Below, piece after piece: positions 1 through 64,000 of a stretch of DNA of 64,000 nucleotides. The notes under the pieces were generated by a model. The model did no database searches. It was not told the DNA's origin and saw only the letters and a list, made by a program, of their open reading frames with translations. Origin of the DNA: Sulfurospirillum sp. 1612 (GTDB lineage: Bacteria > Campylobacterota > Campylobacteria > Campylobacterales > Sulfurospirillaceae); contig NZ_CP140614.1 of assembly GCF_036556685.1 (NCBI RefSeq), forward strand, positions 1,488,001 through 1,552,000, in the 5' to 3' direction. The stretch's first letter is position 1. Each line of letters opens with the position of its first letter. A program made the position numbers and the translations under genes.

Positions 1-598
1 CGATTGATAAACCGGTTTGTTTCTGATCTCTTAGAAATATTGCCTTTTCAATTTTCCGCCCAAAAGAGGAGTGGGCCCATTGTTCACTTCCTATGCCCCC
101 AATAACTAGATAGTTTGTATCATTTTTCATAGATTTATGCATAATCCCGCCTAAGTCACAGATAATCTCTTCGCATTGTTTTCTAGCCCCAATAGTAAAA
201 ATTCCGGTAAAGACAAATGAATTATCAGGGATAATGATATCAGGTAGTGGATCATTAAGAGGCAATGTTGTGCTTCCTTGTATTGTATTTTGGTGTTTAT
301 TTTTATCTCCATTTAAATTTTTGATAATCTCAATAAGTTCTGCAGCTTCTTGATCATCAAGGATATCATCTTGAAGCATTTCCTTAAGTCTATTATAGAG
401 TACATTAAAAGGATAAATATTGACGTATTCTCTATGATCATCAATCCATTTTAATAAATATTTTGCTTCTAGTTCATTTATAATGCCATCAAAAGTAATG
501 CCTTTACAGATACCTAAAAGTTCATCTATATTTCTATCCGTCATAGCATCTATATTAAACTTTATGATAGGTTGCCCTTGGTCGTCAATATACTGCAC
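1..598 (-). CDS. BRCT-domain protein, C-terminally cut by window edge
   Basis: An open frame of about 199 codons starts at a GTG at 598 and runs off the left edge without a stop. A clear AAGGAG lies just upstream of the GTG, and the only nearby upstream ATG meets a stop after one codon, so GTG is the likely start. The first 120 residues are acidic and helical with no domain I recognise. From about residue 125 the sequence reads like a BRCT fold: a short FVFTGIF strand, then a Cys/Gly-rich LGG turn, then NYLVIGG and a Trp. This resembles the BRCT module of NAD-dependent DNA ligases and exonuclease-like proteins. BRCT domains bind DNA ends or phosphopeptides; the role here is unknown. It is probably cargo of the integrated element, since it lies inside the border marked by the recombinase and the tRNA fragment. 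Confidence 0.75.
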   Translation of the reverse strand, partial: MQYIDDQGQPIIKFNIDAMTDRNIDELLGICKGITFDGIINELEAKYLLKWIDDHREYVNIYPFNVLYNRLKEMLQDDILDDQEAAELIEIIKNLNGDKNKHQNTIQGSTTLPLNDPLPDIIIPDNSFVFTGIFTIGARKQCEEIICDLGGIMHKSMKNDTNYLVIGGIGSEQWAHSSFGRKIEKAIFLRDQKQTGLSI

Positions 599-693
599 TT
601 TATCTCCTTATATCATATTTTATATCACTCTATTGAAGATATTAGAGACATAATATCTTTAGAACCTTAACATAATTTTAAATACTATATAAT

Positions 694-1206
694 TTATTGT
701 TCTATTTTAAAATCTAAACTTTCTATAAAATCATTAATTTTTTTGCTTTTGCGCTCATAATATTTTTGATTAAAAAATTCTTTAATTGTGTCTCTTTTAG
801 GTTTTACATCTGTTTTTCTTATAAAATATTTATCTGGATCTTCCAAAAAATTATATAATAAATCATTTAAATCACTAGCATCCTTTGTCATAAGTCCATT
901 ATAGGTCAAAATTTCACTTAAATATTTAGCATGATTCACAGCTTTTTGTTTTAATTCTGGGATACCTCTCGTCCGATTCTCTTTAAAAAGATCATTCAGT
1001 CCATCCTTATAGTTTTTTTGTGATTTTCTATAAGAATTTATTAAGAGCAAAAAAGTAGTAATCGATAAATCTGGAAGTGGACAATTTTCAAAAATATCAA
1101 TATAATTTTCAATTAAAAAGATATCGTCTTTATCTATTTTGACACCATCTTCTTTAATCTTTTTTTCTGCTTTTAAAAGTAAGTTTTTTAGAGCAATATT
1201 ATCCAT
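694..1206 (-). CDS. hypothetical protein, integrated-element cargo
   Basis: A Lys/Asp/Asn-rich protein of about 170 residues, predicted mostly helical, with no signal peptide, membrane segment or motif I recognise. I place the start at the ATG at 1206. A TTG at 1221 would add five residues and overlap the recombinase stop more deeply; neither has a strong ribosome binding site. It lies directly downstream of the tyrosine recombinase on the same strand and slightly overlaps its 3' end, so the two are probably co-transcribed. This suggests a role in the mobile element, but no function can be assigned from sequence. Confidence 0.6.
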   Translation of the reverse strand: MDNIALKNLLLKAEKKIKEDGVKIDKDDIFLIENYIDIFENCPLPDLSITTFLLLINSYRKSQKNYKDGLNDLFKENRTRGIPELKQKAVNHAKYLSEILTYNGLMTKDASDLNDLLYNFLEDPDKYFIRKTDVKPKRDTIKEFFNQKYYERKSKKINDFIESLDFKIEQ

Positions 1207-2323
1207 TTTTGAACCTATCAAAGACCTTTTGTGCGATATTATGTCTTTGATTTGGTATCAGGTGTGAGTATCTCAAAGTCATATCTAGCTTTTTATGTCC
1301 CAATTGTTCTTTGATCTGCAAGATATCGGCTCCCTCAAGGGCCATCCATGATGCGTGCGTGTGCCTCAGATTATGTGTAGTAATCCTATATTTTCCATTG
1401 ATCGTTTTATTTTCTGGGATAAGTTCATCCACTATGGTTTGCCATTGCTTTGGCATCTCATGCATTACCGTTCCAAGTCTTGAAGGGATTACTAAGGTAT
1501 TTGTTTTGGGTAAACTCTGCAGCACTTTTTTTACTTCATCCACTATGGTGATGTACCTTGCATTTCCATTCTTAGAGCTTTTAAAATATATCAAGTTCGT
1601 TTCAAAGTTTATATCACTCCAGGTAAGTCCTGCTATTTCACTAAATCTAGCGCCAGTGAAAAGCAATAATACAGTTAAATTATACATGGTAGGACTTTTC
1701 TTGGCTTTGAGGGTATCAAGTAATTTAGACGCCTGATCATATGTCAAAAATCCTAATTTTGCATTGTCGACAACCGGCATCCTTACTCTTCCATTGGCAA
1801 TTGGATTTATATATGACTTCACATAATTATTTTTAATACAATAGTTGATCATATGTCTAGCTGCTCCCAGGATACCAACTACAGTTTTCGGCTTATACCC
1901 CTCTTTGAGTTTTAATTGCTTAATCTTTTCAAAATCTTCTGTAGTAATCGTGATAAGTTCTTTTTTGCCAAGAAAGGGTTTAATATGTTTGATATACACG
2001 GTGTAGTCGTTATGCTTCCATGTCTTTTTATTTGCTTTAGCCCATTCAATATAAATGTCAAAGGCATCATTTAGGGTAAATTTGCTTTTTTTTACCTGGT
2101 TAAAAGGAAGACTCTCCCCCATTCTAATTTTATAGACGACTTCATCCCTTTTTTGTTTGCAGTAGTTTTCTCGGATCCCCTCACTATATTTACCGAGTTT
2201 TATTTCCTTTCTTTTCCCTAACTCATTTTTGTATGCAATATAAAATGTTTTGTCAGTTTTTCCGTTAGTAAAACTCTCTCTCCAAAATACTCCATCATAC
2301 TTGGTTGCGTTTCTTTTTGGCAT
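1199..2323 (-). CDS. tyrosine recombinase / phage-type integrase
   Basis: A 374-residue integrase of the lambda-Int family, which carries out site-specific recombination between an element and a tRNA gene. The N-terminal 75 residues resemble an arm-type DNA-binding domain. Residues 80-175 look like the SAM-like core-binding domain. The catalytic domain shows the expected set: Arg226 (GARFSEI), Lys251, His317-Asn-Leu-Arg320, His343 and the nucleophile Tyr352. All are present, so the enzyme is probably active. A strong AGGAGG precedes the ATG. The gene lies about 200 bases from the tRNA-Met 3' fragment at 2521 and reads away from it, the usual arrangement at the border of an integrated island. 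Confidence 0.93.
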   Translation of the reverse strand: MPKRNATKYDGVFWRESFTNGKTDKTFYIAYKNELGKRKEIKLGKYSEGIRENYCKQKRDEVVYKIRMGESLPFNQVKKSKFTLNDAFDIYIEWAKANKKTWKHNDYTVYIKHIKPFLGKKELITITTEDFEKIKQLKLKEGYKPKTVVGILGAARHMINYCIKNNYVKSYINPIANGRVRMPVVDNAKLGFLTYDQASKLLDTLKAKKSPTMYNLTVLLLFTGARFSEIAGLTWSDINFETNLIYFKSSKNGNARYITIVDEVKKVLQSLPKTNTLVIPSRLGTVMHEMPKQWQTIVDELIPENKTINGKYRITTHNLRHTHASWMALEGADILQIKEQLGHKKLDMTLRYSHLIPNQRHNIAQKVFDRFKNG

Positions 2324-2520
2324 CGATTTAACCTCCTAAACTTCACAAAACTTGTTTAATTTTTTTAATGTTTTTCCACCCTATTTCCACCCTTAGAATA
2401 GAAAACTTGATTTTTTTTGATAAAACTTGGAATAATTATATCATCTTTTAACCCTTATTTCAAGGGGGTTTGATGCAACTTGATAGCTTTTTAAGAAATA
2501 TGGAAAGTATATATAAATTC

Positions 2521-2567
2521 GGCTCATAACCGGGCGGTCGAGTGTTCGAGTCACTCAGAACCCACCA
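2521..2567 (+). other. attachment-site remnant: 3' half of tRNA-Met (CAT)
   Basis: The segment has the anticodon loop with CAT (2525-2527), the 3' anticodon stem, a perfect T-arm (GAGTG, loop TTCGAGT, CACTC), a 3' acceptor strand and an encoded CCA ending at 2567. The 5' half (D-arm and 5' acceptor strand) is absent: the upstream bases are AT-rich and do not pair with the 3' acceptor strand. Such partial tRNA copies are the att site left at one end when an element integrates into a tRNA 3' end. The intact tRNA-Met should lie at the other end of the element, left of this window. Confidence 0.85.
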
Positions 2568-2638
2568 TCAATACTTCCTTATCTTACCCCTTTTATTTTC
2601 ACATTTTTTGTTTAAGAGTAACCTCTATGCTTGTATGC

Positions 2639-2644
2639 TATAAT
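2639..2644 (+). promoter_or_regulatory. trkA promoter -10 box
   Basis: TATAAT preceded by TGC, 52 bases before the trkA ATG, with no clear -35 box. This is typical of sigma-70 promoters in Campylobacterota. Confidence 0.55.
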
Positions 2645-2695
2645 ATCCCTTTTAATTACTATTTGAGTATAACTTACGGTTAGAGGAAAATGTGA

Positions 2696-4033
2696 ATGAA
2701 TGTAATAATTGCTGGAGCCGGAAAAGTCGGCTACCTCATAGCCAAACATCTCATGGCAAATAATGACGTTATGGTCATAGACAAAAATGAAGATGCCATC
2801 AGGCAAATACAAGAAAAACTAGATGTCTTAGCGATCTGCGGTGATACCGAAGATCATCACACATACGAATCGGTCAGTTCTGAAATCGATCTTTTTATTG
2901 CAGTAACAGACTCTGATGAAGTCAATATGATAGCCGCTCTCATGCTCGATAAAATTGCTACCGTGAAGAAAAAGATTATCCGATTAAAAAATAGTTTCTT
3001 TAATGATGAACTCATCAAAGTCAGATTGGGAATTAGTGATTGCGTTATCCCATCATTTGAAGCGGCACAACCTTTTAAATATTTGATTGATTTTCCACAC
3101 GCTCGCAATGTCAAATCATTTGAATATACAAAGGCCTTATTGATTTCTATCAAAATCCCTGAAGATTGCCAAACCATGATTATCAAATCGCTCACTCAAA
3201 ATATGAACCACAAACTGGTCGTAGCAGGGATTGAACGGGCAGGAGTTTTCTCCGTACCTGAAGATATCGATATTTTACAAGCCAACGATTTGGTCTATTT
3301 TTATGCTTATCCCTCTGCTATTAAAGAGTTAAAATTCGGTACTTTTAATGCAGAAAATAATGATGAAATCAAAAATTGTCTCATATTTGGTGCTGATAAT
3401 TTAGGTATTGAAATTGCCAAAGTACTGTTGAAAAAAGATTTAAATATACAACTACTCGACAAAGACCTCAAAAAATGCGAACGCGCCAATCTCATTCTCA
3501 AAGATAAAGTCACCGTCATCAAAAGCACCTACGGATTGGATCACTCTATTGGAAATGATGGGGTGATGCCAGATCTGTTTATCGTCGCATCGCCAAATGA
3601 TGAATATAATATCGCTAAGTGTATGGAAGCGAAAGACAACAACGTCAAAAAAGTCGTCGCCATTAATAATGATATGGCCTATTCAAAACTCATGCGAAAC
3701 CTCAATCTTGAAGTAGTTCGAGGGGAAAAAATCAATGCCTATTACTCTATTTTGGAGAAGATTGAATCTTCAAATATTGTTATAAAAAGACAGTATTGTG
3801 GTGGTGAGGGCGTGCTGATGTTTCGCAAAATCTTTCATGCCTCAAATCTCGTAGGCAACTATCTACCCCTACCTCAAAAACTCCAAAATAAGGGGATCTT
3901 TTATGTACAACGAGAGCAACAATTGTTTCCATATAGTACGATTGATGTTTTCAAAAAAAATGATGTCATTATCACCTTTAGCAAAAGCGAAGACGCAGAA
4001 GTATTATCAAAATGGTTACACTCTAATTTATGA
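2696..4033 (+). CDS. trkA: Trk potassium uptake protein TrkA
   Basis: A 445-residue cytoplasmic regulatory subunit of the Trk K+ channel/transporter, close to the family length of about 458. It contains two tandem RCK units. The first opens with the dinucleotide-binding GAGKVG at residues 7-12. The second Rossmann unit starts near residue 227 (FGADNLG). Each is followed by a TrkA-C-like segment. The family gates TrkH in response to NAD(H) and ATP. The start ATG is preceded by AGAGGA. The stop overlaps the trkH ATG by four bases, which implies translational coupling and fixed stoichiometry. Confidence 0.95.
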   Translation: MNVIIAGAGKVGYLIAKHLMANNDVMVIDKNEDAIRQIQEKLDVLAICGDTEDHHTYESVSSEIDLFIAVTDSDEVNMIAALMLDKIATVKKKIIRLKNSFFNDELIKVRLGISDCVIPSFEAAQPFKYLIDFPHARNVKSFEYTKALLISIKIPEDCQTMIIKSLTQNMNHKLVVAGIERAGVFSVPEDIDILQANDLVYFYAYPSAIKELKFGTFNAENNDEIKNCLIFGADNLGIEIAKVLLKKDLNIQLLDKDLKKCERANLILKDKVTVIKSTYGLDHSIGNDGVMPDLFIVASPNDEYNIAKCMEAKDNNVKKVVAINNDMAYSKLMRNLNLEVVRGEKINAYYSILEKIESSNIVIKRQYCGGEGVLMFRKIFHASNLVGNYLPLPQKLQNKGIFYVQREQQLFPYSTIDVFKKNDVIITFSKSEDAEVLSKWLHSNL

Positions 4034-5478
4034 TTAGTCTCAAAAGTATTTCCAAATTCGTCTCAGCTGTCGGAATTATCATTTTTTTAGCCTTTTTGAT
4101 ACCTGTTTTTATCGGAATTTATTATCATGAGGATATCCAATCACATCTTTTTGCCATCTTGGCACTACTTTTTGCTAACGCACTTGTTTTTTGGTCACTT
4201 CGAGATTATAAATTTTCTCTGAGTATCAAAGAGAGTATCATCGCGGTCAATCTCATCTGGATCCTTCTAGGTATCGGAGGAGCCCTTCCTTTAATACTTC
4301 GTACGGGAATCGATTTTTCTAGTGGTTTTTTTGAGGCTATTAGTGGCTTTACTACCACGGGTGCTACGATCTATGGTCACATAGAATCGCTACCAAAGAG
4401 TATTTTATTTCATAGAAGTTTGATGCATTGGATTGGAGGGATGGGAATTATCGTCTTGGGTGTCGGACTCTTTCCACTCATCAATCCAAGTGGTTCGCTG
4501 AGTCTCTTCCGCGCAGAATCTACGGGTATTTCTATCGATAAAGTCACGCCTAAAATCAAAAATACCGCCAATAAATTGTGGGGGGTTTATTTTCTTATCA
4601 CCATTACCAATATTTTGTGTCTAAAATTTTTCGGCATGAATTGGTTTGATGCAATTAATCATGCCTTTTCTACAGTCTCAACTGGAGGATTCTCAACCAA
4701 AGATGATTCTTTTGCCTATTTCTCGAATGACGATGGTATCATCTGGACCACCATATTTTTTATGATTATATCGGGTATCAACTTTCTGGCACATATCAAA
4801 TTTTTAAGTGGCGATTATAAAAGTTACCGTTCTGAAGAGGTCAAATGGTATTTGATTATTCTCTTCATACTCTCACTCGCCCTCACCTTTTCACATTACA
4901 ATAGTAACTCTATGGCGCTGTATGATGTTTTTAAACACTCTGCTTTTACCATCACCTCTATCATGACCAGTACGGGTTTTGTATCTGTGGATTATTCGAC
5001 ATGGAGCCATTTTTCGATTGCTTTGGTCTTAATTGCTATGATAACCGGTGCAAATGCAGGGTCCACAGCAGGTGGTGCCAAAATTATCCGTTATATCATC
5101 TACTTTAAAAATATCTCCATCGAGATTAGACGCTCCCTTAAACCTGAATCAATCGCTTCAATATTTATTGATGATAAACCAATCAAAAACTCTGTCATTA
5201 GTGCAATTTTTGGGTTTTTCTCACTCTTTATCTTAACAATTTTTTCGGTCATGTTGTATCTGTATGCACGAGGATATGATGAGATGACCTCTATCAGTAC
5301 CGCGATGACTATTGTGGGAAATACGGGACCGGGATTTTCTCTCACAGGGCCTGTGAATAATTATGCTTTTTTCTCATGGTATGATAAGATTATCCTCTCT
5401 TTTGCTATGATTATTGGTAGGTTAGAATGTTATACTGTCTTCATATTACTGAGCAAATCATTTTGGAAAAGATTTTAG
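4030..5478 (+). CDS. trkH: Trk potassium uptake channel TrkH
   Basis: A 482-residue inner-membrane K+-translocating subunit, full length for TrkH. About ten hydrophobic segments and four pore-loop motifs are visible: TTTGA near residue 110, STGGF near 216, TSTGF near 317 and NTGPGF near 434. The Gly in each repeat lines the selectivity filter. The ATG overlaps the end of trkA, so the two form one operon. It stops one base before the TTG of the next gene, so the DUF234 gene is probably co-expressed. Confidence 0.96.
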   Translation: MISLKSISKFVSAVGIIIFLAFLIPVFIGIYYHEDIQSHLFAILALLFANALVFWSLRDYKFSLSIKESIIAVNLIWILLGIGGALPLILRTGIDFSSGFFEAISGFTTTGATIYGHIESLPKSILFHRSLMHWIGGMGIIVLGVGLFPLINPSGSLSLFRAESTGISIDKVTPKIKNTANKLWGVYFLITITNILCLKFFGMNWFDAINHAFSTVSTGGFSTKDDSFAYFSNDDGIIWTTIFFMIISGINFLAHIKFLSGDYKSYRSEEVKWYLIILFILSLALTFSHYNSNSMALYDVFKHSAFTITSIMTSTGFVSVDYSTWSHFSIALVLIAMITGANAGSTAGGAKIIRYIIYFKNISIEIRRSLKPESIASIFIDDKPIKNSVISAIFGFFSLFILTIFSVMLYLYARGYDEMTSISTAMTIVGNTGPGFSLTGPVNNYAFFSWYDKIILSFAMIIGRLECYTVFILLSKSFWKRF

Positions 5479-5479
5479 G

Positions 5480-6364
5480 TTGCGGCGCAAATTCAAGAAT
5501 TTTTATAAAAAATTTCCTTATCTTGATATTGATGAATGTATCACTTTTTATGCAATTTTTGAGGGATATCCACATTTGAACTCTTTAAATTTATCAAAAG
5601 GATTGCCGACACTGGTACAAGAGCATATCCTCGATCAAAAAGAAGCATTACAGCCCTATTTCCACTACACTGAAGATCATGATAAACAACGGTTACTTGA
5701 GAAGATTTTGATTCGTATCGCTAGAGGTGATCGCAAAAGCTATACCGTTTACAATAAAGAAAAACTCTCCCAAACCAAAGGGCGCATCCTCTATAAATAC
5801 CTCTTTGAAAACCATATCATTAAAAAAGAAAAGAGTAGAGAACTTCCCATCAAAACTTCAAAAAAGCAGTTGATAAAAAAAGATTTAAGACACTATCAGA
5901 TCCAAGATAAAATTCAATTTTCCAATAACTTTACCAGATTTTGGTTTACGTTTATTGCGAAAAATTTTGATAAAGAACAGATTAGCTACGACCAAGATAT
6001 TGAACCTTTTTTAGATAAGTATATTAGTTTGGAGTTTGAAAATCTTTCCAATACCCTCCTATGCCATATCTACAAAAAAGATGGTATCCTCTCTTCTGGG
6101 AGTTATTGGGATAAAAATCTTGAGATTGACCTCTTTATAAAAACACAAAAAGAGAATATTGCCGGTGAAGTCAAATGGAAAAACAGCAAAGTTTGCAAAA
6201 ATATCTTAAACGCATTGATACATAAATGTAAAAAATCTAATTTAGATGTCAATAAATTTGCACTCTTTTCAAAAAGTGGCTATTCAAAAGAGTTAGAAAC
6301 AAAAAAATATGCTAATATAGAGTTATATTATTTAGATGATTTCAAAAGGCTTTTGGATGATTGA
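5480..6364 (+). CDS. stand-alone DUF234-like protein (PD-(D/E)XK fold)
   Basis: A 294-residue soluble protein, probably starting at TTG 5480 one base after trkH. The N-terminal 150 residues are helical and winged-helix-like. The C-terminal half matches the DUF234 module normally found at the end of archaeal and bacterial DEXX-box ATPases: an NFTRFWF strand near residue 155, FENLS near 198, then EIDLF and GEVKWKN near 225-240. The Asp, Glu and Lys of the last two form a PD-(D/E)XK-like nuclease core. No P-loop is present, so the ATPase part of the usual architecture is missing. Function is unknown. It is translationally linked to trkH upstream and to the FlgS-like kinase downstream. Confidence 0.7.
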   Translation: MRRKFKNFYKKFPYLDIDECITFYAIFEGYPHLNSLNLSKGLPTLVQEHILDQKEALQPYFHYTEDHDKQRLLEKILIRIARGDRKSYTVYNKEKLSQTKGRILYKYLFENHIIKKEKSRELPIKTSKKQLIKKDLRHYQIQDKIQFSNNFTRFWFTFIAKNFDKEQISYDQDIEPFLDKYISLEFENLSNTLLCHIYKKDGILSSGSYWDKNLEIDLFIKTQKENIAGEVKWKNSKVCKNILNALIHKCKKSNLDVNKFALFSKSGYSKELETKKYANIELYYLDDFKRLLDD

Positions 6365-7385
6365 TGAAAATTTGTTGAATTCGCTGAACACAAAAGAAAA
6401 AGAACTTTTCAAAAAAGGGTTAAACGACCTAATAGAACAGACATATGTGATTGAAAATGAGTATAAAAAACTCAATGAGTCTTATGCTTCACTCCAAAAT
6501 TTCATTAAACAAATTATTGAAGTACAACCTAATGCGTTGTGGGTTTTAGATGAAAATGGTGAGATTTTTTTGCAAAATAGTGACGCAAAAAAACTAGAAC
6601 CTCTTCTTAGAAAAATTTTAGAACATAAAAACAAAAAAGAATTTAGCTATAAAGACGCCTACTATATTGTCAAAACGGTCACACAAACAGAGAAAACCAT
6701 CATCAGTGCCACAGATATTACAGAAGAAAAGAGACAAGAGCGTCTGATTTCCATGGGACAAGTGGCCGCACACCTCTCTCATGAAATTCGCAATCCAATC
6801 GGCTCTATTTCACTTTTGGCCTCGACCTTATTTAAGAAAGTAGACACTAAAACAAAACCATTGGTTTTAGAGATGCGAAAATCCATCTGGCGTGTCGAGC
6901 GCATCATCAAAGCCACCTTGCTCTTTACAAAGGGACTCAATGTCGATGCCCACTCTTTTTCGCTTTTAGCTCTCAAAGATGATTTAGAAGAATCTCTGGC
7001 TTATTATACCTATTCCAAAGATATCACATTTGATTTCCAACTCCCCGACACGCATATGATTGGGGATTTTGAGCTCTTATGTTTGGTCTTTCAAAATTTC
7101 ATCTTTAATGCGATTGATGCGATTGAAGAGGGAGAGAATGAAGAAGGCATGATTAGAATATCCTATCAAAAAGAGGCCGATTATACGATTTTTCATATTC
7201 AAGATAATGGCAAAGAAATTAAAAACAAAAACATTCTTTTTGAACCTTTTAAAACGACAAAAACCAAAGGAAATGGTCTAGGATTAGCACTATCATGGCA
7301 AATCATCAAAGCACACGGTGGGGATATTGCGCTAAAAGATAACCCAAAATCATTTGAAATCAAAATAGGAAACACCCTTGTTTAA
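6357..7385 (+). CDS. flgS: sensor histidine kinase, FlgS-like (flagellar sigma-54 pathway)
   Basis: A cytoplasmic NtrB-type kinase of about 342 residues. I prefer the ATG at 6357, which overlaps the preceding stop by eight bases; an in-frame ATG at 6336 would add seven residues. Order: a coiled coil, a PAS-like segment (about 55-120), a dimerisation helix with phospho-acceptor His in HLSHEIRNP (His142 from the 6357 start), an N box (FNAIDAI), a DNG box and a GNGLGL lid. There are no membrane segments. The sequence around the His closely matches what I recall of Campylobacter/Helicobacter FlgS, which phosphorylates FlgR to turn on sigma-54 flagellar genes. No flgR is nearby; in these bacteria it usually lies elsewhere. 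Confidence 0.8.
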   Translation: MIDENLLNSLNTKEKELFKKGLNDLIEQTYVIENEYKKLNESYASLQNFIKQIIEVQPNALWVLDENGEIFLQNSDAKKLEPLLRKILEHKNKKEFSYKDAYYIVKTVTQTEKTIISATDITEEKRQERLISMGQVAAHLSHEIRNPIGSISLLASTLFKKVDTKTKPLVLEMRKSIWRVERIIKATLLFTKGLNVDAHSFSLLALKDDLEESLAYYTYSKDITFDFQLPDTHMIGDFELLCLVFQNFIFNAIDAIEEGENEEGMIRISYQKEADYTIFHIQDNGKEIKNKNILFEPFKTTKTKGNGLGLALSWQIIKAHGGDIALKDNPKSFEIKIGNTLV

Positions 7386-8874
7386 AGAAAGTATCAAAAT
7401 ATTTTTAGGAGATCTTTCAAACTCAATCAGAGATTTACTGCCCATCATCGTCGTCATATCATTTTTTCAAATTGTCATTATCTCAGAGATGCCAAAACAT
7501 CTCTCTTCAATCCTCTTAGGACTTTGTATTATCGCTTTTGGATTGGCTGTTTTTATTAGAGGCTTAGAGATTGGGATTTTCCCCGTTGGTGAGAATCTTG
7601 CCAATGATTTTGCCAAAAAAGGTTCATTGATATGGCTTTTGGTTTTTGCCTTTTTTATAGGATTTTCCACGACTATCGCAGAACCGGCACTGATTGCTAT
7701 TGCAGACAAGGCCACTATCATCAGCCAAGGAAGGATTGATGCCTTTTCATTGAGACTGACCGTTGCTATCGCGGTAGGAATGGCTATTTCAATCGGTGTG
7801 CTGAGAATATTACTAGGCCATCCTGTGCAATATTATATCATTGCCGGTTACATAATTGTCGTGGTTATCACCTTTTTTGCTCCAGCACAAATCATCGGTT
7901 TGGCTTACGATAGTGGTGGAGTCACTACATCCACAGTCACGGTCCCTCTCGTCGCAGCGTTAGGAATCGGTTTGGCATCTAGCATCAAAGGGAGAAACCC
8001 TGCGATTGATGGCTTCGGTTTAATCGCCTTTGCCTCATTGACCCCCATGATATTTGTACAATTATATGGTATCATCGTGTATGATTTTTTTGATCCACCA
8101 CCGACATCAACATTGGTCATCAAAACCGTGACGAGTGTAGCAAAAGGAGCAGAATTTGACATTATTACATTGATGTTGGATTTTTTAAATGTCGCAAAAG
8201 ATATACTGCCTATCTTATTGGTCATAGTTTTTTTTCAATACCTCATCATTAAAAAGCCAATTTTACATATTCCAAAAGTTGCGACAGGTGTTTTTATGGT
8301 CGTTGTGGGGTTGTATGCTTTTATCGTCGGATTGGAATTGGGCTTATTCCCAATAGGTGGAGAATTGGCCGCTTCTTTGACACGGATGCAAAATGTTTGG
8401 TATATTTATCTTTTTGGTTTTGCCATAGGATTTTCTACTACAATGGCAGAACCTGCATTGATTGCTATTGCATTTAAAGCCAATGAAATCAGCCAAGGAA
8501 ACATCAATCAAATGGTACTCAGAATCTCCGTAGCCATAGGTGTAGCTGTCGGTATTGCACTAGGAGCATATCGTATTGTGCAAGGCGATCCCATTTATTA
8601 TTACATCATTACAGGTTATATCTTTGTCATCATTTTGACCTATTTTGCACCCAAATATATCATACCAATAGCTTATGATAGTGGCGGCGTCACCACCTCT
8701 ACTGTCACCGTACCGCTCGTAGCTGCTTTAGGATTAGGTTTAGCACACAACATACCTGGCAGAAGTGTGTTGATAGATGGATTTGGATTAATCGCATTTG
8801 CATCTTTGTTTCCTATGATCACCGTCATGGGATATGGCATACTTGTTACAGAAATTTCAAAGAGGAGAAATTAA
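7378..8874 (+). CDS. DUF1538 membrane protein with internal duplication (putative transporter)
   Basis: A 498-residue polytopic membrane protein starting at TTG 7378, overlapping the kinase stop. It is an internal duplication. Each half (about 1-245 and 265-498) has the order LPI..V.FFQ, then GFSTT.AEPALIAIA, then YDSGGVTTSTVTVPLVAALG, then a DGFGLIAFAS segment. These motifs are nearly identical between halves, which points to an inverted- or parallel-repeat transporter or channel with paired re-entrant or substrate sites. The family (DUF1538) has no established substrate as far as I know. The next gene encodes a PII-like protein and the next a CBS protein, as often seen for this family, suggesting nucleotide-controlled transport. 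Confidence 0.85.
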   Translation: MFKESIKIFLGDLSNSIRDLLPIIVVISFFQIVIISEMPKHLSSILLGLCIIAFGLAVFIRGLEIGIFPVGENLANDFAKKGSLIWLLVFAFFIGFSTTIAEPALIAIADKATIISQGRIDAFSLRLTVAIAVGMAISIGVLRILLGHPVQYYIIAGYIIVVVITFFAPAQIIGLAYDSGGVTTSTVTVPLVAALGIGLASSIKGRNPAIDGFGLIAFASLTPMIFVQLYGIIVYDFFDPPPTSTLVIKTVTSVAKGAEFDIITLMLDFLNVAKDILPILLVIVFFQYLIIKKPILHIPKVATGVFMVVVGLYAFIVGLELGLFPIGGELAASLTRMQNVWYIYLFGFAIGFSTTMAEPALIAIAFKANEISQGNINQMVLRISVAIGVAVGIALGAYRIVQGDPIYYYIITGYIFVIILTYFAPKYIIPIAYDSGGVTTSTVTVPLVAALGLGLAHNIPGRSVLIDGFGLIAFASLFPMITVMGYGILVTEISKRRN

Positions 8875-8877
8875 AAT

Positions 8878-9234
8878 ATGCAATTTATTGTTTTAGCCGC
8901 AATCGTTCCCGATGCGCAAGAAGAAAATGTCATGAAAATAGCCAAAGAGGCTGGAGCCGGAAGTGCTACGATTTTACATGGCAAAACGATTGGATTAAAA
9001 GAAAAAAAGGTCTTTTTTGGTTTGACATTGGAAGAAAATGTTTCCATTCTTCTCTTTATCTTGCCCAAAAGAATTTCAGTCATCACGTTCAAAAAGCTCA
9101 AAGAAGAACTCAAATCAGGCGAAGAAGAAGATGCTCAAAATGGTATGGTTTTTACATTTCCATTGACACACTTATCGGGTTTGGATATAGATGAGTTAGA
9201 CTTCTTTGAAGAAGAAATTAAAAATGAATTATAA
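8878..9234 (+). CDS. PII-like signalling protein linked to DUF1538
   Basis: A 118-residue PII-superfamily protein. It has a ferredoxin-like N-terminal strand (FIVLAAIVP), the Gly-Ser-Ala-Thr-Ile-Leu-His-Gly-Lys segment that in classical GlnB/GlnK precedes the T-loop, and a C-terminal GMVFTFPLTHLSGL. The classical T-loop with the uridylylated Tyr is not evident, so this is a divergent PII, probably sensing an adenine nucleotide and docking on the DUF1538 protein. It starts three bases after the DUF1538 stop with GGAG close upstream, so the two are made together. It is unlikely to be the cell's nitrogen PII because no ntr or amt gene is nearby. Confidence 0.8.
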   Translation: MQFIVLAAIVPDAQEENVMKIAKEAGAGSATILHGKTIGLKEKKVFFGLTLEENVSILLFILPKRISVITFKKLKEELKSGEEEDAQNGMVFTFPLTHLSGLDIDELDFFEEEIKNEL

Positions 9235-9244
9235 AGGATAACCG

Positions 9245-9631
9245 ATGTTAGTACGCGATATCATGAAAAAAGAGAGATTAGCAATCGTCTCTCCAATGGC
9301 TCCGGTAAGAGATGCCCTCAAGCAAATGAAAGAGAGAAAAGTAAAGTCATTAATCGTTGACAAACTCCGCCCTAGTGATGCTTATGGATTACTCACGTAT
9401 AAAAATATTATGTTTTCGATTTTAGCCAGCGATGGAGATATCGATTTGTTGCGCGTGTATGATATATGCTCCAAACCAGCCTATCAAGTCTCTGAAGAGT
9501 TAAATGTCAAATATGCCGTACAATTAATGGTCAGAGGAAATGTCAAACGACTGCTCGTCATTGATAATAATGAAATCGAAGGCATCTTAACGATGACAGA
9601 CATTATGGAAACGTATTTAAAAGATATCTAG
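9245..9631 (+). CDS. CBS-domain pair protein
   Basis: A 128-residue protein made almost entirely of two CBS domains (about 7-60 and 70-128). Signature features are VRDIMKK at the start, DAYGLLTYKNI, and the closing GILTMTDIMETYL. CBS pairs bind AMP, ATP or S-adenosylmethionine and regulate partner proteins. It lies ten bases after the PII-like gene with AAAGGA upstream, so it is the third member of the DUF1538 cassette. Its stop codon forms the base of a hairpin shared with the converging dnaE. Confidence 0.85.
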   Translation: MLVRDIMKKERLAIVSPMAPVRDALKQMKERKVKSLIVDKLRPSDAYGLLTYKNIMFSILASDGDIDLLRVYDICSKPAYQVSEELNVKYAVQLMVRGNVKRLLVIDNNEIEGILTMTDIMETYLKDI

Positions 9632-9657
9632 CAAGGGAGCACTTAGGCTACCCCTGC
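9631..9657. terminator. hairpin shared by CBS gene and dnaE
   Basis: An imperfect stem: GCA, GGG and AGC at 9631-9640 pair with GCT, CCC and TGC at 9647-9657, with loop ACTTAG. The dnaE stop codon (9643-9645) lies in the loop and the CBS stop at the 5' base. It is a plausible two-way terminator for converging genes, though no long T-tract follows. Confidence 0.5.
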
Positions 9658-12600
9658 GAGATTGATTTCTTTTAATTTTTCATCTATATCATCGGATACT
9701 TTAAAGTAGGTATCAAAGACGACATCTTGTAGTTTTGAGGAAAATACCAATTTCAGCGGTCGATTTCCAGGATTTTCTCTCACCAGTCGGTATAAATCTT
9801 CTAAGATTTCTGCATTTTTTTGAAACTCGATAAAGAGTGTCTTTGGCTCTGCTTCGACCTCAATCGCTTTAGTTTCAGTTTTCTCTTTTTTGGCTTCTTT
9901 TAAATTTAAAATCTTCAAAACACGCTTATTGACACCCCGTTCATCTCTTGAAATCGCCACTTTAAGACAAATAGGCTCTTCTTTATCCATCTTATCAATT
10001 TTTTCCAGAAATTTTGAAAACAGTGTCACTTCAATATTGCCATGGAAATCCATGAGATTTAAAATAGCAAATTTATTGCCTTTTTTACTTATTTTTTCAG
10101 TAATCTCTTCGACCTTCCCAATAAAAAGAGCCGTACTTCCATCGCCTAAGTTTTCAATATCACTTGACAAGGTATAAGGGACTGCATTAATTTCCTCTTT
10201 GAACGCATCAAGCGGGTGTCCTGAGACATAAAATCCCATCGTCTCTTTTTCAAATTCTAAGACTTTTTTCATATCAAATTCTGGTACATTCTGAATATCA
10301 ATATGCAAAGAAACCAATTCTTGGTCATCTCCAAAGAGAGAATTTTCAGCCATTTTTTTCGCTCGGGCACATTCACCGGCAGTTTCAACGATTTTTTCGA
10401 TATTATCTAACAGCGCCCGTCTGGTATAGCCAAAATCATCTAAACTACCAGATTTTATCAAGGATTCAATGACCCTCTTATTGACTTTAGAGGTATCGAT
10501 TTTTGACAAGAAATCATCCAAACTGTGAAAGTTTTCTGCTTCTCTTGCTTCTAATATCTTGGTTATGGCTGAACTTCCCATACCTTTGACAGCACCCAAT
10601 CCAAATAAAATCGTCTCATCGCCTTCGTCATCTTTTATCGCCGTAAATTCAATCAAACTCTTACTCACGCTCGGAGGAGAGAGTTTGATACCAAGTCTTT
10701 TGACTTCATCAATATACTTGACGATTTTTTCTGTATTATCTTGCTCACTGGTTAAAAGTGCCGCCATGAATTCTTGCGGATAATAGTATTTTAAATAAGC
10801 CGTTTGAAATGTAATCATCGCATAAGCGGCAGAGTGGGATTTATTAAAACCATAACCAGCAAATTTTTCAATCAATTCAAACAGTTCAATCGCATGATTA
10901 TAGTCATATCCCTGTTTTACGGCACCATCAGCAAATTCAGCCTTATATTTTTTCATGACATCGATTTTCTTTTTACCCATGGCACGTCGCACAATATCTG
11001 ATTTTCCTAGACTAAATCCCCCAATTGCTTGAACGATTTGCATGACTTGTTCTTGATAAACAATGACACCATAGGTCGTCTCTAAGATAGGTTTTAATGC
11101 CTCGGTAAACTCATCATAAAAGTAATCAATCTCTTTTATGCCATGCTTTCTGTCAATAAAGTCATTTAACATACCCGATTCCATCGGACCAGGACGATAC
11201 AATGCCAACACCGCCACAATATCTTCAAAGGTAGTCGGTTTTAAACGTTCATTTAGAGATTGCATCCCTCCTGATTCAATTTGAAACAATCCAATAGTGT
11301 GTCCACTTTGGATAAATTTGTAAATATTTTGGTCATTGACATCTACTTTGTTAAAATCAATATCTTTGCCATATCGTGATTTTATCAACTTCAGTGCATT
11401 ATCGATGACGGTCAGGGTTTTGAGTCCCAAAAAGTCAAATTTAATTAAATCCACATCTTCAAGATAGTTTAGAGAATATTGTGTGACCAATTGCTGGTCT
11501 TCTCCCGCAGGCTTGTAAAGTGGTGTTTTATGCCACAGTTCTTCATCACTAATCACCACGCCCGCAGCATGCATTCCGGAGTTACGGTTCAAACCTTCCA
11601 ATGCCAAAGCAAATTTCCAAACTCTTGCAATTTCAGGATCTTCTTCAATCCATTGTCTTAATTTTTCTTCTTTTTGATAGGCTCCTGGTTTAAAACCTTC
11701 TTCTCCCTCTACCCCTTTACCATTGAGGGTAATATGCAGCTCATCGGGTACCATTTTGGCCATTTTATCTGCTTTGGCATAAGGCACACCTAAGACTCTC
11801 GCAACATCACGAATCACTCCTTTGGCGAGTAATTTTCCAAATGTAATGACTTGTGCCACATTGTATCTACCATATTTTTGCACCACATAATCAATAATCT
11901 CTCCCCGCCTACTTTGGCAAAAGTCAATATCGATATCGGGCATACTTACCCGTTCAGGATTCAAAAATCTCTCAAACAGTAGGTTGTATTTCATCGGATC
12001 AATATCCGTAATAAAAAGAGAAAAGGCCACCAAACTTCCAGCCGCACTACCCCTGCCCGGACCCACAGGGACACCACGTTTTTTGGCCTCTCGTATAAAA
12101 TCCCAAACGATGAGCATATAGCCGGGAAATTTCATGCTACAGATAATATCCATCTCTCTATCGAGACGTTTTCGATACTCATCATGAAGCGAAGGATCCA
12201 CGAGTTTTAACCTCTCCTTGAGACCGATTTCACATTGATATCTAAAATACTCATCATCATTATCATAATCCAAACCTTCACTTTTGGCATACTCTTTGGT
12301 AAATTTGAATTTAGGAGGAGTTGGGTCACCTAGTTTAATCTCCAAATTGCATTTTTCTACAATCTCTTGTGTGTTTTCAATCGCATCAGGGATATCTGCA
12401 TACAGACGCATCATCTCCTCAGGAGACTTGAGATAAAATTCATGTACAGAGTGGCGCAATCTGTTAGGGTCATCAAACTCTTTATTCATGGCAATACACA
12501 TAAACGCTTCATGAGCTTCTGCATTCTCTTCTTTTAAGTAATGCGTATCATTGGTCGCAATGATTTTAATCCCCGTTTCTTGCGAAAGACGGATGGTGCT

Positions 12601-13182
12601 ATCATCGATAAATTGTTGATCACCAATACCATGGCGCATCAACTCAAGATAAAAATCCTCGCCAAAAATATCTTTGTATTCAAGTGCTGCTGCTTTTGCA
12701 CCCTCATAGCCTTTGGCGCCAAATTGCACATTTCTTGGATTTTGTGTATTCAGATGCCAGTTGACTTCTCCTTGCAAACAAGCACTAGAACAAATCAAAC
12801 CCTCGCTGTGTTCACGAAGCATTTTTTTGTTGATTCGTGGATAATAATAAAATCCATGAATAAAACTTTGAGAAGAAAGATACATGAGGTTTTTATAACC
12901 GATTTCATTTTTAGCCAATAAACACAAATGAAACCGTTGTTTGGTTGTTTTATCATCAATCTCTTCTTGATTATGAATGTAGGCTTCCATCCCAATGATT
13001 GGCTTAATCCCAACACTGCGCATCGTTTTGTAAAAATCTATAGCACCAAACATATTGCCATGGTCTGTAATCGCCACAGATTCTACGCCTTGTTCTTTGA
13101 GTAATGATGCTAATTTTCCTATTTTATTGGCTCCATCTAGGAGTGAATATTCAGTATGTAAGTGTAAGTGTGTAAATTTCAT
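9643..13182 (-). CDS. dnaE: DNA polymerase III alpha subunit
   Basis: The 1179-residue replicative polymerase, full length for DnaE1. An N-terminal PHP domain begins FTHLHLHTEYSLLDG. The polymerase core has GPGRGSAAGS and the catalytic acidic motif PDIDIDF near residue 410. It is followed by RPGPMESG, a helix-hairpin-helix region (KSHSAAYA, LFGLGAVKGMG) and an OB fold near residue 1010 (FIGKVEEI). It acts in the replisome with the beta clamp. It starts at ATG 13182. The gene appears intact with no frameshift. Confidence 0.97.
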   Translation of the reverse strand: MKFTHLHLHTEYSLLDGANKIGKLASLLKEQGVESVAITDHGNMFGAIDFYKTMRSVGIKPIIGMEAYIHNQEEIDDKTTKQRFHLCLLAKNEIGYKNLMYLSSQSFIHGFYYYPRINKKMLREHSEGLICSSACLQGEVNWHLNTQNPRNVQFGAKGYEGAKAAALEYKDIFGEDFYLELMRHGIGDQQFIDDSTIRLSQETGIKIIATNDTHYLKEENAEAHEAFMCIAMNKEFDDPNRLRHSVHEFYLKSPEEMMRLYADIPDAIENTQEIVEKCNLEIKLGDPTPPKFKFTKEYAKSEGLDYDNDDEYFRYQCEIGLKERLKLVDPSLHDEYRKRLDREMDIICSMKFPGYMLIVWDFIREAKKRGVPVGPGRGSAAGSLVAFSLFITDIDPMKYNLLFERFLNPERVSMPDIDIDFCQSRRGEIIDYVVQKYGRYNVAQVITFGKLLAKGVIRDVARVLGVPYAKADKMAKMVPDELHITLNGKGVEGEEGFKPGAYQKEEKLRQWIEEDPEIARVWKFALALEGLNRNSGMHAAGVVISDEELWHKTPLYKPAGEDQQLVTQYSLNYLEDVDLIKFDFLGLKTLTVIDNALKLIKSRYGKDIDFNKVDVNDQNIYKFIQSGHTIGLFQIESGGMQSLNERLKPTTFEDIVAVLALYRPGPMESGMLNDFIDRKHGIKEIDYFYDEFTEALKPILETTYGVIVYQEQVMQIVQAIGGFSLGKSDIVRRAMGKKKIDVMKKYKAEFADGAVKQGYDYNHAIELFELIEKFAGYGFNKSHSAAYAMITFQTAYLKYYYPQEFMAALLTSEQDNTEKIVKYIDEVKRLGIKLSPPSVSKSLIEFTAIKDDEGDETILFGLGAVKGMGSSAITKILEAREAENFHSLDDFLSKIDTSKVNKRVIESLIKSGSLDDFGYTRRALLDNIEKIVETAGECARAKKMAENSLFGDDQELVSLHIDIQNVPEFDMKKVLEFEKETMGFYVSGHPLDAFKEEINAVPYTLSSDIENLGDGSTALFIGKVEEITEKISKKGNKFAILNLMDFHGNIEVTLFSKFLEKIDKMDKEEPICLKVAISRDERGVNKRVLKILNLKEAKKEKTETKAIEVEAEPKTLFIEFQKNAEILEDLYRLVRENPGNRPLKLVFSSKLQDVVFDTYFKVSDDIDEKLKEINLAGVA

Positions 13183-13258
13183 AATGGTTATTTCTTTCTA
13201 TTTATTTTTTATTCATTCTACAAAAAAAGCTCTTAAAAAACATCGTGTTGGTGTCATG

Positions 13259-14467
13259 TTAGACGATATTTTTACCGGCACAATATCCACTAGCCCAAGC
13301 CCAATGAAGATTAAAGCCACCACAATCTCCATCAATATCCAAAACCTCTCCTGTGAAAAAAAGTCCTTTTTTCAGTTTGGATTCCATACTTTGAGAGTGG
13401 ATTTCATCCGTATTAATCCCTCCAGCTGTAACTTCAGCACTCTTGAAACCTCGTGTTCCTGTGATAGTAAGCTGTAGATTTTTAAAGGCATAAACCAAGG
13501 AGACGATATCTTTGGTATTGAGATGATCTGCATTTTTTACAGAAAAATCTCGTGCTATGAATTTCGCTAATTTTGAATTAATAAACCCATCCAACCACAA
13601 GGCTAAACTTTTATGATGGGAATATTTTTTCCGTTTTTGTAACATATTTTTCAATTGTTCTTTGGAATACTCCGGCACTAAATCAATCTTGGCCTTGACT
13701 TTTTTTTGATGTTCAAGCGCCCATGATGCATGACGACTCACATCTAAAATAGCAGAGCCTGAAATACCATAATTGGTAAATAAAATATCATCATGTTTAC
13801 GCATCACACTGCGTCCATCAACCAAAATTTCAATCAACCCTTCGATTTTAACACCATTGATACTCGCTAAATCTTCTTTGGTTTCCAATTGCACCAACGA
13901 AGCGTAAGGTTTGATGATACTGTGCCCAAATGCTTGGGCAAATTTGTAGCCACTATCACAACTCCCTAGTGTGGGCATGGCCAAACCACCAGTAGCGATT
14001 AATACCTTGGTGGCCTTGTCTTGTCCCTCTTGGTGTGAAATAATAAATCGATCATGATCGGCTTGAATCTGTGTCACTTCGCACGGGAACATAAATCTCA
14101 CTCCCAGACGTTCACACTCATAACGCAACAATTCTACAACACTAGAAGATTGATGACTTTTAGGATATAATCGGCCATTGTTGCCTTCAAACATTTCAAT
14201 GCCCAATTCTTTAAAAAATGCAATACAAGCAGCCGTATTAAACCGATTGATCGCAGGATTGACAAAACTAGCATGTGTGCCATGATAGTTTGATGTTGCA
14301 ATATTTTTATTGGTGATGTTGCATCGACCATTACCGGTGGCGAGGATTTTCTTTCCAATTTTAGAGTTTTTCTCATAAACTCGTACCTTAGCACCGCTTC
14401 TTGCCGCTGTGATAGCTGCGACCATGCCAGAAGCTCCCGCGCCGATAATTGCTATTTGTTCAGGCAA
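13259..14467 (-). CDS. BaiN/HI0933-family NAD(P)/FAD flavoprotein
   Basis: A 402-residue flavoprotein of the HI0933 (YhiN/BaiN) family. The N-terminal FAD-binding site reads IIGAGASGMVAA, followed by an acidic residue ending the second strand (VYEKN). The family GNGRCN motif is near residue 47. A second dinucleotide motif follows near residue 155 (IATGG), and the C-terminal FTGEVLDIDGDCGGFN closes the FAD site. BaiN from gut clostridia reduces bile-acid intermediates, but most members have unknown substrates and no such pathway is nearby. Its start overlaps the end of the S1-domain gene, so they are co-translated. Confidence 0.88.
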   Translation of the reverse strand: MPEQIAIIGAGASGMVAAITAARSGAKVRVYEKNSKIGKKILATGNGRCNITNKNIATSNYHGTHASFVNPAINRFNTAACIAFFKELGIEMFEGNNGRLYPKSHQSSSVVELLRYECERLGVRFMFPCEVTQIQADHDRFIISHQEGQDKATKVLIATGGLAMPTLGSCDSGYKFAQAFGHSIIKPYASLVQLETKEDLASINGVKIEGLIEILVDGRSVMRKHDDILFTNYGISGSAILDVSRHASWALEHQKKVKAKIDLVPEYSKEQLKNMLQKRKKYSHHKSLALWLDGFINSKLAKFIARDFSVKNADHLNTKDIVSLVYAFKNLQLTITGTRGFKSAEVTAGGINTDEIHSQSMESKLKKGLFFTGEVLDIDGDCGGFNLHWAWASGYCAGKNIV

Positions 14468-15294
14468 ATTCCCTGCTCTTCAATCGTAATAATGTTATTT
14501 TCAGCCAGCTTGCTCAAGGCTTTTTTAAAGTTCTTTTTACTTAATCCAAAAGCTGATTTAATCTCTTCGGATGAACTTTTGTAATTGTAAGCCATGTGTC
14601 CCTCATGATCTCTCAAAATCTTCTCTACTCGGTGCGTTGCCATATTTTCGTTTTCTTTTCCGATGGGCTGTAGTGAAATATCCATCTTGCGATCGGGTCG
14701 TATTTTTTTGATATAGGCAATCTTTTTCTGTCCGACCCAAATATCTTCAAAAATTTCATTATGAAAAATCATCGCTTCATATTTGTGATCTACGATTACT
14801 TTAAAGCCTAAGGGCGTTTTCTCTCTAATAATAATTTCCACGCGCTGATTGACTTCTAAGTCTTCAATATCGTCTCTTATGTATTTTTTGAATTTGTGTG
14901 CCCCAACAAGTCGATGGGTCTCTTCATCCAAACACACTCGAAATACAAACTTCATCCCCACTTCAAGTGGAATCTTTTGCAATGCTTTGGGAACAAACAA
15001 ATCTTTTGGCAATCCCCAATCAACAAAGGCACCAAAATGCGTCACATCAACGACTTCAAAATATCCAAATTCATCGCGTTGCGCCTTTGGCATCAACGTG
15101 GTCGCGACCAATCTATCTTCAGAATCGGTATAGATAAAGACATCTAACATCTCCCCTACTTCCATCTCATCTGTGACATAAGCATTAGGTAGGAGGACCT
15201 CAGTCTCATCTTCACTGATGAGATAAAGCCCTGGATCTGAGAATCGTGAGATTTCTAAGGTATTAATCTTACCCAGTTCTATTGTTTTATTCAT
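14452..15294 (-). CDS. S1 RNA-binding domain protein, CvfB-like
   Basis: A 280-residue cytoplasmic protein resembling Staphylococcus CvfB. It has three S1-like beta-barrel segments (about 1-65, 70-135 with FGAFVDWGLPKDLFV, and 145-210), then a C-terminal winged-helix segment (about 220-280) that includes EIKSAFGLSKKNFKKAL. The family binds RNA and affects virulence or global expression in Firmicutes; its role in Campylobacterota is not established. The start overlaps the DJ-1 gene stop by four bases, and its end overlaps the flavoprotein start. Confidence 0.82.
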   Translation of the reverse strand: MNKTIELGKINTLEISRFSDPGLYLISEDETEVLLPNAYVTDEMEVGEMLDVFIYTDSEDRLVATTLMPKAQRDEFGYFEVVDVTHFGAFVDWGLPKDLFVPKALQKIPLEVGMKFVFRVCLDEETHRLVGAHKFKKYIRDDIEDLEVNQRVEIIIREKTPLGFKVIVDHKYEAMIFHNEIFEDIWVGQKKIAYIKKIRPDRKMDISLQPIGKENENMATHRVEKILRDHEGHMAYNYKSSSEEIKSAFGLSKKNFKKALSKLAENNIITIEEQGICLNK

Positions 15295-15833
15295 AGAAGT
15301 AGTTGATTTTTGACATCAAGCGCCACATCAGGTCCTGCGAGTTTTTCTACCAATGCAAGACCAAATTTCATAGCGGTTGCAGGACCTCTTGAGGTTGTCA
15401 CATTCTCATCATTGACGACGTCTTGGTCACTTAGATAGCCCTCTTGTCGAATATTGTTTTCAAATGATGGATAGCAGGTATAAGTTTTTTTCAAAACACC
15501 CGCACGTTGCAAAGCAATTGGCGCCGCACAAATAGCACCAATGGCTTTGTTATCATGATCAAAATCTTTGAGAAGTTTTTGGACATTCTCATCTTTTTCT
15601 AAATTGGTTGCACCGGGCAATCCTCCGGGTAATACAACCATATCAAAATCAGAATTTTTAACATCTAAAATATGCATATCAGCCTGTACTTTTACATTAT
15701 GTGCGCCGGTCACTTGTTTCTTATCAATAGCGGCCATGACCACTTCGATATTCGCTCGTCTCAATACATCAACAACACTCAATGCTTCTATCTCTTCAAA
15801 ACCATTTGCCAATAAAACTAAAACTTTTGACAT
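15291..15833 (-). CDS. DJ-1/PfpI family protein (YajL/ThiJ-like)
   Basis: A 180-residue protein of the DJ-1 superfamily. It shows the nucleophile-elbow Cys in AICAAPIAL near residue 103, the upstream acidic residue near 15 (GFEEIEAL) and the VLPGG strand near 68. Members act as chaperones, glyoxalases or deglycases, with the exact activity debated. Length matches YajL (about 196). It is the first gene of a three-gene minus-strand string with the CvfB-like and BaiN-like genes, 21 bases downstream of efp. Confidence 0.88.
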   Translation of the reverse strand: MSKVLVLLANGFEEIEALSVVDVLRRANIEVVMAAIDKKQVTGAHNVKVQADMHILDVKNSDFDMVVLPGGLPGATNLEKDENVQKLLKDFDHDNKAIGAICAAPIALQRAGVLKKTYTCYPSFENNIRQEGYLSDQDVVNDENVTTSRGPATAMKFGLALVEKLAGPDVALDVKNQLLL

Positions 15834-15854
15834 TAATCATCCTTTCTTTTTGAT

Positions 15855-16418
15855 TTATTTAACGCGTTCTAAATATTCACCACGGACAGTATCTACTTTG
15901 ATAGTCTCACCTTCTAAGATATGAAAAGGAATCTGTACCACAGCACCACTCTCTAGCGTCGCAGGTTTTTTACCGCCTTGAGAATCGCCTTTGAAGTTTG
16001 GTGGTGTTTCTACGATTTTGAGCTCAACAACGGCTGGCGCATCGACACCGATTGGTTGACCATTATGAAATAGCATCTCCACATTCATACCATCAATAAT
16101 CCAATTAGCAGCATCACCGACTTGATCTCTTGTTAAGCCGATTTGATCATACGTCACATTATCCATAAATTGCAAGAACTCACCATCATCATAAAGATAC
16201 TGCATGGTTTTATCTTCTAGATTTGGAGCCTCGCATTTATCGCCTGCATGAAATGTTTTTTCGATTACTTTGCCATTGGCATAAGACTTAATCTTGACTC
16301 TAACAAAAGCGGCCCCTTTACCCGGTTTGACGTGTTGGTACTCTATAATCTTATAAGGAACTCCATTTAGTTCTATTTTTAAACCTTTTTTTAAATCACC
16401 CATTGAATATGTTGCCAT
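15855..16418 (-). CDS. efp: elongation factor P
   Basis: The 187-residue EF-P, full length, which relieves ribosome stalling at polyproline. It has a KOW-like N domain ([13 protein letters not shown]) with the tip Lys in KPGKGAAF near residue 34, two OB domains, and the family signature near the C-terminus ([14 protein letters not shown]). It starts at ATG 16418 with GGAG upstream, and a TATAAT box on the minus strand at 16445-16450 gives a leader of about 20 bases. Confidence 0.97.
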
Positions 16419-16444
16419 ACATTCTCCTCTAATTTTATGCTCTT

Positions 16445-16450
16445 ATTATA
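16445..16450 (-). promoter_or_regulatory. efp promoter -10 box
   Basis: TATAAT on the minus strand, about 27 bases before the efp ATG, in a very AT-rich stretch. Confidence 0.5.
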
Positions 16451-16585
16451 TCAAAAATAAGTTAAATTAGTCCAAAAAGTGCACAATAATAAAAATAGTA
16501 TTATAATTTTTATCTATAATAGATCAATAAGATAAATCCTATCTTATTTTAGGATATAATAAATAAAAAGCAACAAGGAAATGAC

Positions 16586-16747
16586 ATGTTCAAGAATAAA
16601 GAATATTTAAATATCTACTTAGTGACAGGCATTTTGACACTGTTTGTGATCTTTAGCGTCATTACGCTCTATTTTATACAAAAAGATATTACCAACAATA
16701 CCAGTGCTACTTTGTTAGAAAAAAAGTTAAAAAAACTTAAAAAATAA
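16586..16747 (+). CDS. small single-pass membrane protein (53 aa)
   Basis: An unlisted small gene. It has a TATAAT box at 16555-16560, AAGGAA seven bases before the ATG, and a 53-codon frame ending TAA. The product has a short polar N-terminus, one hydrophobic segment (about 11-31, rich in Leu, Ile, Val and Phe) and a Lys-rich tail. This is the topology of a small membrane protein with a cytoplasmic basic end. No family is recognised. Promoter, ribosome site and membrane segment together make it more credible than a random frame. Confidence 0.6.
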   Translation: MFKNKEYLNIYLVTGILTLFVIFSVITLYFIQKDITNNTSATLLEKKLKKLKK

Positions 16748-16994
16748 CACTTAAAAACAGATCACACACTCCTCTTTAATACCCTACTTCCACCCCTGCA
16801 ATCGATTACAAGAATTTTAAACTAAATACTTCTCTTTTTATACGTTTTAACGTATAAAATATATATTTATATTCTACATATATATAAATAAACGTATTTA
16901 ATATGAGATTATTAGTATATTTTATAATTTTTAATGTACTTTTTATAATATTTTGGTATAATATATACATAATAAAACAAGCAAAAGGATGCTC
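16748..16994. other. AT-rich intergenic region with palindrome and TATAAT
   Basis: About 247 bases with no gene. It carries the palindrome at 16837-16858, a related half-site AACGTATTTA at 16891-16900, and a TATAAT box at 16957-16962 ahead of the small gene at 16995. Confidence 0.6.
16837..16858. promoter_or_regulatory. perfect 10-bp inverted repeat, operator-like
   Basis: TTTATACGTT and AACGTATAAA, separated by TT, form a perfect inverted repeat. A near copy of one arm (AACGTATTTA) sits 33 bases on. It could be the binding site of a dimeric repressor controlling the following small gene, or a terminator for the preceding one. No T-tract follows, so an operator is preferred. Confidence 0.45.
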
Positions 16995-17144
16995 ATGATT
17001 AATTTGACACTAAGAGAAAAAGAGGATTTAAAAGAAGTTTATGATTGTTTGGTCATGAAAAGTGAGATTGAGTTATCCTGTGAAAATGTGTATCAAAATA
17101 TTTTAAATGTAGTCAAGAAAATAAGAAGTATAATAAAAATATAG
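16995..17144 (+). CDS. small acidic/basic helical protein (49 aa)
   Basis: A 49-codon frame starting at ATG 16995 with AAAGGA seven bases upstream and TATAAT at 16957. The product is predicted helical, with alternating Glu/Lys and two Cys (positions 18 and 29) but no CxxC motif and no membrane segment. Its stop (TAG) is the first base region of the strong hairpin at 17141-17167. No family is recognised. The promoter, ribosome site and terminator support a real gene. Confidence 0.55.
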   Translation: MINLTLREKEDLKEVYDCLVMKSEIELSCENVYQNILNVVKKIRSIIKI

Positions 17145-17167
17145 AGATGGCATCATGCCATCTCTAT
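17141..17167. terminator. 12-bp perfect hairpin terminator
   Basis: A 12-bp perfect stem (17141-17152 with 17156-17167) and loop TCA, between the small gene and the 3' end of the RND operon. On the minus strand it is followed by a U-rich stretch (TATTTTTATT), so it can end the efflux operon. Confidence 0.7.
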
Positions 17168-17176
17168 CATGATAGA

Positions 17177-18850
17177 TTAAGACGGATTGTTGTCTTTAAT
17201 CGCTTTGGTGTTGTCCATCAGTACGGGCACTACGACAAGCGATACGATTACCGCAACAATCGTACCAAATATCAATGCAACACCCAAACCACCAAAAATC
17301 GGATCTTTTGCTAGTAGTGTACTGGCTAAGATAATCGCAGCAGCCGTTAAGAAGATTGGTTTTGCTCGTGTTGCTGTTGCCGATGCTATGGCTTTACGTT
17401 TTGGCATACCTTTTTCAATCAAACCAATCGCAAAATCAATCAACAATAATGAGTTTCTCGAACTAATTCCCATCAGAGCAATAAATCCTATCAGAGAAGT
17501 CGCGGTCAAGAAGAAGGTATCGGTCGTAAAAAGATCCATAATCCAATGTCCCACAATCACCCCGATAATCGATAAGAAACTTCCCAAAAGGATAATCCCA
17601 CTCAGCGCAAAACTCTTATAATAAATCACCATCAACAAAAAGATTAAAATCAGCGCCGCGATAAAAGCTCCACCAAGGTCTCTAAATGTGTCCATAGTGA
17701 CTTTCATTTCGCCATCCCAATTGAGGTCAAACACTTCACCGCTTTTTTTATCTTTCAATTGTAAATTAAAAAGATGTGTACTGGTAACATCGTAGTTTTT
17801 GCTAAAAAATTCTTTCATTTTACTTCGAGCCTCAAGCAGTGGATAGACTTGAGAGACCAAATCTGTCTCTGCGATAACATTCACCATCTTGCGAAGGTTT
17901 TTGGACATAATCGTTGGATTTGAATTCACTTCCACCGGCGTTACCAACTCATTGACAGGAATCATCATCCCTTGCTTATTCATCAGTTTGAGTGAGGATA
18001 ATTTGTCTTCTAAAGCTTTTTTAGACAATTGATTGAGTTCTTTGGTTTTCTTGCTCAGCACGACGTACAATGGAATTTGCTCTGGTGAATTTTCACTATT
18101 TTTCACTGCAATACTCATACCCTCAAAAGAGAGATACAAGATTTCATTGAGTTGTTTGATACTCAAACCTGAGCGAATGACTTTTTCTTTATCCACGCGT
18201 AATTCATATTTTTTGTATATCGTATCTTGCATCACATCAACATCTACAAGATCTTTGGTATGTTTTAAGATATCAGCCACTTGATTGGCGAGCACTCTGA
18301 GTTGTGCACTATCGTTGCCATACAGCTCTACCACAATCGATGCTAAGGTTGGAGGACCCGCAGGTTGCTCTATCATCTTGATGGTGGTTCCCTTGACAAG
18401 ATTGCTACAACTTTTATCTATCACCGGACGCAAACGATGTACCATCATAAAAGATTTTTCATCTCTGTCATTTTTGTTCGTCAAATTGACAACAATTTCT
18501 GCAGTATTTTCCGTCATTTTAAACGATGAACCTTTGACCAGTCCGGCATAATCAAGTGGAGAACCCGTACCCAGATAGGTCTCTATATTGACGATTTCTT
18601 TCTCTTTTTTTAGAATATTATTAATGCATTGGGTCACGCTTTTTGTTTGGGTAATAGAACTACCCGTCGGTGTATCTACATAAATAGAATACGTATTAGC
18701 ACTTTTACCCGGGAGCATCTTCGCTAATACCACTTTTGTAGGAAACATCATGATAGAACCAATAAAGGCTAACAATGTCACCAATAAGACAAGAAGCTTC
18801 TTGGATCTGGAATTAATAATGGAATAAATAATCGTCTCAATGATTCTCAT
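17177..18850 (-). CDS. RND efflux pump, C-terminal half encoded separately
   Basis: A 557-residue protein matching only the second half of an RND (AcrB-type) inner-membrane pump. One membrane segment near residue 20-40 (equivalent to TM7) is followed by a large periplasmic domain (about 45-385) and five C-terminal membrane segments (about 388-550, TM8-12). The TM10 position that is Lys940 in AcrB reads Arg here (ISSRNSLLLIDFA). The ATG at 18850 lies inside the last codons of the preceding half-gene, 14 bases of overlap in another frame, with its own GAGGAG about nine bases upstream. Both halves keep full domains, so I infer a two-piece pump assembled from half-subunits rather than a broken gene. 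A sequencing or natural frameshift cannot be excluded. Confidence 0.82.
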   Translation of the reverse strand: MRIIETIIYSIINSRSKKLLVLLVTLLAFIGSIMMFPTKVVLAKMLPGKSANTYSIYVDTPTGSSITQTKSVTQCINNILKKEKEIVNIETYLGTGSPLDYAGLVKGSSFKMTENTAEIVVNLTNKNDRDEKSFMMVHRLRPVIDKSCSNLVKGTTIKMIEQPAGPPTLASIVVELYGNDSAQLRVLANQVADILKHTKDLVDVDVMQDTIYKKYELRVDKEKVIRSGLSIKQLNEILYLSFEGMSIAVKNSENSPEQIPLYVVLSKKTKELNQLSKKALEDKLSSLKLMNKQGMMIPVNELVTPVEVNSNPTIMSKNLRKMVNVIAETDLVSQVYPLLEARSKMKEFFSKNYDVTSTHLFNLQLKDKKSGEVFDLNWDGEMKVTMDTFRDLGGAFIAALILIFLLMVIYYKSFALSGIILLGSFLSIIGVIVGHWIMDLFTTDTFFLTATSLIGFIALMGISSRNSLLLIDFAIGLIEKGMPKRKAIASATATRAKPIFLTAAAIILASTLLAKDPIFGGLGVALIFGTIVAVIVSLVVVPVLMDNTKAIKDNNPS

Positions 18851-20474
18851 GGTTTAACTCCTCAGCTTCTATTTTATCTTTTTGAAAATGCCGTTTATGG
18901 TGATGTTGTGGCGGTTTTTTTAGTAACTTCTTGGATAAGTAAGGAGTGAAAATATAGGCAATAATCAAAGAAGCAAACAGCGCCACCGGTACATTTTGAG
19001 GGATTGGTTTCATAAATTGTCCCATCATCTGTCCCACAAATGCCATCGGTACCATAGTCAAAATAATCGCCAATGTTGCCACGTTGGTCGGGGCACCAAT
19101 CTCATCGGTTGCCTCAATGAGTATTTCATCCATATCTTTGTCTACACTATCATGAGAGTGAAGATGGCGATGGATATTTTCTATCACGATAATCGCCGCA
19201 TCGACCAAAAGTCCCAAACTCAACAAAAAGGCAAACAGTGTAATTCTATTAATCGTTTGTCCTGTCATATAAGCCACAAATATCGTCACGGCCAAAATAG
19301 CCGGTACGGTAAACGTCACAATCACCGACTCTTTCCAACCCAATACAAAAACCAAAAGCATGGCAATAATCACAATCGAAATCAAAAGATGGAAAACCAA
19401 TTCATTCACCGCTTCATTGGCACGCTCTCCATAATTTCTCGTAATTTTATAAGAGATTCCCTCTTTTGCTAATTCACTTTTCATCTCATGGAGCTTGTCA
19501 ATAATACTATCAGCAATCACCACAGCATTGGTCCCTTTTAGTTTTGATAAGGTCAAAGTGATTTGATTTTTACTTTTTACAAATTTGCCATCTTTTTTAT
19601 ATAAGATTTCTGCACTTTTGAAATTTTGAATGTTATATCCATTTTCTACGTGTGCCACATCTTTGAGATAGATAGGTGAGCCCATGTATTGTGCAATGAT
19701 GAGATTTTGTACATCTTTGATGCTCTCAATCGCATTTTTGACACCAAATATCGCAAGCTTACCATCTTTGGTACGGTCTTTGATATCAGGCACATCCACC
19801 GCGAGTGATTTTAAAGCTTGGACAATCTGTCCCATAGAGAGATGAAATCCTGATAATTTATTTAAATCTACTTGGATGTTAAATTGTTGCTTTTTTTCGC
19901 CAATCAATGTCGTTTTTGCCACATCTTTGATTTCGTTTAATTCATTTTGAATGGCTTTGACTTTCTTATACAATTGGACATTGGACACATTAGCACCGTC
20001 TTTTGCATAAAAGGCAACGGTGACAATTGGAATATCAATATCGATATCAAAAGGCTTCACAATCGGCTGCATGGTATCTTTTGGAAGTTGATCCATGTTT
20101 TGCATCACTTTATCATAAAGCTTTAGATTGGAAGATTCCCTATTTTCTCCGATATAATACATGACATTGACAATCCCAACATTGGGTGCTGCAATCCCAT
20201 AAATATACTCTACCCCTTTGATTTCTTTGATTTTTCGCTCCAACGGCTTGACGATGATATTATCAATCTGTTTTGGAGTGGCACCGGGTAGTACTACCAT
20301 GACAGCGCCCCCGCTTATTTCAATTTGAGGATCCTCTTCTCTTGGGGTGATTTCCAAAGCCAAATACCCAACAAGAAGGAGAAATACTCCCAGCAACGGC
20401 GTCAGTGGATTGTGCAAAAATGCTTTGGCTAGCTTTCCTGCAATATCCGTAACCTTATAATTATTATTTTCCAT
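18837..20474 (-). CDS. RND efflux pump, N-terminal half encoded separately
   Basis: A 545-residue protein matching the first half of an RND pump: TM1 (about 22-40), a periplasmic porter/docking domain (about 45-355), and TM2-6 (about 365-515). It ends with a His/Lys-rich cytoplasmic tail (PPQHHHKRH...) where a normal pump of about 1030 residues would continue into TM7. In TM4, the proton-relay Asp pair of AcrB (Asp407-Asp408) reads Asp-Ala here (GLLVDAAIIVIEN), so only one acid is present. It starts nine bases after the membrane-fusion gene. Substrate is unknown; the subfamily resembles multidrug/HAE or organic-solute pumps rather than heavy-metal pumps. Confidence 0.85.
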   Translation of the reverse strand: MENNNYKVTDIAGKLAKAFLHNPLTPLLGVFLLLVGYLALEITPREEDPQIEISGGAVMVVLPGATPKQIDNIIVKPLERKIKEIKGVEYIYGIAAPNVGIVNVMYYIGENRESSNLKLYDKVMQNMDQLPKDTMQPIVKPFDIDIDIPIVTVAFYAKDGANVSNVQLYKKVKAIQNELNEIKDVAKTTLIGEKKQQFNIQVDLNKLSGFHLSMGQIVQALKSLAVDVPDIKDRTKDGKLAIFGVKNAIESIKDVQNLIIAQYMGSPIYLKDVAHVENGYNIQNFKSAEILYKKDGKFVKSKNQITLTLSKLKGTNAVVIADSIIDKLHEMKSELAKEGISYKITRNYGERANEAVNELVFHLLISIVIIAMLLVFVLGWKESVIVTFTVPAILAVTIFVAYMTGQTINRITLFAFLLSLGLLVDAAIIVIENIHRHLHSHDSVDKDMDEILIEATDEIGAPTNVATLAIILTMVPMAFVGQMMGQFMKPIPQNVPVALFASLIIAYIFTPYLSKKLLKKPPQHHHKRHFQKDKIEAEELNHENH

Positions 20475-20483
20475 GTCTTTGCC

Positions 20484-21284
20484 CTATTTGAGATTTACGA
20501 CAGCATACATACCAGGAAATACAGCTTTCCCTTTTTTATTAAATGTCACTTTTAATTTAAAGGTATGTGTGAGCGGATTCGAACTGGGTATGATAGAAGA
20601 GATTTTACCCACGCCCTTTAATCCGACAGAAGGGACTTCAATATCCACACTGTCTCCAATTTTGACATCTTTCAAGTTGTTTTCAGAAATTTCAGTAGAG
20701 ATTTTAAGATCCGTCAAATCAGAGAGGATAATTGCGGGCATCCCTGGCATAGCCATCTCGCCCACTTTGATATTTTTACCCACAACCACGCCGTCATTTG
20801 GGGCTTTGATATCCAAATATTTATATTGGTTTAAAACTTCTTGTAACTTCGCTTGGGCTTGTTTGATTTGTTCTTTTGAAATTTTTACCATATTGCTCAA
20901 ATTCTTTTGTGCTAATTCTAGGTTTTCTACATCAAATTTTGACACCATATCTTTTTTCAACAAGCGTCGGTTTCGCTCCAAATTCAATCGTACATTTTCA
21001 TATTGATTCTCATACATTTGAGAAGCAAGTTTTGCTTGAGAGATCACAAGTTCCACTTGTGCTTTCGCACTGTCAATTTCACGCGTATCTATTTTGTATA
21101 ATAGATCGCCTTTTTTGACGTTTTTGCCCTCAGAAACAAATACATCAGTCACAAACCCCATATATCTGCTCGTAATCATTTTTTGGTTATCAGAGATGAC
21201 ACTCCCACTCAAACTCAAATCTGCTGCAGCCAACGGCCATGACCATGCTAATAATATCCCCATATATATTATTAATTTTTTCAT
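20484..21284 (-). CDS. periplasmic membrane-fusion protein (HlyD/AcrA family)
   Basis: A 266-residue adaptor with a cleavable signal peptide (MKKLIIYMGILLAWSWPLAAA). A barrel-sandwich strand follows (about 25-65, VFVSEGKNVKKGDLLYKID), then a helical coiled hairpin (about 70-155) to contact TolC, then the second lipoyl half (KAPNDGVVVGKNIKVGEMA) and a beta-barrel. It is shorter than AcrA (about 397), and a clear membrane-proximal domain is lacking. It is not a lipoprotein. The ATG overlaps the tolC-like stop by four bases, so adaptor and outer-membrane channel are co-translated. Confidence 0.9.
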   Translation of the reverse strand: MKKLIIYMGILLAWSWPLAAADLSLSGSVISDNQKMITSRYMGFVTDVFVSEGKNVKKGDLLYKIDTREIDSAKAQVELVISQAKLASQMYENQYENVRLNLERNRRLLKKDMVSKFDVENLELAQKNLSNMVKISKEQIKQAQAKLQEVLNQYKYLDIKAPNDGVVVGKNIKVGEMAMPGMPAIILSDLTDLKISTEISENNLKDVKIGDSVDIEVPSVGLKGVGKISSIIPSSNPLTHTFKLKVTFNKKGKAVFPGMYAVVNLK

Positions 21285-22687
21285 ATTCCTACTCCATTTG
21301 CAATTTTCTCTAATTCTAATACTTTATAAATCTTCTTGTTCTCAACCTCTTTGAGCTTTAATACTTTTTCTATCTCTAAAGATTGTTTGATAATCACATC
21401 ATTAATCGATACCAATTTTTCTTGATAACGTCCGAGATAATTTTGGTATATCACTCGTGAAAGTTCTAACTCTTTGTTTAAACTATCAATCGAGAAGTCA
21501 AAATTTTCTATTTCTGTCTTGATTTTATCCACCTGTAACATAATGCCTTTTTTTGCTAACTCTACCTGAGTTTTTGTTTTGAGGTTTTGAACACGTGCTT
21601 TTTCAATACTGTTTTTATCAATACCACCATTAAAAAGATTCCATTTAAATTGTACCCCAAAGGTATAAGCATCATGCTTGCTAAAATCATTCAAAAACTT
21701 ATCATCCGCACTCGAATACTCCGCAAAGGCTCCGATTTCAGGAAGATTTGATGCTTGTTGCAATCGAATATTCATATCTGTAATTTTTAAACCCAATAGT
21801 GCTTTTTGAATATCTAAGTTGGAGCGGACAATCTCTTTCGCATCAATGTGACGCGGCGCAATATCTTGATAATTTCCTTGGACAGATTTGACATCAGCAT
21901 TGAGTAGAAAAGATAAAAATTGATAGGTCAGCGCTTTATTGGCTTTGGCTTGATGTAGCATTCGTAATACATTGGCTTTTTTCGCCTGTACTTCCAATAA
22001 ATCCACTTTTTTAGCATACCCCTCTTCTATCATATTACTCGCCATATTTTCTAATCGTTCCATATTGGCTTTGACGATATTTAGATTCTTGATATAGGTG
22101 TTGAGCAAGTAAATGTCAAAATAACTTTTTTTGACTTGATAGATTTTTTCATTCGTAATTTTTTGAGTATCTAAACCTGACATCTTGGTGAGTGCATCAG
22201 TGATTTTTCCATATTGTTCTAACTTCCCACCGGTATAAATAGGCAGTTCATATTTGAGTTTGGTTTGAAAAAAACTTCGAGCATCGGGATAGTTTAAGTC
22301 ATTAGGTTGAATACTCAATATACTACTCATATCAGAAGGAGGATTTCCTTGTGAAGCATTATAAATAGCTGTTCCCATAGGTGTTAAAAACTCGCTGAAA
22401 CCAAAATCTGCAAAAGTTGCTTCTCGTGAAGCTAATTTATACCCAAATACATTTCCGGCATCATTAGAGCGCATAGCATATTGTATTAAGTCTAATTTTC
22501 CGTAATTATAGCCCGTAGCGATTTGATGTTCAAAACTTTTGATTTTTTCGTCAAATCTTGCGATGTTAATCTCTAAATTATCCTTTTTTACCATTTCGAT
22601 TGCATCACTCAAAGCTAAATTTTGATACGTTATATTTTGAGCGAAAACAGGAAGAAACGAAAAGATAAAAAGTAGCAATATCCTCAT
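21281..22687 (-). CDS. TolC-family outer-membrane efflux protein
   Basis: An outer-membrane factor of about 468 residues. I place the start at ATG 22687 (MRILLLFIFSFLPVFAQ), which gives a normal signal peptide and has GGAG six bases upstream; the two ATGs at 22702 and 22699 lie before that ribosome site. Two repeats of the TolC fold are visible, with long coiled helices (IEKARVQNLKTKTQVEL near 370). It forms the exit duct for the RND pump encoded downstream. An 11-bp inverted repeat lies 24 bases upstream of the start and may control the operon. Confidence 0.9.
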   Translation of the reverse strand: MRILLLFIFSFLPVFAQNITYQNLALSDAIEMVKKDNLEINIARFDEKIKSFEHQIATGYNYGKLDLIQYAMRSNDAGNVFGYKLASREATFADFGFSEFLTPMGTAIYNASQGNPPSDMSSILSIQPNDLNYPDARSFFQTKLKYELPIYTGGKLEQYGKITDALTKMSGLDTQKITNEKIYQVKKSYFDIYLLNTYIKNLNIVKANMERLENMASNMIEEGYAKKVDLLEVQAKKANVLRMLHQAKANKALTYQFLSFLLNADVKSVQGNYQDIAPRHIDAKEIVRSNLDIQKALLGLKITDMNIRLQQASNLPEIGAFAEYSSADDKFLNDFSKHDAYTFGVQFKWNLFNGGIDKNSIEKARVQNLKTKTQVELAKKGIMLQVDKIKTEIENFDFSIDSLNKELELSRVIYQNYLGRYQEKLVSINDVIIKQSLEIEKVLKLKEVENKKIYKVLELEKIANGVGI

Positions 22688-22710
22688 AACTTTCTCCATC
22701 ATATAATGTT

Positions 22711-22745
22711 TCTTAGGAGCAAAAAAAATATTCGTGCTCCTAAGA
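22711..22745. promoter_or_regulatory. 11-bp inverted repeat before efflux operon
   Basis: TCTTAGGAGCA at 22711-22721 pairs with TGCTCCTAAGA at 22735-22745 over a 13-base loop. It lies between the small gene at 22781 and the tolC start. There is no T-tract after the stem on the minus strand, so it is a weak terminator candidate and could instead be an operator or an RNA hairpin that separates sqr-unit from efflux expression. Confidence 0.5.
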
Positions 22746-22780
22746 TGTTATATTATATCAAAAGTTACTATAATTTTTAT

Positions 22781-22930
22781 TTAATGATGTGATTTTAATA
22801 GTAAAACCGTCATCTTAAAATTAATGACCAAAAATCTCACAATTTGCCAAAGAACACAATTTCTTCGGAATTTTGTAAATTTTGTAGGTATGGGTGTAAA
22901 ATCATTTTGACTGTATGGTGTTATTTTCAT
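22781..22930 (-). CDS. small basic protein downstream of SQR-like gene (49 aa)
   Basis: A 49-codon frame on the minus strand with a textbook AAGGAG six bases before the ATG at 22930 and stop TAA at 22781-22783. The N-terminal 20 residues are polar and Pro-containing (ITPYSQNDF). Then comes Arg-Arg-Asn-Cys and a 22-residue amphipathic-to-hydrophobic segment ending in Lys-Ser-His-His. It resembles a small peripheral membrane protein. It follows the SQR-like gene by 63 bases on the same strand, so it is probably in that transcript and could assist the enzyme at the membrane. No family is recognised. Confidence 0.65.
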   Translation of the reverse strand: MKITPYSQNDFTPIPTKFTKFRRNCVLWQIVRFLVINFKMTVLLLKSHH

Positions 22931-22993
22931 ATTTTCTCCTTATTTATTTATTTCATGCTCAATGTTCATCTCTCTTCTTGCTATCATGATAGA

Positions 22994-24460
22994 TTATTCT
23001 GGGATAATTCTCCAGAAAGGTTTCAATTTTGCCTTCCACAAGAAACCGACATGAAGCAGATATTTTACCCAATGTCCAGCTAGACCAATTTCACCAAAAG
23101 TTCCATTCAGGTCTCTACCGTAATCTGGATATTTTTTGAAATCAGGAATGATAGGATACATCGTCATCGTCACCGCTGATCCGCTAAATATACCCTTGCC
23201 CGCACTGGCAATACATGCCGCACCCATTTCACTCATCTTGGCGGTATGGGTTGGTTTTTCTGCTTTATTGAGTATCATATCTTTGATACTAAGCGCAACG
23301 GCTTTTCCCATCATACCACTTGGCATACCGGTTCTTGGAGGTGTTGGATTGATAGGTGTTCCATTTGGACTTTTCATTGGTTTTGAGATAATGTGTGGTG
23401 GTGCAAAAGCAATTCCCACAGCAAACATATTTTTGTACGTTTGGTTTTGACAATAAGAAGGCCAATCATCAGCATCCCACTCTTCAAACGGTGCTGTCCC
23501 TTTGGAATAATCTCCATCTACAAACATAAAACCTGCTGGGTTAAATATTTTTGAGGTAATATCTTCACCATGGGCATCATAAGCTTTCATACCGGCACCT
23601 TGAAATGGAGGAAGCAACATGGCAAAGTCATAAGATTCCTCATGTTTGGAACCATCAAGCAATTCATAATGGACTTTCTTTTCTTCCACTTTATTGACAT
23701 GCGCTCTTTTAATCCAACGCACACCTCTTTCAGTATAAAGTGATTCAGCAAAAACTTTAGCACTAGTGACATAGCCACCCACTTTGATATGTAATCCACC
23801 CACACCAAAATCACCTAATTCATATTCATTTGATATATACGTGATGGTAGCTTTATCGCGCACCCCTTCTTCTCGAAGTTTGTGGTCCACGTTAAAAGTA
23901 TATTCAAAAGCAGCACCTTGGCACGTACATGTACCATGACCTGTTCCAATCAAAAACTTTTTATGCTCACCACTTTTCATTTGTGCTATCACTTCGTCAA
24001 GTTTTTTACTAGCATGATCAGCGTGATCTGCGGTACAAACAGAAGCAGAGTATCCATTATCAGGTCCGAGTCCTTCTGTCGCAGCAAAATTTAGTTTTGG
24101 TCCTGTCGCATTGATTAGGTAATCATACGTAACTTGCTCGCTATTGCCCTCTTTGCCTTGGCCAGTATATTCAATGGTTACAAATTGTTTGCTCTGTTCT
24201 TGAGATCCTTCTGGATGAATAGAAACGGCTTTTGCTTGTCTGTAATCGATACCCGCTTTCTCATAAACAGGGGCTAATTCAAAAACAACCTCTTGTTTTT
24301 TCATTCCTCCGACGCCAACCCAGATATTTGATGGAATCCAATTCCATTTAGCGTTGGGTGTTACCACGACCACTTCATGGTCTTTGCCCAACCATTTTTT
24401 CAAAAACGTAGCTGAAGTATGTCCTGAAACACCTCCACCTAAAATTACAATTCTAGCCAT
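22994..24460 (-). CDS. sulfide:quinone oxidoreductase-like flavoprotein
   Basis: A 488-residue flavoprotein of the SQR/flavocytochrome-c sulfide dehydrogenase family. The N-terminal FAD site is IVILGGGVSGHTSA. A Cys is in ASVCTADHA near 141, the unusual GHGTCTCQGAAFEY is near 175, a Cys is in PSYCQNQTY near 340, and a further Cys is near 430. The C-terminal 25 residues form a basic amphipathic helix (HVGFLWKAKLKPFW) of the kind that anchors SQR to the inner face of the membrane. Which SQR type it is cannot be settled here. The likely role is sulfide oxidation to polysulfide with electrons to quinone. Confidence 0.82.
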   Translation of the reverse strand: MARIVILGGGVSGHTSATFLKKWLGKDHEVVVVTPNAKWNWIPSNIWVGVGGMKKQEVVFELAPVYEKAGIDYRQAKAVSIHPEGSQEQSKQFVTIEYTGQGKEGNSEQVTYDYLINATGPKLNFAATEGLGPDNGYSASVCTADHADHASKKLDEVIAQMKSGEHKKFLIGTGHGTCTCQGAAFEYTFNVDHKLREEGVRDKATITYISNEYELGDFGVGGLHIKVGGYVTSAKVFAESLYTERGVRWIKRAHVNKVEEKKVHYELLDGSKHEESYDFAMLLPPFQGAGMKAYDAHGEDITSKIFNPAGFMFVDGDYSKGTAPFEEWDADDWPSYCQNQTYKNMFAVGIAFAPPHIISKPMKSPNGTPINPTPPRTGMPSGMMGKAVALSIKDMILNKAEKPTHTAKMSEMGAACIASAGKGIFSGSAVTMTMYPIIPDFKKYPDYGRDLNGTFGEIGLAGHWVKYLLHVGFLWKAKLKPFWRIIPE

Positions 24461-24604
24461 ATATTCTCCTTTAATTTCCTTTAGTTTAGTATATCATATT
24501 GTTAATTTAAAAAGAATTTAAATATAAGTATTATTATTAATTTTTATAAAAAAAAGAGAAAAAAAGTAGCAGTTGTGAATTATTTATATTGTGAAATATA
24601 TTTT

Positions 24605-24640
24605 TATAAGAGTTTATGATTTTTTTCATAAACTCTTATA
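24605..24640. terminator. 15-bp hairpin downstream of serA
   Basis: A perfect 15-bp stem (24605-24619 with 24626-24640) with a T6 loop, eight bases past the serA stop. On the plus strand it is followed by ATTTTTATT, but no plus gene ends here. On the minus strand the flank is A-rich first, so termination of serA rests mainly on the stem. Confidence 0.6.
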
Positions 24641-24647
24641 ATTTTTA

Positions 24648-26234
24648 TTATAATATTGCGTAAGAAACCCACAAACAAGAATCCAGCGTATTGAGCTCAT
24701 TCAATGTCTGTTTGTCTATCGCTTCATCAACCAAAATGACAGCCATAGCATCATCATCTTTGCCACGTCCTAATCTAAAATCGGCAATATTGATATTGCG
24801 TTTTGCTAAAAGCGTTGCAATACCGGCAATGGCACCAGGGACATCTTTGTTTTTGAAGACAATCATCTTACCTTTTGGTTTAAAATCAAAACCAAAGCCA
24901 TTAATATTGACGATACGTTGTTCGACCTCTTCAAAGACAGTACCTGCTATCGTCGTAACCCCTTTTTGGGTTGTCAACGTTACGGTTGCTTTATTGTGAT
25001 AGCTAGAAGAGTGTGGTATCTCTTCAAATGAAATATCAATATTTTTCTCTTGCGCTACATACGTCGCATTGACATAATTAATCTTGTCGCCAACAGAATC
25101 TTTTAGCGCACCAACAACGGCAAATGTCAGCATTGATTTGGCATACTGGCTCACTTCTCCTTCTGTCTTAATGCGAATAGATTTGATTTGAGCACGATTG
25201 ACTTGTGCGGCAAAATATGCCATTTTTTGCATGAGTTCCATATAAGGAACGATATCTTGAGGTAAATCTTCGGTTTTAATCGGTAGATTTAGCGCATTCG
25301 GATAGCTAACACCACGTGCAGCATACAACGCACACTCTGCGGCTTGGAGTGCAATTTTTTCTTGAGATTCTACGGTATTGGCACCCAGATGTGGGGTAAC
25401 ACAAATATTTTCTAAATCTAGCAAAGGATGATCGGTTGCTGGTTCATATGAGAACACATCAATCCCTGCAAATGCAATTTTTCCACTTTTTAATCCATCA
25501 TAAAGAGCGGTTTCATCATATAAACTCCCGCGTGCACAGTTGATCAAACGCACGCCATCTTTCATCTTCGCGACTTCATCATGAGAAATAATACCAACGG
25601 TCTCTTTATTTTTTGGCGTATGGATGGTAATAAAATCACACCCCAAAATATCATCAAAATTTTCAGTATAAGTCACGCCTAAATCTGTCGCTTTTGAAGG
25701 CTCAATATAAGGGTCATAAGTCACAACATCCATACCAAAAGCTTTGGCTCTCACGCTCACTCGGCTTCCAATATTACCAAATCCTATAACACCCAATTTC
25801 TTGCCATAAAGCTCAATGCCATACCATTTTTCACGCTTCCAAACGCGCTCAATTTTCAAGTGATTGTTGGCATTGGTAAAACTTCTCGCACAACTTAACA
25901 TATGTGCCATCGTCAATTCCACAGCGGCTAAAGTATTGGCAGTAGGAACATTCATCGCGATAATACCGCGTTTGGAGCAGCCATCTAAATCAACATTATC
26001 CACACCAACACCCGCTCTGACAAGCGCTTTTAGATTTTTTGCTGCTTCTAAAAACTTACTATCTACCGCTGTTGGGCTTCGGGTAATCGCGATATCTGCA
26101 TCTGCAATAACCTTTAATAATTCGTCTTTGGGCAATGCGGCTGCATTGATAACCTCAACATCACTCTCTTTTTCTAAAAACTGAAATCCCTTTTCATGAA
26201 TTGCATCACAAATGATTATTTTTTTTACGCTCAT
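24648..26234 (-). CDS. serA: D-3-phosphoglycerate dehydrogenase
   Basis: A 528-residue, long-form SerA that makes 3-phosphohydroxypyruvate, the first step of serine synthesis. The NAD site GFGNIGSRV is near residue 148, with the Asp that follows (VVTYDPY). Also visible are NCARGSLYDE near 230 and the catalytic His in TPHLGANT near 280. After residue 310 come the intervening allosteric-substrate-binding domain and a C-terminal ACT domain (about 455-528), the usual serine feedback site. It lies two bases after the small membrane protein gene, in the rpsA operon. Confidence 0.95.
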   Translation of the reverse strand: MSVKKIIICDAIHEKGFQFLEKESDVEVINAAALPKDELLKVIADADIAITRSPTAVDSKFLEAAKNLKALVRAGVGVDNVDLDGCSKRGIIAMNVPTANTLAAVELTMAHMLSCARSFTNANNHLKIERVWKREKWYGIELYGKKLGVIGFGNIGSRVSVRAKAFGMDVVTYDPYIEPSKATDLGVTYTENFDDILGCDFITIHTPKNKETVGIISHDEVAKMKDGVRLINCARGSLYDETALYDGLKSGKIAFAGIDVFSYEPATDHPLLDLENICVTPHLGANTVESQEKIALQAAECALYAARGVSYPNALNLPIKTEDLPQDIVPYMELMQKMAYFAAQVNRAQIKSIRIKTEGEVSQYAKSMLTFAVVGALKDSVGDKINYVNATYVAQEKNIDISFEEIPHSSSYHNKATVTLTTQKGVTTIAGTVFEEVEQRIVNINGFGFDFKPKGKMIVFKNKDVPGAIAGIATLLAKRNINIADFRLGRGKDDDAMAVILVDEAIDKQTLNELNTLDSCLWVSYAIL

Positions 26235-26236
26235 GG

Positions 26237-26728
26237 TTATTCCTCTATGATTTTTGACTTTATTTGATAAGTATTTAACTCTTTTACAATGTTACTCAAT
26301 TTTTTATTATCTGTGTTGATGATAGAAATCTTTGGATCCGATCCATCTTTTGTGAGTACGAAAGGAACATTGAGATTCGATAGCGTCTGGACAACACAGA
26401 ATATAGAATATTGATCTATATGACCGATGACCAATTTGTAAGATTTCGGTTTGATGATTTTTTGCTTTTCGCTACGCGGTAGTTTTTTTTGTAAATCTAC
26501 TTGCATAAACAGCTCATTCACAGGATAAGAATACTGTAATGTAGAAGATTTTGCCAGATTGTCAATCCACAACTTGGTCGGACTGATTTTCTTTTTTTCT
26601 TTGATAGGAGAAGGATACTGCTTGTACGTGACCACTTCGTTGTCGGTGTAATTGAAAAAATGATATAACATCGCCAATACACCGACTAACAAAAGAGTAA
26701 AAAAAACACCGAGTATCTTTTTTTGCAT
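26237..26728 (-). CDS. hypothetical single-pass membrane protein
   Basis: A 163-residue protein with one N-terminal membrane segment (about 5-25), probably a signal anchor. Then come a Lys-rich stretch and a C-terminal domain (about 95-163) with a beta-alpha-beta pattern (YKLVIGHIDQYSIFCVVQTLSNLNVPFVL) like an SPOR- or ACT-like small fold. The protein probably faces the periplasm. It is tightly packed between rpsA (13 bases) and serA (2 bases), so it is translated with them. No function is known to me. Confidence 0.75.
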   Translation of the reverse strand: MQKKILGVFFTLLLVGVLAMLYHFFNYTDNEVVTYKQYPSPIKEKKKISPTKLWIDNLAKSSTLQYSYPVNELFMQVDLQKKLPRSEKQKIIKPKSYKLVIGHIDQYSIFCVVQTLSNLNVPFVLTKDGSDPKISIINTDNKKLSNIVKELNTYQIKSKIIEE

Positions 26729-26741
26729 TAAAAGATTCTTA

Positions 26742-28418
26742 CTATTTGAGCTGATCTTTTAAGATATCACCCAATGTCATCTTATCTTCTTTATTTATCT
26801 CTTTTAAGGCTTCTCTCTCTTTTAATCTTGATAGACTTTTGACAGAGAGTCGAATTCTACTTTTTTTATCATCGACAAAAGCAATAGCCGCTTCAATTTC
26901 ATCGCCGACTTTTAAATCTTCTTCAGGCGTAGGACCAAGATCTTCTTTTCGAATCAAGGCATCTACATTTTCTTCCAATTCTACAAAAATTCCAAAATCT
27001 TTAATATCTCTGATTTTTCCTTTGACAATATCACCATTTTCATGAGTTTTCGCATATTTTTGTATTGGACTATCTTCTAAATCTTTTTTGCTAAGAGATA
27101 CTTTTTCATTTGTTTCATCAATTTTGACAATTTTCACTTCGATTTCGTCATCAGTGGCAAAAAGGTCTTTGCATTTGTCATTACGATTCCAAGAGGCATC
27201 TTCATTATGAAGTAATCCCTCAATACCACCAATTCTGATAAATGCACCAAAATTAGTAATCGTAGTCACTTTACCAACAACAACATCACCCACTTTGAAG
27301 TTTTTCAAAAATTCATCAAATGGTTTTGGAAGGATGCTTTTGAGAGACACTCTCAATCGTCTTTCTACTGGATCAATTTCAATCACTTCTACATCAATCT
27401 CTTCGCCTTCTTTGATATAATCTTTTGGATGTTTAATGTTTTTATCCCAAGAGATTTCAGATATATGTAAAAATCCTTCAATATCATTGCCAAGGTCAAC
27501 AAATGCACCATAAGGTTCGATATTACTAACGGTTACTTGGATGGTATCACCATTTTCTAATTCACCTTTGATTTCATCCCAAGGATCAGGCATTGCGGCT
27601 TTGATTGATAGAGACAAGTGTCTTTTTTCTTTATCATATTTGATGGCTTTAACCGGAACGATTTCGCCTTCGCTGTAGAGTGTATTTGGGTTAACAGGAC
27701 CTTTGTAGCTTATTTCACTATAGTGAACCAAACCATCAACGCCACCAACATCAACAAACATACCATAAGTGGTAATTTTCTTAATAACGCCTTCTACAAT
27801 TTCATCTTTTTCGATTAATTCTTGTACAATTTCTTTTCTTTTTTTGCGTTCATCATCTAAAAATTTCTTTCTTGAGACGATGATAGACTCATTTTCACTG
27901 TCAATCTTAATAATTTTTACTTTAATAGTTTTTCCCATGAGGGCATTCATATCTTTAACAGCTGCTTGTGAACGTGGCAAGAAAAATTCAATACCATCTG
28001 TGCTTTCTACGATGAAACCACCTCTATTTTTATTCACAACTTTTACGTCTAGGACTTCATCTTCGTCTTCTTTATGTGCCTCAATGAATTCTTTAACTTT
28101 AACTTTTTTGATCGCTTTTTTATGAGATACTATTGGTCTTTCGTTTTTAAATCCAGAGATGACGACTGATATAGTATCGCCGACTTTGCAAGTCACATTG
28201 CCATCAGCATCTGTTACTTCAGACGCATACAATCTACCTTCGGATTTTTTACCTACATCGATTAAAATCACATCATCTTTGATTTCAACCACAACACCTT
28301 CAATCAGTGCATCTTTCTCTGTATCTTTAAAAGACTCTTCCAACATAGTTGCAAAATCCATCTCCTCTTGTTCATTTGCATTCTCAGTCTGAACTGCTTC
28401 GTTCGCCTCATTCACCAT
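26742..28418 (-). CDS. rpsA: 30S ribosomal protein S1
   Basis: A 558-residue protein with six S1 repeats starting near residues 35, 120, 205, 290, 375 and 460. Repeats 3-6 are the clearest (TTYGMFVDVGGVDGLVHYSEI, then GAFVDLG, GAFIRIGG and GIFVELEE). The acidic N-terminus matches S1 of other Proteobacteria. It binds mRNA and docks on the 30S subunit. A separate AT-rich leader of about 110 bases lies between it and ispH, and rpsA is probably expressed from a promoter there as well as by readthrough. Confidence 0.96.
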   Translation of the reverse strand: MVNEANEAVQTENANEQEEMDFATMLEESFKDTEKDALIEGVVVEIKDDVILIDVGKKSEGRLYASEVTDADGNVTCKVGDTISVVISGFKNERPIVSHKKAIKKVKVKEFIEAHKEDEDEVLDVKVVNKNRGGFIVESTDGIEFFLPRSQAAVKDMNALMGKTIKVKIIKIDSENESIIVSRKKFLDDERKKRKEIVQELIEKDEIVEGVIKKITTYGMFVDVGGVDGLVHYSEISYKGPVNPNTLYSEGEIVPVKAIKYDKEKRHLSLSIKAAMPDPWDEIKGELENGDTIQVTVSNIEPYGAFVDLGNDIEGFLHISEISWDKNIKHPKDYIKEGEEIDVEVIEIDPVERRLRVSLKSILPKPFDEFLKNFKVGDVVVGKVTTITNFGAFIRIGGIEGLLHNEDASWNRNDKCKDLFATDDEIEVKIVKIDETNEKVSLSKKDLEDSPIQKYAKTHENGDIVKGKIRDIKDFGIFVELEENVDALIRKEDLGPTPEEDLKVGDEIEAAIAFVDDKKSRIRLSVKSLSRLKEREALKEINKEDKMTLGDILKDQLK

Positions 28419-28529
28419 TTCATTCCCTTTTGTTTAATTTTTTACTATGATTAACCTTTGGATATAGTCAAAATATCATCTATAGAAACTACATCGAAAA
28501 GCCTAAGCACATGAAGTTTGATATTATAC

Positions 28530-29354
28530 TTAAATTTTCTCTATTTTGCCAACAATTTTATCAATAATCCATCCTGGAGTCGATGCACCAGCGGTTACAC
28601 CACATATTTTTTTATTTTTGAACCACTGAGGATTGAGCTCTTTTTCGCTTTCTATGAGATAACTATCATCACAAAACTCTTTTGAAATATAATGCAGTTG
28701 TTTTGTATTGGAAGAATTTTTACCCCCAATGACGATCATGATATCCACATCTTTTGCTAATTCTTTAGCCGCTACTTGATTATCTAAGGTAGCATTACAG
28801 ATGGTATTAAAAACTCTCACTTCTTTATAATGAGCAATAAGATAATTGGTGATTTTCATAAATTCTTCAATTTTTCTAGTGGTTTGAGATACCACTGCTA
28901 TTTTATGCGTTAATCTAAGCGTTTTTAGCTCATCGATGCTAAGTACCACATGAGCTCCATATTGAGCATAACTCTCCACCCCTTTCACTTCAGGATGTTG
29001 CTTATCTCCAAATATCACAATATCATAACCCTCAGCGCTCATTTGTTCGCATATTTGCTGTGGTTTAGTGACAAAAGGACAGGTTGCATCGACAATATCA
29101 ATCTGCTTGGATTCTAGAAATTTTAAATCTTGCTTGGGGATACCATGCGTTCGGATGATGGCTTTTTGCGTTTCACCCAAACCCTCTAGACTCTGAAGTG
29201 TCACAACATTGTAATCTTTTTTCAAACGATGTATCTCTTCATTGTTATGAATTAAAGGACCAATCGTTGATGCATTTTTTGAACTCTCTGCTATTTTTAT
29301 CGCACGTTTTACTCCAAAACAAAAACCATAATATTCTGCTAATTTGACTTTCAC
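28530..29354 (-). CDS. ispH: 4-hydroxy-3-methylbut-2-enyl diphosphate reductase
   Basis: The 274-residue IspH (LytB), last step of the MEP isoprenoid pathway, using a [4Fe-4S] cluster. The three cluster Cys are visible: FCFGVKRA near residue 12, DATCPFV near 91 and NTICNATL near 187. The catalytic region with Glu and the TAGASTPGWII motif lies near the C-terminus. It sits 30 bases after aroA on the same strand. Confidence 0.96.
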   Translation of the reverse strand: MKVKLAEYYGFCFGVKRAIKIAESSKNASTIGPLIHNNEEIHRLKKDYNVVTLQSLEGLGETQKAIIRTHGIPKQDLKFLESKQIDIVDATCPFVTKPQQICEQMSAEGYDIVIFGDKQHPEVKGVESYAQYGAHVVLSIDELKTLRLTHKIAVVSQTTRKIEEFMKITNYLIAHYKEVRVFNTICNATLDNQVAAKELAKDVDIMIVIGGKNSSNTKQLHYISKEFCDDSYLIESEKELNPQWFKNKKICGVTAGASTPGWIIDKIVGKIEKI

Positions 29355-29384
29355 TGCTTTGCTCCTTTAACTTCAAAACGGATG

Positions 29385-30671
29385 TTAATCCACCCTCACA
29401 TTGGCGATTTGAGACAAAATATCTATAAAATTCGGGAAGGATGTTTGAATGCAATCAATATCTTTGATTGTCATCTCACTCAACAACCCCGCAATCGCAA
29501 AACTCATCGCAATGCGATGATCTCCATAAGAGTCAACAGTCGTGCCTTTTAGAGCACCGCCTACGACTTCATAACCATCATCAAACTCTTTTACTTGAAT
29601 CTGACATTTTTTTAAATTCTCAACCACCGTAGCAATCCGGTCACTCTCTTTGACTCTGAGCTCTTTGGCATTTTTGACGAGACTTTTGCCTTTTGCCACA
29701 CTAAAAGCGATAGAGAGTGCAGGCAGTTCATCAATCAACCACGCAATATTTTCACTCACCTCAACACCATGCAATGTGTGGCCTTCTATCACAATATCAC
29801 CCACCACTTCATATTTTGAATCGGTTGTGATAAATCTCACATCAGCACCCATTTTTGCCAACACTTTATAGGCTTCAATCCGCGTTGGATTCAGTAGCAT
29901 ATTTTTAAGTCTCACCTTGGAGCCCTTGGTAATCGCCGCCGCCACGGCAAAGAAAAAGCCACTTGAGGGATCATTAGGGACTTCAATATCTAGAGGTGCT
30001 AATGGTTTGCTTAAAGGAGAAATCATGATAGTATCATGATCCCTATGCAACGCTGCTCCCATAGCGCTTAACATATTTTCACTATGATCACGGCTTAAAC
30101 TAGGTTCCTTGAAAGTGGAGTCACCTTGCGCTCGTAATGCCGCTAAAATCATCGCGGTTTTTACTTGTGCTGAGGAGATGTTACTCTCATAAGTAAATGC
30201 TTTTAACTCCGTATTACCACGGATACAAAGGGGCGCAAACTCGCCATTGGCTCTTCCTTCGATTTGCGAACCGATGTCTCTTAGCGGGTCGGCAACTCGC
30301 CTCATGGGTCTGCTATTTAGATACTGATCGCCGCTTAATACAAAAAACCCTTCGCATGTTGATAAAAATCCCATAAACAAACGAATCGCTGTGCCTGAAT
30401 TTCCACAATCTAAAACCACAGGGGGTTCTTGTATTTGATGGGGTGGTATGATGGTGATTTTATCCTCATCAATCTCGACTTTTGCCCCTAGTGATGCGGT
30501 GATTTTGAGTGTATTCATCGTATCTTCTGCTCTCAAATAATTTTTGATTGTTGAGGGCTTATCACTCAGCAATGAAAAAATAGCACAGCGATGGGATATT
30601 GATTTATCGCTGGCTATATTTGAAAATTCAGCATCAAAGAGTCCTTTGGGAGCGACGCATAATTGACTCAT
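29385..30671 (-). CDS. aroA: 3-phosphoshikimate 1-carboxyvinyltransferase (EPSP synthase)
   Basis: A 428-residue enzyme of the shikimate pathway, standard length. It starts with the conserved DKSISHR segment near residue 23. Further motifs are [15 protein letters not shown] near 88, SRPM near 119, SRDHSEN near 197, and the C-terminal DHRIAMS. The ATG overlaps the pheT stop by four bases. Confidence 0.97.
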
Positions 30672-33001
30672 CGAATATCAATCCCAAACTTTTCTTTAAG
30701 CGCGTCTAATATATGTTCCATATTTGCCGTGATATCTTCATCTACTAAAGTTTTCTCATGAGATTGAAAGTTGAATTTTATCGTTAAACTCACTTTATCT
30801 CCTAATTCAGCACTACTGTAAATATCAATGGCGCTAAAATCAACCATTTCAGCTGGTTTGATTGTGTTAATATAATCTTTTATCTGCGCATATTGCATCT
30901 CTTTTGGAATCAAGACACTAAGGTCTCTTGATATCATCTGATAATTAGAATAACTCTGAACGAGACATTTTTCATCAAGCAGCGCATCAAAATCAAGTTC
31001 TGCAATGTAAGTTTTCGCAATGTCAAAATCTTTTTCTATCTCAATATGGAGTCGGGAAATATAACCGATGACACGATTGTTTTGTTTGACAAGAGCGTAT
31101 TCATAAGGATTTGAAAGTTTATTTTGTGGCTTTTGAACTTCTAATTCAAAATCTCCAATCACATTGGATACTTTTCTGGCAAATGCATAAAAACCAATCA
31201 TTTCTGGTTTGCCATGATTGGATATTTGGGCATATTCTTGTTCACCACTAAAGACAAAGGCAATCTTGGTTGTCTCTTCTCTTTGATGATTATATACCCT
31301 ACCAATTTGGAAAAATGGAATGGTTTTCTTTCCATATTTTGTATTGCGACTGATTGAATCTAACATATTTAAAATCAAAGAAGAGCGCAGTGTGTTTAAT
31401 TCACTGGTGATAGGATTGGCCAAATCTAGTGTTTCATCCACCACTTCTAAGCCATATTTTTCTTCTCTTGCTTTATCATCAAATATAAAATCAATCGACT
31501 CAAAAAAGCCATTTGACGCCGCTTTATATCGATAAGATTGTCTTTTTTTAAAATGAGCATAGGCGTCATTGTGTTTGGCTTGCTCCAAAAAAGTCAACGG
31601 TTTTGCAGCAATATTATCAATCCCGACAATTCGCACCACTTCTTCACAAATATCTTGTTTGTTGACAATATCATGTCGAAACATCGGAACACGAATATTC
31701 ATGGCATCTTGTTCATGACTGAAAACCACACGGAATCCCAGCTTTTTCAGGATATCAACAACACTATTTTTAGGAATTTCTTGACCAATCATCTGTGTCA
31801 ATTCATCGGCATGTAGATTGATAATTTCTTCTTTGAAATCCTGAGCTACTTGTTGTGTCCCCGCATAAACCATCACATCGCAGTTGGCACCAAGCAAACT
31901 AATGAGATAATTCATACCAAAGTCCAAATCTGGCTCACTCCCTCTTGTGGAGCGATACAAATGCCGGTCTGATTTGAGATTGAGCGTGTAACTGTGTTCT
32001 GATATTTTGTCTGGATTGGAGTAATTTGCTTCCAGGATAATTTTTGTACTCTGAGTGGTCGCTTTTTCTTCAGGTTCTTGCGAAATACCGACATAAGACA
32101 ATCTTTTGTGACTAAAGACAGCATCGAGTTGATTGCTCTCTTTTTTGATACTCAAAATTGCTTTGCCATCTTTTTGTTCAAATTTATCATAATCGTAGGC
32201 TCGAAATAAAACACCCGTCGCGTGAGTCGCATAGGTCAAGAGTCTTTGCAGTGGATCATCATCAAATTCTCCAATCAAAGACAATCTAAGGTCGATGAGT
32301 ACATTTGATTTGATTTCGCGATTCTCTAGGGCTTTAAAAACAAATGAAGATTCTATTTTCTCACCGCAGTTCATATTTAGAATCCGCCCTACGCCTAGTG
32401 TTGCTTCATCTTCTTCTTTAATTTCAAAATCATTTACTTCCAAGCCAAACGGTACACAAATGTCTCTTGCGACACCATGCACACTCAAACAATCTCCACG
32501 ATTTGCGGTGAGTTCTAGCTCAATAATCTCATCATTTAATAAAGGAAAAGATGTAAGAGCCTTCCCTACTTCAAGCGTGCCGATACTTTCATCTAGTATC
32601 ATGATACCGTCATTGATTTTAGGTAATCCCAACTCTGTGGAAGAACAAATCATACCATTAGAGATAATATCGCGAAGTTTGGCTTCTTTGATTTTGATAC
32701 CTCCGGGTAAAACCGATCCGACTTTGGCAACAGGCACCATCTGTCCCGAAGCGACATTTTTCGCACCGCACACGATTTGTTCTGTTTTGTCTCCAATATC
32801 GACTTGACACACATTGAGCTTATCCGCATTAGGATGTTTCTCGCACGAAAGTACATGTCCGACTACCACATCATGAGGCATTTGTATTTTTTCAATACGA
32901 TCGACTTCTAAACCGATGGAATTGAACTCTTTTGCAATATCGTCAATCGCGATATTTTTGATATTAATCCACTCTTCTAACCATTTTTTTGTAACTATCA
33001 T
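30668..33001 (-). CDS. pheT: phenylalanyl-tRNA synthetase beta subunit
   Basis: A 777-residue beta chain with the usual order: an EMAP-like tRNA-binding domain (about 40-145, [18 protein letters not shown]), B3/B4 editing domain, B5, catalytic-like core, and a C-terminal ferredoxin-fold anticodon-binding domain (about 690-777). It forms an alpha2-beta2 enzyme with PheS. It overlaps pheS upstream and aroA downstream, each by four bases. Confidence 0.97.
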
Positions 33002-33990
33002 CTAAACTGCTCCAATAACCGTAAATCCCCTTCAAATAACGAACGAAGATCAGGGATCCGATGTAACAACATGGCAAATCGCTCCACACCTAATCCAAAA
33101 GCATAGCCACTAACATCTTTTAATTCAACGGCTTTAAATACATTAGGATCCACAACACCGCTACCCAAAACTTCCAACCAGCCGGTATGAGAACACACTC
33201 TACAGCCACTTCCTTTACAAAAAATACAACTAATATCGACTTCGGTACTCGGTTCTGTAAAAGGGAAAAAGCTAGGACGGAAACGCACGCGTACATCTCC
33301 AAACATGTATTTTAAAAAGTCTTCTAATATATACTTGAGATTCGCAAATGAAACGGCACCGGTTTTATCAACAACCAAGCCTTCAACCTGATGAAACATC
33401 GGAGTATGCGTCAAATCATAATCTCTTCTAAAAACAGCACCGGGGCTGATAATACGAATGGGAGGTTTTTGGTTCAACATGGTTCGAATTTGTACCGGAC
33501 TGGTATGTGTTCTGAGTAACATTGAGTCTTTGAAATAAAACGTATCTTGCATATCACGAGCAGGATGATATTTTGGAAGATTCAGTGCCTCAAAGTTGTG
33601 AAAATCATCTTCAACTAAAGGGCCCTCTTCGATGGAAAAATTCATACTGACAAAATATTCTATAATTTTATCCATTGTTGCCATCACAGGATGCAACGCG
33701 CCACACGTTGGTTTGCTATTAAATAGCGTTACATCAACACTTTCCTCTTTCATTTCCTCAGCAATTGCGATTGCTTCGAGCTTCATTTTTGCCACTTGGA
33801 AGAGATTTAAAAAATCTTCTTTTTCTTCATTGAGTTTTTGAGCAAAATCCTTTTTCTCATCCTTTGGCAGAGATTTCATCTTGGCAAACTGTTCTGCAAA
33901 ATAACCTTTTTTGCCGAGCATTGATATTCTGATTGCTTCAAGGCTTTTCAGATCCTTGCAAGATGCTATCTGCTCTTGTATTTCATTCAT
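32998..33990 (-). CDS. pheS: phenylalanyl-tRNA synthetase alpha subunit
   Basis: A 330-residue class II catalytic chain. An N-terminal coiled coil (about 1-85) is followed by the catalytic domain with motif 2 ([21 protein letters not shown]) near 190 and motif 3 ([16 protein letters not shown]) near 300. The first gene of the pheS-pheT-aroA-ispH block; no tRNA-Phe-type leader peptide is visible upstream. Confidence 0.97.
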
Positions 33991-34183
33991 TTAATTGCTC
34001 CCATTTTTGCCGACTCATTATCGGTAAAAATTTCCATTATAAATTTGTAACCACGCATAAAAACGTAGAAATTATTAAGATTATATAAAAAAAATCATTA
34101 AAAAGAGTTAAGCAAAAATAATTCATCAGCCTAGAGCGATATAAATCACGTTTTTACTAGGTATTTTTTAATTAAAAAAATTG

Positions 34184-34189
34184 TATAAT
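34184..34189 (+). promoter_or_regulatory. HIT gene promoter -10 box
   Basis: TATAAT 32 bases before the HIT ATG, preceded by an A-rich stretch. The AAGAAGGAG ribosome site lies between. Confidence 0.5.
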
Positions 34190-34220
34190 AATTTAATATT
34201 AAAGAAGGAGATACTAAAAC

Positions 34221-34577
34221 ATGACAATATTTAGCAAAATTATAAAAGGCGAAATACCGTGTAATAAAGTTCTAGAAAATGACGAGTTTTTAGCATTTCA
34301 TGACATCAATCCAAAAGCACCGATTCATATCCTGATTATTCCGAAAGTTGAAGTTCAAAATTTCCAACAAGTCACTCCAGAAATCATGGCGAAAATGACC
34401 TCTTTTATACAAGAAGTTGCGACACTGTTGGGTCTTGATGAGAGCGGATATCGTTTGATTACCAACAACGGTGACAACGGTGGTCAAGAAGTCATGCACC
34501 TGCATTTTCATCTTTTAGGTGGTGCAAAACTTGCTTGGGGTCATCTAGCAGATAGCGACTCTAAAAACTTTTTTTAA
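34221..34577 (+). CDS. HIT family nucleotide-binding protein (HinT-like)
   Basis: A 118-residue protein with the HIT motif MHLHFHLLGG near residue 92-101, of which the central His is the nucleophile. The fold starts with IFSKIIKGEIPCNKV as in HinT/PKCI. Substrates are nucleoside phosphoramidates or AMP-lysine in characterised relatives. It has a strong AAGGAG, is monocistronic, and converges with argH through a shared hairpin. Confidence 0.93.
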   Translation: MTIFSKIIKGEIPCNKVLENDEFLAFHDINPKAPIHILIIPKVEVQNFQQVTPEIMAKMTSFIQEVATLLGLDESGYRLITNNGDNGGQEVMHLHFHLLGGAKLAWGHLADSDSKNFF

Positions 34578-34607
34578 ATCTTTTGGCACTTATGCGCCAA
34601 AAGATTT
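34576..34607. terminator. two-way terminator between HIT gene and argH
   Basis: A 12-bp stem (34576-34587 with 34596-34607), A/T-rich flanks and an eight-base loop. The HIT stop overlaps the 5' base and the argH stop codon (34590-34592) is in the loop. It serves both converging genes. Confidence 0.75.
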
Positions 34608-35978
34608 TACCCATGCTTCAAGTTCTTTGATTTGCTCTTTCGTACTCGCTTCTGAAGTTCCACCTTGTGAATTTCTAGCATTCATAGAGTGTCTTAAATC
34701 GAGGAATTTGACAGCATCTTCTTCAATTCTCTCATCTACTTTTTTCAACTCTTCGATAGTTAAAGTACTGATATCTTTGCCTAACGTTTCTGCATAAGAG
34801 ACAGCATGTCCTGTGATAAAGTGAGCTTCACGAAAAGGAATATTGCAATGTGCAACCAAATAATCTGCTAAATCTGTCGCGCTAAGGTGTCCGGTAGCAC
34901 ACGCTTGCATCATATTGTTTTGATTGATACTCATGGTTTTGATAGCTTCATTTAAAATCTCCAATGAAATAAAAATGGTTTCAACGCTATCAAAGACGCC
35001 CTCTTTATCTTCTTGCATGTCTTTATTATACGCTAAAGGCAAGCCTTTTAGTACCGTCAATAATGATATAAGATTTCCATTGACTCTACCGGTTTTCCCT
35101 CTTAAAAGTTCAGGAACATCAGGATTTTTTTTCTGTGGCATAATAGAGCTGCCGGTACTGTATTCATCGCTTAGCGTGATAAATTTAAACTCATAACTTG
35201 ACCACAAAATCAATTCTTCAGAAAAACGTGACACATGCATCATGGTTGTCGCGATATTAAATAATATCTCTAAGGCAAAATCCCGATCACTGACCGTATC
35301 TAGACAATTTGCACTCACCGCATCAAAACCTAAAAGTTTGGCAGTTTTTTCTCTATCAATATGATGAGGAGTTCCCGCAAGTGCAGCACACCCTAATGGC
35401 AAGATATTATTTCGCTTATAAGAGTCTTCAAATCTTAAAATATCTCTTTTAAACATATTGGCATATGCGAGCATGTGGAATCCAAAATTGATAGGTTGTG
35501 CATGTTGCAAGTGCGTCATGCCTGGCATCAAGGTATTGGTGTTTTCTTTTGCGATATCTATGAGCGTTTCAATCAGCACTTTGAGTTTATCTATAATTTC
35601 AAGATTACTACCGAGTACAAACATTCTAAAATCTAAAGCGACTTGGTCATTTCTACTTCTTGCCGTATGCAATTTTTTGCCCACATCACCGACAATGGCA
35701 ATCAACCGTGTTTCAATAGCCATGTGAATATCTTCATCTGAAATATCAAAAACAAAGGCACCTGATTCGATTTCTGTTTCTATCTGTTTGAGTCCTTCAG
35801 TGATTTTCAGTACTTCTGATTTTTCTAAAATACCTTGAGCTCCTAACATCGTAGCATGTGCGATTGAACCTTTGATATCTTCATGATACAATTTTTTATC
35901 AAATGATAATGATGCATTAAATTCATCTAATAGTTTTGTTGCACCTTTTGAAAATCTTCCTGACCATAATTTTGACAT
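34590..35978 (-). CDS. argH: argininosuccinate lyase
   Basis: The 462-residue last enzyme of arginine synthesis. The fumarase/aspartase superfamily signature [11 protein letters not shown] is near residue 280. The catalytic region TRSRNDQVA is near 110 and HLQHAQPI near 157. It starts at ATG 35978 with GGAG upstream. A 61-base gap with a hairpin separates it from pckA, so it may have its own promoter. Confidence 0.96.
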
Positions 35979-36010
35979 TTATTCTCCAGTATCTGTATGT
36001 AATGTAGTAG

Positions 36011-36033
36011 CAAGAGAGCGTGACGCTCTCTTG
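36011..36033. terminator. hairpin after pckA
   Basis: A 10-bp perfect GC-richer stem (36011-36020 with 36024-36033) and loop TGA, seven bases past the pckA stop. A T6 run follows on the plus strand; on the minus strand, which carries the genes, it is preceded by A6 instead. Probably ends the oad-pckA transcript. Confidence 0.65.
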
Positions 36034-36039
36034 TTTTTT

Positions 36040-37614
36040 CTAAAGTTTTGGTCCAAACTGTGAAAAGTCTGAATCCGCAGTGATGTATTTTTTGAAGTTT
36101 TCAACAAACATGCCCGCTAATTTTTTACTTACTTCATCATAATTATTTTTATCGCTCCATGTATTTCTTGGGTTTAATATTTTTGAATCAACGCCATCAA
36201 GATGGTCTGGAATACTCAATCCAAAAACCGGTAAAACAGAAAAGTTTGAGTCATTAATCGTACCATCCAGTATCGCATCAATACACGCTCGTGTCGCTTT
36301 GATACTCATACGCTTGCCGACACCATACTCTCCCCCGGTCCAACCAGTATTTACCAGATAAACATCCACACCGTGTTGGTCTATCTTTTGCCCCAATAAT
36401 TTGGCATAAACTGTCGGATGAAGAGGTAAAAATGCTTCCCCAAAGCACGAACTAAAGGTTGCCACCGGTTCAGTGATTCCACGCTCTGTACCTGCGACTT
36501 TTGCTGTGTATCCACTCATAAAATAATACATCGCTTGCTCTTTTGTCAAACGAGAGACCGGAGGGAGCACACCAAAAGCATCAGCGGTTAAAAAGATAAT
36601 CTTTTTAGGATGACCGGCTTGAGATGATTCTTCAAAATTTTCAATGTGATAAATAGGATAAGACACTCTAGTGTTTTCAGTCTTACTGCCATCACTGTAA
36701 TCAACCACGCCAGCATCATCTAAGACCACATTTTCCAAAAGCGCATCACGCTTGATAGCGCCATAGATTTCAGGCTCACTGCTTGGGTCTAGATTGATAC
36801 ACTTAGCATAACAACCGCCTTCAAAGTTGAAAATTCCGTTGTCATCCCAACCATGTTCATCATCACCGATGAGTTTACGGTGGGGATCAGTCGAGAGTGT
36901 CGTTTTACCCGTTCCACTCAGCCCAAAAAAGAGCGCACTATCTCCATCTTTGCCAACATTTGCCGAACAATGCATCGATAGTTTGCCTTCTAATGGAAGC
37001 CAATAATTCATCATAGAAAAGACACCTTTTTTAATCTCGCCACCATACCAAGTACCACCGATAACGGCAATTTTCTCTTCAATGTTAAAAATCACAAAGA
37101 CATCAGAATGCAATCCATGCTCTTTATAATCTTCATCTGATGTTTTACATGCCACATAGAGTGTAAAATCTGGTAAAAAGTTTGCCAAGTCTTCTTCTGG
37201 TGGACGGATAAACATATTTTTGACAAAATGGGCTTGCCATGCGATTTCAGAAATCACACGGATACTTTTTCTACTATCTAAGCTAGAGCCACAATAGGCA
37301 TCTTGTATGTAGATTTCTTTCCCTGAGAGTTGTTCTTTTGCTTTTTGAAACAATGCATCAAAAACCTCTTTCGTAGTCGGTTGATTGATGGTCCCCCACG
37401 AAATGTATTTTTGAGAAGGATCTTGTTTTACAAAATATTTATCTTTGGGACTTCTGCCGGTAAAAATACCCGTATCCACAGTGAATGCTCCACTGCTTGA
37501 TATTCTGCCTTCTTTATTTTTTACTTCATGCTCAAACAACTCATCAAAACTCAAGTTGTGATACACATGCTCAATATTTTCTAGTCCTAACTTTTCAATT
37601 CCATTTACTTTCAA
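36040..37614 (-). CDS. pckA: phosphoenolpyruvate carboxykinase (ATP)
   Basis: A 524-residue ATP-dependent PEPCK that converts oxaloacetate and ATP to PEP and CO2, the entry to gluconeogenesis. The P-loop [11 protein letters not shown] is near residue 231, the kinase-2-like motif with [10 protein letters not shown] is near 250, and ENTRVSYPI is near 317. It lies 17 bases after oadB on the same strand, so carboxylation/decarboxylation of C3/C4 acids and PEP formation are co-expressed. Confidence 0.96.
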
Positions 37615-37631
37615 AACAAATTCCTTCCTGG

Positions 37632-38963
37632 TTATTTAAATATCGACAGCAATACGCCTGCTGCCACAGCAGAACCAATTACTCCGGCAACATTTGGACC
37701 CATAGCATGCATTAAAAGCATGTTGGAAGGGTCATCCTTCATACCAACTTTATTGGCAACCCTTGCAGCCATAGGCACGGCACTCACGCCTGCTGCCCCG
37801 ATGAGAGGGTTGACTTTAACCTTTGAGAATCGATTCATAATTTTTGCCATGATAACACCGCCTGCCGTACCGACAGAAAATGCCACAAGACCGATGGCCA
37901 AAATACCCAGAGTATCGGGGATTAAAAACTTTTCGGCCGCCAATTTTGACCCTACGGCCAATCCTAAGAATATCGTCACAATATTAATCAATGAATTTTG
38001 CATCGTATCTGAGAGGCGATCAACCACACCAGAAACTCGTGCAAAATTACCAAATGTCAATGCCCCAATCAATGGTGTTGACTCAGGAAGGATAAAAATT
38101 GAGAGCATCAAAACGGTCAATGGAAAAAGCAATTTTTCTATTTTGCTCACATGTCGCAACTGTTTCATTTTGATTTTTCGCTCTTCAACGGTTGTAAACA
38201 ATCGCATAATCGGAGGTTGAATAATAGGCACTAATGCCATATAAGAATATGCCGCTACGGCAATAGCACCCATTAAATCAGGAGCCAATTTTGAAGCTAC
38301 AAATATAGAAGTCGGACCATCTGCACCACCGATAATGGAGATGGCAGAAGCATCTTTTAATGAAAAACTAAACCATGGAGTATATTGAGAAAGGGCTAAG
38401 GCTCCTACCAAAGAACCAAAGATTCCAAATTGAGCTGCCGCTCCCAATATGGCTGTTTTTGGATTAGCCAATAGCGGACCAAAATCCGTCATTGCCCCCA
38501 CTCCCATAAAAATAATCAAAGGAAACAGCTCATTTTTGATACCGGCTTCAAAGAGAACGCCCAAGAAGCCTTCATGTCCGATAATATTGGCATAAGGGAT
38601 GTTCGCTAACAGCCCGCCAAACGCTATTGGTAATAACAGTAGTGGCTCAAATCCCTTAGCAATAGCCAAATAAAAGAGCAAAAATGTTATCAGTATCATG
38701 ATAATACGTCCCCAACTTTGTGAGAACTTGCTCAAAGGCTCACCCAAGGCATTTTTTGCACCATCAACTGGATTCAAAAATGCATAAATACCTGTCGTCT
38801 TATAAAAGTTGACAAACATTTCTGAAATATTTTTGACTTCATGCTGTGTCACTTGCTCTGTGGTTTTGATATCGCTTTCCATGCTAGATGCATGCAGCGG
38901 TTTTGCACAGAGCGTCATCGCAGCTAATGTCAATAAAACAAAAAGTATGTTTTTCATATCCAT
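37632..38963 (-). CDS. oadB: Na+-translocating oxaloacetate decarboxylase-type beta subunit
   Basis: A 443-residue polytopic membrane protein of the OadB/GcdB/MmdB family, which couples biotin-carboxylate decarboxylation to Na+ export. The functional region [14 protein letters not shown] with its Asp is near residue 200, and the [13 protein letters not shown] segment near 385. It has an N-terminal extension of about 80 residues with a signal-like segment ([18 protein letters not shown]), so the first part may be periplasmic. It is three bases after oadA and part of oadG-oadA-oadB-pckA. Confidence 0.93.
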
Positions 38964-38966
38964 CCC

Positions 38967-40808
38967 TTATAGAATGACTAGCGTTTGGGCATCTTCTACA
39001 TTATCACCTTGTTTCACCAAAATGGATTTTACGACTCCATCACACGGTGATACCACTTCAATTTCCATTTTCATCGCTTCTAATACAATAAGTACGTCAT
39101 CTTTTTTGACTTGTTGTCCTTCGCTAACAACGATTTTAAATACAGAACCTGGAAGACTTGATTTGACTTCCACACCATCGCTACTTGCGGCAGGTTGTGT
39201 TGGTTGTGTTGGTTGTGTTGGTTGTGTAGGCTGTGCAGGTTGTGTAGGCGCAGCTGCTGGTGTCGCAGGAGAAACGGATTTGACTTCAATATTCGCATCG
39301 AGTCCTTCACTGACTTGAACGTTATATTTTTGACCATTGACTACGACTGTATAATCACCATTTGATTTTGCCACTGTTACTTTCTCCTCTTTTTTTGTTC
39401 TGTCTATTTTTCTTACATTAACTTTTGCTTCTCCCTTGAGATAAGCAATCCCTTTTTCTTTACAAGAAGCCGCTATAAAGATATTTTCGTCATTGATAAC
39501 AATGCCTTCTTTTTCCAAAATATTCTTCACGTAGGCCATTGATTTTGTTTCATCTTGATCTGCAATATCCACAGCATTTTCTGTTGTCGGCTCGAGTTTC
39601 AATTGCTCTTGTGCAAGTTGAATGACCTCAGCATCTGGTTCTGATGGAGTATGTCCAAAATACCCTAATACCATCTTGCCATAGCCCTCTGCAATCTTTT
39701 TCCATGGCCCAAACATGACATTGTTAAATGCTTGTTGGAAATAAAATTGAGAAACCGGTGTCACGCTGGTGCCATAACCCCCCTTTTCTACCACTTCTCG
39801 CATCGCTTTAATAACTTCTGGAAATTTGTGTAAGATATTGTTATCTCGCATCATTTGAGTATTGGCTGTCAATGCGCCTCCTGGCATCGGAGAAAACGGT
39901 ATCAATGGAGAGACTTGTGTCGCTTCTGGAGGCATAAAATAATCTTTCAAACACTCTTTTAATGTCTCTTCATAACTGAGGATTTTTTCAAGTTCCAAGC
40001 CACCAAGATCATAATCCATCCCTTTTGTCGCATGCAACATAGTGAGGATATCTGGTTGACTCGTACCACCACTGACGGGACTTGCAGCCATATCGATACC
40101 ATCAACTCCCGCTTCAAGAGCTGCTAAATAACATGCCACACTCACGCCGGCAGTTTCATGTGTATGCAAACGCACATGAGTGCCCTCAGGGAGAAGTTTT
40201 TTGGCCATTTTAATCGTTTCGTAGACTTTGTTAGGGCTTGAAGTACCGCTGGCATCTTTAAAACAGATGCTATCATAAGCAATGCCCGTATCTAGTATTT
40301 TTCGTAGTGTTTTTTCATAAAAAGCCACATCATGAGCCCCAACACATCCAGGAGGTAAATCCATCATTGTGACGACGGCTTCGTGCTTGAGTCCGTGATG
40401 AGTGATGCGCTCACCACTGTATTTTAAATTCTCAACATCATTCAGTGCATCAAAATTTCGAATCGTTGTCGTGCCATGCTTTTTGAACATTTTCGCATGC
40501 AAGTCAATCAAATCTCTGCTGCCGGTATCAAGCATTACGGTATTAACACCACGTGCTAGGGTTTGTAGATTCGCATCCGGCCCTGCGACAGAACGAAAGC
40601 GGTCCATCATCTCAAAGGCATTTTCATTGAGATAAAAAAAGAGACTTTGAAATCGCGCGCCTCCTCCAAATTCAAAATGAGTAATTCCTGCCTCTCTGGC
40701 AGCTGCAACTGCCGGCATGAAATCATCCATTAAAACTCGTCCACCAAAAACAGACTGAAATCCATCTCTGAATGTCGTGTCCATTATATCAATATATTTT
40801 TTTGCCAT
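38967..40808 (-). CDS. oadA: oxaloacetate decarboxylase / pyruvate carboxylase alpha subunit with biotin domain
   Basis: A 613-residue carboxyltransferase. The metal-binding TIM barrel begins DTTFRDGFQS near residue 10. The catalytic Lys is in CFKDASG near 180, the metal-binding HTHETAG near 211, and a conserved carboxylase domain lies at about 310-470. A linker of Pro-Thr-Gln repeats (about 507-530) leads to the biotinyl domain with Lys in EAMKMEIE near 580. It pairs with OadB and OadG here to make the Na+ pump. The same family is the B subunit of pyruvate carboxylase, so the direction of use in the cell is open. Confidence 0.93.
   Translation of the reverse strand: MAKKYIDIMDTTFRDGFQSVFGGRVLMDDFMPAVAAAREAGITHFEFGGGARFQSLFFYLNENAFEMMDRFRSVAGPDANLQTLARGVNTVMLDTGSRDLIDLHAKMFKKHGTTTIRNFDALNDVENLKYSGERITHHGLKHEAVVTMMDLPPGCVGAHDVAFYEKTLRKILDTGIAYDSICFKDASGTSSPNKVYETIKMAKKLLPEGTHVRLHTHETAGVSVACYLAALEAGVDGIDMAASPVSGGTSQPDILTMLHATKGMDYDLGGLELEKILSYEETLKECLKDYFMPPEATQVSPLIPFSPMPGGALTANTQMMRDNNILHKFPEVIKAMREVVEKGGYGTSVTPVSQFYFQQAFNNVMFGPWKKIAEGYGKMVLGYFGHTPSEPDAEVIQLAQEQLKLEPTTENAVDIADQDETKSMAYVKNILEKEGIVINDENIFIAASCKEKGIAYLKGEAKVNVRKIDRTKKEEKVTVAKSNGDYTVVVNGQKYNVQVSEGLDANIEVKSVSPATPAAAPTQPAQPTQPTQPTQPTQPAASSDGVEVKSSLPGSVFKIVVSEGQQVKKDDVLIVLEAMKMEIEVVSPCDGVVKSILVKQGDNVEDAQTLVIL
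39191..39249. repeat. 9-bp tandem repeat coding Pro-Thr-Gln linker
   Basis: About six copies of a 9-base unit (GGTTGTGTT and variants) in oadA, coding Pro-Thr-Gln units (some Pro-Ala-Gln). It is in frame, so slippage changes only linker length before the biotin domain. This is a flexible swinging-arm linker. Confidence 0.8.
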
Positions 40809-40821
40809 TTTGTCCTACTCT

Positions 40822-41079
40822 TTATCCATTTTGATTTTTGTGATGTTGTATCGCTGCGGTGATAGCCGCTACAAGTGCCAAGTCATTATCAGAAGATACG
40901 ATCTGTGGCTTAATCGGTGCAGGTTGTGGAGTTGGGGAATTTGCCTTGTTCGGAAAAAACTTTGTGACAAGTTTATGTTCGATACGTAGCACTAAAATCA
41001 TCAAGGCTAAAAATAGATAGACTGTTACCATCCCTAAAACCATAAATTTTAAACCGTCAATGATTATATTCTGGTCCAT
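40822..41079 (-). CDS. oadG: oxaloacetate decarboxylase gamma subunit
   Basis: An 85-residue protein with one N-terminal membrane segment (about 8-30, KFMVLGMVTVYLFLALMIL) and a Pro-rich then helical cytoplasmic tail. This is the OadG pattern: it holds alpha and beta together and binds Zn. The Lys/His end (AAIQHHKNQNG) could carry the Zn ligands. First gene of the oadGAB-pckA unit, 13 bases before oadA. A good AGGAGG precedes the ATG. Confidence 0.85.
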   Translation of the reverse strand: MDQNIIIDGLKFMVLGMVTVYLFLALMILVLRIEHKLVTKFFPNKANSPTPQPAPIKPQIVSSDNDLALVAAITAAIQHHKNQNG

Positions 41080-41224
41080 ATAAGCACCTCCTGTTGTAGA
41101 GAATTATTTAAAAGTAAAGTATTCTAACATTTCTTTTATTAAACAAAACATATAAATTAGAGGAGTTTTAATAAAACTTAATAATATAAATACATTTTTA
41201 TAATTAAAGGTTATTATAAGGAAA

Positions 41225-44056
41225 CTATCGTGTACAACGCTCTACTAAATAAAAAATTGATTTATAATCTAAACCACTGTGCTCACTTAATCCAATCTCA
41301 CAAGTTTTACTCGTAGAAAAAGCATAGGTGACATTTTTAGGAATTTCCTCTTTTAAGTGACGTAATGCCGATTGATTCAGTTCAGGAAAGGTAAACCCAC
41401 GATCTCCTGCAAAACCACAGCAACTCACACTTTGAGGGATGATGACATTCGAACTGCACATTTTTGCAAGTGTTTCAAATTTCTTGGTTAAGCCACTCTT
41501 TCTTGTACTACAAGTCGTATGAATCACAATAGGATCAGACACTGCTTTAAATGTTAATCTTGGAGCTAAGAAATCGGTAATAAATTCAACCGTATCATAG
41601 ATGTTTAAACCCTCTGGCTTATGCTGGTCTATGGTCTTACTACAAGGGCTCATATCGCATAAAATCGGATATTTTCCATTCTCACTGGCCTGACGCAATT
41701 GGGCTTCTAATTCATCATACTTATATTTTCCCTCTTCTGTGAAACCTTTAGAACTAAAAGGCATGCCACAGCATAGATTATCAATATTCTCAGGGATAAT
41801 AATCTCATATCCGGCACGCTCCAACAAAAGAGCAACCACCTCACTGATGCTTTTCTCACCCTTTTGTGCATGAGAATTTGACATCGTTCTGTTGATACAA
41901 GAAGAGAAATAAACCACTTTATCGTCCGCATGGGTAATCGTTCTCTTGATGTTGAATTTTTCACCTTTTGGCAAACTCGCACTCCAAAGTGGCATTTTGT
42001 TACCGGTGAGTTTTCTAAAGCCTCCACTGATACTTCGCATGGCATCATCACCAATGATGGAGTTGACCACTTTAACCGCACTTAATGCAAAACGCCCCAA
42101 TCCCAAAACCGTCCCATAATGATGTGCAATACTCCATGCAATTTTATGTTCTAGTGGACGAATCTGTTGGCTTCGTAGCTTTTTTGTAAGATTGCCCGTA
42201 TCAATTCCAATCGGACAAGAAATAGAGCACAATTGACACGTCGCACACGTTTCAATGCCATCATATTGATACAACGCTTCAAACTCTTTCAATGCTGCGA
42301 TTTGTCCGCTTTCTCGCAATTGTGTCATGTAACGATTGGCTACAATTCGCTCTCGAGGGGTCAATGTAATAAAATTAGACGGACATTTTGGCTCACAATA
42401 TCCACATTCAATACACGTATCAATCAAATCGTCTGTTTTGGGCATGGCTTTAAAATTTTTCAAGTGGATGTTCTTGTCATCATTGAGAATCACACCGGGA
42501 TTGATGAGTTTTTTAGGATCAAAAATCTCTTTTATGGCCTGCATCAATTGATACGCATCATCGCCCCACTCTAATGCCACAAAAGGAGCCATATTACGCC
42601 CCGTACCATGCTCGGCTTTGAGACTGCCTTGGTATTTTAGCGCCACCTGATCTGCCACTTCAGCCATAAAGGCTTCATACCGCTTAATCTCAGCTTCATT
42701 ATCAAATGCTTGAGTAAAAACAAAATGGAGATTGCCCTCCAACGCATGTCCGAAAATAATCGCCTCATGATAGCCATATTTTTGAAACATTGCTTGAAGT
42801 TCAAGTGTGGCATCAGCTAGAGATTCAATCGGATAAGCCACATCTTCGATGATAACCGTCGTACCCGCTTCTCTCACCGCACCAACGGCAGGAAATAATC
42901 CCTTTCTAATACTCCAATAGAGTGTATATTCTTCAATGACATCGGTAAATTCTAGCGGACGCTCGGGTTCAATATGTTGTAATTTTTCTAAGATGATTTT
43001 TATATTTTGTTGCAAAATATCAGCATCAGGCGCTCGAGTCTCTACCAAAACCGCTGTTGCTTCATCTCCGAGTGTTTTAAGAAACGCTGGCATCCCTTTT
43101 TTATTTTCTACACTTCTCAATCCTGCGCGGTCCATAATCTCTGCTGCATTCACATGAGAGCGACACTCTGTCTTTAAGACAATAACCGCATCACAGGCAT
43201 CTTTAATATTTTTGAAAATCATCAAGGCGCTGGCTTTATCTTTATATTCAGGCACCGTTTTGTATGTTATCTCTTCAATAAATCCCAATGTCCCCTCACT
43301 CCCTATCATGAGATGGGCAATAATATCGATGGGGTCTTCATAATCAACCAAAGCATTCAACGAATAACCGCAAGTATTTTTGATTTTAAACTTTCGCATA
43401 ATTTTATCATGAAGCTCTTGGTTACTGCGTACTTTAGCATGCAAACTTTTGATGCCTTCAATCATCATGCCATGTGTCGCCATAAAGCTTTCACAACTCT
43501 TAGGGTCTGCTGTATCTAACCGGCTACCATCATGAAAGATAATCTTCATACTATGCAACGTTTTATATGAGTTATCAGCAACGCCACAGCACATACCGCT
43601 GGCATTATTAGCCGCAATTCCGCCAATCATCGCAGCACTAATACTCGCCGGATCGGGTCCGATTTTTTTACCATACGGCAACAAAAAGCTGTTAGCATCT
43701 GCACCGACCACAGAGGGTTGTAATGTTACCAAAGTATGATCATCACTAATCTTTTTACCACGCCAATCTCGTGATGTCACGACTAAAATGGAATCTGTAA
43801 TTGCCTGTCCTGAGAGACTGGTACCTGCTGCTCTAAACACAATCGGCAAGGAGAGCTCAAAGGAGAGCTTCATAATAAGAGCCACCTCATCGGCATCATT
43901 TGCCCAAATTACGATCTTTGGAACCAGTTTATAAAAAGAAGCATCCGTTCCGTAAACCAGAGTATGAAGGGGGTCTGTAAATATTCTCGAAACAGGTATG
44001 TCCTGACGTAATTGTTTATAAAATTTTAGGTAAGATCCATCCAATGCTAACATCAA
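41225..44056 (-). CDS. FAD and Fe-S D-lactate/glycolate dehydrogenase (GlcD-GlcF fusion)
   Basis: A 943-residue respiratory dehydrogenase that fuses a FAD_binding_4 domain (about 35-215), an FAD-oxidase C-terminal domain (about 240-490), two [4Fe-4S] motifs (CIECGYCEPKCP near 535 and CATCQLCSISCP near 590), and two CCG cysteine-rich domains (CCGMPFSS near 770, CCGFAGDRG near 890). All cluster Cys are present. This is the architecture of the Dld of Campylobacter (Cj1585c, a D-lactate dehydrogenase) and of GlcD-GlcF. Electrons go to quinone at the membrane. Lactate is inferred because a TakP-like TRAP operon lies next to it. Confidence 0.88.
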   Translation of the reverse strand: MMLALDGSYLKFYKQLRQDIPVSRIFTDPLHTLVYGTDASFYKLVPKIVIWANDADEVALIMKLSFELSLPIVFRAAGTSLSGQAITDSILVVTSRDWRGKKISDDHTLVTLQPSVVGADANSFLLPYGKKIGPDPASISAAMIGGIAANNASGMCCGVADNSYKTLHSMKIIFHDGSRLDTADPKSCESFMATHGMMIEGIKSLHAKVRSNQELHDKIMRKFKIKNTCGYSLNALVDYEDPIDIIAHLMIGSEGTLGFIEEITYKTVPEYKDKASALMIFKNIKDACDAVIVLKTECRSHVNAAEIMDRAGLRSVENKKGMPAFLKTLGDEATAVLVETRAPDADILQQNIKIILEKLQHIEPERPLEFTDVIEEYTLYWSIRKGLFPAVGAVREAGTTVIIEDVAYPIESLADATLELQAMFQKYGYHEAIIFGHALEGNLHFVFTQAFDNEAEIKRYEAFMAEVADQVALKYQGSLKAEHGTGRNMAPFVALEWGDDAYQLMQAIKEIFDPKKLINPGVILNDDKNIHLKNFKAMPKTDDLIDTCIECGYCEPKCPSNFITLTPRERIVANRYMTQLRESGQIAALKEFEALYQYDGIETCATCQLCSISCPIGIDTGNLTKKLRSQQIRPLEHKIAWSIAHHYGTVLGLGRFALSAVKVVNSIIGDDAMRSISGGFRKLTGNKMPLWSASLPKGEKFNIKRTITHADDKVVYFSSCINRTMSNSHAQKGEKSISEVVALLLERAGYEIIIPENIDNLCCGMPFSSKGFTEEGKYKYDELEAQLRQASENGKYPILCDMSPCSKTIDQHKPEGLNIYDTVEFITDFLAPRLTFKAVSDPIVIHTTCSTRKSGLTKKFETLAKMCSSNVIIPQSVSCCGFAGDRGFTFPELNQSALRHLKEEIPKNVTYAFSTSKTCEIGLSEHSGLDYKSIFYLVERCTR

Positions 44057-44120
44057 TATTCCTTTTAAAAGACATAAACGTATTTTAGCACGTTAAAATG
44101 AAAAAGAGATGAGATAAAGT

Positions 44121-44153
44121 GGTCATGCCAAGTATCGTGACACTGGCATGACC
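44121..44153. terminator. hairpin after dctM
   Basis: A 10-bp perfect stem (44121-44130 with 44144-44153) and 13-base loop, past the dctM stop. The minus strand after it is moderately T-rich (ACTTTATCTC). It ends the TRAP operon before the dehydrogenase gene, which therefore needs its own promoter or readthrough. Confidence 0.65.
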
Positions 44154-44166
44154 GTCTGAAGTATTA

Positions 44167-45522
44167 TTATTTAATAAAAGGTGAGATACCAAACCAACCT
44201 GGCTCGATAATCAATATCGCTAAAATCGCAATTTGAATCGCAATAAAAGGAATCACCCCTTTATAGATATCAACCGTACGAATCGAATCGGGTGCAACAC
44301 CCCGCAGATAAAAAAGACTAAAACCAAATGGCGGCGTCAAAAAGGAAGTTTGTAAGTTCATCGCAATCAAAATCGCATACCAAACCGGATTGATTCCCAA
44401 ATGCAAGGCAATCGGTACCAAAATAGGTACAATGATATAAGAGATTTCAACAAAATCAATGAAAAATCCCAAGAACATAATCGCGACCATTGAAGTAATC
44501 AAAAATCCCCATTCATTTCCCGGTAGATTTGTCATGATTTCTTCAACTATCGTATCCCCGCCTGAATAGGTAAAGACCATTGAAAATGCTGTCGCTCCGA
44601 TCAAAATCGCAAAAACCATCGCCGTCACTTTTGCGGTCTCCAATGCAGCCTCTTTAATCATTGAAATAGAAAAAGTTCGATAAATAACCGCCAATAACGC
44701 CGCACCGACAGAGCCGACCGCTGCGGATTCAGTAGGTGTCGCAACACCAGCAAAGATTGACCCTAAAACTAAGACAACCAGAACAAGTGGAGGAATAATC
44801 GCTTTAAAAGCATTAAAGACTTGTCTTGATTTTGTTCCTCTTGCCCCTTCAATAATCACAGGAGGTGCTGTATCTTTTTTGACAATAGAGATAATCACGA
44901 TATAGAGGATATAAACCGCAACCAAAGAAAGACCTGGCCAAATTGCAGCTTGAAACAAGTCTCCAACGGGCACTTGAAAAACATCACCCAAGATAATCAA
45001 AACGATTGAAGGGGGAATGATTTGTCCGAGTGTCCCTGAGGCGCAAATAACACCAGTAGCCAGTTTTTTGTCATAATTGTATTTGAGCATCACCGGCAAG
45101 GAGATAACCCCCATCGCAACAACACTCGCACCAACAACGCCCGTAGAAGCCGCAAGCAGTGCCCCCACCAAAACCGTACTGATGGCGACACCACCACGCA
45201 CTTCTCCAAACAAAAAGCCCATCGACTCTAAAAGTCGCTCTGCTAGTTTTGTTTTTTGTAAGATAATCCCCATCAAAATAAACAGTGGTACGGCCATCAA
45301 AATCGTATTTTGCATGATGGCATAGATACGAAAAGGCATAAAACCAAACATATCAACCCCATAGCTCATAAAGCCTTCCCAAATCGGCCCTCCATCTTGG
45401 ATCGCTTGAACCAGACCATAAGCCAAACCAAAAACCACCGAAACCGCTCCGAAAGTAAAAGCGACCGGAAATCCTATCAGCAGCATTACCAGTGCTGCAA
45501 AAAACATTATAATACCGACCAT
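44167..45522 (-). CDS. dctM: TRAP transporter large membrane subunit
   Basis: A 451-residue DctM-family permease with about twelve hydrophobic segments, of the elevator type, Na+-driven. The conserved region near residues 140-170 (GVICASGTLGQIIPPSIVLIILGD) and the LTPPFGFSLFYLRGVAP segment near 400 are family signatures. It overlaps dctQ by one base, and both probably act with the TakP-like binding protein. Confidence 0.93.
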   Translation of the reverse strand: MVGIIMFFAALVMLLIGFPVAFTFGAVSVVFGLAYGLVQAIQDGGPIWEGFMSYGVDMFGFMPFRIYAIMQNTILMAVPLFILMGIILQKTKLAERLLESMGFLFGEVRGGVAISTVLVGALLAASTGVVGASVVAMGVISLPVMLKYNYDKKLATGVICASGTLGQIIPPSIVLIILGDVFQVPVGDLFQAAIWPGLSLVAVYILYIVIISIVKKDTAPPVIIEGARGTKSRQVFNAFKAIIPPLVLVVLVLGSIFAGVATPTESAAVGSVGAALLAVIYRTFSISMIKEAALETAKVTAMVFAILIGATAFSMVFTYSGGDTIVEEIMTNLPGNEWGFLITSMVAIMFLGFFIDFVEISYIIVPILVPIALHLGINPVWYAILIAMNLQTSFLTPPFGFSLFYLRGVAPDSIRTVDIYKGVIPFIAIQIAILAILIIEPGWFGISPFIK

Positions 45523-46055
45523 TATTGTTCTCCTACTTCGCTACTATCTTGTTCGTTGGCTTTTTTATATAAAAGTAAATTTTTGATAAAGTACCCAAAA
45601 TCGAAAAAGATTAATAACCAAAATGAGGCGGGAATCAAGGCTTTGATAATCCAACGATGTGTTAATCCACCAGGGTCCATACTAATCTCATGAGAGGAAT
45701 AAGACGCCATTACAAAATCTACGGAGTTAAAAGCAACCAAAAGGGCAATCGGTAAAACAAATACGATCGATCCCATCATGTTAATCATCGCTTTTTTCTT
45801 GATACTCCAGCGATCATACAACACATCAACCCGAACATGCGCTTCTTCCATCAAAGAGTATGACATCCCCAATAAGATGATGACTGAAAACTGGTGCCAC
45901 TCCAATTCTTGTAACGCGATTGACCCGCTATTAAATACATATCGCATCACCACATCATAAAAAACATTTAATGTCATGGTAATCATAAAAATAAAGAGCA
46001 CATAGCCCAAATATTTTGTCATGACACTATAAAACCTGTCAATTTTATGTAACAT
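45522..46055 (-). CDS. dctQ: TRAP transporter small membrane subunit
   Basis: A 177-residue DctQ protein with four hydrophobic segments (about 12-32, 52-72, 90-110, 135-158). The ELEWHQF segment near 45 is typical of the mannitol/chloroaromatic subgroup. It separates from dctP by 96 bases containing two hairpins, and its stop touches the dctM start. Confidence 0.88.
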   Translation of the reverse strand: MLHKIDRFYSVMTKYLGYVLFIFMITMTLNVFYDVVMRYVFNSGSIALQELEWHQFSVIILLGMSYSLMEEAHVRVDVLYDRWSIKKKAMINMMGSIVFVLPIALLVAFNSVDFVMASYSSHEISMDPGGLTHRWIIKALIPASFWLLIFFDFGYFIKNLLLYKKANEQDSSEVGEQ

Positions 46056-46083
46056 TTAATTCCTTGTTTGATTTTTAAATTTC

Positions 46084-46145
46084 ATAGGATTTGATAACAC
46101 TATTTATAAAATCCTATAAAGATTAGCCGCCCCAAAAGGCGGCTA
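46084..46145. promoter_or_regulatory. double hairpin between dctP and dctQ
   Basis: Two stems lie in the gap: TAGCCGCC/GGCGGCTA (46124-46131 with 46138-46145), closest to dctP, and ATAGGATTT/AAATCCTAT (46084-46092 with 46109-46117). A GC-rich stem just after the binding-protein stop fits a partial terminator or mRNA-stabilising stem that lets dctP be made in excess of the permease. Confidence 0.6.
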
Positions 46146-46151
46146 TATAGT

Positions 46152-47216
46152 CTATTCGAATGTAGATTTCAAATATAGATAATCTGAAATTTTTGTCCAA
46201 GCACGTGCTTTTTTCATATAAGCATCTTGGGAATCAATGATCTTAGCGAACATTGGGTCTTTGGCTTTGTATTTTGCTAACAATTCATCATTAGTTTTTC
46301 TCAAAGCGTCCATAACAGATTTTGGAAATGTTTTTACTTTGATATTTGGATATTCTGTTTTCATTTTAGCCCATGCTCTCGCACTCATGTCATAGTTTTC
46401 TATGTACATATCATACGCTGCAAGTTTCATAGCAACCGTGAGCATTTCTTGGTATTTTTTTGGTAATTTGTCAAATTTCTTTTTATTGACAAGAAATTGC
46501 AACTCAGTAGCTGGCTCATGCCATCCTGTATAGTAGTATGGAGCAATTTTATGAAATCCCATCTTGATATCCATGCCCGGTCCGACCCATTCCAATGCAT
46601 CGATGGTGCCTCGCTCAAGTGATGTATACAATTCACCCGGAGCAATATTAACAACCGTACAACCAAGTGCGGACATAATTTCACCTGCGAAACCTGGAAT
46701 TCTCATTTTGAGACCTTTTAAATCAGCAGGAGATTTGATCTCTTTTCTAAACCAACCACCCATTTGAGCGCCGGTATTTCCACCAGGAAATGAGTAAACG
46801 CCATGTTTTGCGTATACTTCTTGCATTAATTTCATACCACCACCGTGATAAAACCACGCGTATTGTTCTGGAGTTGTCATACCAAATGGCATCGTTGTAA
46901 GCGGTAGGGTATCAAGGTCTTTGCCTTTCCAATAATATGAAGCAGAATGTGCCATATCATACTGACCAAGCTTAACCATATCTAAAACGCCAAAAGGTGA
47001 TTTGTGTTTGTTAGAAGCATCAATTCGGATAGTAAATTTACCTCCACTTAGCTCTTTTACAATTCTAGCCACTTCTGCGGGAGCATTGACAAATGGTTTC
47101 AGTGTCGGTCCCCATGTCATCGCGAGTTTCCAATGTACTACTTTATCAGCAGCGCTTGCGCTGACAGTTAACGCAGCCGCTAAGCCTAAAGTTCCAAGAA
47201 CTTTTTTTATTCTCAT
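46152..47216 (-). CDS. dctP: TRAP periplasmic solute-binding protein, TakP-like
   Basis: A 354-residue periplasmic protein with an Ala-X-Ala signal peptide (SASAADK). The body resembles TakP and the Thermus lactate-binding TRAP protein, which bind 2-oxo acids or Ca-lactate: the EWVGPGMDIKMGFHKIAPYYYTGWHEP segment near 215-240 has the Glu-Trp and Tyr/Trp residues of that pocket, and an Arg in KMRIPGFAG near 178 would hold the carboxylate. It is the first gene of dctPQM and follows the response-regulator gene by 132 bases that hold a direct repeat. Ligand is inferred, not shown. Confidence 0.85.
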   Translation of the reverse strand: MRIKKVLGTLGLAAALTVSASAADKVVHWKLAMTWGPTLKPFVNAPAEVARIVKELSGGKFTIRIDASNKHKSPFGVLDMVKLGQYDMAHSASYYWKGKDLDTLPLTTMPFGMTTPEQYAWFYHGGGMKLMQEVYAKHGVYSFPGGNTGAQMGGWFRKEIKSPADLKGLKMRIPGFAGEIMSALGCTVVNIAPGELYTSLERGTIDALEWVGPGMDIKMGFHKIAPYYYTGWHEPATELQFLVNKKKFDKLPKKYQEMLTVAMKLAAYDMYIENYDMSARAWAKMKTEYPNIKVKTFPKSVMDALRKTNDELLAKYKAKDPMFAKIIDSQDAYMKKARAWTKISDYLYLKSTFE

Positions 47217-47287
47217 GCTGTCTCCTTAAATATAATTTTTTGTAACCCTGCATCACTTGCAAATACACAAAAAGTCTATCCATGCGA

Positions 47288-47305
47288 TATGACAAGTGTA
47301 TGACA
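47288..47305. promoter_or_regulatory. candidate response-regulator site upstream of dctP
   Basis: TATGACA occurs at 47288-47294 and again at 47299-47305, an 11-bp direct repeat one helical turn apart. It lies 72-89 bases before the dctP ATG on the minus strand. OmpR-family regulators bind such tandem sites, and the adjacent gene encodes one. Confidence 0.5.
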
Positions 47306-47348
47306 TTTTATATTATGGGGACTTAATTGGAGATTTATTCCTAGATTG

Positions 47349-48002
47349 TTACTTATCGAAACTTTTTTTAAAAAGATAACCGACATCAACGACCGTATCT
47401 ACACACTCAAATGGTATCTTTTTTCGGATTCTTCTCACCAAAGAGCGTATCGAATCAATGCTTGTAAACTTACCTTCCCATACAATCGCTTGAATGGTAT
47501 CAAAGGAGACAACCTTACCTTGTTTGGAAATCAATAAATTCAAAAGAAGGCGCTCTTTTTTGGAAAGATGCTGCGATTTGCCATGATAAATCAATGCACT
47601 TTCCTTAAAGCTAAATTGACACTCTTCACCTATCATGATCGAATCATCATCAAGATGACACAATTTTTCGATTTTGATTTCCAACTCATCGATAAAAAAA
47701 GGTTTTTTAAGATAATCATTGCAACCGTATCGATAAGAATCTTTGATAATATCCAACTCCACAGAGGAGCTGATGATGATAATAGGAGTATGAGGATGAT
47801 ATTCTCGCACTTTTTTTAAAATCTCAATACCGTTCATAGAGGGCACATTGATATCTAAAACAAAGCAAAGATATCCCTCATCAATATGGTCGTATGCTTG
47901 AATACCATCTGTAAAACTAGAGACCTCAAATCCCTTGACTTCAAGTCGTTTCGTAATCGTATCGTTTAGTCTTTTATTATCTTCAAGTAGCATTATGCGC
48001 AT
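47349..48002 (-). CDS. OmpR-family response regulator
   Basis: A 217-residue regulator. The receiver domain (about 1-115) has the acidic pocket (LEDN), the phospho-acceptor Asp in CFVLDINVPSM near 51, and Lys in YLKKPF near 100. The winged-helix DNA-binding domain (about 125-217) is of the Trans_reg_C type and includes SKKERLLLNLLISKQGKVV. It starts 11 bases after the sensor kinase stop. It probably activates dctPQM, which follows on the same strand, through the direct repeat at 47288. Confidence 0.93.
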   Translation of the reverse strand: MRIMLLEDNKRLNDTITKRLEVKGFEVSSFTDGIQAYDHIDEGYLCFVLDINVPSMNGIEILKKVREYHPHTPIIIISSSVELDIIKDSYRYGCNDYLKKPFFIDELEIKIEKLCHLDDDSIMIGEECQFSFKESALIYHGKSQHLSKKERLLLNLLISKQGKVVSFDTIQAIVWEGKFTSIDSIRSLVRRIRKKIPFECVDTVVDVGYLFKKSFDK

Positions 48003-48013
48003 GCCATTTCCTT

Positions 48014-50200
48014 TTAGGTTTCTTTTCGTGGAACAATAATCGTAAATATAGCTTTATTTGTATAATTATAGGCATAAATTTTACCATTCATCTTATCTTC
48101 TACGATGACTTTCGCCATATAAAGTCCCAATCCCGTCCCTTTTTGTTCGGTACTAAAATAGGGGTCAAATATAAGATTCATGATTTTTTTAGGTATCGCA
48201 CCGCCATCGTCACTGATTTTAATCTTCACATAATCACTCTTTGCGACGATGTCGATTTGGATATTTTTACCCACTTTTTTATGGATGATTTTATTTTTGG
48301 CGTTGTTAATGATATTGAGCAACACTTGTTTAAATTCATTTTCATATCCATAAATCGTCACCTGATCGTCTTGGCAAGAAACTTTGAGATTGATGTGGGC
48401 ATAAAATATCTGTCTGCCGACGATTTCTAAGACTTCATCCAAAGCTTTTCGAGCACAAAATGTTACTTTTTGGGTGGAAGGTTTTAAAAAATTCCTGAAA
48501 TCCTTCATCGTAGCGGACATATACTGTATCTGAATCATCGACTCTTTGACCAAACTTTTCATTTTGTCTTTATCCATCTCATCTTGCAAGTACGAAAATT
48601 CCATATCTTGTAAAATAGCGGAGAGCTCGACTAACGGTTCATTCCATTGATGGGCAATAGCAGCAATCATCTCTCCCATTTCTGCGAGTTTGCTTTGTTG
48701 GATGATAAATTGCTTTTGTTGATCTCGCTGCGTAATATCATCCATAATACTGACAATTCCCCCGAGTGTTCCATCGATATTTTCATACGCGGTTTTTGTA
48801 TAAGACATCGTTTTTGAACTTTCATCTGGGAAATGCAGAGTTCTCTCAAAATTATCCGTACCTTTGTTGGCTAAGAGTTCTTTATCTTTTTTAGTCTGTT
48901 CAATAGCCCACTCTTCATCAAAAAAGTCAAATACATTTTTACCGACTATCTCCTCTTTTTGTTTACCAAAAAGATCGGCAAATGCCTTATTGCATCCAAG
49001 ATAATTGCCATCTAAATCCTTATAATTGATGGGATTTGGAATCGTATCCATCATGACACTAATAAATTGCAATTGATTTTTGAGCGCTATTTCGATTTTT
49101 TTTCTTCGTGCCATATTGACCGCTAATAAAATCAATATGGAAATAATAATCACAAAAATTGAGATGGTAATCCAGACGATGTATTTGTACTTTTCATAAA
49201 AAGAAAACGGTTTATGCAGTGCCGTGTAATGCGTAATATTTGAGGGAATCTTCAAATGAAATTTTTCGAGTTCATTATAATCAAACATATACTTATTGGG
49301 ACTTTGGACGAGTATGGGAATGTCTCTTGGTTTTGCACCTTCTAGGATTTGCACTACCATCTTTGTCGCTGCTTTTGCCTGTGCGGTGGCACTGGTCAAC
49401 AAGCCTCCCACAATCCCTTTACCAAGATAAAAGTCCCACAATCCAAAAATCGGCACTTTCGTGATACGCTTCACTTGGTTAAGACTCTGCTGATAGGTGA
49501 AATATTTTCCCGTCTTATCTTTAAATAATAAAACCCATAAAATCACGGTATCATGAGAGAGCCCACTGATTTTTTTCTTGAGATTATCGATGGAAATATC
49601 ATCGATATACTCAAAAGCAACTCGGTTTTTATAGAGTGGTAACACATGAAGGATATCGCGGCGCATCGCAAATCCTGTTTTAGAACGGTCATTAATAATC
49701 ACAATTTTTTTGATTTTTGGATTGAGATCAAGAATCAAATCAATATTTTTTTTAATATCAACATTCTCAGCCACTCCCGTAGCATAGAAGCGCATATTGT
49801 TTTCATACAGCATCGATTCATCAAAATTATTAATCCCTAGAAAAACAACAGGTAAATGAGGAAATAAATGATCATGATAATGCGTCACGAAATCGAGCGC
49901 ATTGTTATCAGCGGCGATAATAATATCAAAATGCCGTCCTTTAAACTGCTCTTCATACAGATGATACAATTTCTCAAAATATTGCATATTATTGACTTTC
50001 TTCGTATCCATATAAACTGTCGTCAAAGAGTAGTGTCGGTCATCTCCAAATTTATTTTCAATCACTTTAGAGATATCATCACTCCATTTATAACCTCGGT
50101 GATACGATTGAATCAATAAAATATCTTTGACTTGTGCCTGAGCAAAAAGTTTCAATGACACCAAGATAAAACACCATAAGAATATTTGAGATGCGCGCAT
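48014..50200 (-). CDS. sensor histidine kinase with ABC solute-binding input domain and PAS
   Basis: A 728-residue membrane kinase. N-terminal signal/TM (about 1-22), then a periplasmic ABC-transporter-substrate-binding-like domain (about 25-330; starts LLIQSYHRGYKWSDDI), then TM (about 345-368), PAS (about 385-490; TIPNPINYKDLDGNYLG), dimerisation helix with His in AIAHQWNEPL near 528, and ATPase with GTGLGLYMAK near 700. The usual HQWRQPL reads HQWNEPL here. The input domain suggests direct sensing of a periplasmic ligand. It lies just upstream of the regulator and the TRAP operon, so it likely senses the TRAP substrate. Confidence 0.9.
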   Translation of the reverse strand: MRASQIFLWCFILVSLKLFAQAQVKDILLIQSYHRGYKWSDDISKVIENKFGDDRHYSLTTVYMDTKKVNNMQYFEKLYHLYEEQFKGRHFDIIIAADNNALDFVTHYHDHLFPHLPVVFLGINNFDESMLYENNMRFYATGVAENVDIKKNIDLILDLNPKIKKIVIINDRSKTGFAMRRDILHVLPLYKNRVAFEYIDDISIDNLKKKISGLSHDTVILWVLLFKDKTGKYFTYQQSLNQVKRITKVPIFGLWDFYLGKGIVGGLLTSATAQAKAATKMVVQILEGAKPRDIPILVQSPNKYMFDYNELEKFHLKIPSNITHYTALHKPFSFYEKYKYIVWITISIFVIIISILILLAVNMARRKKIEIALKNQLQFISVMMDTIPNPINYKDLDGNYLGCNKAFADLFGKQKEEIVGKNVFDFFDEEWAIEQTKKDKELLANKGTDNFERTLHFPDESSKTMSYTKTAYENIDGTLGGIVSIMDDITQRDQQKQFIIQQSKLAEMGEMIAAIAHQWNEPLVELSAILQDMEFSYLQDEMDKDKMKSLVKESMIQIQYMSATMKDFRNFLKPSTQKVTFCARKALDEVLEIVGRQIFYAHINLKVSCQDDQVTIYGYENEFKQVLLNIINNAKNKIIHKKVGKNIQIDIVAKSDYVKIKISDDGGAIPKKIMNLIFDPYFSTEQKGTGLGLYMAKVIVEDKMNGKIYAYNYTNKAIFTIIVPRKET

Positions 50201-50298
50201 CCATCCTCCTATAAAACAATGAGAATATTATAGCGTATTGACTCTGCCACCAAAATGGTTATAGTGTTTCACTATAGTAACTATCAGGTAGGATATAC

Positions 50299-50304
50299 TA
50301 TAAT
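50299..50304 (+). promoter_or_regulatory. promoter -10 box for small lipoprotein
   Basis: TATAAT 25 bases before the ATG at 50329, with AAAGG in between. It diverges from the sensor kinase gene. Confidence 0.5.
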
Positions 50305-50328
50305 ATTTTAAAAAAATAAAGGTTAAAA

Positions 50329-50487
50329 ATGATAAAAATATTGGTAAAAATTGTTGGATTAGTGACACTAGCAACGTTTCTTTTTGTCGGATGTAATGAT
50401 GAGAAGACAACCGTCACTACCGTCAAAAAATCACAAAATCAGCCTGAAGTGGTACCTCAAAAAACGGGTGCGATTAAAACGCACTAG
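50329..50487 (+). CDS. small lipoprotein (52 aa)
   Basis: A 52-codon gene with TATAAT at 50299 and AAAGG before the ATG. The first 21 residues form a lipoprotein signal with lipobox Phe-Val-Gly-Cys (Cys22). The mature part is only 31 residues, Thr/Val/Lys/Gln-rich and soluble. This is the pattern of small entericidin-like or uncharacterised lipoproteins. It lies alone between the sensor kinase (divergent) and a small unknown gene (convergent). No family is recognised. Confidence 0.7.
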   Translation: MIKILVKIVGLVTLATFLFVGCNDEKTTVTTVKKSQNQPEVVPQKTGAIKTH

Positions 50488-50528
50488 AGAATGTTGAACC
50501 GTGCCTAATGTCAAAAAGCTTATGAGAA

Positions 50529-50789
50529 CTAGATAATAAAAAAAGCTTTTGGTTCTTTCAATATCGCAGAGTGTTCTGCTATGGCTTCATCGCGCATATT
50601 ATAGCGTTCATTAAAGATGGGTTTGTCATACAAGACCTCATCATTTTTCATTTCAAACACCATCGTTTCATAGACAGTTTTGTCACGATCATCATCAAAC
50701 CACGAGTGGCGAACATTCATGCTGATGGTAGAGATTAAAAATTCTCTACCATCTACTTTTAATATATTTTTTAATTCCAATTCCCTCAA
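50529..50789 (-). CDS. hypothetical small soluble protein
   Basis: An 86-residue acidic/basic protein with no membrane segment. Pattern: an ISTISMNVRHSWFDD strand pair near 20, a MVFEM strand near 43, and a helix at 64-80. This resembles a small alpha/beta domain. It starts 12 bases after the SNF transporter stop with AAGGAG upstream, so it is co-transcribed with the transporter. No function is recognised. Confidence 0.65.
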   Translation of the reverse strand: MRELELKNILKVDGREFLISTISMNVRHSWFDDDRDKTVYETMVFEMKNDEVLYDKPIFNERYNMRDEAIAEHSAILKEPKAFFII

Positions 50790-50801
50790 AGCATTCTCCT
50801 T

Positions 50802-52139
50802 TTAAAAGAAAAGTTTATTTATCATCACGATCATGACCGCAGCAGGGGCAATATATCGGATGGAAAAATACCAGAGATTAAACAATCGATCACTCATATA
50901 TTTTGACATCGTCGCATGAACTTTATCACGCTCAATAACAAAACCGACAAAGATTGCAATAATCATACCACCTAGAGGTAATAATATGGCGGCACTGACA
51001 AAATCCATCAAATCAAACGCACCTTTTCCAAAATAAGTGAAATGCGCACCATACGCTTTGGTATTAGACAATACCGCCATCGTACCTAAGATATAGACAA
51101 TCACAGCGATAATAATCAAAGCTTTAGACCGTGCCATTTTAAATCGGTTGATGAAAAATAAAGCGGTTGGTTCTACAATAGAAACAGCCGATGTAATCCC
51201 TGCAAATGCCAATGCTACAAAAAACAATAATGAAATCACATTACCCATCACGCCCATATGATGAAACAATGCCGGCAAAGAAATAAAGACAAGTCCCGGT
51301 CCTTGGGATGGTTTTTCTCCAAAGTGAAAAACAAAAGTAAAGATGATGATACCCGCAACCAATGCAATGAGTGTATCAATAAAAGCAACATAAAAAGATG
51401 ATTTGACAATATTTTCACCTTTTGGCAATGAGGTCGCATACGTCATGATGGTTCCCATACCAAGAGAAAGGGTAAAAAATGCATGTCCCACGGCTTGAAG
51501 CAAAGAGCTTTGTGTGAGTTTATCCCACTCAGGATAGAATAAAAAGGTCAAAGACTTCTCAAATCCGGTATACGTCATCGAGTAGAAAAATAAAAATATC
51601 AAAATAAGAATCAACAGTGGCATCAAGATAAGATTCACACGTTCAATTCCTCGTTTGACCCCGCGTGCGACAATCCACATAGTCAAAAAGAATGCAATAT
51701 TAAAAAATGCAAATTGCCCTTCCCAATCTCCTGAAACCATAGCTCCAAAGAGCTTTCCTGCCGCACCTACACTGATTGGCAATGTTGAAAATGAGAGTAT
51801 AATGTATTTAAAAATCCAACCGATAACAATTGTATAAAATGAGAGTATTAAAACCCCGGTAAAGACCATAAATCCAGCATATTTCCAGATATGTCCATTG
51901 CGTGCAGCCAATGTTTCAAAAGCTGTGACGCCGTCTTCTCGTGTTGTTCTTCCCATGTAAACTTCTGCAATAAAGATAGAAAGTCCTATCAAAACCACGG
52001 TCAAAAGGTATATCAACACAAACGCGCCTCCACCATTTTGTCCTGCCATATATGGGAATTTCCATATGTTACCCAATCCCACAGCACTTCCTGCTGCAGC
52101 TAAAATAAATCCAACCCTACTAAATCTAGCTTTTTCCAA
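50802..52139 (-). CDS. SNF-family Na+-dependent amino acid/solute symporter
   Basis: A symporter of about 445 residues (LeuT fold). The start is placed at the TTG at 52139, because GGGGAGG lies about eight bases before it and the reading becomes LEKARFSRVGFILAAAGSAVGLGNIWKFPYMAG, the family N-terminus; an ATG at 52223 would add an unsupported 28 residues. TM1 has GSAVGLGNIWKFP and TM6 has SLGMGTIMTYATSLP, which bind Na+ and substrate. Substrate cannot be assigned. Confidence 0.88.
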   Translation of the reverse strand: MEKARFSRVGFILAAAGSAVGLGNIWKFPYMAGQNGGGAFVLIYLLTVVLIGLSIFIAEVYMGRTTREDGVTAFETLAARNGHIWKYAGFMVFTGVLILSFYTIVIGWIFKYIILSFSTLPISVGAAGKLFGAMVSGDWEGQFAFFNIAFFLTMWIVARGVKRGIERVNLILMPLLILILIFLFFYSMTYTGFEKSLTFLFYPEWDKLTQSSLLQAVGHAFFTLSLGMGTIMTYATSLPKGENIVKSSFYVAFIDTLIALVAGIIIFTFVFHFGEKPSQGPGLVFISLPALFHHMGVMGNVISLLFFVALAFAGITSAVSIVEPTALFFINRFKMARSKALIIIAVIVYILGTMAVLSNTKAYGAHFTYFGKGAFDLMDFVSAAILLPLGGMIIAIFVGFVIERDKVHATMSKYMSDRLFNLWYFSIRYIAPAAVMIVMINKLFF

Positions 52140-52223
52140 CTGAAACTCCTCCCCAATATATAAAGCTTTGATTTTAGCTAAAATAGATAAAATCTCGATT
52201 AAAAAATCGACCATTACTTTCAA

Positions 52224-52578
52224 TTAATCAAATAATATAAAAAATTTATATTTTATGTCAGTAACCTAGATGATTTTGCAAAAAAGAGGCTCTTTGTTGC
52301 CACTCTTTTGCTTTTGAGGTATTTTATCATCTTTTTACGCTCACGATGTTACCGTTTTTGTATCTTTTTTCATTTTAAATCACATCAATCCATTAAGACT
52401 TGTGCTTTATATAAAATTTAGCTATACTTTCTTCACAAAAGATAATTCAAGTTTATATCTTTGGTCTGCTTTATATTGATGACATCTTGTTCACAGTTAA
52501 ATCCACCTAAAATAAAACTTTATATTAGATTTTAGACCACCACATTTTTTGTGGTGTATTCAACACAAAGGGAAAAAA
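52224..52578. other. intergenic region before cold-shock gene
   Basis: About 355 bases without a gene. It holds the promoter of the symporter on the minus strand and the leader of the cold-shock gene. A TATACT box at 52423 would give a leader of about 145 bases. A small stem (CACCAC/GTGGTG, 52538-52556) sits just before the ribosome site. Confidence 0.55.
52538..52556 (+). promoter_or_regulatory. stem-loop in cold-shock gene leader
   Basis: CACCAC and GTGGTG enclose an A-T6 loop 22 bases before the start codon. It may act as an RNA thermometer-like element, but this is an inference from position alone. Confidence 0.35.
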
Positions 52579-52800
52579 ATGGCAACATTAGTTAATGGAA
52601 CAGTAAAATGGTTCAACAGTGAAAAAGGTTTTGGTTTTATCGAACGAGAAGATGGCGGCAAAGATGTATTTGTACACTTTAGACAAGTAAATAATCCAAA
52701 CGGATACGGTAGAGTATCACTTGATGAAGGTCAAAAAGTAACTTTTGAAATTGGTGAAGGTGAAAAAGGCCCACAAGCAGAAAACGTTACTGCTGTATAA
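52579..52800 (+). CDS. CspA-family cold-shock protein
   Basis: A 73-residue OB-fold single-stranded nucleic-acid-binding protein. The start is the ATG at 52579 after AAAGGG; an upstream in-frame ATG at 52549 would add ten residues that are not part of the family. RNP-1 (GFGFIERE) and RNP-2 (VFVHF) are present. It acts as an RNA chaperone. A TTCG-loop hairpin follows. Confidence 0.95.
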
Positions 52801-52808
52801 TATTACAA

Positions 52809-52832
52809 TTGAGTAGTCTTCGGACTGCTCAA
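52809..52832 (+). terminator. TTCG hairpin after cold-shock gene
   Basis: A 10-bp stem (52809-52818 with 52823-52832, one G-T pair) capped by TTCG, nine bases past the stop. A T-rich tract lies about 22 bases later. Likely an intrinsic terminator or 3'-end stabilising stem. Confidence 0.65.
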
Positions 52833-52961
52833 CCTCCTATAATCTCAATTTTTCTCCACACATCGTATCATATTTTCACACACATCTTAATATAAAATTT
52901 TAAAATCAAATTTTGCATAAAAAATGTACCCTTTATTAATAAAATGTATCTAAACTTTGGC

Positions 52962-52967
52962 TATAAT
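52962..52967 (+). promoter_or_regulatory. promoter -10 box of Entner-Doudoroff operon
   Basis: TATAAT preceded by TTGGC, 52 bases before the zwf ATG. A 14-base palindrome, TATAAG-CA-CTTATA, lies at 52971-52984 just after it. Confidence 0.55.
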
Positions 52968-52970
52968 ATT

Positions 52971-52984
52971 TATAAGCACTTATA
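52971..52984. promoter_or_regulatory. operator-like palindrome in zwf leader
   Basis: TATAAG and CTTATA with a CA centre, directly downstream of the -10 box, where a repressor would block transcription. No regulator gene is adjacent, so the factor is unknown. Confidence 0.4.
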
Positions 52985-53018
52985 AAGCTATACAAAATAT
53001 AACATATTAGGAGAGATC

Positions 53019-54485
53019 ATGGAACATCATAAAAGCTTGTGCGATATTATAATTTTTGGAGGACACGGTGATTTGTCGTTTAGAAAACTACTACCGGCAC
53101 TTTATCACCTTTATAAAGAAGCTTATTTATCCCCCGATAGCAGAATTGTCGTCATATCAAGACGCGACATGACACAGGCGAAGCATGTAGAGCTGCTGCG
53201 CTCAAAAATGAAAGAATTCTTGCGAGATGGCGAGTATGATGAGGAAATTTTTAGTGAATTTATCAAACGCATCGTCTTGTGTAACATTGACTTTGATAAT
53301 GAAAAAAGTTTTGAACATCTCAAAAAAACGCTGGACAAAGAAGAAAAACGCGATCGTATTTACTATTTATCCACCTCTTCAGATTTTTTTGGCTCCATTT
53401 GTAAATCTTTAAGTGCCTTCAAATTAATCAAAAGCAACAGTCGTGTTGTCCTAGAAAAACCAATAGGACGCGACCTAGAATCCTCTCAATCCATCAATAA
53501 AGAAGTGCTGAAATATTTCAAAGAGAATCAAGTCTATCGTATTGACCACTATCTCGGTAAAGATACCGTGCAAAATATCTTGGCGCTACGATTTTCAAAC
53601 CGATTTTTTATGCCGTTGTGGGATGCTAATAATATCGACCATGTTCAAATCACCGTCTCAGAGAGCGTCGGAGTAGAAGGTCGATGGGGATATTATGATG
53701 ATTATGGTGCGCTTCGAGATATGATACAAAATCACCTCTTACAACTTCTGTGTTTGATTGCGATGGAGCCACCGTGTTCTTTGGCCTCAGATAGTATTCG
53801 AGATGAGAAAGTCAAAGTATTACATTCCCTTCGTAACATGACACCAGAAGATATCAGACAGCGAACCGTACGGGCACAATACAAAAGTGGCTCTATCAAC
53901 GGAGAACCCGTAGTCGGCTATCTTGATGCTGAGGGAGCGGATAAAAATAGCAATACCGAAACCTTTGCCGCACTGCGCGTGGATATCGACAATTGGCGCT
54001 GGATTGGTGTGCCGTTTTATCTTAGAAGTGGCAAGCGTATGAGTAAGAAAAATTCTGAGATTGTGATTCAATTCAAAAAAATCCCCTACTCTATTTTTCC
54101 TAATAATGGCAATTGCATCACCGAAAATAAGCTAGTCATCACCCTGCAACCTAAAGAGAGTATTAGTCTGAAATTGATGAATAAAATACCGGAGATTACG
54201 GAACAAATGCGTCTGCAGCAAGTTGATTTAGAATTGAATGCTCCCAAAACCAATGTCGGAACAGCGGAGGCGTATCAACGTTTGATTTTGGATGTCATTC
54301 ATGCCAATCCAACACTTTTTATGCGCTTAGATGAAGTCGAAGCCGCATGGAGATGGACGGATATTATTTTGGAAGGTTGGGCACAAAATTTTACAACGAT
54401 GAAAACCTACAGCGCTGGTACAGACGGTCCGAGCGCTTCCATACAACTCATCGCACAAGATGCTAGAAGCTGGTATGATGAGTAA
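53019..54485 (+). CDS. zwf: glucose-6-phosphate 1-dehydrogenase
   Basis: The 488-residue first enzyme of the oxidative hexose pathway. The NADP site reads GGHGDLSFRKL near residue 14; most members have GASGDL, so two positions differ. The catalytic RIDHYLGKDTVQN is near 173-185. It starts after GGAGAG. It overlaps pgl at its end. First gene of the zwf-pgl-edd-eda operon, which turns glucose-6-phosphate into pyruvate and glyceraldehyde-3-phosphate. Confidence 0.96.
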   Translation: MEHHKSLCDIIIFGGHGDLSFRKLLPALYHLYKEAYLSPDSRIVVISRRDMTQAKHVELLRSKMKEFLRDGEYDEEIFSEFIKRIVLCNIDFDNEKSFEHLKKTLDKEEKRDRIYYLSTSSDFFGSICKSLSAFKLIKSNSRVVLEKPIGRDLESSQSINKEVLKYFKENQVYRIDHYLGKDTVQNILALRFSNRFFMPLWDANNIDHVQITVSESVGVEGRWGYYDDYGALRDMIQNHLLQLLCLIAMEPPCSLASDSIRDEKVKVLHSLRNMTPEDIRQRTVRAQYKSGSINGEPVVGYLDAEGADKNSNTETFAALRVDIDNWRWIGVPFYLRSGKRMSKKNSEIVIQFKKIPYSIFPNNGNCITENKLVITLQPKESISLKLMNKIPEITEQMRLQQVDLELNAPKTNVGTAEAYQRLILDVIHANPTLFMRLDEVEAAWRWTDIILEGWAQNFTTMKTYSAGTDGPSASIQLIAQDARSWYDE

Positions 54486-55173
54486 TATTATCCATAAATA
54501 CGACAATCAAGCGATGCTCCGAGAAGATTTGAGCTTAGATATTGCCACCAATCTCTCTGAAGCTATCAATCAAAAGGGAAAAGCGACCTTGATGGTCTCT
54601 GGGGGAAACACACCCAAAGCACTTTTTGAGAGTTTGAGCAACATCAACATTCCATGGGGACGTGTCAGCATTGGATTGTGTGATGAACGGTGGGTGAATC
54701 CAACGGATGATGCTAGCAACGAAAAGCTCGTCAAAACTCATCTACTTCAGCATAAAGCATCCAAAGCAAATTTTATAGGGATGTATCAAGATATGCCCAT
54801 TGCTGAAGCCACTGACATATGTTCCCAAAAAGTCAAAACCCATTTGATGCCTTTTGATGTCATCATTTTGGGAATGGGAGATGATGGTCATACCGCATCT
54901 TTGTTTCCCCACAATAAAAAACTGGAATTTGCCTACACGCAAGAGCTAGAAAATCCCTGCATTGCTATCGAGCCGACAACTGCTCCTCATATGAGGATGA
55001 GTCTCACCAAAGCGGCTATTTTGAGTGCCCGACACATTTATCTGCATTTTGAAGGCAAAGAAAAAACAGCCATATTTCACAAAGCTTTAGAACATCATGA
55101 TGAATTTGCAATGCCGATTCGAATCATCTTGAATCCAAACACTAAAGATATAAAGGTCTATTATCATGAATAA
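54475..55173 (+). CDS. pgl: 6-phosphogluconolactonase
   Basis: A DevB-type lactonase of about 232 residues, starting at the ATG at 54475 (or 54478), inside the end of zwf. The family signature is GMGDDGHTASLFP near residue 135, and the N-terminal VSGGNTPKALFE near 36 binds sugar phosphate. The earlier in-frame start at 54460 lies deeper in zwf and is less likely. It ends eight bases into edd. Confidence 0.95.
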   Translation: MMSNIIHKYDNQAMLREDLSLDIATNLSEAINQKGKATLMVSGGNTPKALFESLSNINIPWGRVSIGLCDERWVNPTDDASNEKLVKTHLLQHKASKANFIGMYQDMPIAEATDICSQKVKTHLMPFDVIILGMGDDGHTASLFPHNKKLEFAYTQELENPCIAIEPTTAPHMRMSLTKAAILSARHIYLHFEGKEKTAIFHKALEHHDEFAMPIRIILNPNTKDIKVYYHE

Positions 55174-56995
55174 AACAATACAACAGGTTACTGACAATAT
55201 TATAAAACGCTCTCAACCATATCGAACACTATACTTAGAGCGCATCCAAGAAGCAAAACGCCATGGCGTTATCAGAAAAAAACTCAGCTGTAGTAATCTC
55301 GCACATGCAATGGCAGCGATGAGCACGGATGAGAAATCTTCGATGTCCAATATGCAATCCCCCAATATCGCCATCGTCACTGCCTACAATGACATGCTTT
55401 CCGCTCACGAACCACTGCAAACTTATCCAGATATTATCAAAAAAGCACTTCACGAAAAAGGCGCAACCGCACAAGTCGCCAGTGGCGTTCCAGCGATGTG
55501 TGATGGGGTCACGCAATCACAACCGGGGATGGAGTTGAGCCTCTTTAGCCGAGATGTCATCGCCCAAGCCACAGCGATTGCGCTCTCGCACAATGCCTAT
55601 GATGGGGCACTGTATCTTGGTGTTTGTGACAAGATTGTACCGGGTATGTTTATCGCAGCGATGACTTTCGGACATCTTCCGGCCACTTTTATCCCCGCAG
55701 GTCCGATGACTTCGGGAATCAGTAATGCCGAAAAAGCAAAAATCAGACAAGAATATGCCATCGGAAAAGTCACGCAAAAAGAGTTACTCAAGGCAGAATC
55801 AGCCTCGTATCATGATTGTGGTACGTGTACTTTTTATGGTACGGCTAATTCCAACCAAATGCTAATGGAAATGTTAGGATTACACCTACCTAATAGCTCC
55901 TTTATCAATGCAGACACGCCATTGAGAGAAGCACTCACGCGATATGGAGCTCAAAATATCCTCAATATGACGCAACTCACAGACAATTACAAACCCATCG
56001 CCGATATCATCGATGAGCGCAGTTTTGTCAATGCGATTGTCGGACTCATGGCCACAGGAGGATCAACCAATCATACGATTCACCTCATTGCGATGGCACG
56101 TTCAGCGGGTATTATCCTCAATTGGGACGATTTTGAAGCCATCTCAAAAGTAGTACCGCTTTTATGTAAAATGTATCCCAATGGCAGCGCTGATGTCAAT
56201 GCGTTTCGAGAGGCAGGTGGTATGGCGACTGTCATCCATCAACTCTTATCGGCTGATTTATTACACGAAGATGTCACAACCATCATCGGAAAAGGATTGC
56301 GCCAATATGTGGTCGAACCACGACTTGAAGATGATACGGTCATCTTTGATGCGGGTTCTACGACATCAAGAAATCCTGATGTTATCTCCTCCATCGCCAC
56401 CGCATTTAATCAAGAAGGTGGCTTGAAACTCATCAAAAGCAAAATCGGGCGCAGCATCATAAAAACCTCTGCATTAAAAGAGGAAAATCTACTCGTAGAA
56501 GCCAAAGCAGTAGTATTTGAATCACAAGATGCATTGCAAGCGGCCTTCAAAGCCGGTGAACTGAATAAAGATTTTGTCGCAATTGTCAAATACCAAGGGC
56601 CAAAAGCCAATGGAATGCCCGAACTCCACGGACTCATGCCACCGCTTGGAATTTTGCAAGATCGTGGTTTCAAAGTCGCCATCATCACAGATGGACGGAT
56701 GTCTGGAGCAAGTGGTAAAGTACCAGCCGCCTTGCACATGACACCAGAAGCTCTTGCTGGGGGAAATCTTGATAAAATAAGAACCGGAGATAAGATACGA
56801 TTTGATGTCAAAAAAGGTGAGATTTTAATACTTGTTAATGAAGAGGAATTTGACGCACGCGTGTATGAATCTCCACATTTAGAGAAAAATCATCACGGCT
56901 TTGGACGCGAATTATTTGCGGCAACTAGAGACAATGTGCACCAAGCAGAAGAAGGTGCGGGTATCTTTAACTTAATTGGTGAGGAAAAAGGATGA
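55166..56995 (+). CDS. edd: 6-phosphogluconate dehydratase
   Basis: A 609-residue IlvD/Edd-family [4Fe-4S] dehydratase, standard length. Cluster Cys lie in AMCDGVTQSQPGMELS near 152 and DCGTCTFYGTANSNQM near 220, plus LGVCDKI near 190. It makes 2-keto-3-deoxy-6-phosphogluconate. It overlaps pgl by eight bases and eda by four. The Cys spacing favours Edd over dihydroxyacid dehydratase, as does the operon. Confidence 0.95.
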   Translation: MNKTIQQVTDNIIKRSQPYRTLYLERIQEAKRHGVIRKKLSCSNLAHAMAAMSTDEKSSMSNMQSPNIAIVTAYNDMLSAHEPLQTYPDIIKKALHEKGATAQVASGVPAMCDGVTQSQPGMELSLFSRDVIAQATAIALSHNAYDGALYLGVCDKIVPGMFIAAMTFGHLPATFIPAGPMTSGISNAEKAKIRQEYAIGKVTQKELLKAESASYHDCGTCTFYGTANSNQMLMEMLGLHLPNSSFINADTPLREALTRYGAQNILNMTQLTDNYKPIADIIDERSFVNAIVGLMATGGSTNHTIHLIAMARSAGIILNWDDFEAISKVVPLLCKMYPNGSADVNAFREAGGMATVIHQLLSADLLHEDVTTIIGKGLRQYVVEPRLEDDTVIFDAGSTTSRNPDVISSIATAFNQEGGLKLIKSKIGRSIIKTSALKEENLLVEAKAVVFESQDALQAAFKAGELNKDFVAIVKYQGPKANGMPELHGLMPPLGILQDRGFKVAIITDGRMSGASGKVPAALHMTPEALAGGNLDKIRTGDKIRFDVKKGEILILVNEEEFDARVYESPHLEKNHHGFGRELFAATRDNVHQAEEGAGIFNLIGEEKG

Positions 56996-57615
56996 CAACA
57001 AAAGAGATCATGGAAATTTCACCCATCGTTCCAGTCATTGCATTGGACGATGTGCAAAATGCTGTGCCTTTGGCTTTAGCTTTACTGGAAGCTGGAATTC
57101 ACATTATGGAAGTCACACTGAGGACAGAAGATGGACTCAAAGCCATTGAAAAAATTGCCAAAATCGTCCCTCAAATGCAAGTAGGTGCCGGTACTGTTGT
57201 GAATAAAAAAGATTTCAGATATGCTATTGATGCGGGAGCATCGTTTGTCTTTTCTCCCGGAATTAACCAAGAATTGATGGATTATTCTATTAAAAAAGGG
57301 GTTACTTTTATTCCAGGTGTCGCAACCGCAAGTGACATCATGATGGCGCAAAACAATGGTTTTTATTATTGTAAACTCTTCCCAGCAACCACAGTCGGAG
57401 GGGTGAGTGCACTAAAATCATTTGCCGGTCCCTTTCCAAAGATGAAATTTTGCCCAACAGGGGGCATTAATCTTAAAAATGTCAAGGATTTTTTACAGCT
57501 TGATAATGTTCTGTGTGCCGGAGGAAGTTGGCTGGTTCCAAAATCTGCGATTCAAAACAAAGATTTCAACTTGATCACCCAACTCTCAAAAGAAGCACTA
57601 AACGCAATCACATAA
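56992..57615 (+). CDS. eda: KDPG aldolase
   Basis: A 207-residue class I aldolase that splits 2-keto-3-deoxy-6-phosphogluconate to pyruvate and glyceraldehyde-3-phosphate. Catalytic Glu is in MEVTLRTEDGL near 40. The Schiff-base Lys is in YYCKLFPA near 129, followed by the phosphate-binding CPTGGI near 158. Last of the Entner-Doudoroff genes, with no glk, pgi or sugar transporter in the window. Confidence 0.96.
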   Translation: MTTKEIMEISPIVPVIALDDVQNAVPLALALLEAGIHIMEVTLRTEDGLKAIEKIAKIVPQMQVGAGTVVNKKDFRYAIDAGASFVFSPGINQELMDYSIKKGVTFIPGVATASDIMMAQNNGFYYCKLFPATTVGGVSALKSFAGPFPKMKFCPTGGINLKNVKDFLQLDNVLCAGGSWLVPKSAIQNKDFNLITQLSKEALNAIT

Positions 57616-57635
57616 GATTTTAGATACTATTGGTT

Positions 57636-58922
57636 ATGAAATCACTCATCGCAATAGTCTGTATCTTATTAATTTTTTCTGGATGTGTTACAAAACAGCC
57701 GATATTACTTTATAATCATGATATCGGCCAACTCGCCCAAGCAGTTCGTCCGCAACACATTACCACGGAATATTTTAAGACACACTTTTATAAGCCTTGG
57801 CATGTTCAAGCAATAGCGCAACCCAGACAAAAGGCAGCTTGGGCCAATGAACATTTTAATCAAAAAGAGAAGTATTATGGAGAGAATCTTCGTCCCCTAA
57901 GCACAAAAGAGATCCACACCATCATCAACACGACACATTTTGATGCTTATAATCAAGAAGGGCAAAGTGCCATCACCATCAAAAATGAACAGATGCGAGA
58001 ACTTCCAACTCACAAACCGTTTTTTACCTCACCTAAAAAAGCAGGGGAAGGATATCCTTTTGATTATTTGCAAAATTCTAGGATTCATATCAACACCCCA
58101 CTTTTCATCTCGCACTATTCTACTGATGGAGCGTGGGCCTTTGTCAAAAGTCCTTTTTCTTTAGGGTGGATTCCTACCTCAAGCATCGTCTTACTGAATG
58201 CAAAGCAACAAAAAGACTTTGAACATGCTCCTAAAATCATCATTACCAAAGACAATACCCCACTTTATACCAAAAATCAAAGATATGTCAGAAGCGTTAA
58301 ACTCGGAGCTATTTTTCCTTATCAGGGAGAGGATACTCTTTTTTATTACTCTTATGTTTTTATCAATACATGGCAAGATTACGGCAAAAAAATCGCGGTG
58401 CGTATTCTCAAAGATGATGCTAATTTTTTTCCGATTCCATTTAATCATGAGACTGCTTTACAAATCGCTCAATCGCTCATTGGTGAAAAATACGGCTGGG
58501 GTGGTTATCTTGGAAATCGCGATTGTTCGGCCATGACAAAAGATTTCTTTGCCCCTTTTGGTATCTGGCTACCTCGAAATTCAGCAGCCCAAAAACATGC
58601 CGGGAAGTATCTTTCATTAGAAGGGTTATCTCCTAAAGAAAAAGAGGAGCGTATCATTAAAGAAGGGATTCCATTTCAAAGTCTTATCTATCTTAGAGGG
58701 CATATCATGTTGTATGTAGGTACCATCAACCATGTCGCTATGGTCTTGCACAATATTTGGGGATTAAAAACCAATATCAATGGCAAAGAGGGGCGAGATA
58801 TTATCGGTAAAACCGTCATATCGAGCCTCTACCTTGGCAAAAATCATGACAATATCAATCAGAAAACTTTATTGATTGAGCGCGTTGAGGGCATGGTCAT
58901 ACACCCTTTTATCCAACCTTAA
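57636..58922 (+). CDS. SH3-domain NlpC/P60 (C40) lipoprotein peptidase
   Basis: A cell-envelope peptidoglycan hydrolase of about 428 residues. I place the start at ATG 57636, two codons inside an earlier TTG; the first 18 residues form a lipoprotein signal ending Phe-Ser-Gly-Cys. An N-terminal stabilising domain (about 25-110) and two bacterial SH3 domains (about 115-265) precede the NlpC/P60 domain (about 275-428). The catalytic Cys is in NRDCSAMTKDFF near 293 and a His in HIMLYVG near 360. It likely cuts stem peptides. It follows eda by 20 bases and its end overlaps the converging modB-like gene by four bases. Confidence 0.88.
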   Translation: MKSLIAIVCILLIFSGCVTKQPILLYNHDIGQLAQAVRPQHITTEYFKTHFYKPWHVQAIAQPRQKAAWANEHFNQKEKYYGENLRPLSTKEIHTIINTTHFDAYNQEGQSAITIKNEQMRELPTHKPFFTSPKKAGEGYPFDYLQNSRIHINTPLFISHYSTDGAWAFVKSPFSLGWIPTSSIVLLNAKQQKDFEHAPKIIITKDNTPLYTKNQRYVRSVKLGAIFPYQGEDTLFYYSYVFINTWQDYGKKIAVRILKDDANFFPIPFNHETALQIAQSLIGEKYGWGGYLGNRDCSAMTKDFFAPFGIWLPRNSAAQKHAGKYLSLEGLSPKEKEERIIKEGIPFQSLIYLRGHIMLYVGTINHVAMVLHNIWGLKTNINGKEGRDIIGKTVISSLYLGKNHDNINQKTLLIERVEGMVIHPFIQP

Positions 58923-59599
58923 ATCAATGCTTTGGAATGTTTTTGCAACCAATTTAATGAGATAAAAAAGACTAAAGAGATACCAATGAGTACCATGGAG
59001 AGTATCAAGGCTAAATGATACTCTCCATCAAATACCGCATTATAAATTGCCAAAGAAATGGTATCTGTTTTCCCAATAATATTACCACCCAACATTAAAG
59101 TAATCCCCACTTCACCTAATGCTCTTGCACATGCAATCAGCAGTGCGGCGAAGAAACTTTTCTTGATAGTGGGGAGGATGATTAAAATCAAGGTCAGCAG
59201 AGCACTTTTACCACAAATATAAGCAGCCTCCTTAATCTCTTTTGGAAATTGTTCTATGGCACTTTGCAATGGCTTTACCATCAATGGCAAACCTGAGACA
59301 AAACCCGCTACGACCAAAGCAGGGAAACTGAAGATAAAATGAATATCAAAAGAAGCTAGCACGTGCCCCAACCAGCCCTCTCGTCCTAAAAGCAACAACA
59401 ATAAAAACCCTATCGCAATAGGAGGAAAAATCAACGGCAGTGTCACTATCATATCCAACAACCATCGAAATTTTAAATTTCTATTTGAGAGTATATAGGC
59501 AAGAGGGACACCAATACAGACAAATAATATGGCACTAACTCCCACCGTTTTGGCACTTAAGAATAAAGGATGCCACACTTGCGACGAAAGAATCATCAA
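58919..59599 (-). CDS. second ModB-like ABC permease
   Basis: A 226-residue permease with five or six membrane segments and the EAA loop (EAAYICGKSALLTL near 140). It resembles ModB but differs clearly from the first modB in this operon. Its start overlaps the second binding-protein gene by four bases. No second ATPase follows, so the pair probably uses the upstream ModC. Possible substrates are molybdate, tungstate or another oxyanion. Confidence 0.85.
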   Translation of the reverse strand: MMILSSQVWHPLFLSAKTVGVSAILFVCIGVPLAYILSNRNLKFRWLLDMIVTLPLIFPPIAIGFLLLLLLGREGWLGHVLASFDIHFIFSFPALVVAGFVSGLPLMVKPLQSAIEQFPKEIKEAAYICGKSALLTLILIILPTIKKSFFAALLIACARALGEVGITLMLGGNIIGKTDTISLAIYNAVFDGEYHLALILSMVLIGISLVFFISLNWLQKHSKALI

Positions 59600-60303
59600 A
59601 GACCGTATTTTCTAAAAACTGCTTTGGATTCAGGTGTTTGCAAATAGCTCAGAAAATCACGGCACGCTTTAGATTTGCGCCCTTTTAAAACACCCGCTAC
59701 AATCTCTATCTTTGTATAATCTTTCTGATTGACGATAATGTACCCACCTATTTTATGCTGAAATGCTAGCGCTGCTGTGAGATTGACAATCCCAACATCC
59801 ACTTCACTTCTTGCGACATAACTCATCACTTGTGGTACGGTAGCGACAACAAAAAGCTTCTCTTTTATAGATTTATATTGTTGCGTGTGGTCTAAAAACT
59901 CTTGCCCTGCAATACCATAAATCGCTTTTTTCGGTTGTGGCATGGCAATTTTTTTGATATGTGAGTTGGCCAAATGATAGGGGTTTTTAAGTGTGACTTG
60001 TTTGGAGTACGCTAAGACCACTTTCCCTACTCCCACCAAAAGATACTCTTGAAATTTGAGCCGACTCTTTTTTTCTAAAAATTTTTTATCACCAATCAAG
60101 AGTGCAATATCACTTTCTCTAGCCTGATTGGAAATCTGTCCCATATTACCAAAAATTGCATCAACACGATGGCCTGCACGTTTATAATTATTGATGATTT
60201 CCATCATTGGTTTTTTATAGCCTGCTCCTGCTGCTATCATGAGATCTTGTGCTAATAATGCACTCCATCCCAAGATAAGTATGAGAATTATTTGTTTATA
60301 CAT
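59596..60303 (-). CDS. second ModA-like binding protein
   Basis: A 235-residue periplasmic protein with signal peptide (MYKQIILILILGWSALLAQ). The ModA/Fbp-type fold is suggested by an N-terminal AAGAGYKKPM segment near 24, a VVATVPQVMSYVARSEVDVGIVN stretch near 155-175, and C-terminal ALAFQHKIGGYIIV. It lacks the clear ligand Ser/Tyr pattern of classical ModA, so another oxyanion is possible. It lies 18 bases after modC. Confidence 0.82.
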   Translation of the reverse strand: MYKQIILILILGWSALLAQDLMIAAGAGYKKPMMEIINNYKRAGHRVDAIFGNMGQISNQARESDIALLIGDKKFLEKKSRLKFQEYLLVGVGKVVLAYSKQVTLKNPYHLANSHIKKIAMPQPKKAIYGIAGQEFLDHTQQYKSIKEKLFVVATVPQVMSYVARSEVDVGIVNLTAALAFQHKIGGYIIVNQKDYTKIEIVAGVLKGRKSKACRDFLSYLQTPESKAVFRKYGL

Positions 60304-60321
60304 ACTGCCCCTTTTTTATTT

Positions 60322-61170
60322 TTAACTCAATGTTGGCATAAACGCTTTGGTACTCACGCGCACGATTTGCCCACGTTTTAGATTTTGCGCCTCAAGTGAG
60401 CTGATGACAATCTCAACAATCTGCTGACCAATAGCGATAATCGCCACATAAATCACATCAACTTTTTGGATATCCAAAATCTCCCCTTCAAAAGAGAATT
60501 TTTGACTCCCGCTGGTCTTTAATAAAACATCTTTAGGAGAGCCATCATCGGTAATCTTTCCCTGATTGAGCACAATAACGCGCTTGGCAAGTCGGTAGAT
60601 TTCACTCGGGTCATGACTCACCATAATCGTCGTGGTATGAAACTCCTTGTGTAACATCAAAATCTCATTTTGCAACTTTTCGCGCATCTGCACATCAAGC
60701 GCAGAGAGAGGCTCATCAAGCAAGAGCAGTTTGGGCCGATTCATGAGTGCACGACACAAACTCACGCGCTGTTTTTGCCCTCCACTTAAAAAGGCAGGAA
60801 AACGCTCTTGCAATTCACTAAGTTCGGTGATTTCAAGTAACTTTTCTGCCAATTTTTCATCATTGTTGACAAACAGTAAATTCTCCTTCACACTCATATT
60901 AGGAAAGAGTGCAAAATCTTGAAATACAAAACCAATCTCTCGCTTTTGAGGCGGTAAAAACGTCTTTTGATTTTGCCAAACATGACCACCAATATCAATG
61001 AGACTCTGCGATTTTTCCAAGCCTGCCAAAATACGCAAAAAGGTAGTCTTACCGCTACCGCTTTTACCGCTTAGCGCTACAAAATCACCCTCTTGAATCT
61101 GAAGATTGACCAAAAGCTCCATCGCACCACTGCTTCCAAAAAGTTCCTTTTTGATCTCTAAATGTATCAT
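60322..61170 (-). CDS. modC: molybdate ABC transporter ATPase
   Basis: An ATPase of about 282 residues. I place the start at ATG 61170 (MIHLEIKKELFG), one base past the modB stop; an upstream in-frame ATG at 61224 would add 18 residues within modB. Walker A is GKSGSGKTT near 40, the signature is LSGGQKQR near 126, and Walker B is LLLLDEPLSALD near 146. A C-terminal TOBE domain (about 220-280) binds molybdate. It energises the molybdate permease and, by location, possibly the second permease too. Confidence 0.92.
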   Translation of the reverse strand: MIHLEIKKELFGSSGAMELLVNLQIQEGDFVALSGKSGSGKTTFLRILAGLEKSQSLIDIGGHVWQNQKTFLPPQKREIGFVFQDFALFPNMSVKENLLFVNNDEKLAEKLLEITELSELQERFPAFLSGGQKQRVSLCRALMNRPKLLLLDEPLSALDVQMREKLQNEILMLHKEFHTTTIMVSHDPSEIYRLAKRVIVLNQGKITDDGSPKDVLLKTSGSQKFSFEGEILDIQKVDVIYVAIIAIGQQIVEIVISSLEAQNLKRGQIVRVSTKAFMPTLS

Positions 61171-61171
61171 T

Positions 61172-61867
61172 TTAAAGCCTATTAAATTTTGTATTTTGTT
61201 TGCCATTGAAGATATAAACTCCAAGCAAGACCAAAAAGCTAATCGTTATCATGATGGCACTGTAAACATGAGCAGATTTATAATCCATAATCTCCACCAT
61301 CTCGTAAATAGCGACAGAGGCGACTTTTGTCTCATTGGGGATGGAACCTCCCACCATCAAAACCACACCAAACTCACCCACGGTATGCGCAAAGGTCACA
61401 ATCAAGGCAGTCAAGAGTGAGGGTTTGATATTGGGCAATGCGACGCGCAAAAGGGTTACCAACTTATTTTTACCACTGATATAAGAGGCTTCAAGCATAT
61501 TTTTATTGATACTCTCAAATCCACTCTGTAGTGGTTGTACCATAAATGGCAGAGAATAGATACAACTAGCAATCACCAATCCGGTAAAATTAAAAACCAA
61601 TTTTATACCAAAATACTCATCAAAAAATGCACCAATTGGCGAGTTTTGTGAGAGGGCATACAAGATATAAAATCCCAACACCGAAGGCGGCAACACAATC
61701 GGAAGTGCCGTGATGGCTTCTAATACTGGTTTTATTTTTGATTTACTTTGTGAGAGATACCAAGAGAGTGGCAAACTCACAAGAAACAGTATCAAGGTCA
61801 CTACACTTGCGAGTTTAAAGGAGAGAATAAAGGGATCAAAATCGATGGTTTTAAATAGTTCAAACAT
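61172..61867 (-). CDS. modB: molybdate ABC transporter permease
   Basis: A 231-residue permease with six membrane segments and the EAA loop (EASYISGKNKLVTLLRV near 140). Typical ModB, forming a dimer that binds two ModC. It starts one base after the mop-like gene. Confidence 0.92.
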   Translation of the reverse strand: MFELFKTIDFDPFILSFKLASVVTLILFLVSLPLSWYLSQSKSKIKPVLEAITALPIVLPPSVLGFYILYALSQNSPIGAFFDEYFGIKLVFNFTGLVIASCIYSLPFMVQPLQSGFESINKNMLEASYISGKNKLVTLLRVALPNIKPSLLTALIVTFAHTVGEFGVVLMVGGSIPNETKVASVAIYEMVEIMDYKSAHVYSAIMITISFLVLLGVYIFNGKQNTKFNRL

Positions 61868-62263
61868 TTATAACACCCTCTTAATATACAAATCACTCGC
61901 TTTGAAAAAAAGATTGACCGAATCGCCGACATTCAAATCCATCCTTTGCGAACTCTTACGTGAGACAATACTTTCAAAAATGGCATCAGACGTGGCTAAT
62001 TTAACACTACTGAGCAAGATACCATTATCAATCTCAATGATTTTTGCAGAGAGTTGATTGCTAAAACTGATATCGCCATAAAATTCTTTTCCTATTGCAA
62101 CATGGGTCGGCTTGACACTGAGTTCCACCTCACTGCCTAGTTTCACCCCTTCTGCCAATTCTAGACCAAGCATCACCAAGGTTTGATCGCCAAAAGCGAA
62201 CGTTACGATATTGAGGTTCTCATGATTTTCAATCTTGATGACCTCCGCTTTGAGTGGATTCAC
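61868..62263 (-). CDS. TOBE-domain molybdate-binding protein (Mop-like)
   Basis: A 131-residue protein made of two TOBE-like halves (about 1-60 and 65-131), including SNQLSAKIIEIDNGILLSSV. Such proteins bind molybdate in the cytoplasm and buffer it. The usual Mop is about 70 residues, so this is a di-Mop form. It overlaps modA by four bases. Confidence 0.8.
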   Translation of the reverse strand: MNPLKAEVIKIENHENLNIVTFAFGDQTLVMLGLELAEGVKLGSEVELSVKPTHVAIGKEFYGDISFSNQLSAKIIEIDNGILLSSVKLATSDAIFESIVSRKSSQRMDLNVGDSVNLFFKASDLYIKRVL

Positions 62264-63009
62264 GGAACGATGTATCCAAAATCATTGAAGATTTTTTTGG
62301 CTCTTTTGCTTAAAATAAAGCTATAAAATGCCGCCACTTCTTGATTTTTTTCACCTTTTTTCAAAATCACGATGCCTTGATTGATAGGGGTATAAAGTTT
62401 TGGACTCACATCACTCCAATTGATTCCTTTTTTATATTGAGCCATTTTAGGACTAAACAACGAGGATTTTGCGATAAAACCAACATCAGCCGCACTCAGC
62501 GCATAAGTGACCGTTTGAGAGATGGACTCTGCATAAACCAGTTTATCTTTGACTTTATCATAGACACCACCATTTTTCATCGCTTGTATGGCAGCTTTGC
62601 CATAAGGGGCTGTTTTTGGATTGGCCACCGCAATTTTGGAAATATTTTTTCCCTCAACTAAGGTGATACCTTGATTGAAATCTTGTTTTTTAACACTCAA
62701 ATAGGCCAGTGAGCCTTGCGCATAGATAAGAGGCCTCGTGATGGCATCGCCACTTTTATAAAGAGCTTCAGGGTATTTCATATTCGCGGCCATAAAGAGT
62801 CCATAGGGAGCACCATTTTTGATTTGTGCGGTTAATTTACCACTACTACTGAGTGTGACATGAACATTAATATCGGGATAGAGTTTGTGAAATTCGCTTT
62901 TGAGTGTATCCATCGCATAACTCACATTGGCCGCCACGGCAATATTAATCGTGCCAGCAAAGAGTGAGGCACTCATCAACACACTCGCTATTACCATTTT
63001 TTTAAACAT
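62260..63009 (-). CDS. modA: molybdate-binding periplasmic protein
   Basis: A 249-residue protein with signal peptide (ASLFAGTINIAVA) and a ModA fold. Visible ligand-region residues are VTLSSSGKLTAQIKNGAPYG near 56-75 and the C-terminal INQGIVILKKG near 205. It delivers molybdate to ModB. Second gene of the modE operon. Confidence 0.92.
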   Translation of the reverse strand: MFKKMVIASVLMSASLFAGTINIAVAANVSYAMDTLKSEFHKLYPDINVHVTLSSSGKLTAQIKNGAPYGLFMAANMKYPEALYKSGDAITRPLIYAQGSLAYLSVKKQDFNQGITLVEGKNISKIAVANPKTAPYGKAAIQAMKNGGVYDKVKDKLVYAESISQTVTYALSAADVGFIAKSSLFSPKMAQYKKGINWSDVSPKLYTPINQGIVILKKGEKNQEVAAFYSFILSKRAKKIFNDFGYIVP

Positions 63010-63018
63010 TTTTTCTCC

Positions 63019-63798
63019 TTATTTTCCTATCATAATTTCACTTGATTTGATTAGAGCTACAACCTGTGAGCCCACCTTTAATCCCAATCTTTTAACCGAA
63101 CCAGTCGTAATCACCGAAGTGATACTATCGCCACCGACATCAATCACTACTTCACTGTTGGTATTGTTTTGTGTGATTTGTGTGATGATACCACTAATAC
63201 GATTTCTCGCACTGATAGTGATATTTTCATCTGTTGAGAGCATGATGCTTGAAGATTTAAAAATCGCTACGACTTCATCACCCTCTTGTACCATGAGAGA
63301 TTCGATGCCTGAGTTGGTAATATTGGCAAAGAGTTCATGACCACTTTTGGGCACCACGATCACATTGGCATTGACATCTCCGGTGACGATTTTATCCACA
63401 ACGCCTCTGATCTGATTTCGTGCACTAATTTGCATGGAGATCCTTTTTATAGTTTTTATATCTTTGGTATCAAAATCTGCTAAGGTCGATAAATAAGAGA
63501 GAAACTTTTCTTCTTCTCGTTTTAAGATTTCGTAATTTTTTAGGAGTGTTTTACCATAATCTGTCAGTCGTGTCCCCCCACCTCCAGCGCCACCGGTCTC
63601 TTTTTCCACGATGGGCGATGGCGAGAGATTGTTCATCGTATCGATGGCTTCCCAAGCCGATTTATAGCTCATCGGAACCTTTTTAGAGGCTTTGAGCATG
63701 GAGCCCTCTTGATCGATTGCTTTGAGCAATTTGATTCTTTTTTCGATTAATAGCGGTTGGTTGTCTTCGCTGAGTGTCAATGTAGATGTGAATTGCAT
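63019..63798 (-). CDS. modE: molybdate-responsive regulator ModE
   Basis: A full-length 259-residue ModE. A winged helix (about 20-95) shows SMLKASKKVPMSYKSAWEAID and the Gly-rich GGAGGGGTRLTDYG wing, and two TOBE domains (about 120-187 and 190-259) bind molybdate. It represses Mo uptake when molybdate is plentiful. It is first in the operon and is preceded by two ModE-like half-sites, so autoregulation is likely. Confidence 0.95.
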   Translation of the reverse strand: MQFTSTLTLSEDNQPLLIEKRIKLLKAIDQEGSMLKASKKVPMSYKSAWEAIDTMNNLSPSPIVEKETGGAGGGGTRLTDYGKTLLKNYEILKREEEKFLSYLSTLADFDTKDIKTIKRISMQISARNQIRGVVDKIVTGDVNANVIVVPKSGHELFANITNSGIESLMVQEGDEVVAIFKSSSIMLSTDENITISARNRISGIITQITQNNTNSEVVIDVGGDSITSVITTGSVKRLGLKVGSQVVALIKSSEIMIGK

Positions 63799-63810
63799 TG
63801 TTTACCTTAG

Positions 63811-63848
63811 TATATAACGAAATATTCTAGGAATCTTATCGTTATATA
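63811..63848. promoter_or_regulatory. ModE-like half-site pair upstream of modE
   Basis: TATATAACGA (63811-63820) and TCGTTATATA (63839-63848) match the known ModE half-site (consensus ATCGnTATATA-N6-TATATAnCGAT) but face the opposite way, 18 bases apart. The right half is ATCGTTATATA (63838-63848), an exact consensus half. It overlaps the promoter region of modE, about 12-50 bases before the ATG. Confidence 0.65.
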
Positions 63849-63899
63849 CCTTAAGCTACAATGAAATTTGAAAGTATATTAGTGCTTACTATTTAGTCA

Positions 63900-64000
63900 T
63901 TAAATGGAATCTTCTTGAGCATTTTTGATATCATCTAAAAACTTATCAACCGTTCGGTAACCATACGCTTCCCATTCGGTCTCTTGAGTGCTAGGGTCAA
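63900..64000 (-). CDS. 3' end of an unidentified gene, cut by window edge
   Basis: The minus strand has an open frame from the right edge to a TAA at 63900-63902, giving the last 32-33 residues (ending ...LDDIKNAQEDSI). The tail is acidic and helical. No family can be assigned from so little. It reads toward modE, so it lies upstream on the same strand; a molybdoenzyme or accessory protein is possible but unsupported. Confidence 0.45.
   Translation of the reverse strand, partial: DPSTQETEWEAYGYRTVDKFLDDIKNAQEDSI

Follow-up and report, generated by a model that had tools for sequence, protein, structure and literature searches.

How is a permease of the RND family to be understood when it is encoded not by one gene but by two half-genes, and is such an arrangement a damaged gene or a working design? 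Textbooks present RND permeases as single chains that arose by gene duplication. The question is raised by a locus of Sulfurospirillum sp. 1612 lying within a 64,000-nucleotide stretch of DNA that was analysed as a whole (hereafter, the window), for which an original prediction had proposed that the two halves may form a true heteromeric pump.

Two genes together encode one RND permease

Four tightly packed genes lie on the minus strand of the window, in the order TolC-type channel, adaptor, N-half permease and C-half permease. The N-half gene (18837..20474, 545 aa) encodes TM1-6 and the first large periplasmic loop, and the C-half gene (17177..18850, 557 aa) encodes TM7-12 and the second, in agreement with the extents originally predicted. 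The two genes overlap in different frames by the 14 bp proposed (18837..18850), running from the C-half ATG to the end of the N-half TGA, and the C-half has its own GAGGAG Shine-Dalgarno sequence (18858..18863) within the N-half coding sequence, 7 nt 5' of the ATG.

The Pfam model ACR_tran (PF00873) matched the N-half over profile positions 5-504 (5.4e-78) and the C-half over positions 526-1016 of 1021 (1.2e-39), both scores clearing the 28-bit cutoff by a wide margin. Given this coverage, the two ORFs are, as judged from their sequences, one complete permease without only the TM6/TM7 linker, which is where the break had been placed, and which is cytoplasmic and poorly conserved in full-length relatives. 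In place of one chain of about 1,030 residues there are two ORFs with a conserved stop and restart; a single chain is usual, but not essential, for the fold. Structure predictions for the isolated halves, of moderate confidence (pLDDT 74.5 and 78.4), gave each a repeat of six TM helices, in which a large periplasmic loop follows TM1 in the N-half and TM7 in the C-half. The N-half model aligned to residues 1-501 of AcrB-type chains (Z about 26), and the C-half model to residues 521/524 to about 1035 (Z about 22-23). The rmsd of these alignments was large, at about 5-11 A, as is expected because the domains of isolated halves can swing.

The split permease sits in a tripartite efflux operon

The genes that would complete a tripartite efflux system lie directly beside the permease. 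A periplasmic adaptor (membrane fusion protein; 20484..21284, minus strand, 266 aa; HlyD_D23 9e-29, RND_mfp above cutoff) ends 9 bp before the N-half, and overlaps by 4 bp the gene for a TolC-family outer-membrane channel (21281..22702, minus strand, 473 aa; OEP 3e-26). Directly 3' of the C-half stop is an intrinsic-terminator-like hairpin of 12 pairs followed by a U-rich tail (17141..17167, minus strand; a pattern match only), which is probably the end of the operon. The 758 bp between the C-half and efp (16419-17176) contain short ORFs only, with no clear gene. The adaptor is immediately upstream in 39 of the 51 split loci that were read in detail. At three loci (L116, L118 and L120), a TolC-like gene is directly upstream of the split pump, with no adaptor detectable in the usual position, and at another (L059) regulators lie alongside the pump and the adaptor is absent beside it.

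This operon bears on what the pump does. None of the NCBIfam equivalog models reached its cutoff for either half, each being missed by far, and hence no substrate can be assigned from the family models; the histidine-rich N-half tails in 18/51 split pairs could in turn hint at metals. Both would be compatible with the pump having another task in the envelope, rather than being a proton-driven drug or metal exporter. Against this stand the TolC and adaptor genes of the operon, the conservation of the proton relay residues, and the closest solved relatives being MexK, AcrD and similar exporters. Such an alternative function is therefore unlikely, although it retains some weight.

The proton relay residues are divided between the two chains

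In AcrB, the proton relay is formed by D407/D408 in TM4, K940 in TM10, and R971 and T978 in TM11, exactly at the interface of repeats R1 and R2, and the engagement and disengagement of these repeats during the cycle has been proposed to drive transport (PMC4359379). Sequence alignment places the equivalent positions of the window pump on both chains: Asp425 of the N-half (TM4, AcrB D407; codon 19200..19202, minus strand, computed from the start at 20474), and, in the C-half, Arg465 (TM10, at the position of AcrB K940; codon 17456..17458, minus strand), Arg495 (TM11, AcrB R971; codon 17366..17368, minus strand) and Thr502 (TM11, AcrB T978; codon 17345..17347, minus strand). All four residues are invariant in 51/51 split pairs. 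The charged relay between TM4 and TM10/TM11 is thus retained, though the second TM4 aspartate, AcrB D408, is alanine in the window pump and in 42 of the 51 pairs. Together with the arginine at the K940 position, this means that the relay is not identical to that of AcrB, from which it may differ in detail.

Alternatively, the halves might act separately, as homomers with different roles, or one might be a decaying remnant. Half-size RND-like proteins are conceivable, as each half contains one full repeat. However, three observations make this very improbable. Firstly, the relay requires residues from both chains, such that neither half could form it alone. Secondly, the two genes are always adjacent, at 51/51 loci and at 79 of 80 further named loci. 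Thirdly, the halves are equally conserved, with mean identities of 60% for the N-half and 58% for the C-half. Their distance sets also correlate, with an r of 0.94, though a high value is to be expected from their linkage alone. A heteromeric pump, as originally suggested, is consequently strongly favoured, because the residues that must meet are invariant and sit on opposite chains; on this view, the two chains would form a physical complex.

The junction has the anatomy of translational coupling

Junctions were read in 122 distinct loci. The C-half start fell between -14 and +1 bp of the N-half stop in 116 of these, most commonly at -4 (44 loci), -1 (33) or 0 (19). A Shine-Dalgarno core preceded the C-half start at 105/122 loci, and in the undeduplicated set at 110/130, whereas the frequency was 8% at control positions and 7% at internal ATGs. 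Relative to the N-half, the C-half frame was +2 in 79 distinct loci and +1 in 21, with both halves in one frame in the other 22. Such an arrangement is classically that of translationally coupled genes. Hence, of the internal ribosome site initially described, the dedicated Shine-Dalgarno sequence stands, while the C-half gene is better termed an ordinary translationally coupled second cistron.

The halves might still be joined into one protein for part of the time, by stop readthrough or by programmed ribosomal frameshifting, as the genes overlap in most species. Such a mechanism would have a constant relative frame across species, yet all three frames occur, and therefore no single programmed shift or readthrough would fuse all loci. 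The N-half tails after TM6 are additionally variable in both sequence and length, spanning 6-61 aa, and each C-half is provided with a start and Shine-Dalgarno sequence of its own. Programmed frameshifting was accordingly rejected, leaving only a slight chance for part-time fusion of the halves. The N-half tail is histidine-rich both in the window (18837-18930) and in those 18 of 51 relatives, with HHHKHHFQKD as an example, and histidines are also present in the linker of full-length relatives. It is possible that the tail binds metal in the cytoplasm.

The split arose once and has been conserved

The survey of the split was conducted within the phylum. In the genus of the window, a C-half frame of 552-563 aa was present in 10/10 genomes, and in the family, half-length frames were found in 39 of 41 matched genomes (one, G026, being cut by a contig end), with full-length frames in two. 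A phylum-wide sample of 298 genomes yielded 96 with a match, of which 89 had half-length frames of 551-676 aa, at 47-100% identity. Only eight full-length frames were seen (1126-1181 aa, 40-44% identity), one sharing its genome with a split copy. All of the 51 split loci, from about 15 families, were split when read in detail; 79 of the 80 further named loci, from Sulfurospirillum, Sulfurovum, Nitratifractor and others, were adjacent split pairs, the remaining one being an odd draft locus, and no fused pump was found among them.

In a tree of 70 permeases, all 51 split pairs fell on one side of a single branch (SH-aLRT 100), requiring one change of state. Full-length homologues from the same order fell outside the split clade, as did those from other phyla, three of which are annotated and full length, while a fourth, unannotated, is an open reading frame 1,112 codons long. 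The split is therefore the derived state; it arose once, and has been kept in many Campylobacterales.

Hence the split is a real design, and the notion that sequencing error or a recent frameshift broke one normal gene, although the window's geometry is that of a single-base change of frame and such artefacts are common in drafts, can be dismissed, as the genome is one closed contig, the same break recurs across dozens of genera in one clade at all split loci examined (47-86% identity, all with separate C-half starts and Shine-Dalgarno sequences) with a geometry that varies by species, and RefSeq annotates two intact CDS in the plasmids of Sulfurovum mangrovi (NZ_CP087125) and Sulfuricurvum kujiense (NC_014754).

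Apparent replacement and possible transfer of the operon

In much of the split clade, serA and efp flank the operon. In one genome of the family (G010; L134, about 4900-13400), a full-length pump occupies the position between these genes, and in another (G042; L135, 1-6550), a full-length pump precedes efp, with the contig ending upstream; a genome of the same genus as the latter (G043) has a split pump at that site. Re-fusion of a split gene was considered for these two genomes, but both of their pumps belong to the full-length clade, so replacement fits better. This looks like the in-place replacement of the split pump operon by another pump. The common serA/efp site suggests that the split and full-length forms do similar work, in interchangeable roles.

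The split pump of one genome of the window's genus (L093, in G003) groups with a different family (f18; L102, L149 and L150), rather than with its genus-mates. This suggests that the operon was transferred horizontally, though the serA/efp neighbourhood has been kept. Two split pumps from different subclades were also found together in single genomes (L109/L110 in G058, and L142/L143 in G205). Where two copies coexist in this way, the halves of different split pumps could in principle mix.

A model for the two-chain pump

The preferred reading of these observations is that the locus very probably encodes an obligate two-chain, proton-driven permease, whose halves pair into AcrB-like protomers, presumably with three N-halves and three C-halves per pump, and which works with the adaptor and TolC. 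The tolC, adaptor, N-half and C-half genes would be carried on a single transcript. Translation of the C-half would be initiated either by the ribosome finishing the N-half, or by a fresh ribosome recruited to the GAGGAG in the 3' end of the N-half, and from this anatomy the halves would be produced side by side, in a matched ratio. Each half would insert separately into the membrane with its two termini cytoplasmic, and the topology would be unchanged because the break sits in the TM6/TM7 linker, which is itself cytoplasmic. Repeat R1, on the N-half, and repeat R2, on the C-half, would then pair to make one AcrB-like protomer, in which the proton relay would be formed where Asp425 of the N-half meets Arg465, Arg495 and Thr502 of the C-half. 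The complete pump would consist of three such pairs, or six chains.

An extension of this model is that such obligate six-chain permeases represent an order-wide class, in which half-subunits can be swapped between different pumps where a genome has two split copies, thereby changing specificity, and in which R1 and R2 are tuned or regulated separately. We regard this as quite unlikely.

The arrangement has wider significance in any case. Having the two repeats on separate chains, kept through the whole order, provides a ready system in which to measure the binding of one repeat to the other. It also allows one repeat to be labelled or mutated at a time, and asks why a linker thought to be important is dispensable. 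For genomics, the consequence is that Campylobacterales pump counts are inflated, because automatic annotation lists the halves as two 'permease subunits'.

Comparison with known systems

The window pump resembles the HAE/HME-type permeases (AcrB, AcrD, MexK and CusA; PF00873) in sequence, in having both repeats, in its relay positions, and in its operon with TolC and adaptor genes. However, those permeases are one chain of about 1,030-1,090 aa, whereas the window pump is two genes and two chains. AcrB itself is said to have been expressed experimentally as two halves. Outside the split clade, the nearest relatives are full-length RND permeases from the order itself (L126 and L134, for instance; 35-44% identity), and each of these is likewise a single ORF, about 1,070-1,240 aa long, in which the linker is continuous. 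The Are pumps of A. butzleri have been described as having a single inner-membrane gene apiece (PMC8300790).

In MdtBC and MuxBC, an RND permease is similarly assembled from two different gene products, but MdtB and MdtC are full-length duplicates that form B2C trimers (PMC7015380). The window genes are not of this type, because they match different halves of the ACR_tran profile, each encoding one repeat, or half a protomer.

A description of a split HAE/HME-type pump was not found in searches of the open-access literature. Within the RND superfamily, SecD and SecF are two proteins in certain bacteria but one fused protein in others (PMC4139356, PMC8277102). They resemble the window pump in dividing TM1-6 and TM7-12 between two chains while relatives have the fused form, but differ in that the window pump sits with TolC and adaptor genes. 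The family scans rejected the window genes being SecD and SecF themselves, as they matched ACR_tran only, the SecDF model being weak (23.9 bits for the N-half, against a cutoff of 723). The precedent for a split within the superfamily is SecD/SecF, and the split HAE/HME-type permease of the Campylobacterales appears to be a new form.
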